Shown here piece by piece: positions 1 to 64,000 of a stretch of 64,000 nucleotides of DNA. The DNA is taken from positions 3,906,001 through 3,970,000 of the forward strand of contig OW203771.1 in NCBI GenBank assembly GCA_934045905.1. Reading direction: 5' to 3'. Under the pieces are notes generated by a model that was not told where the DNA came from, did not search any database, and saw nothing but the letters and a program-made list of their open reading frames with translations. Each line of letters starts with the position of its first letter. The first letter of the stretch is position 1. The stretch is from Leuctra nigra (Eukaryota; Arthropoda; Insecta; Plecoptera; Leuctridae). A program made the position numbers and the translations under genes.

Positions 1-220
1 TAGAGGTAGAAGGGCGGAAGTCGATTGCAATTATTCTTGAGGTGAGCTCATAAACTAGTAATTCTGACTTCATCCAATCATATTTGTAATGGTGACATGA
101 GTCATTGTTGAAGAGAATACTTCATTGTTGACATCAGATAAATGACAATAGTTTGATTACATGATTCCAAATTGTGCAACGGAAATCGAGAAAATGGACT
201 TCCGGCCTTCTTTCTCTGAG
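1..220. mobile_element. MITE with ~25-bp terminal inverted repeats, cut by window start
   Basis: The left end reads AGAGGTAGAAGGGCGGAAGTC and the right end at about 196-220 is its inverted complement. A second member lies at 58247-58463 with complete ends, and its interior matches this copy in inverted orientation. There is no coding capacity, so it would depend on a transposase encoded elsewhere. The first few bases of the left terminus are outside the window. Confidence 0.75.
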
Positions 221-1474
221 TATTATTTAAGTATTGTTTATCATCTCAACGTTTTATCTCAACGAATTACCACCTGAGCACATTTGCCACAGGCTTGGTA
301 AGTATAAGAAGAATACATATAAATCATGGGAATTCATTATGTGTACTGAAATCTCCAAAACTGGGGAAGAATAAAAAATGGGTCGGTAAGATATTAAGTA
401 TGTGTGTGTATATAACTTCACTGTTCATTGCATCTATTAGGGAGAAATATATAATAACACATTATGGTTCCTCTAAATCAGGGCTCCCAAAGTACCCGGC
501 CGCATGCGGCCCTCGATGTGTTTTGGTGCGGCCCGCCAACTTTGTTTGTAAATAGGTACAGTTACAATAAAACATACCAGAAAAATCAGACAGCTAGCAG
601 GAAATACAATGTCTATACACACGGGAATAAGTAACAAGCTCTGGAAGAGAAATAAGGAATTTCATCGATTTTACAAATGGTGGCAGATGTAGGATTTTGT
701 TTTTGTTAATTTATTTTTAATTTGTTTTTAATTGAGATTGAAAGAATTTCGGGCGTTATGTGTCTCAAAATTGCTCAAGAAATCATGTCGGTGAAAGAAA
801 ATTTTCTCCTGGCTTTGCCCCGATCAAATTCATTTTAATAAATATCTGAATTTATTACTCGCCAAATTTATTCCGACATCAATACGTTAAACAAGCTTGC
901 ATATAACAAGAAATAGTATCAAAATCAATATGAAAATCCTTGAAAATCCTTTCAAACTCAAAATAAAGATAAATATCGGTGCGAAAACGAATAAACATCT
1001 ATAAATCGGGAAAATGTTGATCGAAATTCGAAATACAAATGAATCTCCTGAAAACATCATCTTTGGTTTGAGAATGTTCTGAAACACGGGACAATGACCT
1101 TTGCCTCTAGTATTGTGATCACGTGATCCGAGGATGTTTCTTAAGCGTAATGTGACGTCACTTTATCAGTCGGGTAATATTGTAACTATCCCGCCTGAGC
1201 CAGGAATACAATACCAATCACAGTAAACCACGATCAGTATAGTTGCGTTCGTTCGTGAACCCCGGACTCTGTGAAGTTTCAGATGCTAAGTCACGACGTC
1301 CATGAATGTAGCTTACAACACTTTTAGTGACAATCACAGTAAACCACGATCAGTTTAGCCGAACTTGGTTCTGAACCCGGGCCTCTCCACATGTCCACCT
1401 GGCAAACTTCCTGAATCAATATTCCATACATTATTCAATCCCCTGCAGAATTCCTTCAAAAATCATGAATGAAC
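221..1474. other. Intergenic DNA without recognisable gene
   Basis: No open frame with coding character is visible. Two copies of a 25-bp block (CAATCACAGTAAACCACGATC and neighbours) occur at about 1216 and 1331. Each is followed by a short stretch resembling the reverse complement of a tRNA B box (GAACCCCGG, GAACCCGGG), which suggests a decayed, duplicated SINE piece. Confidence 0.5.
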
Positions 1475-1499
1475 TTACTCCATCATGCCTTCGTGACCT

Positions 1500-1780
1500 G
1501 CCTCCACAGCGTGCGTCATTAACGTGCCACGTGACCTGCCAGGGATATTGATCCCGCCACGCCCCCCGCCCCGCCCCCGGCGCTGGCCACGCCCCTCCAC
1601 CCCCGCACGCGAAACAAGGTCACCTAGAGGTCGCGCAGCGCAGGGGGCACGCGGGACGGACGGTCGCGTGGGGTGCAGTACATCACGAGCGGGGGTGTGG
1701 AGGGTGAACTTAGCGGTCTCGGGGGCCGTGGGAAATGCTGACACTGGCAATGCAGTTGTGGAAGAATGAGGGTGGTTTCG
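1500..1780. promoter_or_regulatory. CpG-rich, GC-box-rich block
   Basis: About 280 bases are extremely rich in G, C and CpG in an otherwise AT-rich window. They contain several CCGCCC-type GC boxes and a CACGTG E-box (about 1530). Frames are open on both strands, but overlapping open frames are expected in GC-rich DNA and no protein family is recognised. It may be an unmethylated promoter or 5' exon of a gene outside the window, or an unrelated GC-rich repeat. Confidence 0.35.
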
Positions 1781-3110
1781 TCTAATGATATGTGGCTGGA
1801 CGCTTCGGGTCTTGTCGGTTGGTTTGCTGATGGTTTTGTGCCTTGTGGGGAACTGTGCGAGATACTGCAGGATGGTTCACGAACTATCATAGATCTGGTT
1901 CGAGAGAGGGTCAAGATTAAAGTAAAATCATATTTGAGGAGCTGAGGGGGTCGAGTGCCCCCCCCCCCCCCCCCCCCCTCCGGGGAAAATATTTATATTT
2001 CCACATACACTTTCTTCTGCACATCTCTCAATTCACAAATTAATCCGTGTCTTTTTAAATTACAAAGAAACATCTTTAAAAAGTTTTAGATTATTAGATT
2101 GTTTTTATATGACAAGTCAAAGTACAAGTCAAAGTATAATGTGGGTACAAAATCAACTTTCAGACCTTCCGTGGCAGTAGGGGGAGGGTTTCTTTGGGCT
2201 GGGTCATGGTACAACAGAGAATAGACTACCTCTACTCTTGATTTTTTAAATTATGGCTAAACTAAAAAACGTGTAGCTCCAAAACTAGAAGTATGCCCAC
2301 TAAGCGACTTGGCACACGTATACATATAGTATTGATGTTTATAATATATTTTTTTGAGATTTTTAAATATTGCATTTTTTTGAGGGGGCCCAAAAAAGTC
2401 AAAATTTTACTTTTATCTCCCGTTTTGGGGGGCAATTTTACGTTTTGCATAAAATATTTGAAAAGAACGAATCAAAAGCTATCTTTCTTAAAAAATCGAT
2501 TGTCTAGCTCAAACGGCTGAAAAGTTAGATATGGTAGATCGAAGGAAAGAATTTTGGGTTTTTGGGCACCCCTTAATTCGGATACCGATGAAATTATGAA
2601 CAAACAAAAAAACACGTATACGCTCATTTAGGGCAAGGAATAACTTTACCAAGTTTCATCGAAATCTGAAGGGGTCGTGTAAATTCTTCGGCTGTGTTGA
2701 GCTGGAACGACTCATAATATCTCAAATTATAGCTCATATTGGTAGTGAATTTCTATGTCTGATGCCCTGAGGATTGCTGAATTCTTCACTACTCTTAGAA
2801 GTCCAAGGGAACTTTGACTTGCCAGAAGTCTTCTGAAACTTAAACTTCTTCTTTATCTTTGCCAACTTCTTTGGCCAGAGTTCCTATCTACTGAATCACT
2901 GAATTTCTCACGGATTCTTTTGCCAAATACAGACTTCTAGATTTATTTTCTTCAAGAAAGAAGTCACGTCTCATTTTTAAGTAATGTAAGAACTTCTAAG
3001 GAATCGTCGAAGTAAAGAAAAAATATCACATGACAAAGATTTGTTGGACAAATATTTTCATGATGTTTATTTAATTCTGTATTTTATGTCCCCATGAATC
3101 TTGTAATTTA
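1781..3110. other. Intergenic DNA, homopolymer C tract, diverged repeats
   Basis: A run of about 20 C lies at 1959-1978. From about 2230 to 2720 the text resembles degenerate repeat DNA (T-rich tracts and phrases such as AAGTTTCATCGAAATCTGAAGGGG). No gene is recognised on either strand. Confidence 0.5.
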
Positions 3111-3522
3111 ATTCCGCACTAAATATCTGCAAAGTTTGAACCGTTTATCTTTAATGGGGGGTGCTGTGAACCTACACTTTTTGCTTAATAACTCTTTAGG
3201 GGTAGTCGCACTAATTCTGGAACTAGTCGCACTAATTCGCACTAATTCCGCACTAAATATCTGCAAAGTTTGAACCGTTTATCTTTCATGGGGAGTGCTG
3301 TGAACCTGGCACCCCCCCACACCTTTTGCTTAATAACTTTTTAGGGGTAGTCGCACTAATTCTGGAACTAGTCGCACTAATTCGCACTAATTCCGCACTA
3401 AATATCTGCAAAGTTTGAACCGTTTATCTTTAATAGGGGTGCTGTGAACCTACACTTTTTGCTTAATAACTTTTTAGGGGTAGTCGCACTAATTCTGGAA
3501 CAAGTCGCAATAATTCGCACTA
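3111..3522. repeat. Tandem array, three units of about 134-145 bp
   Basis: Units begin with ATTCCGCACTAAATATCTGC at 3111, 3245 and 3390, and the start of a fourth is at 3523. Each carries TTTGAACCGTTTATCTTT, GGGGTGCTGTGAACC and short internal GTCGCACTAATTC repeats. Length differences come from small insertions. It is non-coding. Confidence 0.9.
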
Positions 3523-3559
3523 ATTCCGCACTAAATATTTGGAAAGTTTCATCACTCTA

Positions 3560-4497
3560 ACGTGAGTGGGGGGGTGCAAGGTTCACGCACCTCATGCCTG
3601 GGTATTATTCTAAACGTGAGCACATTTACCAGTTGTTTCAATTCTAAATGAATCGCCTTTGTTCATGTGAGTCCGTATCCACATCAAACGGCCAGATTTA
3701 GATTATTGCTCCCGGCGATACTTCCATTCCTTGATCATTTCGTGCATTCAAACTGCCGTTGCACAAACGCCGACAAGTTATGTGATATGGGCTTTAGGGA
3801 AACAAAAGATTTTTAAAAATACATATTTGCATTTATTTTTTTCTTTAACCATTACAAGTATCAAGTACCTAAATCCTTTAAATTAATACCCATCCGAATT
3901 TCTTTTTTACGCGCTGTGTCTAAATTTCGTATATTTTTTTTTAAAATCGAAAACCGGCCCTGCAGCGACGAAAAATGATCTAGCATTAGCTACTTTCCTT
4001 ACTGCATATTATTCCATCAAATATTCATAGAGACAAGAAGATGAGACTTTGGAAGGATAAGATGAGATAAGATAATATGAGTATAAGATCAGATTTAGCA
4101 ATATTTTTCAACTTTTATCTTATCTCAAAATCTTGAATACGATCATTCAGAAATAACCAGGCATGAATTGGTTTCACTGGTACATTACATTCCTAAATGG
4201 TATTTTACGTTTTCACTCAATAGGCCACGACCTCCACCCTATCACTATTCATCCTTACATAATGGGTAATTCCAAACGAAATCGACCAAAAATCAAGATT
4301 CTTTACGCGTCCTTCTTTGCTTATAATTAAACTTGGTACATTCAATCTTACATTTTACACCCCCTTATTCTTTCAATTTTTGCATATTTCGCCATGAGGA
4401 TATCAGAATTAGCAATATTTTTCAACTTTTATAGAATCATGATTCAGAAACAACCACAAATATCAGAGTTGGTTCAACGCATTTTCATTCCTCTGCA
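3560..4497. other. Intergenic DNA, nothing recognised
   Basis: AT-rich sequence without convincing open frames, RNA genes or repeats shared with the rest of the window. A short GAT/AGAT-rich purine patch lies at about 4040-4090. Confidence 0.5.
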
Positions 4498-4640
4498 TGG
4501 GCGTAGGAAGGGGGTGATGAGGGGCTTATCCCCCCCCCCCCCCCACTAGAGCAGTCTGACCACCCCTCCCCTCATCCACCATACAAATTTAAGTTTAACG
4601 TCCCAAAACTATTTATAAATTGTTTAAATTTTACAAAATT
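4498..4640. repeat. Dispersed repeat with C tract, copy 1
   Basis: GGGCGTAGGAAGGGGG, a poly-C run, CCCACTAGAGCAG.CTGACC and TTTAAGTTTA recur in the same order at about 16660-16790 within OR-A intron 2. The copies differ most in length of the G/C homopolymers. Confidence 0.7.
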
Positions 4641-5567
4641 GCACTGCTGTCTGAAATGCTTTGCCCTTCGCCTTTAAATACGATATTTAATTACGGTATT
4701 TAACACTTTGAGGTCGTACCAGAGGTCATGCAGTACTCCAGTGTGTGGTATTATATAGTCTATTTAGGCTGTAATGGGTCGTTACTAACTGATTTTTTTA
4801 AATTATTTATTGAGAAGACAACATTTAAAAAAAACGCTCTGACGAACCGTGCAATTCCCGTTCGCTTTCGTTTGACAACTGATTTTTTTCTCCCATTTAC
4901 GGCATATTTGCCTGAAAAGGTTGTCGCTCCCCCCCCCCCCCCCCCCCCCTCCCTCCTGTGACGACGATGACGTTGACGCTTGCCCCTGATCCTGGGGTTC
5001 CAACTGTGTCTCACTTCCCTCGCCTAAACTCTTCGATCCTGACGTCAGCACACATATTGATCCAGGAAGTTCAGCAGGAGTAGGTGAATGTTTCATACTC
5101 CTGACTCGATGCCTTCTGAGACTCCAACTCGCCGTGATGTGACCACGTGGAATCAATAGGGCAAAGATAGGACGACAGGTCGGTCACTTTTGGCGCTAGC
5201 GTCGAGGGAGGTCACTTTTAAATCAAAGTATTTCTTGGTACACAGACCGTATTTTCATAAGAATAGAGAATAAGAATTAAAAATCGATGTTAATATTTGG
5301 TTATTTACCGAAATAGTGGATAATTATTAGATATTGTAGTGTAATAGTGATGTTTTGATCGTGTAATGACAGCTGTCAGTATGATTCTTTGTTTCCAAGG
5401 CTCTCTTGAAGGGCTCACGGCATAATGGTAACAATGAAACAACTGAGGGGGTGTCGTCTCTCGCAATGACATGGATTTTGATTTAGAAATTGTGATATCT
5501 TCTTATGTTTAAACATGTTGTAATACTAGAGTAAAATATGGATATATATATATATATATATAAAGAG
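4641..5567. other. Intergenic DNA with C tract and TA microsatellite
   Basis: A run of about 20 C lies at 4930-4949 and a TA dinucleotide run at about 5541-5562. A segment at about 5085-5160 is repeated, diverged, at 5985-6050. No gene is established. Confidence 0.5.
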
Positions 5568-5890
5568 TAAAGGCTGAATTACACGATTCAAGTTTCCTTG
5601 AATTCAACCCTTTCAATGGGGTTGAATTCAAGACTTGGATCGTCTAAATGAAAACATTAAGCATTTAACACGCGTCCAATTCTTAAATTCAAGACATCTC
5701 TTCAGCCCTTTCAATTAGAACATGTCATATTTTCCTTCAAGTCTTGAAATACTTCAAGAAATTGTTAATTTCACTGCAACTTCAATCAACAATAAACATT
5801 AAATCGTCTAAATTCCCTTTCAAGTTTCCTTGAAATCAAGGGTTGAATTCAACCCCTTCAAGTAAACTTGAACCGTGTAATTCAGGCTTA
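5568..5890. mobile_element. Foldback/MITE with inverted ends
   Basis: The left end TAAAGGCTGAATTACACG is mirrored by CGTGTAATTCAGGCTTAA on the right. The subterminal parts also pair (TCAAGTTTCCTTGAATTCAACC against its complement). It is about 323 bp long and has no coding capacity. The end style (purine/pyrimidine lead followed by TTACACG) recalls the MITE at 25950-26142. Confidence 0.75.
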
Positions 5891-6205
5891 AGTACATATT
5901 CTTGCCTGTCAAAAATGTTTCGCGCGTTGTAGTATTGAGTTGACCTGTCTCGATGCTAGCGCCATGCAAGCGGGTGAAAGTTTGGCCAATGCCCAATACT
6001 TGTCTTCTGAGGACTCCAACTTGCCGTGGTGTGGCCACGTGGAATCAATCCTGCGGGTATTTATAGCCATCTAGGAGGCAGTGACACGCGATGCGGCAGA
6101 ACAACCATGCAAATTCATGGTTATTTGCACGTGATGTCATCTCATTGTTGCCTGCCACCATCTTGATAGCAAGAATAGCTGTGATTCTCTGATTTTTGAC
6201 GATTT
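5891..6205. other. Intergenic DNA with duplicated CCACGTGGAATCAAT block
   Basis: The reverse strand of about 5985-6050 keeps the words ATTGATTCCACGTGG, CAC and TTGGAGTC in the same spacing as 5085-5160. No complete gene can be built from either copy. Confidence 0.4.
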
Positions 6206-7442
6206 TTGAGCGAGCGTAGCGAGCGTCACCACGGTACTCTTATGGCACTTTCTCTGTGTGTTTGTTTGTATGTTTTTTTTTTTTTTTTTTTTTTTGTGGT
6301 CACAGCCCAGGTCAAACCGCTCAAGCAATCGATCTGAAATTTTGTACACATACTAACATACTCTATGCGGTCCCTGGGATCGTTTTTGAACGGGCTCCCG
6401 TGATTGGTTCAAATTTAAAAAAAATTATCTTTCGATTGGTTGCTTCGATTAATTTGAAATTTAGCAAAAACATTGCAACAAACATTGTACCCAATCATAA
6501 AAAGTTTTAGCCAAATCCTCCTATTGGTTTAAATTTAAAACAATTTTTCATGTGATTTTTGACATTTAAACTAGAACAGATTGACCGATCAACTTAAAAC
6601 TTCGCGTGGTCATTGGTACCAACATTTTAGGTATTTTTGCCAATTTTCAGTCTAATCTGTCGTTATTTTCAAAAGTTTTGTCATTTTAAGGTCATTTTAT
6701 TCCATAATCTTGAAAAATGTATACTAAATTGTCATCCCTGCCTTCTTTAAGCTTCTGTTCCAAGGCAAGGCCTGTAGAGCAGCCAAGTTATCCATCAATG
6801 TACAGTAAAATGAAAGCATTTTTGAGCTAGCGCATAAAATCGGATGCAGTACGAAGGCCAAATCCTCAAATTGGTTTAGTTTAAATAATGTCTTCTGATT
6901 GGTCGATAATAAAAATGTTCACATTAAATTTTGCATGGTGATCAAGACCAACTTAATATTAAATTTTACATATTGTAAGCCTAATCAGTATGAGCCAAGA
7001 TTGTATGGTTTTAAAATTGCCTAAATTTCGTTTTAAATATTGGAAATTTCGTGTTTTGATGGTTTTAAGATATAATTTCTCTTAGTTTTATGTTAATCAA
7101 CACAGATAAAATAAAATCACAAAATAGAAATTTTACAAAATGTTGGATTTCAAAGCAAAATTTCGTGATTAAAAGTGATAAAACCATATAATCTTGGCTC
7201 TACCAATCAGTCAAGTATTAATTGTTATTTTACGAGTTTAGTATGGGATGTCACAAGAGATTTCTGGAGAAGGTATGTAGGTAAGACTTCACGACACAAT
7301 GGATCAGTTATTCATCCAGAGTATTATGGAGATTAAAAAAATGCAGAGAAAATCGTCTTGTGCCGTGTCGTGCATCGTTACTATGGGGATGTTGCATGTT
7401 CTGTGCTCGCTCATCAACGCGTTACACTGAGCGTTTTCCTAG
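6206..7442 (-). mobile_element. Family X element (Helentron-like, non-autonomous)
   Basis: One end is TTGAGCGAGCG(T)AGCGAGCG at 6206. The other is GCTCGCTCATCAACGCGTTACACTGAGCGTTTTCCTAG ending at 7442. The body carries a poly-T tract, a CTGAAATTTTG..ACACAT phrase and repeated ATTGGTTTAAATTT phrases typical of the family. There is no open frame of interest. Confidence 0.8.
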
Positions 7443-7886
7443 TTAAAGTTTGGGTACCTGGGAAATTGTATAGGCTCCGGAGAAATCTTTAGTACGAAGA
7501 GGAATCACTCACATTACAAAATTAAATCGATTTACCTCAATAAAGTTATAAGTCGGACACATCAATGTGGCAATAAAATGTCCGTCCTCAGGTGGAAAAT
7601 TCAATAATTTTGTATTGCTGATATAAAACAAAAGAAGATCTTGCAAGCTTTGAATTGCCTTCTTGCACATGACGCCACAAGGAGGAGAAAAATGGTGGCT
7701 GACAGGAGGAAGGGATTATTGTTCCCTATCTTTATATAGGTAACTATGCCAAACTTGTCTTATGCAATCAGCCTATAGGGAAGTCTCCTTACATTTTTTA
7801 TTGTAATGGGTTATATAGTTTAATGTATTCGTTGTAAATTTGTAAATATCAACAAAGAATAATTACAAATATGTACACTTATCACC
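7443..7886. other. Intergenic DNA
   Basis: No gene, RNA or shared repeat recognised between two family X copies. Confidence 0.45.
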
Positions 7887-8664
7887 CAAAAAAAAAACGC
7901 TCGCGCGCTTGATCCACTTAAAGTTCTGGCTCGAATCTCTGTTTTTTTGTGTTTGTATTTTTTATGTTTATCTGTGCTTTTCGCAATTAATTTCAAACAA
8001 GGTCACGGAGCAAGTTAATTTTTTCACAAAACATTCATTGCTATCCAGTGCAGAATGCTAATTATTTCTAGCAAAATCGGTCTATTAGTTTCTTCGGAGA
8101 CTTGATTTGTAGTTTGTACTTAGCTTGGCAATGGGGATGAAACAAACTTTGTGTGCAAATTGAAACTGGAATCTTTTGACCGATCATCACCAAATTTTGC
8201 ATGGTCATTGGGTCCTGCATTATAAATGTTTTTTGACAAATCTGTAATGAACTTCAAGTGACATTTTTATGCTTGCTTGAAGTACCTATATCTCAAAATG
8301 TACCTATCACCTTTTTTTAATCACTGCCACTTAGATAGGCTTAGAAAGAGCAATAAGCAATTCGAGATGGAGCCACTTCTGGCAAGATGTCTACTATCAG
8401 TCTTCAGATCAATTTATTTGTTTTTACATTCGTATTTTCATAGTGCAGTGAAAAAGGACAAACAATTGAAATGAAAATTTAGTTATACATTACTTTTATA
8501 GCCATAACAAACAACTAAAGTAAATATATATATTTATGCAAATGCGCCCTTAATAGCCGCCATTTACCTAGTACCACAATAGCCACCAGAGTTCAGTCGT
8601 GTTCCTTATTTTCTCGAATACGAAATCTCGCTTATGAACGCGTTAAACCGAGCATTTTCCTAGT
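7887..8664 (-). mobile_element. Diverged family X relative (X2)
   Basis: It ends with a decayed family X terminus (GAACGCGTTAAACCGAGCATTTTCCTAG) at 8663. The part at 7887-8250 matches 49190-49468 on the opposite strand, including GAGATTCGAGCCA and the poly-A/T tract. The part at 8345-8580 matches 54196-54400. Non-coding. Confidence 0.65.
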
Positions 8665-9337
8665 TCAGAATTATTTACCTAATTAAGAAAGTCAGATTTG
8701 TAATGTGGAGTTGTGAAACTTATTTCATCATTGTTTTATACGTTGTATGAATTTCATACTGGTGTTTACATCTTGTAAGTTATGAATCATATGAAACACG
8801 GGAGTAGCAAAACTCCGTGGCTCTCAAGATTATACATTCAACTTTACAGCGTATAACTTCATAATATTAAGCACAGTATTTGGTAGCCAATGATTATGTT
8901 ATCAGGAATTTTATTTGTTTTATAGTTATTTATTTACTTTTCGTTATTTTAGCATAACATTTTAAATACATATCATAATAGTTCAATTTCAAGTATTCAA
9001 TAATTTTCAATTTAAATGTACAGGTGTCTCACTCACACCACCAGAAAAAAGTTCGAAATTTAGAAATGTTAATCAAACAAGGTTGAGCGTCATCTCGTGC
9101 CATGCTCATGAATGTTAAAAACAACTAAAAGCAGGCTGGTCAGGTTCCTTGACAACAATCCTTGGTATTATCAATGAAATCAGAGCTCACCCTCTAGAAT
9201 TAGATGACGCGTTAGCACAGACTTCATGGGATGATGCAAATCTTAATCAGCCAATCCGTTTCTGTAGTTTTAGTTTGACCAAGTGTAAATACATTATAAA
9301 ACAATACGCATGAAGAACACAGATGTAATCAATGTAA
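8665..9337. other. Intergenic DNA with dispersed repeat fragment
   Basis: Sequence at about 9130-9290 (GGTCAGGTTCCTTGACA and CAGCCAATCCGTTTC) recurs at about 44640-44760 and, more diverged, at 55560-55680. No gene is recognised. Confidence 0.45.
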
Positions 9338-10200
9338 CTAGGAAAACGCTCTGAGTAACGCGTTGATGAGCGAGCACGGATACGCAGAACACCTCGAACC
9401 GAAATTATGTCTATCGAAAATATCATTAAAAGCCAATAATTCTTGAATTTCGTCAGACTTGAATAAAAATCTCTAAATATTCCCAAAATGTTAGTATCAA
9501 CCTTTATGATTGAACTGTTCCTTGTTAATATTCAAAAATCACAGGACCTATTTAAAAAAAATATACGTGGGACCACTCAAATCATATGATATTAGTGTGT
9601 ACACAATATCAGATCAATCTGTTGATTATAGTTTCATTTCGTTTGAAACTTTCTGCTCTAACTACCTTGCCTTGAACTGAAGATTCGAAGTCGCCGTGAA
9701 TTTGACAGCCAACACGCAAAATGTCCCTAAAATTACAAAAACTTTTGAAAATAACGACAGATTTGACTGAAAATTGGCAAAAATACCCTAAATGTTGGTA
9801 CCAATGACCATGCAAAGTTTTTAGTTGGTCGGTCAATCGATTCTAGTTTAAATTTCAAAAATCACAGGAAAAATGGTTTCAAATTTGAACCAATGGGAGG
9901 ATTTGGCTGAAATTTATTATGTTTGGGTACAATGTTGTTTGCAATGACTTTGCTAAATTTCAAATTGATAAAACCAACCAATCGAAAGATAATTTTTTTT
10001 AAATTTGAACCAATCAGGGGATTTCAAAAAAATAGGGTCTGCAACGCCCGGAAATGGTCAGTACATGTGTGCAAATTTTCAGCTTGATCGAAGAAAAACT
10101 GTGACTTGTATATCGTCAGTAACAGAAAAAAAACACACACAAAAAAAAACAGAGGTCCGTGCCAAAAGAGCCAAAAGGAGACGCTCGCTTCGCTCGCTCA
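9338..10200 (+). mobile_element. Family X element, subfamily II
   Basis: It starts CTAGGAAAACGCTCTGAGTAACGCGTTGATGAGCGAGC and ends GACGCTCGCTTCGCTCGCTCA. The interior is closely similar to 24928-25808. A poly-A tract precedes CAGAGGTCCGTGCCAAAAGAG near the right end. Confidence 0.85.
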
Positions 10201-10360
10201 ATTACAATGTATAATTTGATCCATATATTATTTACAACGTAAACATTAGATTATGTGACTACTTCATTCAATCACAAAAACTCACACGTTCAAGTGATAG
10301 GTAACAGACGACGAAAATGTCTCGAATATATGTTGCGGGAATACTTCAAAAGTGACTTGT

Positions 10361-10426
10361 GTCACAATAACAAAAGAATTAAATGAAGGTCGTCTATACC
10401 TTCATTTAATTCTTTTGTTACTGTGC
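10361..10426. repeat. Perfect 23-bp hairpin
   Basis: TAACAAAAGAATTAAATGAAGGT at 10368-10390 is the exact reverse complement of 10398-10420, with a 7-base spacer. It lies in the 250-bp gap between two family X copies. Confidence 0.85.
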
Positions 10427-10447
10427 ATTTGGCCGTGATTTTGTAAA

Positions 10448-11762
10448 CTAGGAAAACGCTCAGTATAACGCGTTGATGAGCGAGCACAGGTACGTGCAAA
10501 TTCTCGAACCGGAAATGCGTACACAACGCACAGAAAACATATACATCCATATTGAATTGATTATGATATCAACTTAAAAGTGTATGCTTTTCATCGAAAC
10601 TTTAAAATAGCATCTAAGCACCTGGTTCATAAAGCAAATCAGAATCAATTTTCAATTGGCACTGGAAAACATTCATTTCGATACTTCATTACTGACAGAT
10701 ATTAAAAATGTCAATAAGTTCATACGTTCTTAACTGATTGGGATGCAATTTTGTAAAATAAGAGACAATAATGGTCTTAATGATCATGCAAAATATGAGT
10801 TTGATCAGAATTATCGAAGACCGTTTTCATTTTTCAGCCTATCAGGAGATATTTATTTAAATTTTAACCAATGAATCTGAGTAACGCGTTGATGAGTGAG
10901 CACGGATACGCGCAACACCTCGAACCGAAATTCTGTCTAACGAAAATGTCATTAAAAGCCAATAATTCTAAAATTTCGCCATAGATTTGTATAGAAATCT
11001 CAAAACATTCCTAAAATATTGGTCCAAATAACCATGCAAAGCTTTAAGTTGATCGATTGAACCTTTATGATTGAACTGTTCGGTGTTAATTTTCAAAAAT
11101 CACAGGATCTCCTTCAAAAAATATACCTGAGACCTCTCATATGATATAAGTGTGTCTACACAATATCAGATCGACTGTTGAACGGTCATTATCAGTTTCA
11201 TTTGCGTTTGAAAGTTTCTGCTCTAACTACCTTGCCTTGAACTGAAGAGTCGAAGTCGCCGTGAATTTGACAGCCAACACGCAAATAGTCCGTAAAATAT
11301 CAATAACGTTTGGATTTACACACAGATAAGTATGAAAATTGTCAAAAATGCAGATAATGTTGGTCCCAACCATCATGCGAAGTTATAAGTTGATCGTTCA
11401 ATCGGTTATAGTTTAAATTTCTAAAAACACAGGAAATATGGTTTTAATTTTTAACCAATGGGAGGATTTGGCTGAAACTTTGTTTGATTGGGTACAATGA
11501 TGGGGGTAATGACTTGTCAAAATTTCAATTTGATCAAAACAACCAATCGAAAGTTAATTTTTTTAAAATTTGAACCAATCAATGGATTTCAAAAAAATTA
11601 GGGTCTGCAACAATCAGAAATGTTACGTACATGTGTGCAAAATTTCAGCTCGATCGAAGAAAAACTCTGACCTGTATATCGTCAGTAACAGAAAAAAAAA
11701 AAACAAAAAAACAGAGGTCCGTGCCAAAAGAGCCAAAAGGACACGCTCGCTTCGCTCGCTCA
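10448..11762 (+). mobile_element. Composite family X element, copy 1
   Basis: A subfamily I head (CTAGGAAAACGCTCAGTATAACGCG, then GTACGTGCAAATTCTCG) breaks off at ACCAATGAAT and continues as a subfamily II body starting CTGAGTAACGCGTTGATGAG at about 10876. It ends CGCTCGCTTCGCTCGCTCA. The same join recurs in the copy at 12353-13672, so the two descend from one composite. Confidence 0.85.
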
Positions 11763-11989
11763 AAAAGAATAAATCATTTACGGCATTTCAACATCAGTAT
11801 AACTTTCAGGAAAATACAAGGAAAATACAAAATACAAGTAAAATACATTCCAGGAAAACACTATTCCGTGACGTGGTATCACTTTCAACACATTCTTGAA
11901 GCATTGAGACACCCTCTTACATATCTAGGATATATTTATAATTTAATATTATCGACAACCATTTGTATGGTTGTCTACCTACAACTGTT

Positions 11990-12144
11990 TGAACCCTGGA
12001 CTCAAGCAGTCTGGCCACGATAACATTACTGTGTGGACGTGCATGTGTAACACAAGTCTGCGTAAGATCTGTGATTGCACCCTGTCTGTCATTGGCAGGG
12101 TGCAACTCTGGCATTGTGAAGCTGGGGGCGTATTGTCTGCGAGG
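11990..12144 (+). promoter_or_regulatory. OR-A proximal promoter and leader
   Basis: CTGGCCACGATAACATTACTGTGT.GACGTG, AAGATCTGTGATTGCACCCTGTCTGTCATT, then GGCAGGGTGCAA and GCGAGG before the ATG are conserved upstream of OR-B and OR-C. The core TGCACCCTG...CAGGGTGCA can form a hairpin. Conservation between paralogs whose introns have diverged argues for function or recent conversion. The transcription start is not visible. Confidence 0.6.
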
Positions 12145-15100
12145 ATGTCTGATCAGAGTGAAACCAAAGTGCATCAGCCAGACATGAAACTATTCAAGAA
12201 CATTGTACAACTACTCCACTATCTGGGTGAGTATAATGGTGCCCAGGTTTTCGTCATAGAAATGCTAATTTGTTTCAATTCATACCAAAGATTTAAAAAT
12301 CTATGTTACATACAACTAGCAAAAAATATTTGCCCCTTACCGTAGATACTAGGAAAACGCTCAGTGTAACGCGTTGATAAGCGAGCACGGGTACGTGCAA
12401 ATTCTCGAACCGGAAATGCGTACACAACGCACAGAAAACATATACATCCATATGGAATTGATTATGATATCAACTTAAAAGTGTATGCTTTTCATCGAAA
12501 CTTTAAAATAGCATCTAAGCACCTGGTTCATAAAGCAAATCAGAATCAATTTTCAATTGGCACTGGAAAACATTCATTTCGATACTTCATTACTGACAGA
12601 TATTAAAAATGTAAATAACTTCATACGTTCTTAACTGATTGGGATGAAATTTTGTAAAATAAGAGACAATATTGGTCTTAATGATCATGCAAAATATGAG
12701 TTTGATCAGAATTATCGAAGACCGTTTTCATTTTTCAGCCTATCAGGAGATATTTATTTAAATTTTAACCAATGAATCTGAGTAACGCGTTGATGAGCGA
12801 GCACGGATACGCGCAACACCTCGAACCGAAATTCTGTCTATCGAAAATGTCATTAAAAGCCAATAATTCTAAAATTTCGCCACAGATTTGTATAGAAATC
12901 TCAAAACATTCCTAAAATATTGGTCCAAATAACCATGCAAAGCTTTAAGTTGATCAATTGAACCTTTATGATTGAACTGTTCCGTGTTAATTTTCAAAAA
13001 TCACAGGATCTCCTTCAAAAAATATACCTGAGACCACTCATATGATATAAGTGTGTCTACACAATATCAGATCGACTGTTGAACGGTCATTATCAGTTTC
13101 ATTTGCGTTTGAAAGTTTCTGCTCTAACTACCTTGCCTTGAACTGAAGAGTCGAAGTCGCCGTGAATTTGACAGCCAACACGCTAATAGTCCGTAAAATG
13201 TCAATAACGTTTGGATTTAAACACAGATTAGTATGAAAATTGTCAAAAATGCAGATAATGTTGGACCCAACCATCATGCGAAGTTATAAGTTGATCGTTC
13301 AATCGGTTATAGTTTAAATTTCTAAAAACACAGGAAAGATGGTTTTAAATTTTAACCAATGGGAGGATTTGGCTGAAACTTTGTTTGATTGGGTACAATG
13401 TTGGGGGTAATGACTTGTCAAAATTTCAATTTGATCAAAACAACCAATCGAAAGTTAATTTTTTTTAAATTTGAACCAATCAATGGATTTCAAAAAAATT
13501 AGGGTCTGCAACAATCAGAAATGTTACGTACATGTGTGCAAAATTTCAGCTCGATCGAAGAAAAACTCTGACCTGTATATCGTCAGTAACAGAAAAAAAA
13601 AACAAAAAACAAAAAAAAAAACAGAGGTCCGTGCCAAAAGAGCCAAATGGAGACGCTCGCTTCGCTCGCTCAATAACCCCATAAAAAACACTCCGTGTAA
13701 AAAAAACAGCCAAGTCTCTTCAACTAAAAAAAATTATGAAATCTAAAAATTCTGCACTGAAACGTAGTGATATCAAAAAATGAGCCAAGTCAAACTTTAT
13801 TTGAAAATTAAAAAATACTTGGCGCATCGTGTAAATAAATAGCTTAGAAGTATAGGCTAGATATAAATACATATACTTATAGTATACCTACAATGCCCTA
13901 AAAAAACGATGCGCCAAGTATTTTTTAATTTTCAAATAAAGTTTGACTTGGCTCATTTTTTGGTATCACTACGTTTCAGTGCAGAATTTAAGATTTCATA
14001 ATTTTTTTTAGTTGAAGAGACTTGGCTGTTTTTTTACACTGAGTGTTTTTTATGGGGATATCACTTATTTTTTTAGTTTATTTACACAACTTGTAAAACT
14101 TATTGGGGCAACAATGACTTATTCCTTTAAAAAAATACGCCATTTCCGAATTAGTTACTAAGAAAAATATTGTTTGGAGCTAAATATAAACTTAAAGTGA
14201 TATGCCATGAAGAATTGCGAAAGCATCGTTCCAATAGGTCCAGCCGTTTTCGAGATATGGCATCACTTCCGGTTTTTAAAATGGCGGCGAAAGCTCTTAC
14301 ACATTGTATTTATATGTATATAAATACTAATATTTCATTATAAGACTTCTGAATATGTAGTTGGTTTTTATATAAAGGGGAAGTGAATTTAGGCAGATTT
14401 CGCAAAACTATGACGTCATTTCCGGTTTCAGTAATTAGAAAACTTTAATTTAACTATTGTTATTTCGTAAAGAGGACCGTCTGAATCGATTGGCGCAAAT
14501 TTCGTTCCGTTCGGTCAAGCCGTTTTTGAGATATGACGTCACTTCCGGTTTAAAAATGGCGGCACAAAAAATTTATAAGGGCAAGGTATCATCAGGCAGA
14601 CGAGCTGTATATATGGTGAAAATTTCGGGTCAATCGACCCAGCCGTTTAGGCTGTGGCGGAGACCGCAGAATTTATTGGAAGATGAATCATTATTATAAT
14701 CATCTGAAGAAAGCCGTACAATTTCACTGTTTTCACGGCCCTCTAGCTCGCAAACATCATATCCTATTGTTACCAAATTTGGTATATTGGATGGGTTGGG
14801 CCATAGCTCGAAATTAAGAGATTTTGCAACAATGTGATATTTCCCAATTTTGAGATCCAGTAGGCCGAAAATTCCACTTTGATGCTTACAGTAAAAGTGG
14901 GTTTGCTCCAGCTTTTATATGAGAGTGTGCGCGCGCCATACGACTTGGCTGGCGTGGAGCGACCGCTCCACTAGATATTATTATTATATTCTTGATTCAA
15001 GTTCCACTTTTTAATTATCCATGAATATTGGATTTGAATTGGTCCTAAAACCGCATGAGGAATGTCATTATAAAATAACACAATTTAAAGACTTTTACAC

Positions 15101-18100
15101 TCAAGATTCAATTCTTTTAATGAAATATTGCGTTTTTTTTTTACAAAAACTTTCATCAGTCATGATTTAAGGAAGCCTATGTCAATTTATCATCATTGTT
15201 TGTTTTTTAGTTTTTAAGTAATTACTGATGAAGGGTTTTTGTATAAAAGAAAACGAAATAATTCATTAAAAGAATTGAATCTTGAGTGTAAAAATCTTTA
15301 AATTGTGTTATTGAACGAGCGAAGCGAGCGTCTCCTTTTGACTCTTTTTACACGGACCTCTGTTTTTTTTGTATTTTTGTTTATATTTTTGGCTGTTATC
15401 TGGAGCAATGGAAGTTGCACCGTTTCACCGATCGATCTGAAATTTTCTACACATGTAGATACAACCTTTTCTGTTTGCTGACCTTAATTTTTTTTGAAAT
15501 CCATTGATTGGTTAAAATTTAAATAAATATCTCCTGATAGGCTGAAAAATGAAAACGGTCTTCGACAGTTCTAATCAAACTCATATTTTGCATGATCATT
15601 AAGACCAACAATGTCTCTTATTTTACAAAATTTAATCTCAATCAGTTAAGAACGTATGAACTTATTGACATTTTTAATATCTGTCAGTAATGGAGGCTAT
15701 TTTCAAGTTTCGATGAAAAGCATACTTTTATGTTGATTGAGTGATCATATTTCAATTCAATATGGAAGTATATGTTTTCTGTGCGTTGTGTACGCATTTC
15801 TGGTTCGAGAATTTGCACGTACCCGTGCTCGCTCATCAACGCGTTACACTGAGCGTTTTCCTAGTTTTATATTTATATTCCTCAAGAAAGAAGAACTATT
15901 TACCTATATAGGAATGACATTCTTCTTATCCTCCTCCTCCACCTCCGCTTTCATCTTCTCCTCATGATGACGATGATGATATCATCATATTATCATGATG
16001 ACGATGATGATATCATCATGGGCTACAGCCCACAGCCCATGTGGGCTACAGCCCACAAAACACAGTAGCGATTAACTTGAACTTTTTACCACATGTGCAC
16101 ATTTGGACATCTGATGATTCATTGGATTGCATGGAGTACATAATTATAAGATTTTTCAGGTCTATGGCCGTCATCGTATCGTAAAGGATGTTTCTGGTAT
16201 CTGATACCAGTATATGTGCTAACATACGTCACCTTCGAATTTTTTGTAATAAGAGGCATGCACATTTGGATCAACTGGAATCAACTGGAGACAGAAGAAC
16301 TTTTCATCACATTGTACAAAACAGTATTTTCCATGATGCCTCTTTTTGTTATCGCGAATCATTTGCTGTACATGAGAGATTCTGAAGATATTGTGGCAAG
16401 ATTGGAGCGCATTCATAAACAACAACAGATGCAAGATGAGTATCAGAGAGGACAACTTCTCAGAGCTAGGAGAATCACTGACATTCTTACGTTCATCCTA
16501 AAATGCATATTAGTTGTTTTTGCAGCTGTGAACGTAATTAGGTCTGGAATATTAATTTCGACAAGGTCAACGATTGCTACGTAATTACTTTGTTATTCTA
16601 TTAAAGCGTCTTCCACACTAAGACTTATCCTGATCTTCTATATTTTTGAAGACTATAATCAGGCGCGTAGGAAGGGGGGGGGATGGGGGGGATTATCCCT
16701 CTCCCCACTAGAGCAGGCTGACCCCCTATTCACCATGAAAAATTAAGTTTAGTGTCCAAAAATCACTTAAAAATTGTTTAAATATCTAAAAAAAGAGCCC
16801 TGCGGGGCAAAAATATGGAGTTATTTGTTGTAATTTGAGCAGTATAGTATCACAGAATCGATTTTAAAGTGTTTAATTTCGAAAAAAAATGCCCTGCAGG
16901 GCAACAATTGGAGGGTTTTTTGCTTCAGTTTGTGCATTTTAAAGCCCCAGAATCACTTTTAACTGGTTTAAATTCCAAAAAACGCCCTGCGGTACTGAAG
17001 CTGGGGGGCTACGCCCCCCAGCATATAGGTTTAAGGGACAGCTCGATCTGAATTAATTATCTCTCGGTACACCGAGGAGTTCAAGCGAGTAGGTTGTAGC
17101 GGATATACTTGAAGTGCACTTATGCATTGAAAGTTGCAGTAGTTGTCAGCTTTCCCATTTCACCTCCGTCCTTGTTCTCAGGCTATGAAAAATGAGTCTA
17201 TCAACTTTTATACAGAAAAGGTTCCCAAATCACAATTGTTAATTGTTATTAGTAAATTGATTATTCTTTTATGAAACTATTAGTAAACTTTACAAAACAT
17301 CTTAAAAATATCTTAATATTTTCGTACACATTCATTTCAGAGGCTGGTATCCATATGATGTCAATTCCACTCCGTATCTTCACATAACCGTCATTGCCCA
17401 AGGGTTGGTTGTAACTGTACTCTTCCCAGTGCAGTTATCAATAGCAGTGTTCTACATCACAACACTGATCTTCACCGAGATGCACTTCCGCATCCTGCAG
17501 TACCAGCTGCGCAACATCCGAGCTCACAGTGAAGCCGCTCTGCGCAACACGTCACAAGTAGAAGCATCTGAGCGGATCTCTGACCTTGTGTTCGGAGAGA
17601 AGATCAGTCCTGTACGAGTAAACAAGAGGAGCGTGATGATTAGACAAGTCCTTGAGCTCAAAGTACCAGGAGCTGTCTACGAGGAAGTGGATGAGAAGCA
17701 AGGATCAACTCCTGATGACACTGCAAGGATCGCATCGAAGAAGAGTTTGGAAGACATGATTCAGAGCTCGGTTCCACTTGATGACGTCATGGTGTCCAGG
17801 CGCAGATTTCCAGGCGATGACCTTGATTCCCAGATGCAATGGCGTCTCAACAACTGCATCAAGGTGCACCAGGAGCTATTGAGGTGGGATTAAAGAAATA
17901 ATCACTATAGTTCTTATTAAAATCGTTATGTCACAGTTTTCCATTTTGTTCTCACCAGTTTACTTGGATTACGATCCAAGTAGTTCTCTTCAAAGAAATT
18001 ATTATTTTTCGAAGTATTATTTTGCGTATGAAGTGATATTTAAGATGTAAGTAGTTTGATAAATGTTTCAGGGTCTGCAATGAAACAAATATCGTGACAT

Positions 18101-20070
18101 CCACATATTTTCTCACTTTTTTCGCCACCTGCTTGATACCAATTGTAACTGCTGCGATGTGCTTCACCATGGTAAGTAATTAGTTAGTTAAAAGGAGTAA
18201 TAAAGGGGGGTGTGGGGGGGATTGGTATTATTATCACTGAGGCAAATCAAGCACAATTAGTATTTTTTATAATTGATGGTACTTCTGGACCTCCAATATT
18301 GTCTTCAGATGTATACAAATAATACTCATAATATTTTTTCATATTTTTTCCAGATGCCAAGTAGCAAATTCATGATATTTGTGGCAGGTGATTATACCGT
18401 CATACTCTTCGTTCTCTTTTTTCTATGTGGGATCACTGATCGCATTTCCGAACAGGTAGAGTATTCCTCATCAAAGCAATGACAGCGTTTGTTCTAACCG
18501 AACTGTGTCAGGAATCCGGGATCTCTCACTTGCCGGGCGAGCGCGCTACCAAATTGGCTACCAGGCCGGTATGACGGGCATTGGACACAAATGCCCGTAA
18601 TTGACCAATGCAATCCATGGTCTCCGTTCTCCTCAAAGATAGGAAACATTTCGAATGTGATTTGAGTACTGTTGGTCCGCTAGTGGTTTAATAAATCAGC
18701 TGCTTGAACTCTTGATTGAAAAGTGAGATGTCCAGGGTTCAAGCCCCGGTTCACCAGATATTCTTCATACTACAATGAATCAGTAACTTCTCTACAGTCA
18801 CCATATTAATATATATTTTCTGTTTTCAGAGCGGTCTGATCAAGGAAGCAGTCTACGACTGTGATTGGTTTGAAGCGTCTGAGAGCTTCAAGAAGTCAAT
18901 CAGGATCATCATATCGAAATCCAATCAGCCTTTTGTCTTCAAAGCGGCTGGATATTTGCCGGTCACAATGTTGACTTATGCTAGTGTGAGTATTTTGTAT
19001 TGTTTTTTTTTCATTAAATCTAATAACCTTTATCAAAGAAGCATTAAAAGTTCAGATATTATATAACATTTTTGATTTAAGTAGAAACCGAGTGTAGAAA
19101 TACACTAGTGAAAATTAAATTTACTTGGATTTAACAAAGTTTAGACAAATCCTCTGATTGGTTAAAATAACAACAACAAAATCGTCATACTACGGTATAG
19201 ATCAAGCTATTGCGTTTATCTGCGTTTTTTTCCATCTGCGTTTTTCCCCAAAATGTCCGCTCCCAACCGATAAACACAGGCCAACCCCATCTTCTGCTTT
19301 TGCTGCTGTCTATCGATGGGGACGGAACATTTTGGGGAGGCAACGAGAATAAAATGCCGAGGATTTACAATGGCTTGGACTATCCCTGAAGTATAATATG
19401 ATGGCTGTAATAATTTAACTAAGATGGGATTTATATTCACATAAAAAAACAACCAATTAAAAGCCGTACGTTATAAACCACATCTCCTTCATTAAAAGAG
19501 TTATGAAATCGAAAGCTGATGGCATTTATATAAAAGATAGGCCCTACTAAACATGTTATTTGAAATTAAATTTCTATAAATTATAAATTACTGACGATAT
19601 TGGGCCAGCAATTTCAAGATATTGCTGACTTAAATGAAAATGAACGAATGACTTAAAAATGTTTTAATGAACCCAATTTTTTTAATTATGTCAACTTAAT
19701 TTTTTTTTTACATTGGGAAGGTCAGATGCAAAACTTATCTATCTCCACTTGAATTTGTTATGAGAAAAACCGGAAAAACCACTTACATTTCCTATACAAT
19801 TAGCAGGCAAATTCAGTTTTCAATCCGCGTTTTGAAGGAAAGATAATTATTCTTGCACTTGTCATTGTATTTAGAACACAGAGAATTATAAACTGTATCA
19901 CGTATATAACTCAAAAATGATTTTTTTGGAGATGGCTAGTGTTTTGCATCTAACCCAACCCCTCATATGTATCATTGTTAAAACTCTCTCATATGTTACA
20001 GGTACTGAGGAAGGCTTATTCCTACTACAGGATGCTAGCTCATGTCGTCACCAAGGATAAAGTCAAATAA
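12145..20070 (+). CDS. Odorant receptor, 7tm_6 family (OR-A), seven coding exons
   Basis: Coding exons: 12145-12226, 16160-16580, 17341-17883, 18072-18171, 18354-18455, 18830-18985, 20002-20070. They join in phase to 490 aa plus TAA. Insect odorant receptors are inverted-topology membrane proteins that form ligand-gated cation channels with the co-receptor Orco in sensory neuron dendrites. Rough membrane segments: 34-60, 78-100, 135-165, 183-213, 355-382, 387-410, 448-475. The C-terminal family signature is present (YDCDWF, then PFVFKAAG and VLRKAYSYY). The loop between segments 4 and 5 is about 130 residues, far longer than in most receptors. All introns are GT-AG; the donor after exon 3 is the weak GAG|GTGGGA, and reading through it meets a stop within two codons. 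Start chosen at MSDQSETK, shared by all three paralogs. Intron 1 (3.9 kb) is swollen by transposons. The family call is firm; the ligand is unknown. Confidence 0.93.
12353..13672 (+). mobile_element. Composite family X element, copy 2, in OR-A intron 1
   Basis: Nearly identical throughout to 10448-11762, including the subfamily I/II join at ACCAATGAAT|CTGAGTAACGCG. It lies in the same orientation, so the two copies flank OR-A exon 1 as direct repeats about 590 bp apart. The right end GCTCGCTCA abuts the family Y copy. Confidence 0.85.
13677..14976. mobile_element. Family Y composite element, copy A, in OR-A intron 1
   Basis: Parts in order: a foldback with arms 13677-13829 and 13907-14057 (ends CCCCATAAAAAACACTC, inner ends ACTTGGCGCATCG); a zone at 14070-14690 with TGACGTCA.TTCCGG sites; GATCCAGTAGGCCGAAAA at about 14850; and a terminal hairpin GTGGAGCG-AC-CGCTCCAC followed by TAGAT at 14954-14976. 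The same order, inverted, occurs at 27461-30694. No coding capacity. Confidence 0.8.
15073..15310. repeat. Foldback repeat in OR-A intron 1
   Basis: ATAACACAATTTAAAGACTT..CACTCAAGATTCAATTC at about 15073-15125 is the inverted complement of about 15255-15310. A second pair of matching tracts (CAAAAACTTTCATCAGT) lies further in. The right arm ends exactly where the next family X copy begins. Confidence 0.8.
15311..15865 (-). mobile_element. Family X element, subfamily I, in OR-A intron 1
   Basis: It begins TTGAACGAGCGAAGCGAGCG at 15311 and ends GCGTTACACTGAGCGTTTTCCTAGT at 15865. The body matches the subfamily I part of 10448-10876 in inverted orientation. Confidence 0.85.
15950..16160. repeat. 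ATGATGACG repeats, palindromic GGGCTACAGCCCAC, and family Y relic before exon 2
   Basis: CATGATGACGATGATGATATCATCAT is duplicated at about 15964 and 15996, followed by GGGCTACAGCCCACAGCCCATGTGGGCTACAGCCCAC. From about 16080, TTTTTACCACATGTGCACATTTGG.C.TCTGATGAT matches family Y (27835-27880) and the same position in OR-B intron 1. This repeat-derived text leads into the splice acceptor. Confidence 0.6.
16581..17340 (+). other. OR-A intron 2 with two repeats
   Basis: Holds copy 2 of the poly-G/C repeat (about 16660-16790, compare 4498-4640). A degenerate tandem set follows at about 16790-17035, with units containing GCCCTGCGGGGC or GCCCTGCAGGGC after an A-rich lead. An open frame over this set is repeat sequence, not a gene. 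Confidence 0.6.
18505..18762. repeat. tRNA-derived SINE pieces in OR-A intron 5
   Basis: The reverse strand at about 18505-18600 reads GGCCTGGTAGCCAATTTGGTAGCGCGC ... GATCCCGGATTCC, like tRNA A and B boxes. The forward strand at about 18690-18762 ends GTCCAGGGTTCAAGCCCCGGTTCACCA, like a tRNA T-arm and CCA end. Both pieces occur in the matching intron of OR-B and the second also in OR-C. They predate the gene duplications. Confidence 0.7.
18986..20001 (+). other. OR-A intron 6
   Basis: Contains an inverted repeat at about 19249-19337 (CCAAAATGTCCGCTCCCA..CGAT with its near complement ATCG..GGGGACGGAACATTTTGG). Otherwise AT-rich sequence with no gene. Confidence 0.5.
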
Positions 20071-23000
20071 AGAATAACATAATGAATAATGATTCTCAAA
20101 CATATGAGCCGATCACAATTATTATATACCTCTTTTCATATAAACTTAAGGATATTCCAGTTATATTTCTAATATAAAATACTATGTTTGCCAAACTACT
20201 GCATTAAATATAGTGACGACAAGTTATTTTCCTCATTTCAAAAGTCTCATTTCAAACTCTCATTTCAAATTATAAATTTCAAATTTTCAAATTTTCAAAT
20301 TTTCAAATTTCATATTTACATTTTAAAACTCTCATTTCAAAAGTCTTTCAAAAGTTTCCAACGTGACCTTGACACAATATGTATGTTTAATTTTTGTGTT
20401 GAAATAGGTTATTTTGAGGTATGTTATCGAATATATTAAAGCTAAGGTTCTGAAATGTTTATATAATTTAGAAAACATATCAAAATTGTATAAGTGCAAC
20501 ACATAAAACATATTTAATTTTAAACATATTTTGTAGAATAAGAAAAGTTAGAAATGATTGAAGATACAGTTGAAAAAACAGAATAAACCAGACAAATTTA
20601 CTTGTTTGAAGAATTTAATTGGAATTATACTTCAAGGGGATTAGGTAAATTTATGTTGTTTGGTCCACAATTTTTCTTGAGGACTATGCGCAAACGATGT
20701 TTCCATTGTAATACATGATACCGAAATTATAAAAGTAATGTTAAAGATGTATAACGCTGGTACCTATAAACTGTTTTCAACGTCTTATTTCAATTGTCGA
20801 TAACTTATCATTAGTTAAACATTGATGAAAGTTGCACACATTACAATTTTCATAATTTACACACATACGTATATTTTCTATAATGTGTTAAAGTACCTAG
20901 GCAGGTTGCATGAAAGATCAATAATCCAACAGGATAAAATATTGAATGTACACCTTTTTGTATTATTAAGAATAAAAATGCTTCTATTATATTCTATTCT
21001 CTTAAAGTCTCAGCTTTTTTCTTCCCAAGTTCTGTCGGAGTGACCTCTCAACCAGGAGTATGTTTTTGGCGCCAACCGTTACATACTTTATTAGTTACTT
21101 ATGTATAGTACCACTGTCACCAGTAAATAAGGAATGCATGTGAAATGCTCCTATATTCTACTATCCTATTCTATTATTAATATTCTTATCAATTCACTTC
21201 TACTACATAAGTATAGGTACATATCATTGAATTGTCATTAAAATATTTCTGCAACTATTTGAAGGCAATTTAAGTGACTTACTGCAATGGTTTTGTCTTT
21301 GATGTTTGTTGAAATTACATTTAATTGGTTGCCTTTTGTTATTTGTTTGTTAACTAATAATCAATTAGTTCTGCCAGCAAGAAAGTAAACAAGAGACTAT
21401 TTATTAAGTATTCTTTTGAATAGAGGGTAATTCAGATTGTTTTTTTATTAATTGGTTTCTATTTAGGCAGTCACTTTGTCAATCTCCCATGCTGGGGTTG
21501 CTCTTAATCGTTTCACAAAGAAACAAATCGACCAGCATGCATCAGATTCACTCGAAGTCTTTAGTCAAGATTGCTTACTCAAATGTTTTTCTTTTTTTGG
21601 TGTTCGAAACAAATAAATTGTATCAACATCTTACAACAATATTATCAAACAATGCAAACAAAATAATAGATTGAGTAGAGATAATATTTATTTTTGAAAT
21701 TATTTGCATATTACTGCAATACACTTTAGAATTGCAATCTAACCTAACATATACATTTGTGTCATAATGCGCGCTAGGTCAGTTTTCTCAATACTCTGCT
21801 AAATTTTAAACAAGGACTATTATTTCCAAGGCATCAAACAATGGCATAGCTTGAATGACCGTTTAAACGTAACTCTTATCAATCAAAATATGAATGTATT
21901 CGATTTATTTGACCGTTTTGATTTTCCAGTTAAACATTAATCTCAGAAAAGTGATTTGCCTAATATTTTAGCCTTCTTTATGTTACGTCATGTGTGCAAA
22001 AGTTTTGTTCATTCTCTGATATAATATATGTGCTGGAAATACGGGAGGCAAGTTACAGGAGTGTGAAACAAATATTTAATAAGTTGACAACCAATTTCCA
22101 TAGTGATGACCCTTATCACTTTTAAAATGTTCCAAATCGGAAGAAATTCATAATAATTATTTATTGATGAACCATTTGTTATTCTATCAAGTGACATTCC
22201 TCAATCCCCTTCATTATACATTCTCACAATGAAAAAGTATAGTTATCTCATTTTTTTTTCTTGTTTTAGCAGTTAATTACATTGGACCAATTACACACAT
22301 TATACAACTGTAATTAAAAGAAACTGTTGCAATTATTGTTATTATTCTTTGTCGCAGTCACGCATAATTAGTGCGAAGGTTGCCAATCAGGATAATGTCG
22401 CTATGAGGAATGTCTTTTGACAGACTTTAGTTACTCAAGCATTGACACTATAAATAAGAAGATTCATTTGTATAACGAGTTTTAATCTATTATGACTATT
22501 ATTCATAAGTATTTATGCAGTGGGATATTTCATCCTCGATTTTAAACAACAAAAATATCAACATTTTCAAATCCTATATATTAGTTGATATTCATTAGAT
22601 CAAAATTGGAATAAAAACTTGTGCATCAAAATTTAATGACTATGCATAAATAATAATTTAAAAATTCACAAATTATTTTAATCTGATGCGTGTTGTCATC
22701 TGTACCTAAGGGGTAGGAGGCCTGAGTCCATTTTATCAATTTTGCGACACTCTTTTGGAATCATATAAAATCAAGCTCAAGCTCTAAAGTGATCATAGAC
22801 GTAATCAGTCAAACTGCTACAGAATGCAATTTTGCCTGTTGTAAAAATTTCAAATATGATTTCATTACACAGAATTACCGGTTTTAGAGCTCACATATAA
22901 AGAATCATACAAATAGACAGTGAGACTTCTTCCTCTGCGATACAGAAATATCGAACTGCAAATAAATAAATTATATAGATTAAATTAAATTATTTTAAAT

Positions 23001-23124
23001 AAATAAATATTAAATTCCAGCTGCAAATAAGAAAGATTTACCACCTGTGGGATTCGAAATCACGGTCCTGAATTATTATTTTAAACAGATCCAATGAATT
23101 TTGACTGGTGCCGCTCTTCTCTTG
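20071..23124. other. Intergenic DNA between OR-A and a SINE
   Basis: AT-rich. A short TTTTCAAA tandem stretch lies at about 20270-20330. Open frames are short, low-complexity and without recognisable motifs. No RNA gene or element ends were recognised. Confidence 0.5.
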
Positions 23125-23310
23125 TTTTACTTTTGTGCTCCCGGGTTCGATCCCCGTTGCCGTCCTTCCTGACTGTTGTTTTTGAGCTTCCTCAGTCAAT
23201 GCTGGGATGATTCGCCACTAATCCTTCCCATAAGTAATTTATTACCCAATCATCATCGTCACCATCTTCTCAACAATTTATCCGTAACCATTAGCCTAGT
23301 TTCAGACAAT
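23125..23310 (+). mobile_element. tRNA-derived SINE, diverged copy
   Basis: CCCGGGTTCGATCCCCG (B box) is followed by GCCGTCCTTCCTGACTG, CTCAGTC, AATGCTGGGA and the 3' phrase TTTATCCGT..CCATTAGCCT, matching 59160-59442. The tRNA-like head is badly decayed. Confidence 0.75.
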
Positions 23311-24927
23311 AAAACATATTACCTTTATAATCTTATGTAATTTTGTAAAGTGCCTCATGAGATTTTTACAAGTTGTCGCTATTTCATTCATGAAAGAACA
23401 CATTCATTACTCATTTCTGGGTTCTAAACATCTCGTAAGACATTTTATATCATATTAATTAAATTACTTAAATTTTATATCATATTTTGTATTAGAAAAA
23501 ATGTTTAAATAATTGTTCCAACATTAAATCAACATGGCCATTCATCCGGCACCATTAGCCGGACAGTGCGACGTTAAAACATTGACTTCAGCTCTAGATA
23601 GGATTCGTGACTGCTATAGCTGCAGCACTGAATGCTTTTGCCGATGTCTGAGGCCCCACTGCTTTATCAACAGTGATGATTTCAGACATTTTCACAAGAG
23701 GAGGCAAACCAAATTTTGGTTCAAAAACTCTCAAAAACTCACCACACACATTAAATTTAGGAAGAAATGAAATATAACAAAACTTTTTTCCAGTTTCAAA
23801 AATTGGAATATTGGTGCTAAAAAATTACTTGTTTCATTGGCTCATTATTGAGGTCTTCAACAAAAGATACCTTATTGTAATATGCTTACACAGATAAAAG
23901 CATTTCTTTTGTACGGTGTGACTAGGTCTGTTATTGTGAGAAATTTGTGCAATTACTTTACTGCAAAATGAACAGAGTGAAACAATTGATACTCGTGTTT
24001 TAATATTTTCTGTTAAATGACGATTTGTTATACGATACTATTGTGTTAAAACTTAATTTATATATTTTTTTTTTTTTTTTTTAAACAACCAAAGTTCAGG
24101 ATAAATTACTTTTTTTGGAAGAATATTATTGGGAAGAAATTAAAGTCTGTTTTGACTCCCTAACATACTAATTATATTTCAATTTAATACAATTTAATTT
24201 CTTCATAGACAATTTTCATGGATTATCTCAAAATCATATTTTTTGACAATTTGCCTTGTAAATGAGCCGTCAGTTTTGCCTTGTGTGCCTTGTTTCTTTG
24301 TTACACTGCAGAGCCGACCAGCGACATCGTCACCTCAAAGACCGCGTTCACATGGTTAATCGCAGTACAACACTTGTTCGCACAACTCATTGTGTACTTG
24401 TGTTGACAATGACATCAGGTCCCAGACAACAATCAACTAGGAAATCAACTAAACATTCAGACATTCTCACAGGGAGGGACAACGTGATTTTAGGGTTGAA
24501 GCAGCTGTGGGGAATAGTAGATTATAAGCCTAGTTTGTCTGATGAACTAATTGCTGTTTTATTTTTTGCTTTTGAGAGTAGTGATACAACTAGGTGTATA
24601 AATAAAAGATTAGACAATGATCACATATTGTTTTAAAAACAAATTTGAAAATTGGGATTTCGGATTCAAAGCTCCAGATAAAATATTAAGTTTAATTTCG
24701 AAATTACTGTCAAGAATAGTATCTATGATTAAATAATTGAGATTTAAAAAAATATATTACAGATAAATTCTAGTTATTGAGATTTCTCAAATATGAGAAT
24801 TTGTTAAGTATTTTCATACATCACGGATGTAGCTTTGAATTTCAATAATATTTACCAGCAATCGTGGTACACTATACCAACTCTATGCCATTGAAATGTG
24901 CACCAAAACGAATGATCTTGATCTTAA
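23311..24927. other. Intergenic DNA, nothing established
   Basis: A SINE 3'-tail fragment (CCATTAGCCGGACAGTGCGACGTTAAA) lies at about 23540-23580. A 124-codon open frame at 24262-24636 matches no family known to me and is not called. A poly-T run lies at 24067-24082. Confidence 0.4.
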
Positions 24928-25725
24928 CTAGGAAAACGCTCTGAGTAACGCGTTGATGAGCGAGCACGGATACGCGGAACACCTCGAACCGAAATTCTGT
25001 CTATCGAAAATATCATTAAAAGCCAATAATTCTTGAATTTCGTCAGACTTGAATAAAAATCTCTATATATTCCTAAAATGTTATTATCAACCTTTATGAT
25101 TGAACTGTTCCTTGATAATATTCAAAAATCACAGGACCTCTTTAAAAAAAATATACCTGGGACCACTCAAATCATATGATATTAGTGTGCAGTGTACACA
25201 ATATCAGATCATAATCAGATCAATCTGTTGATTAGTATCATTTCGTTTGCAAACTTTCTGCTCTAACTACCTTGCCTTGAACTGAAGATTCGAAGTCGCC
25301 GTGAATTTGACAGCCAACACGCAAAATGTCCCTAAAATTACAAAAACTTTTGAAAATAAAGACAGATTTGACTGAAAATTGGCAAAAATACCTTAAATGT
25401 TGGTACCAATGACCATGCAAAGTTTTTAGTTGGTCGGTCAATCGGTTCTAGTTTAAAATTCAAAAATCACAGGAAAAATGATTTCAAATTTGAACCAATG
25501 GGAGGATTTGGCTGAAATTTATTATGATTGGGTACAGTTGCAATGACTTTGCTAAATTTCAAATTGATCGAACCAACCAATCGAAAGATAATTTTTTTAA
25601 AATTTGAACCAATCAGGGGATTTAAAAAAAATTAGGGTCTGCAACAATCAGAAATGTTACGTACATGTGTGCAAAATTTCAGCTCGATCGAAGAAAAACT
25701 CTGACCTGTATATCGTCAGTAACAG

Positions 25726-25758
<33 letters not shown>

Positions 25759-25808
25759 AGAGGTCCGTGCCAAAAGAGCCAAAAGGAGACGCTCGCTTCG
25801 CTCGCTCA
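24928..25808 (+). mobile_element. Family X element, subfamily II
   Basis: Complete: CTAGGAAAACGCTCTGAGTAACGCG at the start and GACGCTCGCTTCGCTCGCTCA at the end. Closely similar to 9338-10200. A poly-A tract of about 30 bases precedes the CAGAGGTCCGTGCC tail. Confidence 0.85.
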
Positions 25809-25949
25809 ATTATATCGGTGGAATGTTGTTCGCCTAGCCCCCCCCCCCCATCCCCATTTTAGCAACGCCATTGATAAAATTATTAATGATGTCTAACCCA
25901 ACCAAAATTAAAATTAAATTTTAAAAATGTGCTAAGTCATAAAACCCTA

Positions 25950-26142
25950 AAGCCCCATTTACACGGTGCAATTTCTTGAACAACTTCTGTGTCACATTCC
26001 CATTTTTCATACAATTTTGTATTTACACGACGCAACTTTCTGTCACAGAACTTAAAACATGTTCTAATTTCCATTCAAGAAGTGTGACACAGAAGTGTGG
26101 TACAGAAGTTGTACAAGAAATTGCACCGTGTAAATGGGGCTT
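25950..26142. mobile_element. Foldback MITE, 193 bp
   Basis: AAGCCCCATTTACACGGTGC at the left is the exact inverted complement of GCACCGTGTAAATGGGGCTT at the right. The arms continue to pair inward (AATTTCTTG..ACAACTTCTGT). TA-like bases flank both sides, in keeping with a Tc1/mariner-type non-autonomous element. Confidence 0.85.
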
Positions 26143-27135
26143 AAGTTTGTCTTTTAGGTATATAATCATGCTTAACATTTGAGATCAATTAGTTAACAAG
26201 TCTGGTCTCCAATCGTATCGGAAATTTCATAGTTTCTACCGGTTTTTTGAATAACCGGTGCCAAATTAACAAGGCACGAAGCAAAATGAAAAGTGCTTCT
26301 AATATACAATCAGACTGATCATGTGAACATCCTATCAAAGTTACACCCACTTATGAAACACATTTTCTCTCTCAATTTGCTAAAACGGCCGAGCGCTAGT
26401 ATCACCTTAATGAATGAATAATGAATTTCGTTTTTGTCTTGATAGCTGCATGAGGTAACCGATGTCTACCTAATCTCGCAACAGACGGCAATGATTATAG
26501 AGTGCGTCGCCAGTGGGAAACTGTGCTCTGTATCATTCACAAACCACTCAACTCGTGTTTAGACTGCTAATAGCCTAGCGCATTGTCCCAACCTAAACGG
26601 AAACAATTATCATGGGCTTAATTGTGCCGCTTACTGGGCCAAATCTTATTGTTAGATTGAGGCCTATACAAAAATAAAAGGATTATATATATTTTTCTTT
26701 TGTTGAAATCTGGTACAAGTTTACGTAGGTACCTACCTGTTTATGATCAAATGACTATAATCATCGAATTACAAGTCTTCTGTTTTAACTGAAAAATATG
26801 CTTTGATCATACACTTTGCAAATATAAATAAAATAACTGATCTTGATTCAACTTGTTTCATAAACTGCAATATTTTGATGTTTTAACACACATTTGTTTT
26901 TAATGTTTAAACATGTGGAATGTTTTAAAATTAAAAAAATATACACTGTAACAGCGTCAATTGTCCACGAAGCACCTAAGAGGTGCTTTTCCGTGGTATG
27001 AAACACAAAAAATATAAATTGAAACAATAATCTCAATAATAATATTGATACTAATTAATTGAAAATAAACACAGAATAAATCATAAACAGAGGAAGAAAA
27101 TTCAAAACATATAATATGAGAAAAAACCATGGTAC
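26143..27135. other. Intergenic DNA
   Basis: No gene recognised. A small palindrome, CCACG.AAGCACCT-AAG-AGGTGCTT..CGTGG, lies at about 26967-26998. Confidence 0.45.
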
Positions 27136-27460
27136 ATCTAGTGGAGCGGTCGCTCCACCCAGCCAAGTCGTACTGTACACTCACACTCACTCAACATACC
27201 GTTACTGCCTAATAAACTGAGGAGCAGACCAAACACTTCTACTGTAAGCAACAACATAGCATTTTCGGCCTACTGGATCTTAAAATTGAATAATCTCACA
27301 TTGTTGCGAAATACTTTTATTGGTGTGCAGAATTTCAGCTTGATCGGAGATAGTGTGACCTGTATTGCAACATGGTCAGAAAATTACAGAGGTCCGTGGC
27401 AAAAGAGCGAAAATGAGACATTCACTGACATTTATAGTTATTTAAGATTAAAGAATTACC
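27136..27460. mobile_element. Family Y terminal fragment joined to family X fragment
   Basis: Begins ATCTAGTGGAGCGGTCGCTCCAC (hairpin end of Y) and runs through CGGCCTACTGGATCTTAAAATT. At about 27320 it switches to family X text (CAGAATTTCAGCTTGATCGGAGA ... CAGAGGTCCGTGGCAAAAGAG). It stops just before a second Y hairpin end at 27461. Confidence 0.7.
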
Positions 27461-30400
27461 ATCTAGTGGAGCGGTCGCTCCACCCAGCCAAGTCGTACTA
27501 TACACTCACACTCACTCAACATACCGTAAATGCCTAATAAACTGAGGAGCAGACGAAACACTTTTACTGTAAGCAACAACATGGCATTTTCGGCCTACTG
27601 GATCTCAAAATTGGGAAATCTCACATTGTTGCGAAATAACTTAATTTCGAGCTATGGCCCACCTGACAACATATACCAAATTTGGGAACAATACGTTATG
27701 CCGTTTGGGTGCTAGAGGGCCGTGAAAACAGTGAAATTACACCCCTTTTAAAAGCTATCTGATGATGATGATTCAGATATCAGGAAACGTTGCTATCACC
27801 GCCACAGCCTAAACGGCTGAACCGATCAACCTGAAATTTTTACCACATATGCACTTTTGGCGTCTGATGATACCTTGCCTCTTGTGATTTTTTGTGCCGC
27901 CATTTTTAAACCGGAAGTGACGTCATATCTCAAAAACGTCTGGACCGATTAGAACGAAATTAGCGCCATTCGATTTAGACGGTCATCTATATGAAGTATC
28001 AATAAAAAAAATATTATTTTCTTATTTTCTGAACCGGAAGTGACGTCATAAATACGCAATATTTAACTTATTTCAACAAATTATACTTAAAATACATACA
28101 TAAGTAACTTACATTGTAACATAGACAATACAAATTATAAATTCAAGGAGGCAGTGTTCTCGGCCGCCATTCCTGAAACCGGAAGTGACGTAATATATCT
28201 AAAACGCCTGTACCGTTTGCAACTGAACTAGCTCCTGCGTATTCATTCTGCAACTTTTTTTGAAACTCAATTGTGAAAAATGAATAAACAAATTAACGGT
28301 ACCGGAAATGGCGGCAGGAACCACTAAATGAAACCGGTAGTGACGTCATATATTACATACGGCAAGACCGATTTTACGGAAATATAGGGATTATGAATTC
28401 AGATGGTCGTTCATAAAGTATCAACTAGATTGTTTTCCTATTACCTATACCGGAAATGACGTCATAAATATGATAATTGACACAAAATTCACCACTTTAT
28501 ACTTTTAAATAGATATTTAGTAAACCTACTTTGTAAATAATTATAAATTCAAGGTTGCAGTGTTCTCGGCCGCCATTTTTAAAACCGGAAGTGACGTCAT
28601 ATATTGAAAACAGCTGTACCGATTGCAACCAAATTTTGGAAATGTGTAGGACTAATAATTATGAATTGAAGACGACATTATTTTCGGCCGCCATTGTTAA
28701 AACCGGAAGTGACATCATATATCGAAAACGGCTGTACCGATTGCAACCAAATTTTGGAAATATGGAGGACTAATAATTATGAATGAAATACGACATTATT
28801 TTCGGCCGCCATTGTTAAAACCGGAAGTGACGTCATATATCGAAAACGGCTGTACCGATTGCAACCAAATTTTGGAAATATGTAGGAATTATAATTATGG
28901 ATTAAAGGCGACATTATTTTTGGCCGCCATTGTAAAAACCGGAAGTAACGTCATATATCAAAAACGGCTGTACCGATAGCAACCAAATTTTGGAAATGTG
29001 TAGGACTTATAATTATGAATTAAAGACGACATTATTTTCGGCCGCCATTGTTAAAACCGGAAGTGACGTCATATGTCGAAATCGTCTGTACCGATTGCAA
29101 CCAAATTTTGGAAATATGGAGGACTAAAAATTATGAATTAAAGACGACATTATTTTCGGCCGTCATTGTTAAAACCGGAAGGGACGTCATATATCGAAAA
29201 CGTCTGTACCGATTGCAACCAAATTTTGGAAATATGTAGGACTTATAATTATGGATAAAAAGACGACATTATTTTCGGCCGCCATTGGTTAAACCGGAAG
29301 TGACGTCATATATCGAAATCGTCTGTACCGATTGCAACCAAATTGTGCAATTATGTAGGACTTATAATTATGAATTCAAGACGACATTATTTTCGGCCGC
29401 TATTTCAAAACCGGAAGTGACGTCATATATCGAAAACGGCTGGATCGATTATAACGAAACTTAAGCTATTCTTCTTGGATAATCATTTTCATCTTATACC
29501 AAACGCAACTTTTCTTAGTAAGCAAATCGGTTGAGGCGTATTTTTTTAAAGAAATTAGTCCCTGCTCGGACATGTGCTACAAGCTGTATGAATAAACTAA
29601 CAAAAGAAGTGATATCCCAGAAAAAAACACTCCGTGTAAAAAAGGCAGCCAAGTCTCTTTACTTTAAAAAAATTCAACACCGAAAAGGAGTGATATCAAA
29701 AAAGGAGCCAAGTCAATGACATTTCCAAATATTTAATCGTATTTTTGAAATAAAAGAATAAACACCGAGAAATACTTTACAAAAGGACTTGGCGCATCGT
29801 TTTTTAAATTCATTTTTTGATTCATAAGCATATGCCATTGATATACAACCGTAATTTAGAATTTTTAGAATAATAGGGAAACATCTTTCAATTACATATT
29901 ATACATATACCTACTGTAAAATATTATCTATTAGAATATGTACGTACGCGATAAAACTTGTTGCCTATGTTTTCTATAAATACACAATAGTTAGTTATCT
30001 TCGTAATATTGTTTCGTGGTCAACATAATTAAGTCTCATGCGTTAAACCTTCTCATCATGAAATACATTTCTATTAATCCACATTTTATAACAAAACATT
30101 TCACAAAGTACATAGTCACATTGAATTTCTATTAAAAATTTTAACTTTATACACTTGACACTTCAAAAATATATAATAGTGTTCCAAAGACAGTTCGTAA
30201 TTATTTGACAACGTTTCATGATTTCCTTCAGTCAAGATCAAATTATGAAAAGATACCCTTCTAATATCACCATATTAACAGTGCTATAAGAATATGTATG
30301 AGCCCACTTCCAATTGTTATTTAATTCTTCCACCCTTATATTACTTATCTATTACAGCATGAAATCTTTCTACTATCGCCATTGACAAAACTATAAAATA

Positions 30401-30694
30401 GCCATTACTAAAAGTAGCTTGATTCATAGTTTCTGGCTCTAATAGAAAGAGGAAAATGTACCTACTTTAAATTTCTTTCCACTTTTAGTATTGAATGAGG
30501 TCTTTAAAAAAACGATGCGCCAAGTCCTTTTGTAAAGTATTTCTCGGTGTTTATTCTTTTATTTCAAAAATACGATTAAATATTTGGAAATGTCATTGAC
30601 TTGGCTCCTTTTTTGATATCACTCCTTTTCGGTGTTGAATTTTTTTAAAGTAAAGAGACTTGGCTGCCTTTTTTACACGGAGTGTTTTTTTCTG
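27461..30694. mobile_element. Family Y composite element, copy B (inverted relative to copy A)
   Basis: Order: hairpin end (27461); CGGCCTACTGGATCTCAAAATTGGGAAATCTCACATTG; the CRE-rich zone (27740-29500) expanded into a tandem array; then the foldback with arms at about 29617-29806 and 30506-30694 around about 700 bp of AT-rich spacer. The stretch AGTAAGC..CGTATTTTTTTAAAGAAATTAGTC..AGTGATATCCCAG before the foldback aligns, inverted, with 14040-14160 of copy A. No protein gene lies inside; short repeated frames over 28555-29239 merely translate the array. Confidence 0.75.
28560..29460. repeat. Tandem array of ~118-bp units with CCGGAAGTGACGTCAT sites
   Basis: Units beginning CGGCCGCCATT occur at 28567, 28685, 28803, about 28921, 29039, 29157, 29276 and 29394. 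Each carries AACCGGAAGTGACGTCATAT, CGAAAACGGCTGTACCGATTG and CAACCAAATTTTGGAAAT. CCGGAAGTGACGTCAT is intact seven times across copy B (27911, 28034, 28584, 28820, 29057, 29294 and 29410, approximate); other units carry single-base changes. Confidence 0.9.
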
Positions 30695-31151
30695 GTTAAC
30701 ATTTACGCTAAACTATAAATCAATATTCTATTTAACTAGGTATACTAGAAGTATTTCCCCAAATTGTTAAAATGTTTATTACGTAATTACAATACTACCT
30801 ATACAGATGACATAGTAATGCTTTTATGTACTAGTTTGTTATTTAACAAATTGCTTTAAAGCAACATCAATTTAATGTTTACAAGGTATATTTAAAACAA
30901 CGGGGTAAAAATGAAATAGGTATAAAAGATAATAAAAAGTTGATAATTAATAATACAACTTGCATTACACTTAGGTTTACTAAATGCTCAATAAAACACA
31001 TAAAAGAGGTAGTGTCCTAATAATTTAAGTTTTATGGAACCGCGCTGTGACTTCGTAAAATGAGAATCATTACTGAAATTTGGTTCAAACACAGTGTAAA
31101 ATGAGCGAAATTTTGTGAGTCTATTCACGGTGTTCTTCATTGGCTGTCTTG
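30695..31151. other. DNA between family Y and the OR-B stop codon
   Basis: AT-rich. Likely includes the OR-B 3' untranslated region on the reverse strand (reading down from 31151), but no unambiguous polyadenylation signal was fixed. Confidence 0.4.
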
Positions 31152-34100
31152 CTACTTGACACAGTGAACAAGCATCGTGTAGTAGGAATAAGCTTTTCGC
31201 AATACCTGAAACATAGACATTTTCTAATATCAACTTTTAAACTAGATCTATTGGTTTGCGCAAGCTAAAATGTATATCAGTCCATATAGGTTCTCGACCG
31301 ATTTGTCTGAAAGTTTGTGAAATCTGATGAAACTTTGGTCCAAATTACCATGTAAAATTAAACTTGATCAAAACATTTTTAATTTTTGACCAATAGGAAA
31401 ATTTTTTTTTCAATTTTAATAAACCCAATTAGGTTATATTTCTAAAAATTTGAAAACCAATGAACAACTTATGTTCATGCAAAATATAAGTTTGATCAGA
31501 AGTATTAAAGACCATTTTGATTTTTCAAACAGTCAGGATTATATATTTTAATTTTACCAATTAACGGAGTTTCAAAAAAATAGGGCATTTAGGCCCCGAA
31601 ATAGAAAAGGTGGTCTTTACATGTTCAAAATTTCAGATCGATCGGTGTAACCATGTGACCTGTGTATCGGTTAGTAACTCAAATAAGGTCCGTGTCAAAA
31701 GAGTTAAAAGGAGTATCTCGCTTCGCTCGCTCAATAATTTTGTGAAAACAATCAGTAAAAATTACATACGATGTCGTAAGTCAACATTGTGACCGGCAAA
31801 TATCCAGCCGCTTTGAAGACAAAAGGCTGATTGGATTTCGATATGATGATCCTGATTGACTTCTTGAAGCTCTCAGACGCTTCCAACCAATCACAGTCGT
31901 AGGCTGCTTCCTTGACCAGGCCGCTCTGAAAACATTCCAAAGTCATTGAGTGACTGAAGAGAAGAAACTGATTCATTGTGATGTGAAGACTATCTGGGGA
32001 ACCGGGGCTTGAACCCTGGACATCTCACTTATCGCTCAAGAGTTCACATCACACTGGGGCCGTATTATGGAACGTTTAAATTCCCAATTCTGATGGAATC
32101 TGATTCGGTGCAATGTTAATCCTTATGGCCGTGACCGGATTCCATCAGAATGGAATTGGGAAAACGTTCTAGAATAGGCCTCCTTGTAAGCGTTCTTAGA
32201 AATCCGAGGAAAATGGAATCAATTATAGTAAAATTATTTTCTCGCTAATTACCAAACCTATTGTTCTTAAATTTGGTATATGGGGTGGGGTGGGCCATAG
32301 CTCGAAATTAATATATTTCGCAACAACATGAGATTTTCCAATTTTAAGATCCAGTAGGATCTTTACTGAATTCACTGAATTCTACAATGAATTTACTGAA
32401 TTCTACAAGAAATGAAGAAGATTGCAAAGAAGAAGATATAAATAGAAAAGTGGAGACAGTTATAGCAGGAGGAAGAAGAGCACGAATAAAAGTACAAGAT
32501 GATGAGGATGATGGAAATGAGTTTGTAAACTTAATTTTGGATGATGATGATGATGAAGAAGGAGAAGAAAAAGAAGAAGAAGAAGAAGAAGAAGAAGAAG
32601 AAGAAGAAGAAGAAGAAGAAGAAGAAGAAGAAGAAGAAGAGAATCCCATTATGAGAGGCGAAGTTGAAATAGCAATAAAATCAATGAAGAATGGAAAAGC
32701 TCCTGGAGTTGATAAACTCACAGCTGAGATGTTAAAGGCAGCAGGAGATCTGGGAGTTGATTGGATGTTCAGAATTGTAAGTGCAGCTTGGAGTCAAAAA
32801 AAGGTACCAGAGGACTGGACGAAAAGTTTAATCTCAATTCTCTTTAAAAAAGGGAATAGAAAGGACTGTCAAAATTATAGAGGCATATCTTTAATGAGCC
32901 ACGCTGCCAAAATCTATGAAAAGATATTAGAAATGAGAATAAGATGTTTATTGGAAAATAAACTGAGCGAAGAGCAATATGGTTTTCGGCGTGGTAGGTC
33001 CACCACTGATTTAATCTTTGCTTTAAGAATGATTATGGAGAACACATGGGAAGAAGATAATCCAATGTACATGACTTTTCTTGACATAGAAAAGGCATTT
33101 GATCACCTACCTAGAGAAAAAGTATGGGAATCACTCAGAAAAAAGGGAATTCCAAAAGGCCTTATTAGCAGAATTCAAAGCTTATATATAAATTGCATGA
33201 GTTGCGTACAAACTAGTGCTGGAAACACCAATTGGTTTTCAGTGAACTCAGGTGTTCGTCAAGGAAGTGTTCTTTCGCCAATATTGTTCGTGACAGTAAT
33301 GGATGAAATGTTCAGGACAGTGGAAAATGGAAATAGAGAAGATTCACTAACCATGATGTTTGCTGATGATGTTATGGTGTGGGGAATGAACGCTGAGGAA
33401 GTACAGACGAAGGTTGACAAGTGGAAGATGGTAACGGAGGAGTTTGGAATGTCAGTAAGTAGAAAGAAAAGTGAATCAGTCATCATGCAGAGAGGGCAAA
33501 AGTCGAAGAAAAAGAACATGGATGTAGTATGTTTAGGTAATCAAGAAATTGAAATTAATAATACATTTAAATACTTAGGAAGCACAATTACTGAAGATGC
33601 AAAAATTGCAGTAGAAGTAAATCGAAGAGTACAATTGGCGTCGAAATTTTATCAACAATTTCGAAAATTATTATGGAATGAAGATTTTCCCGAAAAAATC
33701 AAAATATTATTATACAAGCTCTATTACGTTCCTATTCTTACATATGGTGCAATAACTTGGTCGATGGGATGGAGGGAAGAGTCAATGATGCAAGCCGCAG
33801 AAATGAAATTTCTGAGGAGTATTGTTGGTGTCACAAGAATGGACAGGTTGAGGAATAGCATTGTGAGAAAGAAGTTAGGTGTGGAAAGTTTACTATTTAA
33901 AATTGGAAGAGAGAGGTTGAAGTGGTATGGAAAGATGAGGAAAATGGACATGAAAAGAATCCCCCGTATGGCGTTTGAAAGGACAAGAGTCATCAGAAAG
34001 AGACGTGTGGGACGGCCCAGAGACAGATGGGAGGAGCAAATACGAGGTGATTTGATGGCAAGAGGAGTGGAAAACTATGAGATTGTGGAGCAGGAGCGAT

Positions 34101-37100
34101 GGTGGGAAGATGATGAGAGATGGAGTGCATTGGTGGAGAGAAGAGAGGAGGAGGAAGAAGAAGAGGAGGAAGAAGATTAAAAAATACGTTATGAGTGGCG
34201 ACTTACGTATTATAAATTGCCTATAAATAAATTGTATTACTTACCTGCTAATTTTAGTCGAAAGTTAAACAATAAAGATGTTATTAAGATCCAGTAGGCC
34301 GAAAATGCCATGTTGTTGCTTACAGTAAAAGTGTTTGGTCTGCTCCTCAGTTTATTAGGCATTTATCCTGTATGTTGAGTGACTGTGAGTGTACTGTACG
34401 ACTTGGCTGGGTGGAGCGACCGCTCCACTAGATAAACCCAATTCCCGTCACACCGGTCTGGTAGCCAAGTTGGTAGCGCTCTCGCTCGTCTAAGTGAGAA
34501 ATCCCGGATTCCAGCTGCGGATTGGTCAGATATGTCTCACAATTTATTATCATCCTCATTCCTGATTCCCCTTGAAGTTGTTGATAAAACTCGCAAGGTT
34601 TTACCTGTTCAGAGATGCCTTCAGTGAGTCGACATAATATCCAGAGAATGAGGAGAAGGACGAATAAATCTAAGATACTCGATTTCATGCTGTTGCCACT
34701 TAATGGCACCTGAAAGTGGGAACATAAGTATTATGTTTTTAGTATCTTCAAAACTCCGCAGGTAATTGAAAGTTATATTCAAATAACTGTAACTTCCAAG
34801 ACGCAATAGAATGGACTAATGCATTTTGATTTATTTATGTACATATTTTTTGTTTTAAATAGCATTTATAATGAAGCAAACATTCACTTAAAATTTTGAT
34901 TAAATAGTGAATTATGAGGATTTATGTTTTTGACCCACCATAGGTCTCTTCTGACTCCACGGTGAAGATATAAAATGTTTTTCGTGTATGCTAAGGAACA
35001 TGACTGCTAAATTTTGTGCATCTATCATACCTATTTTATGGTATTATTATGGCATTGACGGAAACCATAATTGAATAAAAAAACATATATTTAGGCCCAT
35101 TAACCTCCTTACCCGAACAAATTGGTTTAAATGATTGTAATTACCACTCGCATGACATTTATATTAATTTAAAAAGAGAAATAATGAAATATCAAAAGAT
35201 ATACGAATTTTGTAATTTGACTCAAATTGACCCCAAAATTACCATAATGTGGAATTCAAGGAAAATTTGTTATTTTTTAAGTTACTTATATATAGGCAAT
35301 TATCGTTAAGCAAACGTTCACTTAAAACGTTAAATCGGTAATTAATTACTAATTAATCAGTAATTAATTATTTTCCGTCGCCATTAGCCTCGCTGCAGAT
35401 CAGTGCGACGTTAAGCCCCAGACAAAAAAAGTAATTAATTATGAAGATTTATGTAATTTGACCGCCAGAGGTCACCACTGACTCCATGGGCAAAATCTCG
35501 AATAATATCATAGCCAAATCGATTTTATATGTCCTAAGGAACATCTTCACCAAATTTCATGCTTTTATCACAAAATGCAAAATCATTCCTCTTAGCTAGG
35601 AACCATAAGTATAGTAGCTGTACTTGCTAAATTTGCCTCGGTGGATGATATCGTACTTTGTTTCTTTTTTGAGCCAGACAATTACTTACCATGGTGTTAT
35701 ACATTGCAGATATGACAAATGGTATCAAACAGACGAAGAAAACTGTGAGAAAATATGTGGAGGTCACGCCATTTATTTCGTTGCAAACCCTGAAACATAT
35801 TTATAAAACAGCTGTTTGTTCTCACTTCATAAGCATAATAAAGCTAAAGCTACTCATCTACTCAGAATAATTCCTTGAAAAAGCATTACATCGAAATCCC
35901 AATAAACCGTTGGAAAGAATGAAACGGGATACTTTGATATATAACGATTCCACATAATATAGAGTAAGACCTGGTTGTAAAATGTTCGGATAAAGATAAC
36001 GGTAGGATTTATCGGTTGAAACTTTTGCAACAGCCAATGAAACACAATGAAACACAATGACACGCAGAGTCTAAAATGTTAACTTTGTCTTCATTATCAT
36101 ATTCAATCATCAATATGATTGATGGTTATTTCTTAATTCCCACCTCAGTAGCTCCTGGTGCATCTTGATGCAGTTCTTGAGGCGCCATTGCATCTGGGAA
36201 TCAAGGTCATCGCCTGGAGCTCTGCGCCTGGACACCATGACGTCATCAAGTGGAACCGAGCTCTGAATCATGTCTTCCAAACTCTGCTTCGATGCGATCC
36301 TTGCAGTGTCATCAGGAGTTGATCCTTGCTTCTCATCCACTTCCTCGTAGACAGCTCCTGGTACTTTGAGCTCAAGGTCTTGTCTAATGATCTCGCTCCT
36401 CTTGTTTACTCGTACAGGACTGATCTTCTCTCCGAACACAAGGTCAGAGATCCGCTCAGATGCTTCTACTTGTGACGTGTTGCGCAGAGCGGCTTCACTG
36501 TGAGCTCGGATGTTGCGCAGCTGGTACTGCAGGATGCGGAAGTGCACCTCGGTGTATATCAGTGTTGTTATGTAAAACACTGATATTGTCAACAACGTTG
36601 GGAATAGAGCAGTTACAACTAGCCCTTGCGCAATGACGGTTATGTGAAGATAAGGAGTTGCTGACACATCGTATGGATACCAACCGCTGAAATAATTTGT
36701 CAGTTGTAATTACATTGAACATATAGGAGCTATAAATGAGAGCTGGAGGGCGGAGAGGGTGTGTATCGATTACTTGCGCGAATAGAGGATCAATCTGATA
36801 AAATCTAAGTAAAAATGATGTTGCTAGAATAAAACAATCTTACTTAGCAAGCGTTGTCCTCGAAGAAATTAAAACTCCACACAAGATTACGTTTCCAACA
36901 GCATAAGCAACTAGTATACATGTTGGGATCAATGCTAGAATGTCAGTGATTCTCTTGACTTTGAGAAGTTCTCCTCTCTCATAATCATCTTGTTGTTGAT
37001 GAATCCGCTCAAATCTTTCCAAAAGAGCTTCAGACTCCCTCATATGTAGAAGATAGTTCAATATAACAACAAACACTGCTGTGGAAACGGTTGATTTGTA

Positions 37101-37881
37101 AACTATGATTAAAATATCTTCAGTATCCAGTTGATTCCAGTTGATCCAAATGTGCATACCTCTCATCGCACACACTTCGAAGGCTACGTATGTTAACAAA
37201 TATACTGGTATCAGATGCCAGAAGCATCCTGTACCATACGATGACGGCCATAGACCTGAAACAAAGTATTATTAGTAGATACTGCATGGTGTCCAAGGGA
37301 TCATCAGACGCCCAAATGTGCACGTGTGGTAAAAATGTCATGTCAATCGGTTCAGCTGTCTAGACTGCAGTCCGGATTTAAGCATTCATTTAGATTCAAA
37401 GCAATATCTTTTAGGCAATTTTTTAATACAGTGAATGAATTTTGTACTTGACACTAAATTATCGTCCCCCCAGATCAAGACCACACTTTCTCAAAATACA
37501 TATATTTAATTACCTATATACATGATTGTCCTTTTTAGGACCTACCCTATTTTGGCCAATGATGCAAACTCTTATATTTCATTCCAAGATCAAAGATAAA
37601 AAATCATCGGACCAACCAATCTGAAGATATTTTTTTAAATTTGAACCAATCAACTGATTACAACAAAAATAAGGGTCTGCAAATTTCAGGGATCATGTGT
37701 GTAAAATTTCAGTTCGATCGAAGAAACGGTGCGACCTATACTGTCGTGTTACCACTATCCCTCTGGTAATGAGAACACTTCTGTTGGCTGAAGACTCACC
37801 TAGATAGTGAAGTAGTTGAACGATGTTCTTGAATAGTGTCATGACTGTCTGATGTTCTTTGGTTTCACTCTGATCAGACAT
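31152..37881 (-). CDS. Odorant receptor, 7tm_6 family (OR-B), seven coding exons
   Basis: Coding exons in transcript order: 37881-37800, 37255-36844, 36686-36144, 35789-35690, 34709-34605, 31925-31770, 31205-31152. They join in phase to 483 aa plus TAG. The exon phases are identical to OR-A. The protein starts MSDQSETKEHQ, has seven predicted membrane segments, and carries YDCDWL in exon 6 and VLRKAYSYY in exon 7. The C-terminus is the shortest of the three (ends MLVHCVK). Exon 3 and exon 6 are almost identical to OR-A; exon 5 is mostly different and one codon longer. Intron 5 (2.7 kb) holds a family Y piece with a nested RTE-like element. Likely an Orco-dependent ligand-binding subunit in sensory neurons; ligand unknown. 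The gene lies head to tail with OR-C, 2.1 kb apart, and convergent with OR-A. Confidence 0.93.
31250..31732 (+). mobile_element. Family X fragment in OR-B intron 6
   Basis: The right half of the family is recognisable (AAATTTCAGATCGATCGGTGTAA..GACCTGT, GTCCGTGTCAAAAGAG, TATCTCGCTTCGCTCGCTCA). The left end is lost. Strongly diverged. Confidence 0.65.
31985..32060 (-). repeat. tRNA-derived SINE piece in OR-B intron 5
   Basis: The reverse strand reads GTGAGATGTCCAGGGTTCAAGCCCCGGTTCCCCAGAT, the counterpart of 18720-18762 in OR-A intron 5. It lies at the same distance from exon 6. Confidence 0.7.
32359..34283 (+). mobile_element. RTE-like non-LTR retrotransposon, 5'-truncated or endonuclease-less
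   Basis: Flanked by the 15-bp target-site duplication TTAAGATCCAGTAGG (32344-32358 and 34284-34298). It is 1.9 kb long, with one open frame and a short 3' region containing AATAAAG. No endonuclease domain precedes the reverse transcriptase, so it is probably 5'-truncated on insertion or a derivative mobilised in trans. Confidence 0.85.
32387..34180 (+). CDS. Reverse transcriptase of RTE-like element
   Basis: 597 codons without interruption. Residues 1-60 are unremarkable. An unbroken run of about 25 glutamates encoded by a GAA microsatellite lies at about 62-84. The reverse transcriptase fingers/palm follows, from GKAPGVDKLTAEML (about residue 105) through NYRGISLMS, QYGFRRGRST, DIEKAFDHLPR, GVRQGSVLSP and the catalytic MFADD near residue 325. 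FKYLGS and a C-terminal region with VGRPRDRW complete the domain order seen in RTE-type enzymes. It ends in another glutamate-rich stretch. Apurinic endonuclease is absent. The clade assignment rests on motif style only. It is sense to + and therefore antisense to OR-B. Confidence 0.9.
   Translation: MNLLNSTRNEEDCKEEDINRKVETVIAGGRRARIKVQDDEDDGNEFVNLILDDDDDEEGEEKEEEEEEEEEEEEEEEEEEEEEEENPIMRGEVEIAIKSMKNGKAPGVDKLTAEMLKAAGDLGVDWMFRIVSAAWSQKKVPEDWTKSLISILFKKGNRKDCQNYRGISLMSHAAKIYEKILEMRIRCLLENKLSEEQYGFRRGRSTTDLIFALRMIMENTWEEDNPMYMTFLDIEKAFDHLPREKVWESLRKKGIPKGLISRIQSLYINCMSCVQTSAGNTNWFSVNSGVRQGSVLSPILFVTVMDEMFRTVENGNREDSLTMMFADDVMVWGMNAEEVQTKVDKWKMVTEEFGMSVSRKKSESVIMQRGQKSKKKNMDVVCLGNQEIEINNTFKYLGSTITEDAKIAVEVNRRVQLASKFYQQFRKLLWNEDFPEKIKILLYKLYYVPILTYGAITWSMGWREESMMQAAEMKFLRSIVGVTRMDRLRNSIVRKKLGVESLLFKIGRERLKWYGKMRKMDMKRIPRMAFERTRVIRKRRVGRPRDRWEEQIRGDLMARGVENYEIVEQERWWEDDERWSALVERREEEEEEEEEED
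34434..34545 (+). repeat. tRNA-derived SINE piece in OR-B intron 5
   Basis: ACCGGTCTGGTAGCCAAGTTGGTAGCGCTC ... GAAATCCCGGATTCC resembles tRNA A and B boxes. It is the counterpart of 18505-18600 in OR-A, in the same position just downstream of exon 5 and antisense to the gene. Confidence 0.7.
34710..35689 (-). other. OR-B intron 4
   Basis: AT-rich intron. A SINE 3'-tail fragment (CCGTCGCCATTAGCCTCGCTGCAGATCAGTGCGACGTTAAG) lies at 35368-35416. Two similar stretches at about 34910-35010 and 35440-35560 (ATTATGAGGATTTATG..TTTGACC and AAGGAACAT) suggest an internal duplication. Confidence 0.5.
37256..37799 (-). other. OR-B intron 1 with family Y and X relics
   Basis: Next to exon 2 the reverse strand carries TTTTTACCACACGTGCACATTTGGGCGTCTGATGAT, a family Y relic at the same place as in OR-A. 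A family X fragment (AAGGGTCTGCAAATTTCAGGG...GTTCGATCGAAGAAAC) lies at about 37590-37745. Confidence 0.6.
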
Positions 37882-38045
37882 CCTCGCAGTCAATACGTCT
37901 GCAGATTCACAATGACAGACAGGGTGCAGTGACAGACAGGGTGCAATTACATACAGGGTGCAATTACAGACAGGGTGCAATTACAGATCTTACAGACTAT
38001 TCACGTCAACTCTAGAATGTAAACGTGGCCAAACTGTTTGCTTGA
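37882..38045 (-). promoter_or_regulatory. OR-B proximal promoter with four-copy minisatellite
   Basis: The reverse strand upstream of the ATG reads TTTGGCCACG..TACATTC, GACGTGAATAGTCTGTAAGATCTG, then four copies of about 17 bp (TGCACCCTGT.TGT.A.T) and GACGTATTGACTGCGAGG. OR-A and OR-C have a single forward copy plus an inverted partial copy in the same place. Confidence 0.6.
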
Positions 38046-38560
38046 TGGAAAACAGTATGTACATTATAATATCGCAATTGTCGTCAATAATAATACATTA
38101 TTTATATTACCTAGGTACTACAATAGCACAAGTGTTCTGATTTGAAAGTGAAACTACATCACGCAATAATATCCTTTCATCCTGTTTTTTCGAAAAGACA
38201 TCAAAGATGTTTATCATTACGCATAAGCAACTACAGTATATTCTTCTGGAGGTCATTTGACGTACGAATTTAATACTTGTGACTTTTAAAAAGTATTCCT
38301 CATAAAACCTATATATAACAACTATACTATTTGATTTACCAATATAGGTTTATGAGGGGCAGTTCAATTAATGTCCTATTGATATGGCCTAAGACAGTTG
38401 ATGAAAATAAACTGATGGAGAATAACATACTACTTAATATGCATGGCCTTTAAACAAATATAGTTGCAGATGATATGATACTAGGTATTAAAAGTGTGTA
38501 TTCTTTCAAAACAACATTAAAACAACATCAGGAATAACTGAATAGCATGACATTAAATAG
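38046..38560. other. Intergenic DNA between OR-B and OR-C
   Basis: AT-rich and non-coding. Parts near 38400-38560 may be decayed reverse-transcriptase sequence, but this is not certain. A run of about 20 G follows at 38562-38581. Confidence 0.4.
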
Positions 38561-38581
38561 GGGGGGGGGGGGGGGGGGGGG

Positions 38582-39335
38582 GTTAGTCAAGGAAGTGTTT
38601 GTCACCATTACTATTTGCAATATAAGTATGAGTTTGTTATGGAAATATCAGCAAAACGATGGGGATTAATCCAAGACAATGCTGTTTGCAGATGACATTA
38701 TCCTATGGGATGAGAAAACGGAAAATTAGAAAGGGAAATAGATAAGTGGAATGATGTATCGGCTGAGTTTGGAACGTAGGTCGGGGTGTGAAGAGTTAGG
38801 TTGTAAACTTGTAATTATATTATTAAGTCTATATTCTCAACAGAGCCAGGCTCCACTAGTGAGAATGTAATATAGAGAAGGGAGGAGAGGAAACCCGGTA
38901 CCGGCATGTAGCCTACTCCTGACGAAAGATACCAAGGGGACCAACGGCTTAACGTCCCTTCCGAAGGACGGTGTAACATTCACAGCACAAGCCTCCACAA
39001 CCCGCGCCGTCGAGAGACTGATAACAGGTGGAGGGAGGTCGTCACACTAACCCCCAAACACCCCAGTCTCTCTGGCCCAACGGCAGCAACCTGGCAAGGC
39101 AGAGTTGAATGGTCACCCATCCAATCGCTGACCGCGCTCAATGTTGCTTAACCTCGGTGATCTAACGAGAACCGAGGTATCCAATACACCAGCCGTTGGG
39201 ATCATAATGATGATGAAAGGAAAAAGTAAACGAAATTGTGATATATAAATAAAAGTGAAATAACTGGAGGAAAAGAACGAATTTAAATATTTGGTTCCAA
39301 GGGAAGCAAAATTAGATGAAGAGATAGCGGAGAGT
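38582..39335 (+). pseudogene. Relic of an RTE-like reverse transcriptase, interrupted by a SINE
   Basis: Frame-broken sequence still shows the palm motifs: GTTAGTCAAGGAAGTGTTTGTCACC (compare VRQGSVLSP) at 38582, and AATGCTGTTTGCAGATGACATTATCC (MLFADDII) at about 38680. After the SINE insertion, GAATTTAAATATTTGG (EFKYL) follows at about 39278. These match the order and spacing in the intact copy at 32387-34180. Stops and deletions make it non-functional. Confidence 0.75.
38822..39202 (-). mobile_element. 5S-rRNA-derived SINE (SINE3 type)
   Basis: On the reverse strand, about 39180-39105 reads as the body of 5S rRNA: CGGTTCTCGTTAGATCACCG, AGGTTAAGCAACATTGAGCGC and GGTCAGCGATTGGATGGGTG, including the A-box and C-box regions of the internal pol III promoter. 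About 260 bp of unrelated body follows, ending in an AT-rich tail near 38822. The 5S head is too diverged and too extended to be a working 5S gene. It sits inside the reverse-transcriptase relic. Confidence 0.85.
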
Positions 39336-39339
39336 TCGG

Positions 39340-39944
39340 TAGACGCTGGCCCTTGGGTTAATTGCAGATTCTTTCTACATAGATTGAGAGTTTCATTATT
39401 GTTCGTATATTTTTTAAAATTTATAGTTGGATAATTATGTTGTTAAAGAAATGGCATACCTACAGTGAAATGCATTTTATTTTCAAAGACTTGGCCTATA
39501 GTGACAAATCACTCTGCCAATGGTGACAATCGTCTTCAATTGAAGTGATAAAAGCCAGTGATAAAACCAGTGTTGTAAGTAATCCCTCTGTATCAAATAT
39601 CAATCAATCTAAGGCAACTAATTCCGTAAAGACTTAATAGCCGCTGTAACAATTCGGACAAGTTTATCCGCATATTAGGAGGTGAATATACAGTGAAATA
39701 TATTTTAAATTCAAATATTGTGCTATTCTGACAAATTGAAATATAGATATGCTATAATAATGCTATACTAGGCTACTAAGATACACACAGATCTCACGTG
39801 TAGAGTTCCTACTTCGAACCCAGTGCACGCTTCCTGAACCCAGTTGTGACAGCGAGCAATCGATGAGATCTTAATGAATTGTTTGATTTGAAACACTTGA
39901 CATAAACTTGGTGCATGATCAAGTTAGATAACATTGCGTTTGTT
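39340..39944. other. Sequence downstream of OR-C
   Basis: AT-rich and non-coding. On the reverse strand the first part is expected to hold the OR-C 3' untranslated region. Confidence 0.4.
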
Positions 39945-42900
39945 TTAGAGTTCTAAGCTATGGTCTTCTGTGTTCTTGGTAATGAAATGAATCAGCATTG
40001 TGTAGTAGGAATAAGCCTTCCTCAGAACCTGAAACAGAAGGGCTCAGTTTAACACAGAACCTCTAGTAATGCATACTGTGTTTTTATTATATGGAGGATT
40101 TTATTTAAGTCAATATCTCTTTACGATACTCAATGGGTTTGTCCTGACCCGTAGGTCAGAGGCGTAATTTCAGATCCCCCCCCCCCCCCCCCCCCTACTT
40201 TTTTAGTTGCCTATACTGTAAAATATTAAAAAAATATGTCCATCTTTTTGCGTTCATTTTTTAAATTTACTGGATGACGTATTTTCAATGATTGTAAATC
40301 CAGTTGCGTGGTGTGGATTTTTTTTTAGTATTGGTAGGTAATAATAGATGGTAAAATATCATAACATCAGGTCAGGTTTGGGTCCACATAAATTTTGAAT
40401 TAAAACTACATAATTTAGTACATTTTAACACGATTTAAACACAAATTTAGGTCGGTTTGATTATACAGATTCTTTAAATTTCTTTCATTTTCATTCCTAT
40501 CGATTATCGATATATTAGTTACATGGTATTCATTCAATCCATATTTTCGCCCCCCCCCCCCCCCCCCCCCAGGCCTGACTCGCACACAACTGCGGGGCCT
40601 GCAACATCGAAGTTGCAGGCCCTTCTAAAGATATTCATTTTCATGGGACACGCTATTTTTTTATCAGTTCACGGACGGCTCTCGGTAGAATGGAAAAGGC
40701 ACTTCCAGAGAGAGCAAACGGCGTCCAAGCAGGCCCTTTCGACCTGAGGAATAAGTGAAAGTTCAGTAACTCAATGTCCTTGATAGTATACCCTACCCAT
40801 TCGTTCTTCCTCAACAAGTCGTTCATAAACTTTGTCATTCCCGAGCTTTTTATTCGTAATGTTTGCATCCAGTCACGATTAAGCTTGCACTTGTTCCACA
40901 TGGAAATATCTGGCATGAAGTATTCTCGAAATAAATATCATTATTTACTTGATCATTTATTGCGCCCGTCAAAATTTTGACTTTTTGTGACCGCTTGCCA
41001 TGCAGGTACGAATGGGAAGTGTAACCTCAAGCACATGAGTCCATATAGACTTTCCATTCCCCAAGAATGAGTCTAAGTGTGGACGCCATTTTCCCTCTAC
41101 ACAAGAGATTTCTGTTTCAAACCAGATCGTTCACGGACTAAACGCAAAACAGAAATACATACATTGTCGTAAGTCAACATTGTGACTGGCACAAATCCAG
41201 CAGCTTTGAAGACAAAAGGCTGATTGGATTTCGATATGATGATCCTGATTGACTTCTTGAAGCTCTCAGACGCTTCGAACCAATCACAGTCGTAGGCTGC
41301 TTCCTTGACCAGGTCGCTCTGAAACCAAACCACTTTCATTGGTAAGTGACTGAAGATAAATTACAGTAATTGTGGGAAGATATCCGACCGAACCGGGACT
41401 TGAACCCGGGATCACTAACTTCTCTCAGCCCCGATTTGGCTGTATAAATACATATTATGGTGATCTTAACTCCACTGGACGTATTTCACAAAACTAGGAA
41501 CCTACTCAGTTATTGTTTAATAATACACTACCTGTTTAGAAACGCGGTCGGTGAGCCAGCAAAAGCACAAGAGAATGAGAAATAACCAAAACAAGTCACA
41601 TAGCATAAAGTTCAAGTTTTGGCCACCAAACGACACCTGCAAAATGGGAACATTTTTAACACATTTTCAAAAGGATAAACTGCAGTGCTGGTTTATCCCT
41701 TGTCCCTTGTACACACAAACAAAAGTAAAACAGTGTATATGGAGCTCCATCCCGGCAGAATAATGAGATTCCACTCACATAAATGGAACCATGGAAAGTG
41801 CACGAATGAACCATCAACTGAATAATACCTGATCGGTTTTTCCTTTAGAGATTAACATTCTTTTTAATTCCTACTCTGTGATATATTTAATCAGGGATGT
41901 AAACTCACAAAAGTAGAGTAGATCGCAACCAAGACACTTGGTAACAAACAAGCGATAAAAGCAGTGAAGAAAGATGTAGAGGTGATGGCATTAGTTTCAT
42001 TGCAGACCCTGAAACAAAATTGAAATCATCAGCTCAAACTGAAAGAGAGCAATAGCTGTCTCAACCAATTGTCTTTAATGCGTTTGTTTGGCATAATCTC
42101 ACAATAATTCTGGAACCTTAGCACAATGTAACCTGTCAACATAGGCGGGTGCTGGAGAAATCGTAAGAGGGAGGGCAATTATTAATATATTCCTCCCGGG
42201 GGGATGCTATCCCTTCGCATCCCCTCCAGTTCAACCACTGTCTGAGTGTGACCTTCAGCAATTCCCACCTCAGTAGCTCCTGGTGCACCTTGATGCAGTT
42301 GTTGAGACGCCATTGCATCTGGGAATCAAGGTCATCGCCTGGAAATCTGCGCTTGTGGAACTGTGGAACTGAGCGTTGAATCATGTCTTCCAAACTCTTC
42401 TTCGATGCGATCCTTGCAGTGTCATCAGGAGTTGATCCTTGCTTCTCATCCACTTCCTCGTAGACAGCTCCTGGTACTTTGAGCTCAAGGTCTTGTCTAA
42501 TGATCTCTCTCCTCTTGTTTACTCGTACAGGACTGATCTTCTCTCCGAACACAAGGTCAGAGATCCGCTCAGATGCTTCTACTTGTGACGTGTTGCGCAG
42601 AGCGGCTTCACTGTGAGCTCGGATGTTGCGCAGCTGGTACTGCAGGATGCGGAAGTGCACCTCGATGTAGATCAATGTTGTTACGTAGAACACTGCTATT
42701 GATAACTGCACTGGGCATACAAGTGTTCCAACCAGCCCTTGCGCAATGACGGTTATGTGAAGATAAGGAGTTGCTGTCATATCGTATGGATACCAGCCTC
42801 TGAAATAATTCTCAATGCTATTACACATTACGACGATATATTTATTTTATTATACCGGGTGGCCAAAAAAAACGTTCAACGGGCGAGACATCAAGTAAGT

Positions 42901-45900
42901 CACAAATATTTTGAACAGAAACACAGGTATTGTCAAATATAAAATAAAAAGAGTCTGCAATATTTCGTCGATGCGTTCGATCGACTTTGTCAAGCAAGAC
43001 TGACGAGTTCCGTTACCACTGCTGCCTTCGCTGCCTTCTTTTGATTGGGATTCTGCTATAGAAATATATAAGGAAAGTAACGCTAAGAAAAGAAAATTTA
43101 TTGAGTCAGCATTCATTACATGTGTGGACGAAGTTATTAGTCAGTCATCGTGTCATTTTGATGACGTATGGGTGGCTATGCTTCGTCCAGTGGTAAAGTC
43201 TAAATTCAATTCGGTGCGAAAATCGGTTGGGTAGACGGCAGGCCATATATGGTCATGGTATGTCGGCTTCTCGCGTGAGTCATCGGGTCTCATGGTGGGG
43301 GGCTGACGGCAGAGAAGGCAGCAGTGGTAACGGAACTCGTCAGTCTTGCTTGACAAAGTCGATCGAACGCATCGACGAAATATTGCAGACTCTTTTTATT
43401 TTATATTTGACAATACCAGTGTTTCTGTTCAAAATATTTGTGACTTACTAGTTGGTTCCTGGTATATTATCTTCTTCTTTCTTTTATTGGGCGAGACATC
43501 ACTGTGACGAAACTACTGCACATATCGGGCTGATAATTACACCAATAATACCAAACATACTAAGGTATATAATGTGAAAGTTTTAATATCATAACTATTA
43601 TAGGAAAAAAGTTACAGCTGTTCGAATTTCGTTGTCGAAAAATCGATTATACGGAGCTCGAAAATCATGCATTCAAAAAATTTCCAATGTCCGAGACGCT
43701 GTTTACTCAAAACTGCTGACGATATCGAGTTGAATGAAAATTTCGTATGTTATTCCAAATATATTACTATCGATTGTGTAAAAATTTCAAATCATTTGAA
43801 TCAATATAACGAAAGTTATGTTATCTAGAGTTTGCGCTTAAAAAGCAGAATACACCAGAGATAATTTATCAAGTTTTATTTTACATGTTAATGTTAGAAG
43901 TGAAATGATCTCACGTATTTTCTGTTTTTAAGCTCAACTTCAAGATACCATAACTTTTGTTCCACTGATTAAAATGTATTGAAATTTGTATACAATAGAT
44001 AGTCACATGTTGTGAATAATATTTGAAATTTTCAGCCTGATATCATTAGTAGCGTTGAAAATAAAGGTGTCCATGCCATTGGACTTTTTCTAAATGCGCG
44101 CTCTTTGAGCTCTGTATAATCGATTTTTCGACAACCAAATTCGAACAGCTGTAACTTTTTTCCTACAAAATAAATAATTTTGAAACTTTCACACATCAAA
44201 CATTGGTATGTTTGTTATAACATATGAAATTTTTGGACTTATATCTGCAGTATTTTATTCACAGCGGTGCCTCGCCCATTGGACTTTTATTTTGGGCCAC
44301 CCGGTATAAATGGAGAGTATGTACAAGGGAAAATAGTTACATTACAAGTCTGTCATTGTTAAAAATGAGATAGAGTGGTCATCTGGAAGAGGTTTGTATG
44401 AGCTTTCAATTCATTCTCTCGGTCTGACATTTAAACTGTTGCTGTCGATCGTCCTTACCCTATAATATTCATATGCGAGATATACAATTGAAAAAGTTCC
44501 CAATTCTAACAATTTGGGATTTAAACATAATATGTACACTTAACCGCAGTAAAACGGTATTCGAAACGAACGGATTGGGTAATAAATATATTATGGCATC
44601 ATCCTGTGAAGTCTTTGCTGACGAGGCATCAAACTCTAGTAGGTGATCTCAGATTTCATTGATAATAACATGATTGATTGTCAAGGAACCTGACCAGCAG
44701 CCAATCCGTTTCGTTCAAATGCCGTTTCTAGTTGAGCCAAGTGTATTTTCCAGCATGCGACTTCCCATGCGACCCATCCGATGGAGAAGTCGAATGGTTG
44801 GATGATTAACTTATTCAAATTCAACATGAATTGGATATAAACAAAATTATCTTTGAATTTTGTGGTCAAATAACTCTTTCCAACAGACACATGATTGAAT
44901 GAGCCTAAATGCTACGACTGATGATGTTTCTTCTAAACCAAGATAGATCTCGTATATAATATTAATATAATTACTGAATAAACGTTGTTCTCGAATGTAT
45001 CGATCTACCGCTCATGATCACGCTTCCAACTGCGTACGCAACTAGAATACATTTCGGGAGCAACGCCAGAATATCAGTGATTCTCATTGTTTGTTGTACT
45101 CCTGGCTGGTAATCTTCTTGCTTGTCTTGTGACTCGTGAATTCGCTCCAATCTTGCCACAAGAGCCTCTGACTCCTTCATGTGTAACAAGTGGTTCGCGA
45201 TTACGACGATCATCATTGACTCGGCGATTGCTCCGTAAATGTGTAAGATAATATCATCTGTTTTCATATCGTTCCAGTTTAGAAAGAGAGGAAGGCATCG
45301 TATCGCACACACGAAGAATGTTAAGTTCGATAAAATGTATACTGGTATGAGATGCCAGTAACAACCTTTACCATACGATGAAGGCCACAAACCTGAAACA
45401 TTGTGATTGATTAGTAATCAAGCTTAAAAATGTCCAAACCCAAAACAAATTGCAACATTTGGTTTTTTGGTGTCATTCTCTTCAGAAAAAATTCGTCTAC
45501 AGCATATCCAAAATCCGCTAAAATCGGCGCACTGGAGTACTTTTTAATCACCTTTTAAGTTAATTTCCCATGCTATTCCATCTTGCAAAAAAAAAACATT
45601 TTTCATGTAACTCCGATTTTTACGAAACTTGGCAGAATTGTTCACCATCCTAAATGAAACAAATAGCTCTTTGAGCGTTTTTCTCTAAATCTTATCGCTT
45701 GGGAAATATGGACCTCGCAAAACGTCGAAAACTGACTAAAATATGACTTTTCGGTGGGACATATTTCCCAAACGATAAGATTTGGAGAAAAACGCTCAGA
45801 AAGCTTTTTGTGTTCGTTTAGGATGGTGAACAATTCTGCCAAGTTTCGTCAAAATCGGAGTTACATGAAAAAAAGTTTTTTTTACAAGATGAAATTAACA

Positions 45901-46219
45901 TGGGAAATTAACTTAAACAGTGATTAAAAAGTACTTCCGGTTCGCGGATTTTGGCAGATTTTCGATATGTTGTAGAGGGCATTTTTCTGAAGAGAATGAC
46001 ACCAAAAAACCAAAATATGTTGCAATTTGTTTTGGGTAAATCTCTCATTTGACTGGAGTACAGAGTCAAGGGGATGCATTTCTCTGCGAAGGGAGGGGCC
46101 CTTTATCACAGACATTTTATTTCTGCCCTACACTCACCCAGATAGTGGAGTACTTGTACGATTTTCTTAAATAGTGTCATATCTGGCTGATGCACTTTGG
46201 TTTCACTCTGATCAGACAT
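39945..46219 (-). CDS. Odorant receptor, 7tm_6 family (OR-C), seven coding exons
   Basis: Coding exons in transcript order: 46219-46138, 45392-44975, 42799-42269, 42008-41909, 41636-41532, 41318-41163, 40028-39945. They join in phase to 491 aa plus TAA. Same phases as OR-A and OR-B. Starts MSDQSETKVHQPDM; exon 6 carries YDCDWFEASESFKK; exon 7 has VLRKAYSYY and the longest tail (ends EDHSLEL). Exon 3 is four codons shorter than in OR-A because DDVMVSR is replaced by a short FHK segment; the rest of the long intracellular loop is nearly unchanged. Exons 4 and 5, which make membrane segments 5 and 6, differ strongly. Intron 1 contains a 600-bp palindrome, intron 2 a TIR element. Predicted Orco-partner receptor; ligand unknown. 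Confidence 0.93.
40029..41162 (-). other. OR-C intron 6 with two C tracts and an 11-bp hairpin
   Basis: Poly-C runs lie at about 40178-40194 and 40551-40570. A perfect hairpin GGGCCTGCAAC-ATCGAA-GTTGCAGGCCC occupies 40595-40622. An open frame antisense at 40653-40916 has no recognised motif and is not called. Confidence 0.5.
41385..41425 (-). repeat. tRNA-like piece in OR-C intron 5
   Basis: The reverse strand reads GATCCCGGGTTCAAGTCCCGGTTCGG, the counterpart of the pieces near exon 6 in OR-A and OR-B. The second, A-box-containing piece is missing because this intron is only 213 bp. Confidence 0.65.
42853..44306. mobile_element. TIR element with internal foldbacks in OR-C intron 2
   Basis: Ends TACCGGGTGGCC.AAA and TTTGGGCCACCCGGTA are inverted repeats flanked by TA on both sides, as for Tc1/mariner-type insertions. 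Inside are two further palindromes: arms at about 42893-43040 against 43309-43452 (both with GTTCGATCGACTTTGTCAAG or its complement), and arms at about 43610-43690 against 44090-44170 (CAGCTGT..CGAAT...TCGAAAAATCGATTATAC). GGGCGAGACATCA lies at about 42871 and 43480, with its complement near the right end. No transposase frame is present. Confidence 0.85.
44640..44890. repeat. Dispersed repeat in OR-C intron 2
   Basis: GTAGGTGATCTCAGATTTCATTGATAATAACA.GATTG.TTG..AAGGAACCTGACCAGCAGCCAATCCGTTTC matches 55550-55680 and, inverted and partial, 9130-9290. The antisense open frame here is part of the repeat and not a gene. Confidence 0.6.
45438..46037. repeat. 600-bp palindrome (foldback) in OR-C intron 1
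   Basis: ACCCAAAACAAATTGCAACA at the left is mirrored by TGTTGCAATTTGTTTTGGGT at the right. Pairing continues inward with few mismatches (GGTGTCATTCTCTTCAGAAAAA, CATGTAACTCCGATTTT, GCCAAGTTTCGT and complements) to a centre near 45735. Arms are about 290 bp each. The transcript of this intron could form a long hairpin. Confidence 0.9.
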
Positions 46220-46350
46220 CCTCGCAGTCAATACGTCCCCAGTTTCACAATGACAGAGTTGCACCCTGCCAATGACAGACAGGGTGCAATGACAGATCTT
46301 ACAGACTAACACGTCGACACAGTAATGTAATCGTGGCCGGAGTGTTTGCT
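46220..46350 (-). promoter_or_regulatory. OR-C proximal promoter and leader
   Basis: The reverse strand reads CCGGCCACGATTACATTACTGTGTCGACGTG, AAGATCTGTCATTGCACCCTGTCTGTCATTGGCAGGGTGCAACTCTG, then GGGGACGTATTGACTGCGAGG before the ATG. Almost identical to the OR-A leader, including the inverted TTGCACCCTG/CAGGGTGCAA pair. Confidence 0.6.
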
Positions 46351-46652
46351 AACAGTGTGTACATTATAATATCGCTATCGCAATAGGCGTCAATAACAGT
46401 AATCTAAAAGTATCTAACTCCGGATTACGTAATGTAATAATAGAGCGTTGACAATTTGTCAATTCTGTTTTGACAGCATGACATTGTTTTCATCTATTTT
46501 ATAAACTCTGTGCTTGGAAGTTCCAGTTATTTAAAAAATTTGATACCCTGTCTGGATGGTCATTTCAATTGTTCTGGGAAGAACAAATACTGGGCATTAA
46601 ATGATCGATACCATTATATCTCCAAAAATCATTTTTGAATTATACCTATTTA

Positions 46653-47800
46653 TTGAGCGAGCGAAGCGAGCGACTCCATTTGGCTCTTTTAGCACGGACC
46701 TCTGTTTTTTTTTTTTTTTTTTTTTTTTGTTTTTGTTTTTGTATGCTAAAGGAAGCAATAGAAGTCGCACCGCTTCACCGATCGACCTGAAATTTTGCAC
46801 ACATGTAAAGACAACCTTCTCTGTTTGCAGACCCAATTTTTTTTTGAAATCCATCCATTGGTTCATTGTTAAAATAAGTATCTCCTGATAGCCTAAAAAA
46901 TGAAAATGGTCTTCGAGAAATGTGATCAAACTCATATTTAGCATGGTCAGTAAGACCAACAATGTCACTTATTTTACCAATTTTCAGCCGAATCTGTCAA
47001 GAAAGTATGCACTTATTGACATTTTTAATAGCTGTCAGAAATGAAACATTGAAAATGAATGTCTTTCCAATGCAACTGAATCTGATTTGCTTTAGGTACA
47101 AGAGTGTTTTGATGGTATGTACACTTTTTTAGTGAAAAGCAGATATTTTTATGTGTATTGAGTTGATCAAATTTGAATAATTCAATTTGGATCATAGTTT
47201 CCAACAAATCATTTCGAGTTTTTAAGGACCTTGATTGTCTTTTCGTCAATTCGTAGTTCTGATGGCCGTGCCTCCCGTGTTTCTACTTGGCTGATTTTGC
47301 ATCCAGGAGGGATTAGAAACATAAGCTCACATTTCAATAATATCATCGAGTGGCGTTTGTTCTCTTCTAGCGTTCACACGTCATTCCAAATCTCTCCTGC
47401 ATTGTGCTTTTTTTCGTTGATAATTTTGGCAATTTGGTGTACTTTGTGAAGGTATTAGTAAAATTGAATCGCTTTTAAAGCATAGATATTAGGTATCTAC
47501 AGTTTTTGTCCAGGGGATTGATTATTTCAAATTATTTTCTTCTTGGAAACGTTGGATTTATTCCGTTTCTGAGCTTCTGTCTAGCCTGACATTTCCTTGA
47601 AGGTTAGGTATATCTCGGATTACACATTAATGGTGGTCATACAATGACACATTGTTTTATATTGATTCAGTGGATCGTAGTTTGCTTTCAGTTTGACTTA
47701 AAATAATGTTTTCTGTGTGTTAACGAACGCATATTCGGTTAATTTTTGCGCACGTGTCGTGCTCGCTCATTCAACGCGTTACACAGAGCGTTTTCCTAGT
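46653..47800 (-). mobile_element. Family X element
   Basis: Starts TTGAGCGAGCGAAGCGAGCG at 46653 and ends GCTCGCTCATTCAACGCGTTACACAGAGCGTTTTCCTAG at 47799. Long poly-T tract at about 46705-46728. The body is longer than average because of unrelated sequence at about 47160-47700. Confidence 0.8.
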
Positions 47801-47923
47801 ACAATACATGACAATGGTTTGACAATCAATTCCAAAAAAAAGTAAATGTCTGCCTATCACATTCAGCTGGTAAAGCTTCGGAAAAGTTTAATTTATTATT
47901 TCATGATTGTGCGTGTTAACATA

Positions 47924-48712
47924 CTAGGAAAACGCTCTGTGTAACGCGTTGATGAGCGAGCACGGGTACGTGCAAATTCTCGAACCGGAAATGCGTACAC
48001 AACGCACAGAAAACATATACATCCATATTGAATTGATTATGATATCAACTAAAAAGTGTATGCTTCTCATCGAAAATTGAAAATAGCATCTTAGCGCCTG
48101 CGTTCATAAAGCAAATCAGAATCAATTTTCAATTGGCACTGGAAAACATTCATTTCGATACTTCATTACTGACAGATATTAAAAATGTCAATAACTTCAT
48201 ACGTTCTTAACTGATTGGGATGAAATTTTGTAAAATAAGAGACAATATTGGTCTTAATGATCATGCAAAATATGAGTTTGATCAGAATTATCGAAGACCG
48301 TTTTCATTTTTCAGCCTATCAGGAGATATTTATTTAAATTTTAACCAATGAATGGATTTCAAAAAAATTATGGTATGCAAACAGAGAAGGTTGGTTTTAC
48401 ATGTGTACAACATTTCAGCTCGATCAAAGAAAAACACTGACCTGTATAGCCAAAATATGAGTTTGATCAGATTTATCGAAGACCAGTTTCATTTTTCAAC
48501 CTAGATGTTTATTTAAATTTTAACCAATCAATTTTTTTCAAAAAAATTAGAAGTCAGCAAACAGAAAAGGTTGTCTCCACATGTGTGCAAAATTTCAGCT
48601 CGATCGAAGAAAAACTCTGACCTGTATAGCGTCAGTAAACGAAAAAAAAACAAAAAAAAACAGAGGTCCGTGCCAAAAGAGCCAAAAGGAGACGCTTGGC
48701 TTCGCTCGCTCA
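47924..48712 (+). mobile_element. Family X element, subfamily I
   Basis: Starts CTAGGAAAACGCTCTGTGTAACGCG and ends CTTCGCTCGCTCA. It shows the undisturbed subfamily I order (ACCAATGAATGGATTTC rather than the composite join). An internal duplication repeats the TTTCAGCTCGATC.AAGAAAAAC.CTGACCTGTATAG segment at about 48412 and 48592. Confidence 0.85.
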
Positions 48713-48739
48713 AAATACTATGATATTCGAATCAACTCT

Positions 48740-48906
48740 ATCGCTCCGTCGTTCCTGACTGAGGATTTTCTCATTGATTTACTCAGTCGAGAAGCAAATG
48801 CTGTGAAGGTTCCCCATTAACAATGGGCTACGATCTCATCCTTCCCACCGTTCCAACTTAGCTATCATCTCCCTCACAATATATTTATTCATCCGTCATC
48901 ATTAGA
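48740..48906 (+). mobile_element. tRNA-derived SINE, headless copy
   Basis: GTCGTTCCTGACTGAGG, ACTCAGTCGAGAAGCAAATGCTG..AAGGTTCCCC, CTACGATCTCATCCTTCCCACC and ATTCATCCGTCATCATTAG follow the order of the SINE body at 59220-59410. The tRNA head is missing. Confidence 0.75.
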
Positions 48907-49189
48907 TGTATTAGAAAAACAGTTTAAAAATTTAAAACTTGGAAATAAGCTCGTTGATAAGCGTGCCTTCGTATTGAATGTGAGTTAGTGTGAAATTTGT
49001 TCCTCTACGGTCCTTGATCTAATGAATTCGTCAAAGAAGCAGTGAAAAAAATATTTCATAGGTTCATTTTGACATTGACATTTTACTGACATTCTTTTGA
49101 AATATGTAACTCTTGAAGTTCATTACAGGATTGTCTGAGAGTGTCAAAACTATTTTATCTAATGCTGACCCCAATAACCAGGCATAATT

Positions 49190-49468
49190 TGGTGTGATGA
49201 TCGGTCAACGATTGCAGTTATATTGACACACAGAGTTTCTTTCATCTCCATTGCCAAGCACAACATCAACTACACATCAAGTTTCCGATGAAACTGGACC
49301 GAACTTGCTGAAAATCATTTTGACCACAACGAGAATAGTAATATAAGTTTTGTGAAAAATTGGCCTGATCCGTTACTTCGTTTGGCAGGAGACGCCAGAT
49401 GCTCAAACAGACAAAAAAAAGAGATTCGAGCCATAAGTTTCAGCGTACAGACGCTCACTCCGCTCGCA
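49190..49468 (+). mobile_element. Family X2 fragment, target of element A
   Basis: Matches the reverse strand of 7887-8250 (GATGATCGGTCAA, CATTGCCAAGC, GAGATTCGAGCCA). It ends GACGCTCACTCCGCTCGC, where the 3' end of retrotransposon A is joined. Confidence 0.65.
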
Positions 49469-49719
49469 ATAATAATAATAATAATAATATATTTATTCAA
49501 AGAACCATTACATGGTTATAGAACAAGTCAGTAGTTTGTACACAATTATTTACACAATTTTAAGAATACATCTAGATTAATAGATTACGTCAAGACGATA
49601 AATAGTTTATAATAATTCATTTATTCAGCTGGTGTAGACAGCGCTCCTTTCAGATATTTGCTTCTAGAACATGATTAAGTCAGAATTAGTAAAAAGTGAA
49701 GATTAAAATAGTTTAGGAC

Positions 49720-52677
49720 TTAGGTGACACATTCATCGAGGCCTGCAGATAGATATTCTTTGGTTGAGTACGGGGACATTTCACACAAGTATGTTTTGAG
49801 GTAGCTTTTGAATTGCACTGTTTTACTTTTAATCTTGATTTGGGAGGGTAGATGATTGAATAATATAATACTGGATAGTGCTGGGTTTTGTTTGGACAAG
49901 GATAAGCTGTGGTGTGGAATATGGAAATCTTTACTATTTCTTGTTTCATGGCTATGTATGTTGCTGTTTAAGGGATGGATGTCTGAGTTGTTTATTGCAT
50001 AAATGATGGAATTATAGATGTATAAGGCAGGGACTGTAAGGATTTTGAGGGATCTGAAAATTGGTCTGCAAGTCGTTCGGCAGGATACTCCAACTATCGC
50101 CCGTGCAATTCTCTTTTGGATTATAAGTATTCTTCTTGCGTTGTGTGAGTTTCCCCAGAAGATGATGCCGTATGACATCCTTGCTTGGACGAGTCCGAAA
50201 TAAGTCATTAGTAGGGTTTCTCTTGTAACTTTCAAACGGAGGTTTCGCATTAGGTAAGGAAATGACGATATTTTCTTGCATATTGTATCTACATGGGCGG
50301 ACCAATTTAGTGATGGAGAGATTGTGATTCCGAGGAAACGAATCTCATTGACCTCGGCGAGACTTTTATTCTTGATTTTGATGAGGAGACTTCTATCTTG
50401 CGGGCGCTGGGCTGTATGGAAATTGATAAAAGCAGATTTGGTGTTGTTAATAATCAGGCCGGCTTCCTTGGAAAATTCTACCATATTGTGTACGGCCATG
50501 TTCGCTTTCACTGTCGCCGATTCCAAGTTATCCGCAGTGAGGAGATGACTCGTGTCATCTGCGTAGATGGCAACTGTCCCTTCTCCTAGTCTTGATGGTA
50601 AGTTGTTCACGTAAATGATGTATAATAACGGGCCTAGCACCGTCCCCTGTGGTACACCGATGTGTACTGTCCTCATGTCCGATCTCACCTTATCCTGTCC
50701 TTCTGTGATCACTTCCACACACTGTTGGCGGTGTGAGAGAAATGAGTTTATCCAATTCAGGACAACGCCATTTATGCCCATTTGTTTCAGGATGCGTTCT
50801 AGGGTTTTGTGGTTCATACTATCGAACGCCTTAGTCATGTCGTAAAACAATCCTACGGCCGAACGCTTATTATCCAATGCTTTGTAAATTGAGTTGATAA
50901 ATGAGTCTATTGCTTGAATTGTTGATTTACCCTGTTGAAACCCGTATTGTTGTGGAGATATTAACTTCTGACCATTTAGGAATGTCATGAGTCGTCGGCT
51001 TAATGCTATTTCGAATACCTTCGAGAAAGCTGATGTTAGAGAGATGGGTCTGTAGTTCCCGGGTTGGGATCGGTCGCCCTTCTTGAAGATTGGTATCACT
51101 TTTGCGGTTTTAAGAGTGGATGGGAAAATGCCTTCAGCAAATGATGAGTTGATGACTTCAGCTAGGGGTTGACATATGTAAGCTGCACATTTTTTGAGTA
51201 TGATTGGGGGGACATCGTCCATTCCAGCTGACTGCTTGATGCATTTCGTATGTAGGATGTTCCAGATTTCTGCAGAATCCACCGGGAAAAGGAACATTTG
51301 CTTGGCGCAGTGAGTACTTGGGTTTGCTGGTGATGGTTGGGTAGCTCCATACTCTGTGATAAGTTGTGGTACGAAATCACAGAAATAATTGTTCATAATA
51401 TTAGCACAGACTTTCTCATCATTACAGGGGGCTGAGTCTACTGTGAGGGTCAGTTTGTGTCGCGGAGTCTCAGGTCTCGATAAGTTCTTGATGACGTTCC
51501 ATGCACCAGCATGCTTGTTACTCGCCTTGGCAATGATGTTGTCGTTGTGAGCGCGTTTGGCTTGTGTTACTTTATTAGCATGAATCTTTTTCTGCTTCCT
51601 GTAATTCTCCTTGGCATCATCGTTATTTAAGTACAATGTGTCAGAATATAGTTTCTTCAGTGCTAATGAGGAGTTCACAATGTCTTGGGTAATCCATCTT
51701 GGCTTTTTCGCTTTGGTTTGTTTTACATGGGTAGATTTTATAGGGAACGCTGTATTAAAAGCATGCATGAAACATCCAGAGAAATCTTGAAATTTTTGCT
51801 CGGCAGTTGATGCAGCATACACTGTATACCAGGATGCTTGCCCAAGGAGGTATTTTGCATATTGTATTTGACTGTCTGAGAATGTTCTTCTTGATACTCT
51901 CGTAGCTGTCTTCTTTTCCTTCATCTCGATACCATTAGAATCTTCGAGTGTTAGTAATTGTCCGTTATGGTCTGAGAAGTGGATGACAATTGATTTAGAT
52001 GTCAATTTGTCTGAGGCAGTGTTTGTAAATATGTTGTCTATGGTGTTGCCAGTGCCATTTCTTATTCTGGTTGGGTTAGTTACAGTCAGGAAGAGGTTGA
52101 ATGATGCAGTTATTGAGAGGAGATTTGCGAACCCCGGAGATGATCGGCCTTTAGACATGTCACTGTTTGTATTGATATTGAAATCACCCGCGAGAAATAT
52201 GTCTACGCTTCCTCCAAATTTATTTACTATTATTTCTAGAGCAATTTCAAGTTGTTCGAAAAATATTTCTAGATCGCCGTCCGGTGAACGATACACAGAT
52301 ATGAAAACTGCAGCTGGTTCCGAGCTCGTTTGTTGCACAATAGCACAGCATTCAAAGTTTTTTTCAACACTAAGTTTTGAGATTTCTGGGATGTCCTTTA
52401 TGTTAGATCCAATCAAAGTTTTGACTATGATTGCCACTCCGCCTCCATGCTGTCTTAATCTACAGAAATTACTGGCGATTGTATAATTGGTGATGCAGGT
52501 GACGGTGCACTCCTCTGGCGAGAGCCAATGCTCTGATAAGCATACTATATCTGGGGATAATTCATGCAGCACAATCTCGAGGTCAGGTACCTTGTTACGG
52601 ATACTACGAATGTTGAATTGAAATAAGGATCGCGTATTTGGGATTTTCAGTTTTGGAATCTCGTCAGATTTACACAT
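49720..52677 (-). CDS. Element A ORF2: endonuclease and reverse transcriptase
   Basis: 985 aa. The N-terminal apurinic-type endonuclease (about 14-240) keeps the expected residues: N22 in FNIRS, E49 in LSEHW, Y129 in VYRSPDGD, D165/N167 in GDFN, and S235-D236-H237 in SDHN. The reverse transcriptase domain lies at about 480-770: GNYRPISLTSAFSKV, QYGFQQGKST, YDMTKAFDSMNH, IGVPQGTVLGP and the catalytic YADD at 705-708. The C-terminal region has the motifs usual for jockey/CR1-type elements. The enzyme nicks target DNA and primes cDNA synthesis on it. Its first ATG is the third codon after the ORF1 stop and lies in the same frame as ORF1. The exact clade is unresolved. Confidence 0.93.
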   Translation of the reverse strand: MCKSDEIPKLKIPNTRSLFQFNIRSIRNKVPDLEIVLHELSPDIVCLSEHWLSPEECTVTCITNYTIASNFCRLRQHGGGVAIIVKTLIGSNIKDIPEISKLSVEKNFECCAIVQQTSSEPAAVFISVYRSPDGDLEIFFEQLEIALEIIVNKFGGSVDIFLAGDFNINTNSDMSKGRSSPGFANLLSITASFNLFLTVTNPTRIRNGTGNTIDNIFTNTASDKLTSKSIVIHFSDHNGQLLTLEDSNGIEMKEKKTATRVSRRTFSDSQIQYAKYLLGQASWYTVYAASTAEQKFQDFSGCFMHAFNTAFPIKSTHVKQTKAKKPRWITQDIVNSSLALKKLYSDTLYLNNDDAKENYRKQKKIHANKVTQAKRAHNDNIIAKASNKHAGAWNVIKNLSRPETPRHKLTLTVDSAPCNDEKVCANIMNNYFCDFVPQLITEYGATQPSPANPSTHCAKQMFLFPVDSAEIWNILHTKCIKQSAGMDDVPPIILKKCAAYICQPLAEVINSSFAEGIFPSTLKTAKVIPIFKKGDRSQPGNYRPISLTSAFSKVFEIALSRRLMTFLNGQKLISPQQYGFQQGKSTIQAIDSFINSIYKALDNKRSAVGLFYDMTKAFDSMNHKTLERILKQMGINGVVLNWINSFLSHRQQCVEVITEGQDKVRSDMRTVHIGVPQGTVLGPLLYIIYVNNLPSRLGEGTVAIYADDTSHLLTADNLESATVKANMAVHNMVEFSKEAGLIINNTKSAFINFHTAQRPQDRSLLIKIKNKSLAEVNEIRFLGITISPSLNWSAHVDTICKKISSFPYLMRNLRLKVTRETLLMTYFGLVQARMSYGIIFWGNSHNARRILIIQKRIARAIVGVSCRTTCRPIFRSLKILTVPALYIYNSIIYAINNSDIHPLNSNIHSHETRNSKDFHIPHHSLSLSKQNPALSSIILFNHLPSQIKIKSKTVQFKSYLKTYLCEMSPYSTKEYLSAGLDECVT

Positions 52678-52683
52678 TGATTG

Positions 52684-53883
52684 CTATGCGTAGGAAATCC
52701 TACTCTTAAGAATGGAGATCATTTTTTGTTTTACTGGGCAAATATTATCTCTGGCATCATGATAACAATCCACCTTGTCACCTGATCTGTCACAGTTTAC
52801 ACACTTGGGGTGCCGAGCGTTGCATGTCTTTTCCTCGTGGTTACAGGCACAATATAAACAAGTTTTATTCTTGGTGCAATTTTTTGCCATGTGATTGTAC
52901 CCCGCGCATTTGTAACATTGAGTCACATTGAGATGGTCATATAACTTTAGTCGACGCCAGCCAATGTTTATCTGACCTTCTTTCAATAACAATGTTCGCG
53001 AGTGAGCATCGGCTTCAATTACTACTGATGAACTGGTTTTGTGATTCAGGGCTGTGACGAATTTCAATGCAAACCCAGGGGCTGATTTGTCTAAGCTGTT
53101 TTGTATTGCTATAGAGTGAAGAAATTCTTCTTCATTCATATCCTCTAGTGAAAAGTTCATTATTCGCAGCCTTGGATTCATTTTCGGTTTTATTTCTGTG
53201 GAATATTTGTCGCCTAATAGATTTTGAACTTCTTTGACAAGAGTGTCAGTCGATGATTCTGCGCACGTGATGTGCACTGCCCCCTGCTTGTCATGGTGCA
53301 AGCTGTAAACTCCTACTGCTAGTTTGGCTGGATCTATATTTTTAGTTATATCTAACTTTGTATTTAAGTTGTCATCGGGGTTCTTCGGTTTTATGCTAAT
53401 TGTCCCTTTCTTTTCGCTTCTTACTGCTGTGGAGTATGATTTAGCTTTCATGTTATTCAGTTGAGAGAGCGGTGGAGGGGGAGAACAGAAACTAAATGAT
53501 TCCAGCGACCTAATTTTGTCTGCTTGAAGTTTATTTTCTGCCTCTAAACTTCTTACTAGTCTCTGAAGGATATTATTTTCACGAATTAGCATAACGAACT
53601 TTTCCTGATTGTTAAGCGCTAGACCAACCTGAGGAAATTCACTCGTCGAGTCGTCGGCGCCGCCCCCTTCGTTGTTTACGTCCGGTCGATTCTTGCTGAC
53701 AGCTGATGTATCCCCTTTTAGAGCACTGAAATTACTTGCTGCGGATTTCAATCTGCCGACAAGTTGTTCTTTTCTTCCTGTACTGTCCATTCCTAGCTTT
53801 TTAAGTTCTTCCTGCAGTTCTTTTACTTTGAAATCGTTAAAATTGAGGAGCTCTACTTCACCGACCTTTTCACTATCCGCCAT
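52684..53883 (-). CDS. Element A ORF1: SAP-domain, CCHC nucleic-acid-binding protein
   Basis: 399 aa. A SAP-like helix-extended-loop-helix lies at about 16-50 (FKVKELQEELKKLGMD, GRKEQLVGRL). A coiled coil follows at about 98-130. A middle domain ends in INIGWRRLKLYDHLNVTQC. Zinc knuckles are C323-C326-H331-C336 (CX2CX4HX4C), C342-C345-H349-C354 and a third cluster from C361. Such proteins package the element RNA. The middle and zinc region is homologous to ORF1 of element B, but the N-terminal domain is not. Start context is CAAGATGGCG, identical in both elements. Ends GCA-TAG, followed by CAA-TCA-ATG in frame. Confidence 0.9.
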   Translation of the reverse strand: MADSEKVGEVELLNFNDFKVKELQEELKKLGMDSTGRKEQLVGRLKSAASNFSALKGDTSAVSKNRPDVNNEGGGADDSTSEFPQVGLALNNQEKFVMLIRENNILQRLVRSLEAENKLQADKIRSLESFSFCSPPPPLSQLNNMKAKSYSTAVRSEKKGTISIKPKNPDDNLNTKLDITKNIDPAKLAVGVYSLHHDKQGAVHITCAESSTDTLVKEVQNLLGDKYSTEIKPKMNPRLRIMNFSLEDMNEEEFLHSIAIQNSLDKSAPGFALKFVTALNHKTSSSVVIEADAHSRTLLLKEGQINIGWRRLKLYDHLNVTQCYKCAGYNHMAKNCTKNKTCLYCACNHEEKTCNARHPKCVNCDRSGDKVDCYHDARDNICPVKQKMISILKSRISYA

Positions 53884-53994
53884 CTTGATCGCGGAAGGAA
53901 TGGAATGGAAAAAGGAATGGAATGGAATGGAAAAAGGAATGGATCTAGTTGTGTTGGATATCCTTCATTTACTTAAAATGTATACTTAATTAAT

Positions 53995-54195
53995 AAATGA
54001 TAACTTGATAATTTTGAGTGATAATGATAACGATTAGGAGTTGATGATGATGAATATGTTAGGATTGACAGGAGGCGATCGTGGCCTATTAGTGGGGAAT
54101 TCTATAAATCCGGATTCGGCCCGAAACCGATCCACAGCCATATGGATTCAGCCAAATCAGGAATTTTAAAGTTCTAGAATCTCCGCAAATATGCG
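53995..54195. other. Sequence upstream of element A
   Basis: GAT/GATAA-rich AT sequence; no gene. Confidence 0.4.
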
Positions 54196-54400
54196 ATACG
54201 TGATTGAGCTACTTCTGGCAACATTGCTTTTGTCAGTATACAGATTAATTTATTTGTTTTTACATTTCGTGTTTTCAAGTGCAGTGAAGAAGGAGAAACA
54301 ATTGAAATTGCAATTTACTTTTTTAACCATAACAAACAGATAGCAACATATTTATATTTATGCAAATGCGCCCGTGATAGCCACCATTTAACAGAGACCC
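54196..54400. repeat. Dispersed repeat shared with 8345-8580
   Basis: GAGC.ACTTCTGGCAA, TCAGATTAATTTATTTGTTTTTACAT, GTGCAGTGAA.AAGGA.AAACAATTGAAA, ACCATAACAAACA and TATGCAAATGCGCCC occur in the same order as in 8345-8580. Confidence 0.75.
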
Positions 54401-56008
54401 TGGGTACAATCCAGAGTGCAAATAATCTTCAGCCAATGTATCCGATTACATGTAATTAATCGGCCTTCACTTGATTTGGGTAAATATGGGAATTGTTGAG
54501 ACAACACTTGATAAGAGAGAGAAATGCTTTCACTGCATCCTCCTCTGCAATCTGCATCATCTAGACAAGAGCGTTACCAAACACTCCAGTGGTTTAGGAA
54601 GCGAAAGTCAGGTGATTCGGGTAGCATGAGTTAGCCCAGGTGGGCCAAGATGCACTCAGTGGCGTGCCCGGGGGGGGGGGGGGGGGGGGGGGGGCAGTGA
54701 TACTCTGCTAATGAAAATAATAGGTATTTTTGCTCACATTTTAGAGGATGTTTTAGTTAAAATACGACTTAATACACATTTTTGTTTTAAATATACGTAC
54801 ACTTACCGCGATTCGAGCGATACCACGGGACTAAAAATATAAATCACGATATTGTCCAAAGTACTGCACTCAAAAAGTCGGGAGGGCATTTTTCTCATTC
54901 AGTAAGTGATTCTACAACTCACTGTATATTTTTTAACACATTATTATTGTACCGTAAAATTTTGACTTTTTTATTTTTGAAAATAATCATATATATTTTT
55001 GTCACGATTTAAGCCCCACCTTACACACTACAGACTTCCACGAGGGCTCATTTTGTTCACAAAGAATAGGCGGATGTCATTATTGAGCCCAAATTTCGAT
55101 AACTTCATTCCTACTGCAACTCTAGCTCCTACTAAATCAGTTATATTTGACTCCAAAATCCGGTACGTTAAATATTTGTTTTTACAAAAATGTAAACAAA
55201 AAATTAGAAAAAGGGCTTAGTCAGCCCATAACTAAATATCTGATGAATATTCCCTTCAAGTTTCATGTAATTCAGATAAGCGGTTTTTTCTATTCTTTGT
55301 CAAAGGTATAATGTGCATTTTACACATTTGAAAACGTCCCGGGTTTTTTGTGGAGTCCAAAAACGACTAATGTCACTTGATATCATATGTTACCAGCTCC
55401 CTCTTACGAAATATGAGGATAATTAATATCGATTTTTTCGGTCGAATCGTCTTACCACAACAAAAATTGATCGTTCAATAAATCTTATTGACTGAAAAAT
55501 GTTAGATCCCGCCTTCAGGAAGCCAGTTCAGCGATTTTCTTGTCTCACTCTAGTAGGTGACCTCACATTTCAATGATAATAACAAGCATTGATTGGTATG
55601 GAACATGACAAACAGTCATTCAAATTTCTTCAACGATCAATTTTTGTTGAGCCGATTGTACGTTGTTTTGGCTACTTGGTTATACAGTGTCCTACGCCAC
55701 TGAATAATGCACATTTGCATACTTTTAAATTAACACATCTCCTTAACGAATATTTAATTTTTTAACTAACTCAAAGAAAGCAGCAAACTTGCATCAATGT
55801 AGACTATCACTGTTAGAATGCGCATTAGGTAATGAAATAATTACTGGACATTTCTACAAATGTTGGAAGGCCTACAGTTTATCCCCCAACCCAAAATATT
55901 TGAAATTTGGGTATGTTTAAAAAATCACAATAATAAAGAATTATTCACGATTTGTTTGTTATTATTTGAATTGTTCTGCGATAGGCTATTGGCGAGGGTT
56001 GAATAATC

Positions 56009-56068
<60 letters not shown>

Positions 56069-58246
56069 GGGCGATGACGTAGGTGAGGACGGACTGATGA
56101 AGCTTGCATCAAAAACATCTCAAGAGTATTTTAGGTCGCATTTTGCTTGAAACAGACCCTATAATATCAGTCCAAGTCAACAACTATTATATTCATATAG
56201 CCATTTTGATTACATTTTTAAAAAAAATCAGGAAAAATGTGTCATAAAATACTTTACTAACTTTTTAATACTTTTACTTTTAATAACTTTTAAAGTAATT
56301 GACTTACGGACATTTTATTCTTGTCTTGGCATATTTTAAAATGTCCCTATGCCAAGAATGTTCAGATATTTTATCACTGCGCTCTTGACGCTTCACTTTC
56401 AAGGCCTGTAGAACGGCATCGAGCACGCGATAATTAATTCACATGCATTACGCAGGCTCGCTTATCAACGTGTTACACAGAGCGTTTTCCTTGTAATTTT
56501 AACACGTATTTATATCCAAAGAATTTAACAATAGGTAATTTGGATAAAGTTCAGCAATCTCTTTGGTAAATTATGTAGTAATGAGCCACTCATTCATGTT
56601 GCGTGTATAACGTTAACAAAATCAAGTTTTAATAAGTAATATATTCTTTAGAGTATGATTAAAATCATAATTCACTTCAAAACTTTTGTTTCCCTCCATG
56701 TAATCAAGCTTTCAAAACTGGAAATCTGAAGTCAACAAAAAGACATTTCTTCTATCACTTCTCAAATTTACATCTTTGATAACGCAAAGCAATTGTTCCT
56801 GAAAGCCCAGCATCCATTCTAATGTTGAGATACAAAGAGGACATTACTAAATGTATGAAACACTCCAGTATAATTGCCTTCAAGTCTTACAATTCAACAA
56901 TCGCACTCACGGAGTTATTGTGGAGATAAGTACTCGAGGTGCTGTACGTAACACTTAGCAAACATCACTCCAGCAGCCAGCTACATTCACTGGTGTTGAC
57001 TCAATGTCGATCTATACATGGACAACAGAACGACAGTGATATGGAAATATTGTGGCAATGAATAGCAGATACAAATTTATTATCAACATCAAAAGATAAC
57101 AATAAAAATTTACAATTATGTAAAATAAAAATGATAAAAAAACATAACAATATGTATTACCAAATGTTACAATAATATAATGATTATTAAAATAGTATGA
57201 TAATAATTTTTGTATTTTTTATAACTAATAATTTCTTACAAAGTGGTGACTGATATGCAATAAAATATTGACAATTTGAAAAAATAATATAAAATTCCGT
57301 AAATAAATCGAACAATAAATATAAAAAATACAAAAAAGGTAATAAAATTCAAAAATTCACACCTAATATAAAAAAATATATATTGCCTATAAGTATAAGT
57401 TGACTGAGGCTCATATAATCTTATACATTTTATTATAAATATTAAGAATTATTAATAAAGTATACCTACCATACATGTACGACATAATAAAAAAAAATAT
57501 GTATAAATAAAATAAAATAAAACATAAGTACATCGTGCGAGTCTAGTTCCCCGAAAAACCTTCAAATCTGATATTTATTTCGATTTAGGTATTGGTTTCA
57601 TTTGTTATGAAAATATCGATTATCCAACGATTTCTATACCTCTAGCAAATATTTCGATTACTATAATTTAAACTAAAATGCAATTTTCAAATCATTGTTA
57701 TGTTTTCTCAAGATTCTTCTTCAAGATGCATACGTCATAAATAAAATCTCTAAATTTCACTTAAAATGCATCAATTTCATGGGAAGGAAAAGGTCGTGGA
57801 CAATTAAGTAAGGAACCTCTATGTTTTAGTAGGGAATCTTTCTGTACATGTATAGCTTTAACTGCCTATTATGTCCACAGCAGGGATTCATTGTAACAAA
57901 ACGAATACCTAATTAGTTAAAGTGGAAAGGTGAATACATGCTTGGGCTCACTTTGGACATAATTGATCTGTTACTTCCTTGTGCGCTCTCTGAGCAAGCA
58001 AACCATCAACATGCGTGACTTCATACGCACTTTCTCCGTGAATCTTCGTTTTCTTTGTTTTTTCTCATTGTCACGAGGCGTCTGAAAAGGTCAATGTGAG
58101 GTCAAGAATCTCGAAGATGGATATTTTAGAAATTGATTTATTGACACGCCCTGAAGATTGAGTGATGAAGCAAGTGCCGTTTCAGTTGCCGTTTTAGTTT
58201 CTATCGTCTGTTGAAGTGATTCTCGTGCCATCGTACTGAATATGTA
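54401..58246. other. Intergenic DNA, low-complexity tracts, decayed repeats
   Basis: Holds a run of about 26 G (54669-54694), a dispersed-repeat copy at about 55550-55680, a GAT trinucleotide run (about 56008-56066), and a decayed family X terminus GCTTATCAACGTGTTACACAGAGCGTTTTCCTTG at about 56460-56493. A very AT-rich stretch lies at 57060-57535. No gene is recognised. Confidence 0.5.
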
Positions 58247-58463
58247 CCTCAGAGGTAGAAGGGCGGAAGTCTGTTTTCGATTTGCGTTTTCACACTTTTG
58301 GAATTATGATATCAAGTTCTTTTAATTGCCGTTTGACTGACGGTAACAAATACAGTTATATTGAAGTATTCTCTTACACAATGACTCATGTCACCATTAC
58401 AAATATGACTTGATGAGACCTCAAGCTTAGTTGAAATGGACGTCCGGCCTTCTACCTCTGAGG
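58247..58463. mobile_element. MITE with terminal inverted repeats, complete copy
   Basis: CCTCAGAGGTAGAAGGGCGG at the left pairs with CCGGCCTTCTACCTCTGAGG at the right. The 217-bp body contains GAAGTATTCTCTTACACAATGACTCATGTCACCATT, which appears reverse-complemented in the member at 1-220. Confidence 0.85.
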
Positions 58464-58984
58464 CACAGATATTTTTGTAATTTAGTAGATGTTTAACGTC
58501 GCACCGATCTACAACTAGACTTGGCGAGATACATGATTATGAAGACGAGGGAAGATATATCGAAGAATGGGTAAGGATGGAGGGCGGGAAGGAGGCGGTC
58601 GTGTTCAATTAGTAGTGCATCCTAGCAATCATTCTACATCCTACTATTTGGATTGTTGTATTTTGTACGATCTAATGTTTGTAATTATTGACACTCCTCT
58701 CCATTTAAGATGTTTATTTGCATCACTTAGCCACAAAGTAAAACGTTACGTAGTTGTTTCTACTGAAACAAAATGTCACGGAAATAAATCTACGAGCAAA
58801 GACAAACATTGGCTCAGCAGTTTCTTTCTGTCCGAAACTATGGTAATGAACGAATAATTTCCTAATTCGAATAACACGTAATTGCTTAAACCTAATGAAA
58901 GTGATTTCAGACAGAGTCAAGGAACCTGTTATTTCTTGCCACACGGTCTTATATTGCGCTCGCTCATCAACGCGTTACAACGAG
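58464..58984. other. Intergenic DNA with a family X terminal scrap
   Basis: GCGCTCGCTCATCAACGCGTTACAACGAGC at about 58956-58985 is a family X end without a body, directly before the SINE head. The 96-codon frame at 58567-58857 has no recognised motif. Confidence 0.45.
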
Positions 58985-59500
58985 CATCTCGCGGAGCAAG
59001 TTGGCTCAGGGAACAACGCTCTGGACTTACACTCAGCAGTCCCGGATTCGATTCCCGCAACCGTCTTTCCTTGTTTCTCTCAGTCATGTGACAAATAAGG
59101 CACCACGACCGTCTCCTCCCACGAAACCATCGCCTAGTCGTCACCATCATAATAATTTAACGGAACAGGTTGGCTGAGTGGTTAACGCTCTGAACTTGTA
59201 TTCCGGAGGCCCGGGTTCGATTCCCGCGGCCGTCCTTCCTGACTGGGGTTTTTTCGTGGTATTCCCTCAGTCGACAGGCAAATGCTGGGAAGGTACCCTA
59301 CTTATAGGCCACGACTGCCTCCTTCCCACCTTCCATCCTTACCTACTCTTCACCATCATCTCCCAATCATCATCATAATCATTCATCGGTCGCCATTAGC
59401 CTCGCTGCAGAACAGTGCGACGTTAAGCTAGACAAAAAAAAACATAATAATTTATCCGTCGCCATGAGCCAAGTTGCAGACCAGTGCGACGTTAAACAAC
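58985..59500 (+). mobile_element. Older tRNA-derived SINE, split by a younger copy
   Basis: Head 58985-59159: A-box-like AGTTGGCTCAGGGAACAACG, B-box GGATTCGATTCCCGC, then the SINE body. Tail 59455-59500: CCGTCGCCATGAGCC..GTTGCAGACCAGTGCGACGTTAAA. The two parts are contiguous in the family consensus and are separated here by 59160-59454. Confidence 0.85.
59160..59442 (+). mobile_element. Younger tRNA-derived SINE with target-site duplication
   Basis: The head AGGTTGGCTGAGTGGTTAACGC (A box) and GGGTTCGATTCCCGC (B box) look like a serine/leucine-type tRNA. The body runs to GCCATTAGCCTCGCTGCAGAACAGTGCGACGTTAAG and a short A-rich tail. A 12-bp duplication, CATAATAATTTA, lies at 59148-59159 and 59443-59454. 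The head lacks a convincing full cloverleaf, so this is not a tRNA gene. Confidence 0.9.
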
Positions 59501-59802
59501 GTCAAAATAAAAATATAAGACAAGAGTTTCACTGGTTTTCTTTATCAAAGCAATATTTCATCAAAATCAGATAAAAAATATGACAACTTTCAGAAGTTTA
59601 TATTCATTGAATTTGTCTTGTTCCGAACTCTTGAGAGACGTTATTTTTCTCGACAGGAATGAAAGGAAAGAATTGATTTATCTTTCACGTTCTTCTCAGT
59701 GAGTGGTGATGCACGTGCGTTGAATTGCATCATAAACAATTGCATTGCAGCCCATCCCAATGTGCTCCGTCTGAACTGCTCCGTCAAAAAAACCTACCCA
59801 AG

Positions 59803-61050
59803 ATGGCGTCGCGTGATGAAGAAGCGGACGAACACTCCGCAATAAATTCTATTTATAAGTGTAACAAGTGCAATAAAAAGGTTAAAGTAGGCATTCAATG
59901 TATCAGTTGTAGTGAAAGAATACATGTGAAATGCGCGAATATCATCATCCACAAAAAAGGTACTGTAAATTCAGTTGATAATATTGTCTGGACCTGCCGC
60001 GAATGTGACGCTGAGAGATTGAGGTTAGCGTCCATGCTAATGCTGCCAGTAGACGATGACCTCGAGCTGCCCGTGCAACCTGTCATCACAGAGCTGAGTG
60101 TACAGATCAATATGTTAAAAAGAGAGAACGCACTTCTCCTCCGTCTGGTGTCAAGCTTAACACGCGAATCCAACACTAAAGACGCGACTATCAAATCACT
60201 AAATGAAATTGTCAAGCAAAATTCCTCAAGTACTGAGCAAAGCCGCGACCAAGCTGAACCAAGAAAATCATATAGCCAGGCTGTTAAAAGAGCGGAAGTA
60301 ATAATCGTCAAACCCAAGAACCAAAGCCAAACAAGTAAGACGACAAGAAGTGATGTAGAAAATGCCATCAATCCGTCAACACTGGCCCAACCAATCGGTG
60401 TTGTCAACGTCAAAAACATTTCAAATGGAGGCCTTGTGATTGGCTGTTCAAATGCTAAATCTGTTGCCGTTATGAAAAATTCAGTGGAATTAGCTCTAGG
60501 TGAGAAATATGAAGTAAAAATTCCAGATAGACTAAAACCCAGGTTAAAGATCATTGGCGTCACCTACGTGCACGAGACGAATGATCAGCTGATCGATGTC
60601 ATTACTAAACAAAACGACCTACAAACAGGAAGTCCTATCTTCCATTTTCGCATCATCAAAGAGATACAAAACAAAACCGGGTCTACTGTCATAATAGAGA
60701 CTGATCAACAAACTCGTTTATCCCTGTTGAAGGAGGGGTGGGTAAATATCGGCTGGCAGAGATCGAAAGTGTACGACCACGTCCACGTGACGCAGTGTTT
60801 TTGTTGTTGGGGGTTTAACCACCTGGCGAAGGAATGCAAATACAAACAGGTGTGTTTATTCTGCGCGGGAGAACATCTAGCGAAGGAATGCAAGGCTGCT
60901 ACATATGAATGTATCAACTGCCTGAGCCTACACCCCACTTCGACACCTGAGCAGAGAAATCATTCCGCCAGTTATTGGAACTGCCCCGTACTAAAGGGTC
61001 GGCAGATCTCAAAGATGAAGAGAATTGAATATGAAGTTGGTGCAGCATAG
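59803..61050 (+). CDS. Element B ORF1: PHD-finger, CCHC nucleic-acid-binding protein
   Basis: 415 aa from the ATG at 59803; an upstream in-frame ATG at 59725 would add 26 residues. The 59803 start is preferred because its context CAAGATGGCG is shared with element A. Counting from 59725, a PHD-type C4HC3 finger uses C46, C49, C59, C62, H67, C70, C91 and C94. A coiled coil follows at about 120-155. The middle domain ends VNIGWQRSKVYDHVHVTQC, leading into zinc knuckles (CFCCWGFNHLAKEC, CLFCAGEHLAKEC and a third cluster). It probably packages element RNA. The PHD finger replaces the SAP domain of element A. Ends GCA-TAG, followed by CAA-CTA-ATC. Confidence 0.9.
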   Translation: MASRDEEADEHSAINSIYKCNKCNKKVKVGIQCISCSERIHVKCANIIIHKKGTVNSVDNIVWTCRECDAERLRLASMLMLPVDDDLELPVQPVITELSVQINMLKRENALLLRLVSSLTRESNTKDATIKSLNEIVKQNSSSTEQSRDQAEPRKSYSQAVKRAEVIIVKPKNQSQTSKTTRSDVENAINPSTLAQPIGVVNVKNISNGGLVIGCSNAKSVAVMKNSVELALGEKYEVKIPDRLKPRLKIIGVTYVHETNDQLIDVITKQNDLQTGSPIFHFRIIKEIQNKTGSTVIIETDQQTRLSLLKEGWVNIGWQRSKVYDHVHVTQCFCCWGFNHLAKECKYKQVCLFCAGEHLAKECKAATYECINCLSLHPTSTPEQRNHSASYWNCPVLKGRQISKMKRIEYEVGAA

Positions 61051-64000
61051 CAACTAATCTCATTAGATGGTGTAGTTGGTCCCAACAAGTTACTCCAGCA
61101 TACGGAACTCAACACCAAGACTCCATCACGACCGCATCATCGTGTAGTGCACGGAAACATCCAATGTTTGAGACACAAACTCCCCACCCTTCAATTGGCC
61201 CTTCAAGATCTCGCACCAGATGCCATCTGTCTGTCCGAGCATTGGCTGGCTGAAGAAGAACTGGGCAGCGCTTACTTAGCAGGTTACCAAATCGCCAGCT
61301 CTTTCTGCAGATCAGTCTTCATTCACGGAGGTGTGATCATCTACACTAAATCCAACCTTGCTTCTACTGACGTCACCGCCGCCCATACACTTAATGTCGA
61401 GAAACATTTCGAATCGGCAACTATCCTACTTGACACCCATGATGGAAGAAATGCAATTGCTTGCGTCTACAGGCCCCCGGGTGGTGATATTGACATATTT
61501 CTTAAGAATACGCACTGCCTGCTAGAAATAATTTCTTCTAAAAAGCCATCCAGTATTTTCCTATGTGGGGATTTCAATGTAAATTTCATGGAAGATAGTC
61601 GAATCAAAGACAAGCTGGAGGACTTGCTACTATCACACAACCTCCGTGAAATGGTGAAGGATCCAACGCGTGTCACAGCAACGTCTTGTACTAGAATTGA
61701 CAACATATTCACGAATATCAGGGGTGGTAGCAATGCTCGCTGTTATGTGTTCGACCCGGAACTCTCTGACCACCTGTTTCAAGCATTAACAATAGAATTA
61801 TTACCCCCCGCTACAGAGACTTTAGAAAACGAATCAAGAAGCTTCAAAAAGTGTCAGATTGAGTCCTTCATACTCGGGATCAGCGAAGTCACGTGGGACG
61901 CCGTCTACTCGAAAGCGTCGCTGGACGACAAATACGATGAGTTCCTACGCACGTTCCTTAGAGTGTTCAACGACGTATTTCCAAAAAAGAAGATGAAACT
62001 TAATAGAAATCATAATAAACCAAATAATCCATGGTTCACCCAAGAGTTTCGCGACATGTCCCTGTCTGTAAAGAAGTCCTACCGTGCTACGAGAAGACCA
62101 GGTCATTCAGCTGAGGACAAGATCAACTATATTTCCCTTAAACGAACTTTCATGAAGATGATAACGGAGGCGAAAAAAGCTACCAACGATTTAACTTTAC
62201 AATCATCATCAAACAAAGCAAAGACTGCCTGGAGTATTGTAAATTCTAATCACTACGGTAAAAGCCATCGTTCTAACGTAGATATTCGACTTGAAGAAGG
62301 TGAAGAATTAATAACCTCGCAACAGGAAATAGCATCTCGTCTTAATAATCACTTCAAAAACGCAGCAGTGAAAATGCTTGAGTCGCGGGAAGCCATTACT
62401 CGACCATCCCCACCCCAATACCCAGTCTCCACTAGCCAGAATATCATATTTTTATATCCTTTGACACCTAAGGAATACTACTCAATCATTGAAAAAATAG
62501 GGTCTAAGACTTCAGCAGGTATTGATGAAATTCCTTGTTTCCTCGTCAAATATGCGGCACCCTTCATCATGGAACCACTTATTCACATAATAAATCACTC
62601 GTTCGAACAAGGATCCTTCCCTACATGTCTCAAAACTGCCAAGATAATTCCTGTCTTCAAATCCGGGGAGCGAATGAAAATTGAAAATTACAGGCCTATC
62701 GCTCTTTTATCAGTCTTCTCTAAACTCCTCGAATCGGCCTTCTGTCTAAGACTTTTGTCTTTCCTCAATAAATTTTTGCTTCTTAATACAAATCAACACG
62801 GTTTCATGAAAGGAAGGTCAACTATAACCGCTCTCGCCAGCTTCATAGACGACATTCTTCAATCTCTTGATAATAACAAAGGCACCGTTGGCATATTCTA
62901 CGACTTCAGCAAAGCTTTCGACAGTGTCAATCACACACTCTTACTCCACAAACTCAACCTACTGGGAATTCGCGGAGTCGCCAACGATTGGATCAGATCT
63001 TACCTGTCGGACAGAGAGCAAAGAGTGTTCATATCGGGCAAGACCACTTCACACCTCTCGGACGGACTTACAACAAATGTCGGAATGCCGCAAGGGTCAA
63101 TAATTTCTCCGTATTTATTCATCCTCTTCACCAATGACCTTCCCGGAATTATAACAGCAGGAACTTTGACACTGTTCGCCGACGACACGAATCAGCTGAT
63201 CTCGACGGACACAAAGTATCTCGGCGACTTATCAAATGAGGCAGCACAGCAGATCGAGGCGTGGAGTAATGATAACTACATGATCTTAAATAAAAAGAAA
63301 ACAGTATTTATGCAATTCAATACAAAATGGAAGAAGAAAGAAGAAAGTCTACTCATTCGGCTAGAAGGTACCAGCATCGCGGAGGCAGAGACAACGAAGT
63401 TCTTGGGAGTCCAGCTCAACGAAACACTAGACTGGAGCAACCATATTCAAATGATCAGTGCACGTGTCGCCTCAGGTTGCTTCTTGATAAGAAAACTAAT
63501 GGACATAACAAATATCAGCACCATAAAGATGGTATATTTCTCATTTATCCAATCTCACTTAAATTACGGTATTATATTATGGGGCCATTCTTCTGGAGCT
63601 AAGAGACTTTTTACTTTACAAAAAAGGACCCTGCGGTACATGGCAAGAGCCAGCTTCAATCCTTGCGCTGACATTTATTTTAAAGACTCATGCAAACCCC
63701 TTTTTAAGCGTTTTAACATCCTGACTCTTCCTAGCCTTTATATTTTTAATTGTATTATGTTTGTTGTAGGCAATGACAAGAGATCTCCTGTAAATGCATT
63801 TGACCATCAATATGCAACAAGACACAAAGAGGACTTCAAACTTTTAAAACATAAACTTGCACTGTACGAGAAAAGTCCAACCTATCAAGGGTCTAAATTT
63901 TATAATGCTCTACCTCAACATTTAAAAGATAAAAATGGAGTTGATTTTAAAATGTCCTTAAAGTTGTTTTTAATTAGCTCTTGTTTTTATTCATTCAATG
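61051..64000 (+). CDS. Element B ORF2: endonuclease and reverse transcriptase, 3' end beyond window, no usable ATG
   Basis: 983 codons without a stop, beginning directly after the ORF1 TAG and in its frame. The endonuclease keeps its active-site residues: GNIQ (61153), LSEHW (about 61234), VYRPPGGD, CGDFN (about 61567) and LSDH (61762-61773). Reverse transcriptase motifs are ENYRPIALLSVFSKL, QHGFMKGRST, YDFSKAFDSVNH, MPQGSIISP and FADD at 63175-63186. The first in-frame ATG is at 61588, already past the GDFN catalytic motif, so a normal start would give a broken endonuclease. Translation therefore most likely comes from readthrough of the TAG. The C-terminus lies outside the window. Confidence 0.9.

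Follow-up and report, generated by a model that had tools for sequence, protein, structure and literature searches.

How ORF2 is expressed from the RNA of a two-ORF LINE is an open question, to which the published answers are mostly reinitiation or unconventional initiation (PMC5972666). The question is posed anew by element B, which lies at the end of the window, the 64,000-nucleotide stretch of Leuctra nigra contig OW203771.1 analysed here. A sequence-only reading had proposed that ORF1 and ORF2 of this element form one frame split by UAG-CAA-CUA, and that readthrough of the stop yields a minor ORF1-ORF2 fusion.

A single frame interrupted by UAG-CAA-CUA

The ORF coordinates confirm the single frame: ORF1 is followed directly by UAG and CAA-CUA, and ORF2 continues in register. 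The features of element B, all on the forward strand, are as follows.

59799..59802, forward: CAAG, the apparent 5' end of the element from copy alignments, directly before the ORF1 start (CAAG-ATGGCG)
59803..61047, forward: ORF1, 415 codons, counted from the first in-frame ATG at 59803
61048..61050, forward: UAG stop of ORF1, the proposed readthrough site
61051..61056, forward: CAACTA, the CARYYA hexamer (CAA 61051-61053, CTA 61054-61056), read from the sequence
61051..64000, forward: ORF2, identified with Pfam and in register with ORF1; it runs on past the window, other copies having 988 codons
61156..61158, forward: predicted endonuclease catalytic Asn codon (AAC), placed by the NIQC motif
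61237..61239, forward: predicted endonuclease catalytic Glu codon (GAG), role assigned from the SEHW motif
61588..61590, forward: first in-frame ATG after the UAG, codon 180 of ORF2, too late for a complete endonuclease

CAA-CTA agrees with CARYYA at all six positions, as had been claimed. Readthrough at UAG-CARYYA of the tobamovirus kind is known as type I. Past the UAG there are 983 open codons, the last one ending at 63999; in other copies of the element a TAG closes ORF2 after 988 codons, so that very little of ORF2 lies outside the window. The first ATG was also correctly placed beyond the catalytic residues of the endonuclease, being past both predicted codons, and the predicted Glu (E63) is invariant in an alignment of 27 sequences.

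Were UAG a sense codon in the host organism, the two ORFs would be united into one, but we regard this as extremely improbable: sense UAG codons would be scattered, whereas the frames, 400-1000 codons long, contain a single UAG, and that codon also serves to end ORF2 in other copies of element B.

LINE character of element B and its relative in the window

ORF2 of element B matches the Pfam families Exo_endo_phos (1.9e-9, about 61189-61773) and RVT_1 (1.5e-34, about 62680-63417), and thus combines the endonuclease and reverse transcriptase expected of an APE-type LINE. ORF1 carries CCHC zinc knuckles at its C-terminus (about 60796-60891) and has a Cys-rich, C1/PHD-like N-terminus, for which the match to Pfam C1_1 (E 0.00045) falls below the curated cut-off of that family. 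The element has 17 matches over several contigs, several of them 5'-truncated, with repeat tails present, giving the combination of dispersed copies, 5' truncation and A/T-rich simple-repeat tails that marks a LINE. Alignments of the longer copies start near 59799-59802, and their flanks differ just upstream. A word search for target-site duplications of at least 7 nt found none in the five element-B and six family-F copies where it was run.

The window holds a second, related element, A, on the reverse strand.

52687..53883, reverse: ORF1 of element A, 399 codons, homologous to ORF1 of element B, with a C-terminal half and zinc knuckles in common and a different N-terminus
52684..52686, reverse: UAG stop of ORF1
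52678..52683, reverse: CAATCA, the hexamer that fits CARYYA, with ATG directly after it
49723..52683, reverse: ORF2, 987 codons, in the ORF1 frame, with TAA at 49720-49722

An (ATT)n tail lies downstream of ORF2 of element A. A third reverse transcriptase, at 32348-34177, was set apart, as it matches ORF2 of element B at only 25% and has no ORF1 seen adjoining it. An Rfam search of the whole window returned no match.

The modules present here, an APE endonuclease with a reverse transcriptase and zinc-finger/PHD plus CCHC modules in ORF1, are also those of Jockey-superfamily CR1/L2 LINEs, whose modular ORF1 evolves reticulately (PMC4120745); this likeness rests on the modules, the tree made here holding no reference elements. 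The main text of that article contains none of the terms 'readthrough', 'read-through' and 'stop codon'.

Stop and hexamer are conserved across copies and families

Relatives of element B were collected from the same genome (536 Mb) and sorted into 13 LINE families, between which endonuclease identity is 15-47%, with one pair at 69%. The downstream ORF lies in the frame of the upstream ORF in A, in B and in 13/13 families. All 13 families also have UAG-CAR at the junction, and 11 have the complete CARYYA; the two that deviate are family E (CAAACA) and family M (CAGATG). Of 79 distinct places read in this genome, 73 have a readable junction, with UAG-CAR in every one and full CARYYA in 65. Of 131 ORF1 matches, 57 have junctions outside this count. 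Within element B, TAG-CAA-CTA is kept in 16/16 copies that cover the junction; 15 of these are 99.6-100% identical to the copy in the window, and one is only 95% identical. The copy comparison proposed by the sequence-only reading therefore found the preservation of TAG and CARYYA that readthrough predicts.

These counts bear on the idea that the UAG arose as a random nonsense mutation in a defunct copy, or reflects faulty assembly. Decay in these elements is real, with lesions of other kinds in, for instance, L085, L107, L140 and L152, and in one family A copy (L097) the stop itself was lost through a deletion that fuses the frames, a single copy that makes no family rule. Nevertheless, a stop kept in all junction-covering copies of element B and in all 13 families contradicts this idea, to which we attach next to no probability.

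The pattern is kept across the 13 diverged families while the flanking sequence differs. The columns of the stop and hexamer carry 0.70-2.58 bits, against a flank mean of 0.28; the lowest of them, hexamer column +7 (0.70 bits), is below the flank columns -7 (1.06) and +11 (0.78). Codon pairs that fit CARYYA make up 22/8876 elsewhere in the reading frames of the families, compared with 11/13 families at the junction, and none of five ORF2 stops (A, B, E, F and L024, a contig from another source) is followed by CARYYA. CARYYA at the junction exceeds chance, although the 13 families are not 13 independent trials because they are related, through common ancestry or an exchanged ORF1/junction module. 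Codon +2 is CTA, TTA or TCA in 11 families, indicating that it is the nucleotide pattern that is kept while the residue alternates between Leu and Ser; YYA accounts for one third of the Leu and Ser codons in those 11 families. L024 itself has UAG-CAA-CUA at its junction.

Constraint on both sides of the stop and RNA folding

Selection on both sides of the stop had likewise been named as a sign of readthrough. In ORF2, over short parts of the endonuclease only, families G and K gave dN 0.21 with pS 0.77 (saturated), and families H and M gave dN/dS 0.18. In ORF1, the last 85 codons of L118 and L085 gave dN/dS 0.35. By these estimates, and in the comparisons made, protein change is constrained on both sides of the stop. 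An ungapped comparison of ORF2 between L118 and L085 (dN/dS 0.88, about half of the sites differing) was set aside because this pair has indels.

Downstream of the stop, 10/10 RNA folds were unremarkable (z -0.24 to 1.50), which neither helps nor excludes readthrough of the CARYYA type.

Initiation downstream of the stop

Termination at UAG followed by nearby reinitiation, giving a separate ORF2 protein, has been published as the mechanism of other LINEs: it is reported for SART1, where stop and start overlap, and proposed for mammalian L1 (PMC5972666). In Zorro3, the first ATG of ORF2 is important (PMC1965478). Some of the families studied here could accommodate it, with an ATG 6 nt past the stop in A, F and K (codon 3) and 3 nt past it in M (codon 2). 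However, element B and five other families have no ORF2 AUG overlapping or near the ORF1 stop. In these six of the 13 families and in L024, the predicted catalytic Asn precedes any in-frame AUG; in J and L024, the whole stretch from -60 nt up to that codon lacks an AUG in every frame. Furthermore, reinitiation predicts no conserved CARYYA, no conserved frame and no preference for UAG over other stops. We therefore judge it improbable as the general explanation. As a second route it is possible where an AUG sits just past the hexamer, and it could serve in A, F, K, M, I, H and D because these have an in-frame ATG at codons 2-28 (codon 8 in I, 11 in H and 28 in D).

Less probable still is that ORF2 is reached through a spliced or alternative transcript or from a non-AUG start. 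A GTG at 61147 in element B, just before the HGNIQC motif, would suit the latter, but neither route explains why 13 families should share a single frame and hexamer.

Relatives in metagenome bins and databases

A survey of metagenome-bin loci covered 45 of 70 (L001-L045), and 12 of these 45 have ORF1, stop and ORF2 in one frame. One of these junctions is UAG-CARYYA, five are UGA-CUA or UGA-CUC, two are UGA-CAA (near-duplicates) and four (L006, L012, L033 and L034) have no recognised motif, so that these motifs do not follow from an in-frame junction alone. At the same place, UGA-CUA (four) or UGA-CUC (one) is present in five LINEs from Poribacteria bins.

UGA-CUA also closes ORF2 in L023, the only one of four loci with a visible ORF2 end where it does, which counts against the UGA-CUA reading.

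Two scans of viral contigs with ORF2 profiles gave 107 and 223 pattern matches and no relatives. Against a protein database, an ORF1 profile of two sequences found four proteins and one of 10 sequences found none.

Readthrough as the probable source of the ORF2 enzyme

Taken together, the conserved UAG-CARYYA, the in-frame junctions and the families without a usable AUG favour the fusion originally proposed, and we consider readthrough yielding a minor ORF1-ORF2 fusion the best explanation for element B and its relatives, with a probability of about 0.88. Because the same virus-like weak stop is kept, these families very probably make their enzyme by readthrough and not by a fresh start. Elements A and B would then be APE-type LINEs in which a single frame yields two proteins. 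Translation would begin at the ORF1 AUG, very near the 5' terminus of the RNA; most ribosomes would terminate at UAG and release the ORF1 protein, while in the UAG-CAR-YYA context a minority would place a near-cognate tRNA on the UAG and carry on. The resulting fusion would carry endonuclease and reverse transcriptase and be a counterpart of retroviral Gag-Pol. From sequence patterns we infer readthrough itself, and with it its rate, the inserted residue and the fusion as the active enzyme.

In human cells, a CARYYA context raises readthrough at UAG or UGA (PMC4132726). The junctions share with the tobamovirus type the same UAG, the C at +4 and CAR-YYA. As there, an upstream product and a minor, C-terminally extended one would be expected, and folding suggests that no 3' RNA structure is needed; here, however, the signal lies between two LINE ORFs and is known from sequence, with two of 13 families off the hexamer. 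In Moloney murine leukemia virus, in-frame UAG readthrough likewise yields a minor polymerase fusion, but in a retrovirus and stimulated by a pseudoknot (PMC5009743), whereas no stable fold was seen at these junctions. SART1 and other stop-start LINEs also couple a downstream ORF to the first of two; SART1 does so through an overlapping stop and start (PMC5972666), where element B has no in-frame AUG near its stop. Our literature search on LINE readthrough found one earlier suggestion, for Group 3 germline LINEs of Paramecium, and none involving UAG-CARYYA or UGA-CUA/UGA-CUC. Those LINEs have ORF1 and ORF2 in one frame, as here, but are ciliate elements of their own clade, and the passages concerned name no CARYYA motif or motif common to many families (PMC5405496). 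Readthrough is probably a standing and ancient feature of LINE lineages, using at least two virus-grade signals: UAG-CARYYA here, and UGA-CUA/UGA-CUC in a clade of LINEs from sponge-associated bins.

If this explanation is true, these LINEs would produce Gag-Pol-like ORF1-ORF2 fusions in a set ratio, the output of LINE enzyme could be set by termination efficiency, and the working enzyme may be the fusion itself. In the UAG-CARYYA families, only a few bases of RNA would precede the ORF1 AUG, and annotation pipelines that require an AUG would fail to find where these ORF2s begin. Host termination factors and drugs that alter readthrough could then affect retrotransposition. The signal of six bases has a long history of study in plant viruses, and its presence in a dozen families that are intact and in part very recent offers a directly testable case.

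One reading frame divided by a stop codon

The sequence-only reading described ORF1 and ORF2 of element B, one of two related APE-type LINEs in the window, as a single frame split by TAG-CAA-CTA, and frame reading shows this description to be correct. Past the TAG the ORF1 frame continues open for 983 codons, up to 63999 (ORF2 comprises 988 codons in other copies), with Pfam matches to reverse transcriptase (RVT_1, 1.5e-34) and an APE-type endonuclease (Exo_endo_phos, 1.9e-9). The first in-frame ATG 3' of the stop, at 61588, does lie past the predicted catalytic residues, as that reading had also held.

Features of elements A and B
59803-61047 (+): element B ORF1, reading frame from ATG
61048-61050 (+): element B ORF1 stop TAG, then CAA CTA
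61156-61158 (+): element B predicted endonuclease Asn, role inferred from motif
61237-61239 (+): element B predicted endonuclease Glu, role inferred from motif
53883-52687 (-): element A ORF1, reading frame
52686-52684 (-): element A ORF1 stop TAG, then CAATCA
59799-59812: ORF1-start region showing the CAAG boundary
53878-53887 (-): ORF1-start region showing the CAAG boundary

Element A, on the reverse strand, is about 36% identical to element B over ORF2 and the matched part of ORF1. Its 987-codon ORF2 lies in the ORF1 frame, and the junctions read GCA-TAG-CAA-TCA in A versus GCA-TAG-CAA-CTA in B; the two ORF1s differ at the N-terminus and share the zinc-knuckle C-terminal half. Shared sequence in families A, B, C, D and F (defined below) begins at about the CAAG-ATG context of the ORF1 start, CAAGATGGC, a boundary also seen in loci L090, L093, L105 and L132; L102 departs from the CAAG before ORF1. 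Since copies of these families are alike only from about the CAAG just 5' of the ATG, the 5' leader would measure about 4 nt, and the ORF1 start codon lies within a YY1/TISU-like motif. After ORF2 in loci L118-L137, family B carries an (AAAACT/AAAACTA)n-like tail and family F an (ATT)n tail; a search of 5 B and 6 F copies revealed no target-site duplication of at least 7 nt. Elsewhere in the window lie a third, distant reverse-transcriptase ORF (32348-34177, +; 610 codons between stops, with a long Glu run) and a tandem array (28419-29427; period 118 bases, about 7 copies).

Conservation of the junction in the genome

Preservation of the stop and hexamer, to which the sequence-only reading had looked as support for readthrough, was borne out among copies of element B. 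A 401-base probe across the junction gave 17 matches in the 536-Mb, 144-contig L. nigra assembly, and TAG-CAA-CTA is present in all 16 that cover the junction; 15 of these match the window copy (itself counted) at 99.6-100% identity, the sixteenth, L085, does so at 95% and has an ORF2 frame broken after 252 codons, and the seventeenth match, L087, is truncated, starting 3' of the junction.

The stop context is likewise conserved among relatives. The distant ORF1 protein P0001 gave at least 131 matches as query against this assembly, of which 74 were read (the top-ranked 50 and 24 picked by score group from the remainder); five more places from the junction probe made 79, with a readable junction at 73. 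TAG followed by CAA or CAG was found at 73/73 junctions, the full CARYYA at 65 and at least 100 open codons after the stop at 69. Because the 73-junction count relied on ORF1-end peptides from junctions seen beforehand, the six missed places were inspected: L087 is the truncated match noted above, an in-frame deletion in L097, a family A copy, had removed the stop and joined ORF1 to ORF2, L152 has a premature stop with TAG-CAATCA still present, and ORF2 is absent after ORF1 in L143, L151 and L157.

The 73 junctions were placed in 13 families, a grouping of our own, with CARYYA in all except E and M (11/13).

Hexamer after the TAG, and first in-frame ATG from there to the predicted catalytic Asn, by family
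A: CAATCA; codon 3
B: CAACTA; none
C: CAATTA; none
D: CAATTA; codon 28 (none in the D-like copy L109)
E: CAAACA; none
F: CAATTA; codon 3
G: CAACTA; none
H: CAATCA; codon 11
I: CAATTA; codon 8
J: CAACTA; none
K: CAGCTA; codon 3
L: CAATCA; none
M: CAGATG; codon 2

Endonuclease identity between families is 15-47%, with G versus K at 69%. Among the 13 family representatives, stop and hexamer hold 0.70-2.58 bits per column versus a flank mean of 0.28, with flank columns -7 (1.06) and +11 (0.78) above the weakest hexamer column. Codon +2 in the 11 conforming families is CTA, TTA or TCA, such that the residue varies and the base pattern is constant; YYA makes up one third of Leu and Ser codons in these families. 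In-frame CARYYA pairs away from the junction number 22/8876, to be compared with 11/13 on the understanding that the families are related and not independent trials. At the terminal stops of ORF2 (A, B, E, F and the metagenome locus L024), taken as a control, CARYYA occurs in 0/5.

In the comparisons made, protein change was constrained on both sides of the stop. Among four wider pairs, synonymous change was saturated in three, and the fourth, H versus M, gave a dN/dS of 0.18 over 176 endonuclease codons; for G versus K (127 endonuclease codons) dN was 0.21, with synonymous sites saturated (pS 0.77). The final 85 codons of ORF1 in B copies L118 and L085 gave a dN/dS of 0.35, and their ORF2 value of 0.88 is unusable because the comparison was ungapped across indels.

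Initiation of ORF2

Reinitiation and 2A sequences are described for LINEs in two reviews (PMC5972666, PMC5009743). Reinitiation is a possible route to ORF2 in the seven families whose first in-frame ATG falls within codons 2 to 28 (A, D, F, H, I, K and M; positions as listed above). Families B, C, E, G, J and L (6/13) have no in-frame ATG before the predicted catalytic Asn, which leaves readthrough as the sole simple AUG-free route for about half; in J and L024, no ATG occurs in any frame from 60 nt 5' of the stop to that Asn.

Relatives outside the genome

A scan of prokaryote genome contigs with a profile built from 27 ORF2s yielded 70 loci, many of them evidently eukaryotic contigs binned with microbes. 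Among loci L001-L045, many prokaryote MAG contigs bear LINEs of eukaryotic appearance, for which binning contamination is probable. L024, from a soil TM6 bin, has an ORF1 of the same type, TAG-CAA-CTA and an in-frame, partly masked ORF2 of 955 codons without an ATG ahead of the motif.

Five loci from Poribacteria bins place an in-frame ORF2 after TGA-CTA (L010:1475, L022:1523, L023:1438, L025:1088) or TGA-CTC (L018:1228), with a PHD-like or other ORF1 and no Met in ORF2 for 66-340 codons. Poribacteria are sponge symbionts, and these loci are probably sponge DNA. In the ORF2 tree they form one clade, with L030 (UGA-CAA) as sister; L027:353 and L030:1230 are near-identical LINEs with UGA-CAA-ACC in frame between ORF1 and ORF2. 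UGA-CUA on its own gives about 1.5% readthrough in human cells, according to PMC4132726, and the five loci are a candidate second readthrough lineage, although the ORF2 of L023 likewise terminates in UGA-CUA. Also counting against this reading, no known readthrough motif was found in four other in-frame elements (L006, L012, L033, L034), among which L006:416 and L012:292 are related LINEs with a CCHC ORF1, a UAG-GA or UAG-GG junction, and an NAQS/NVQS motif preceding the first in-frame Met of ORF2.

A quick tree of 53 ORF2s placed A with B and, in a separate clade, E with F and L024 (support 100 each); unequal composition was flagged for a number of rows, E and L024 among them, as were long branches in other parts of the tree. 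The ORF1 and junction common to both clades may have been inherited from an ancestor or may have moved between lineages as a module, and ORF1 exchange has been proposed for CR1/L2 LINEs (PMC4120745). In L102 and L109, the ORF1 end and first linker residues are near-identical and the endonucleases 41% identical, a pattern that suggests exchange between LINE lineages.

Proposed readthrough mechanism

Type I readthrough contexts work through primary sequence. Predicted folds of the 120 nt from the stop gave z of -0.24 to 1.50 in 10/10 cases. In human cells, CARYYA is active after either stop, UAG or UGA, one engineered UGA context reaching about 15% (PMC4132726). Searches of an open-licence library gave one paper suggesting LINE readthrough, on the basis of consensus sequences, for Paramecium Group 3 (PMC5405496), and another describing a copia-like LTR element with an in-frame stop expressly without CARYYA (PMC3441728). 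No LINE with UAG-CARYYA or UGA-CUA was found in these searches.

Taken together, these data support readthrough at the element B junction, to which we assign a probability of nearly nine in ten. The element would combine LINE machinery with a viral readthrough signal, each known separately and not found described together in the literature searched: a minority of ribosomes would decode the UAG, yielding an ORF1-ORF2 fusion.
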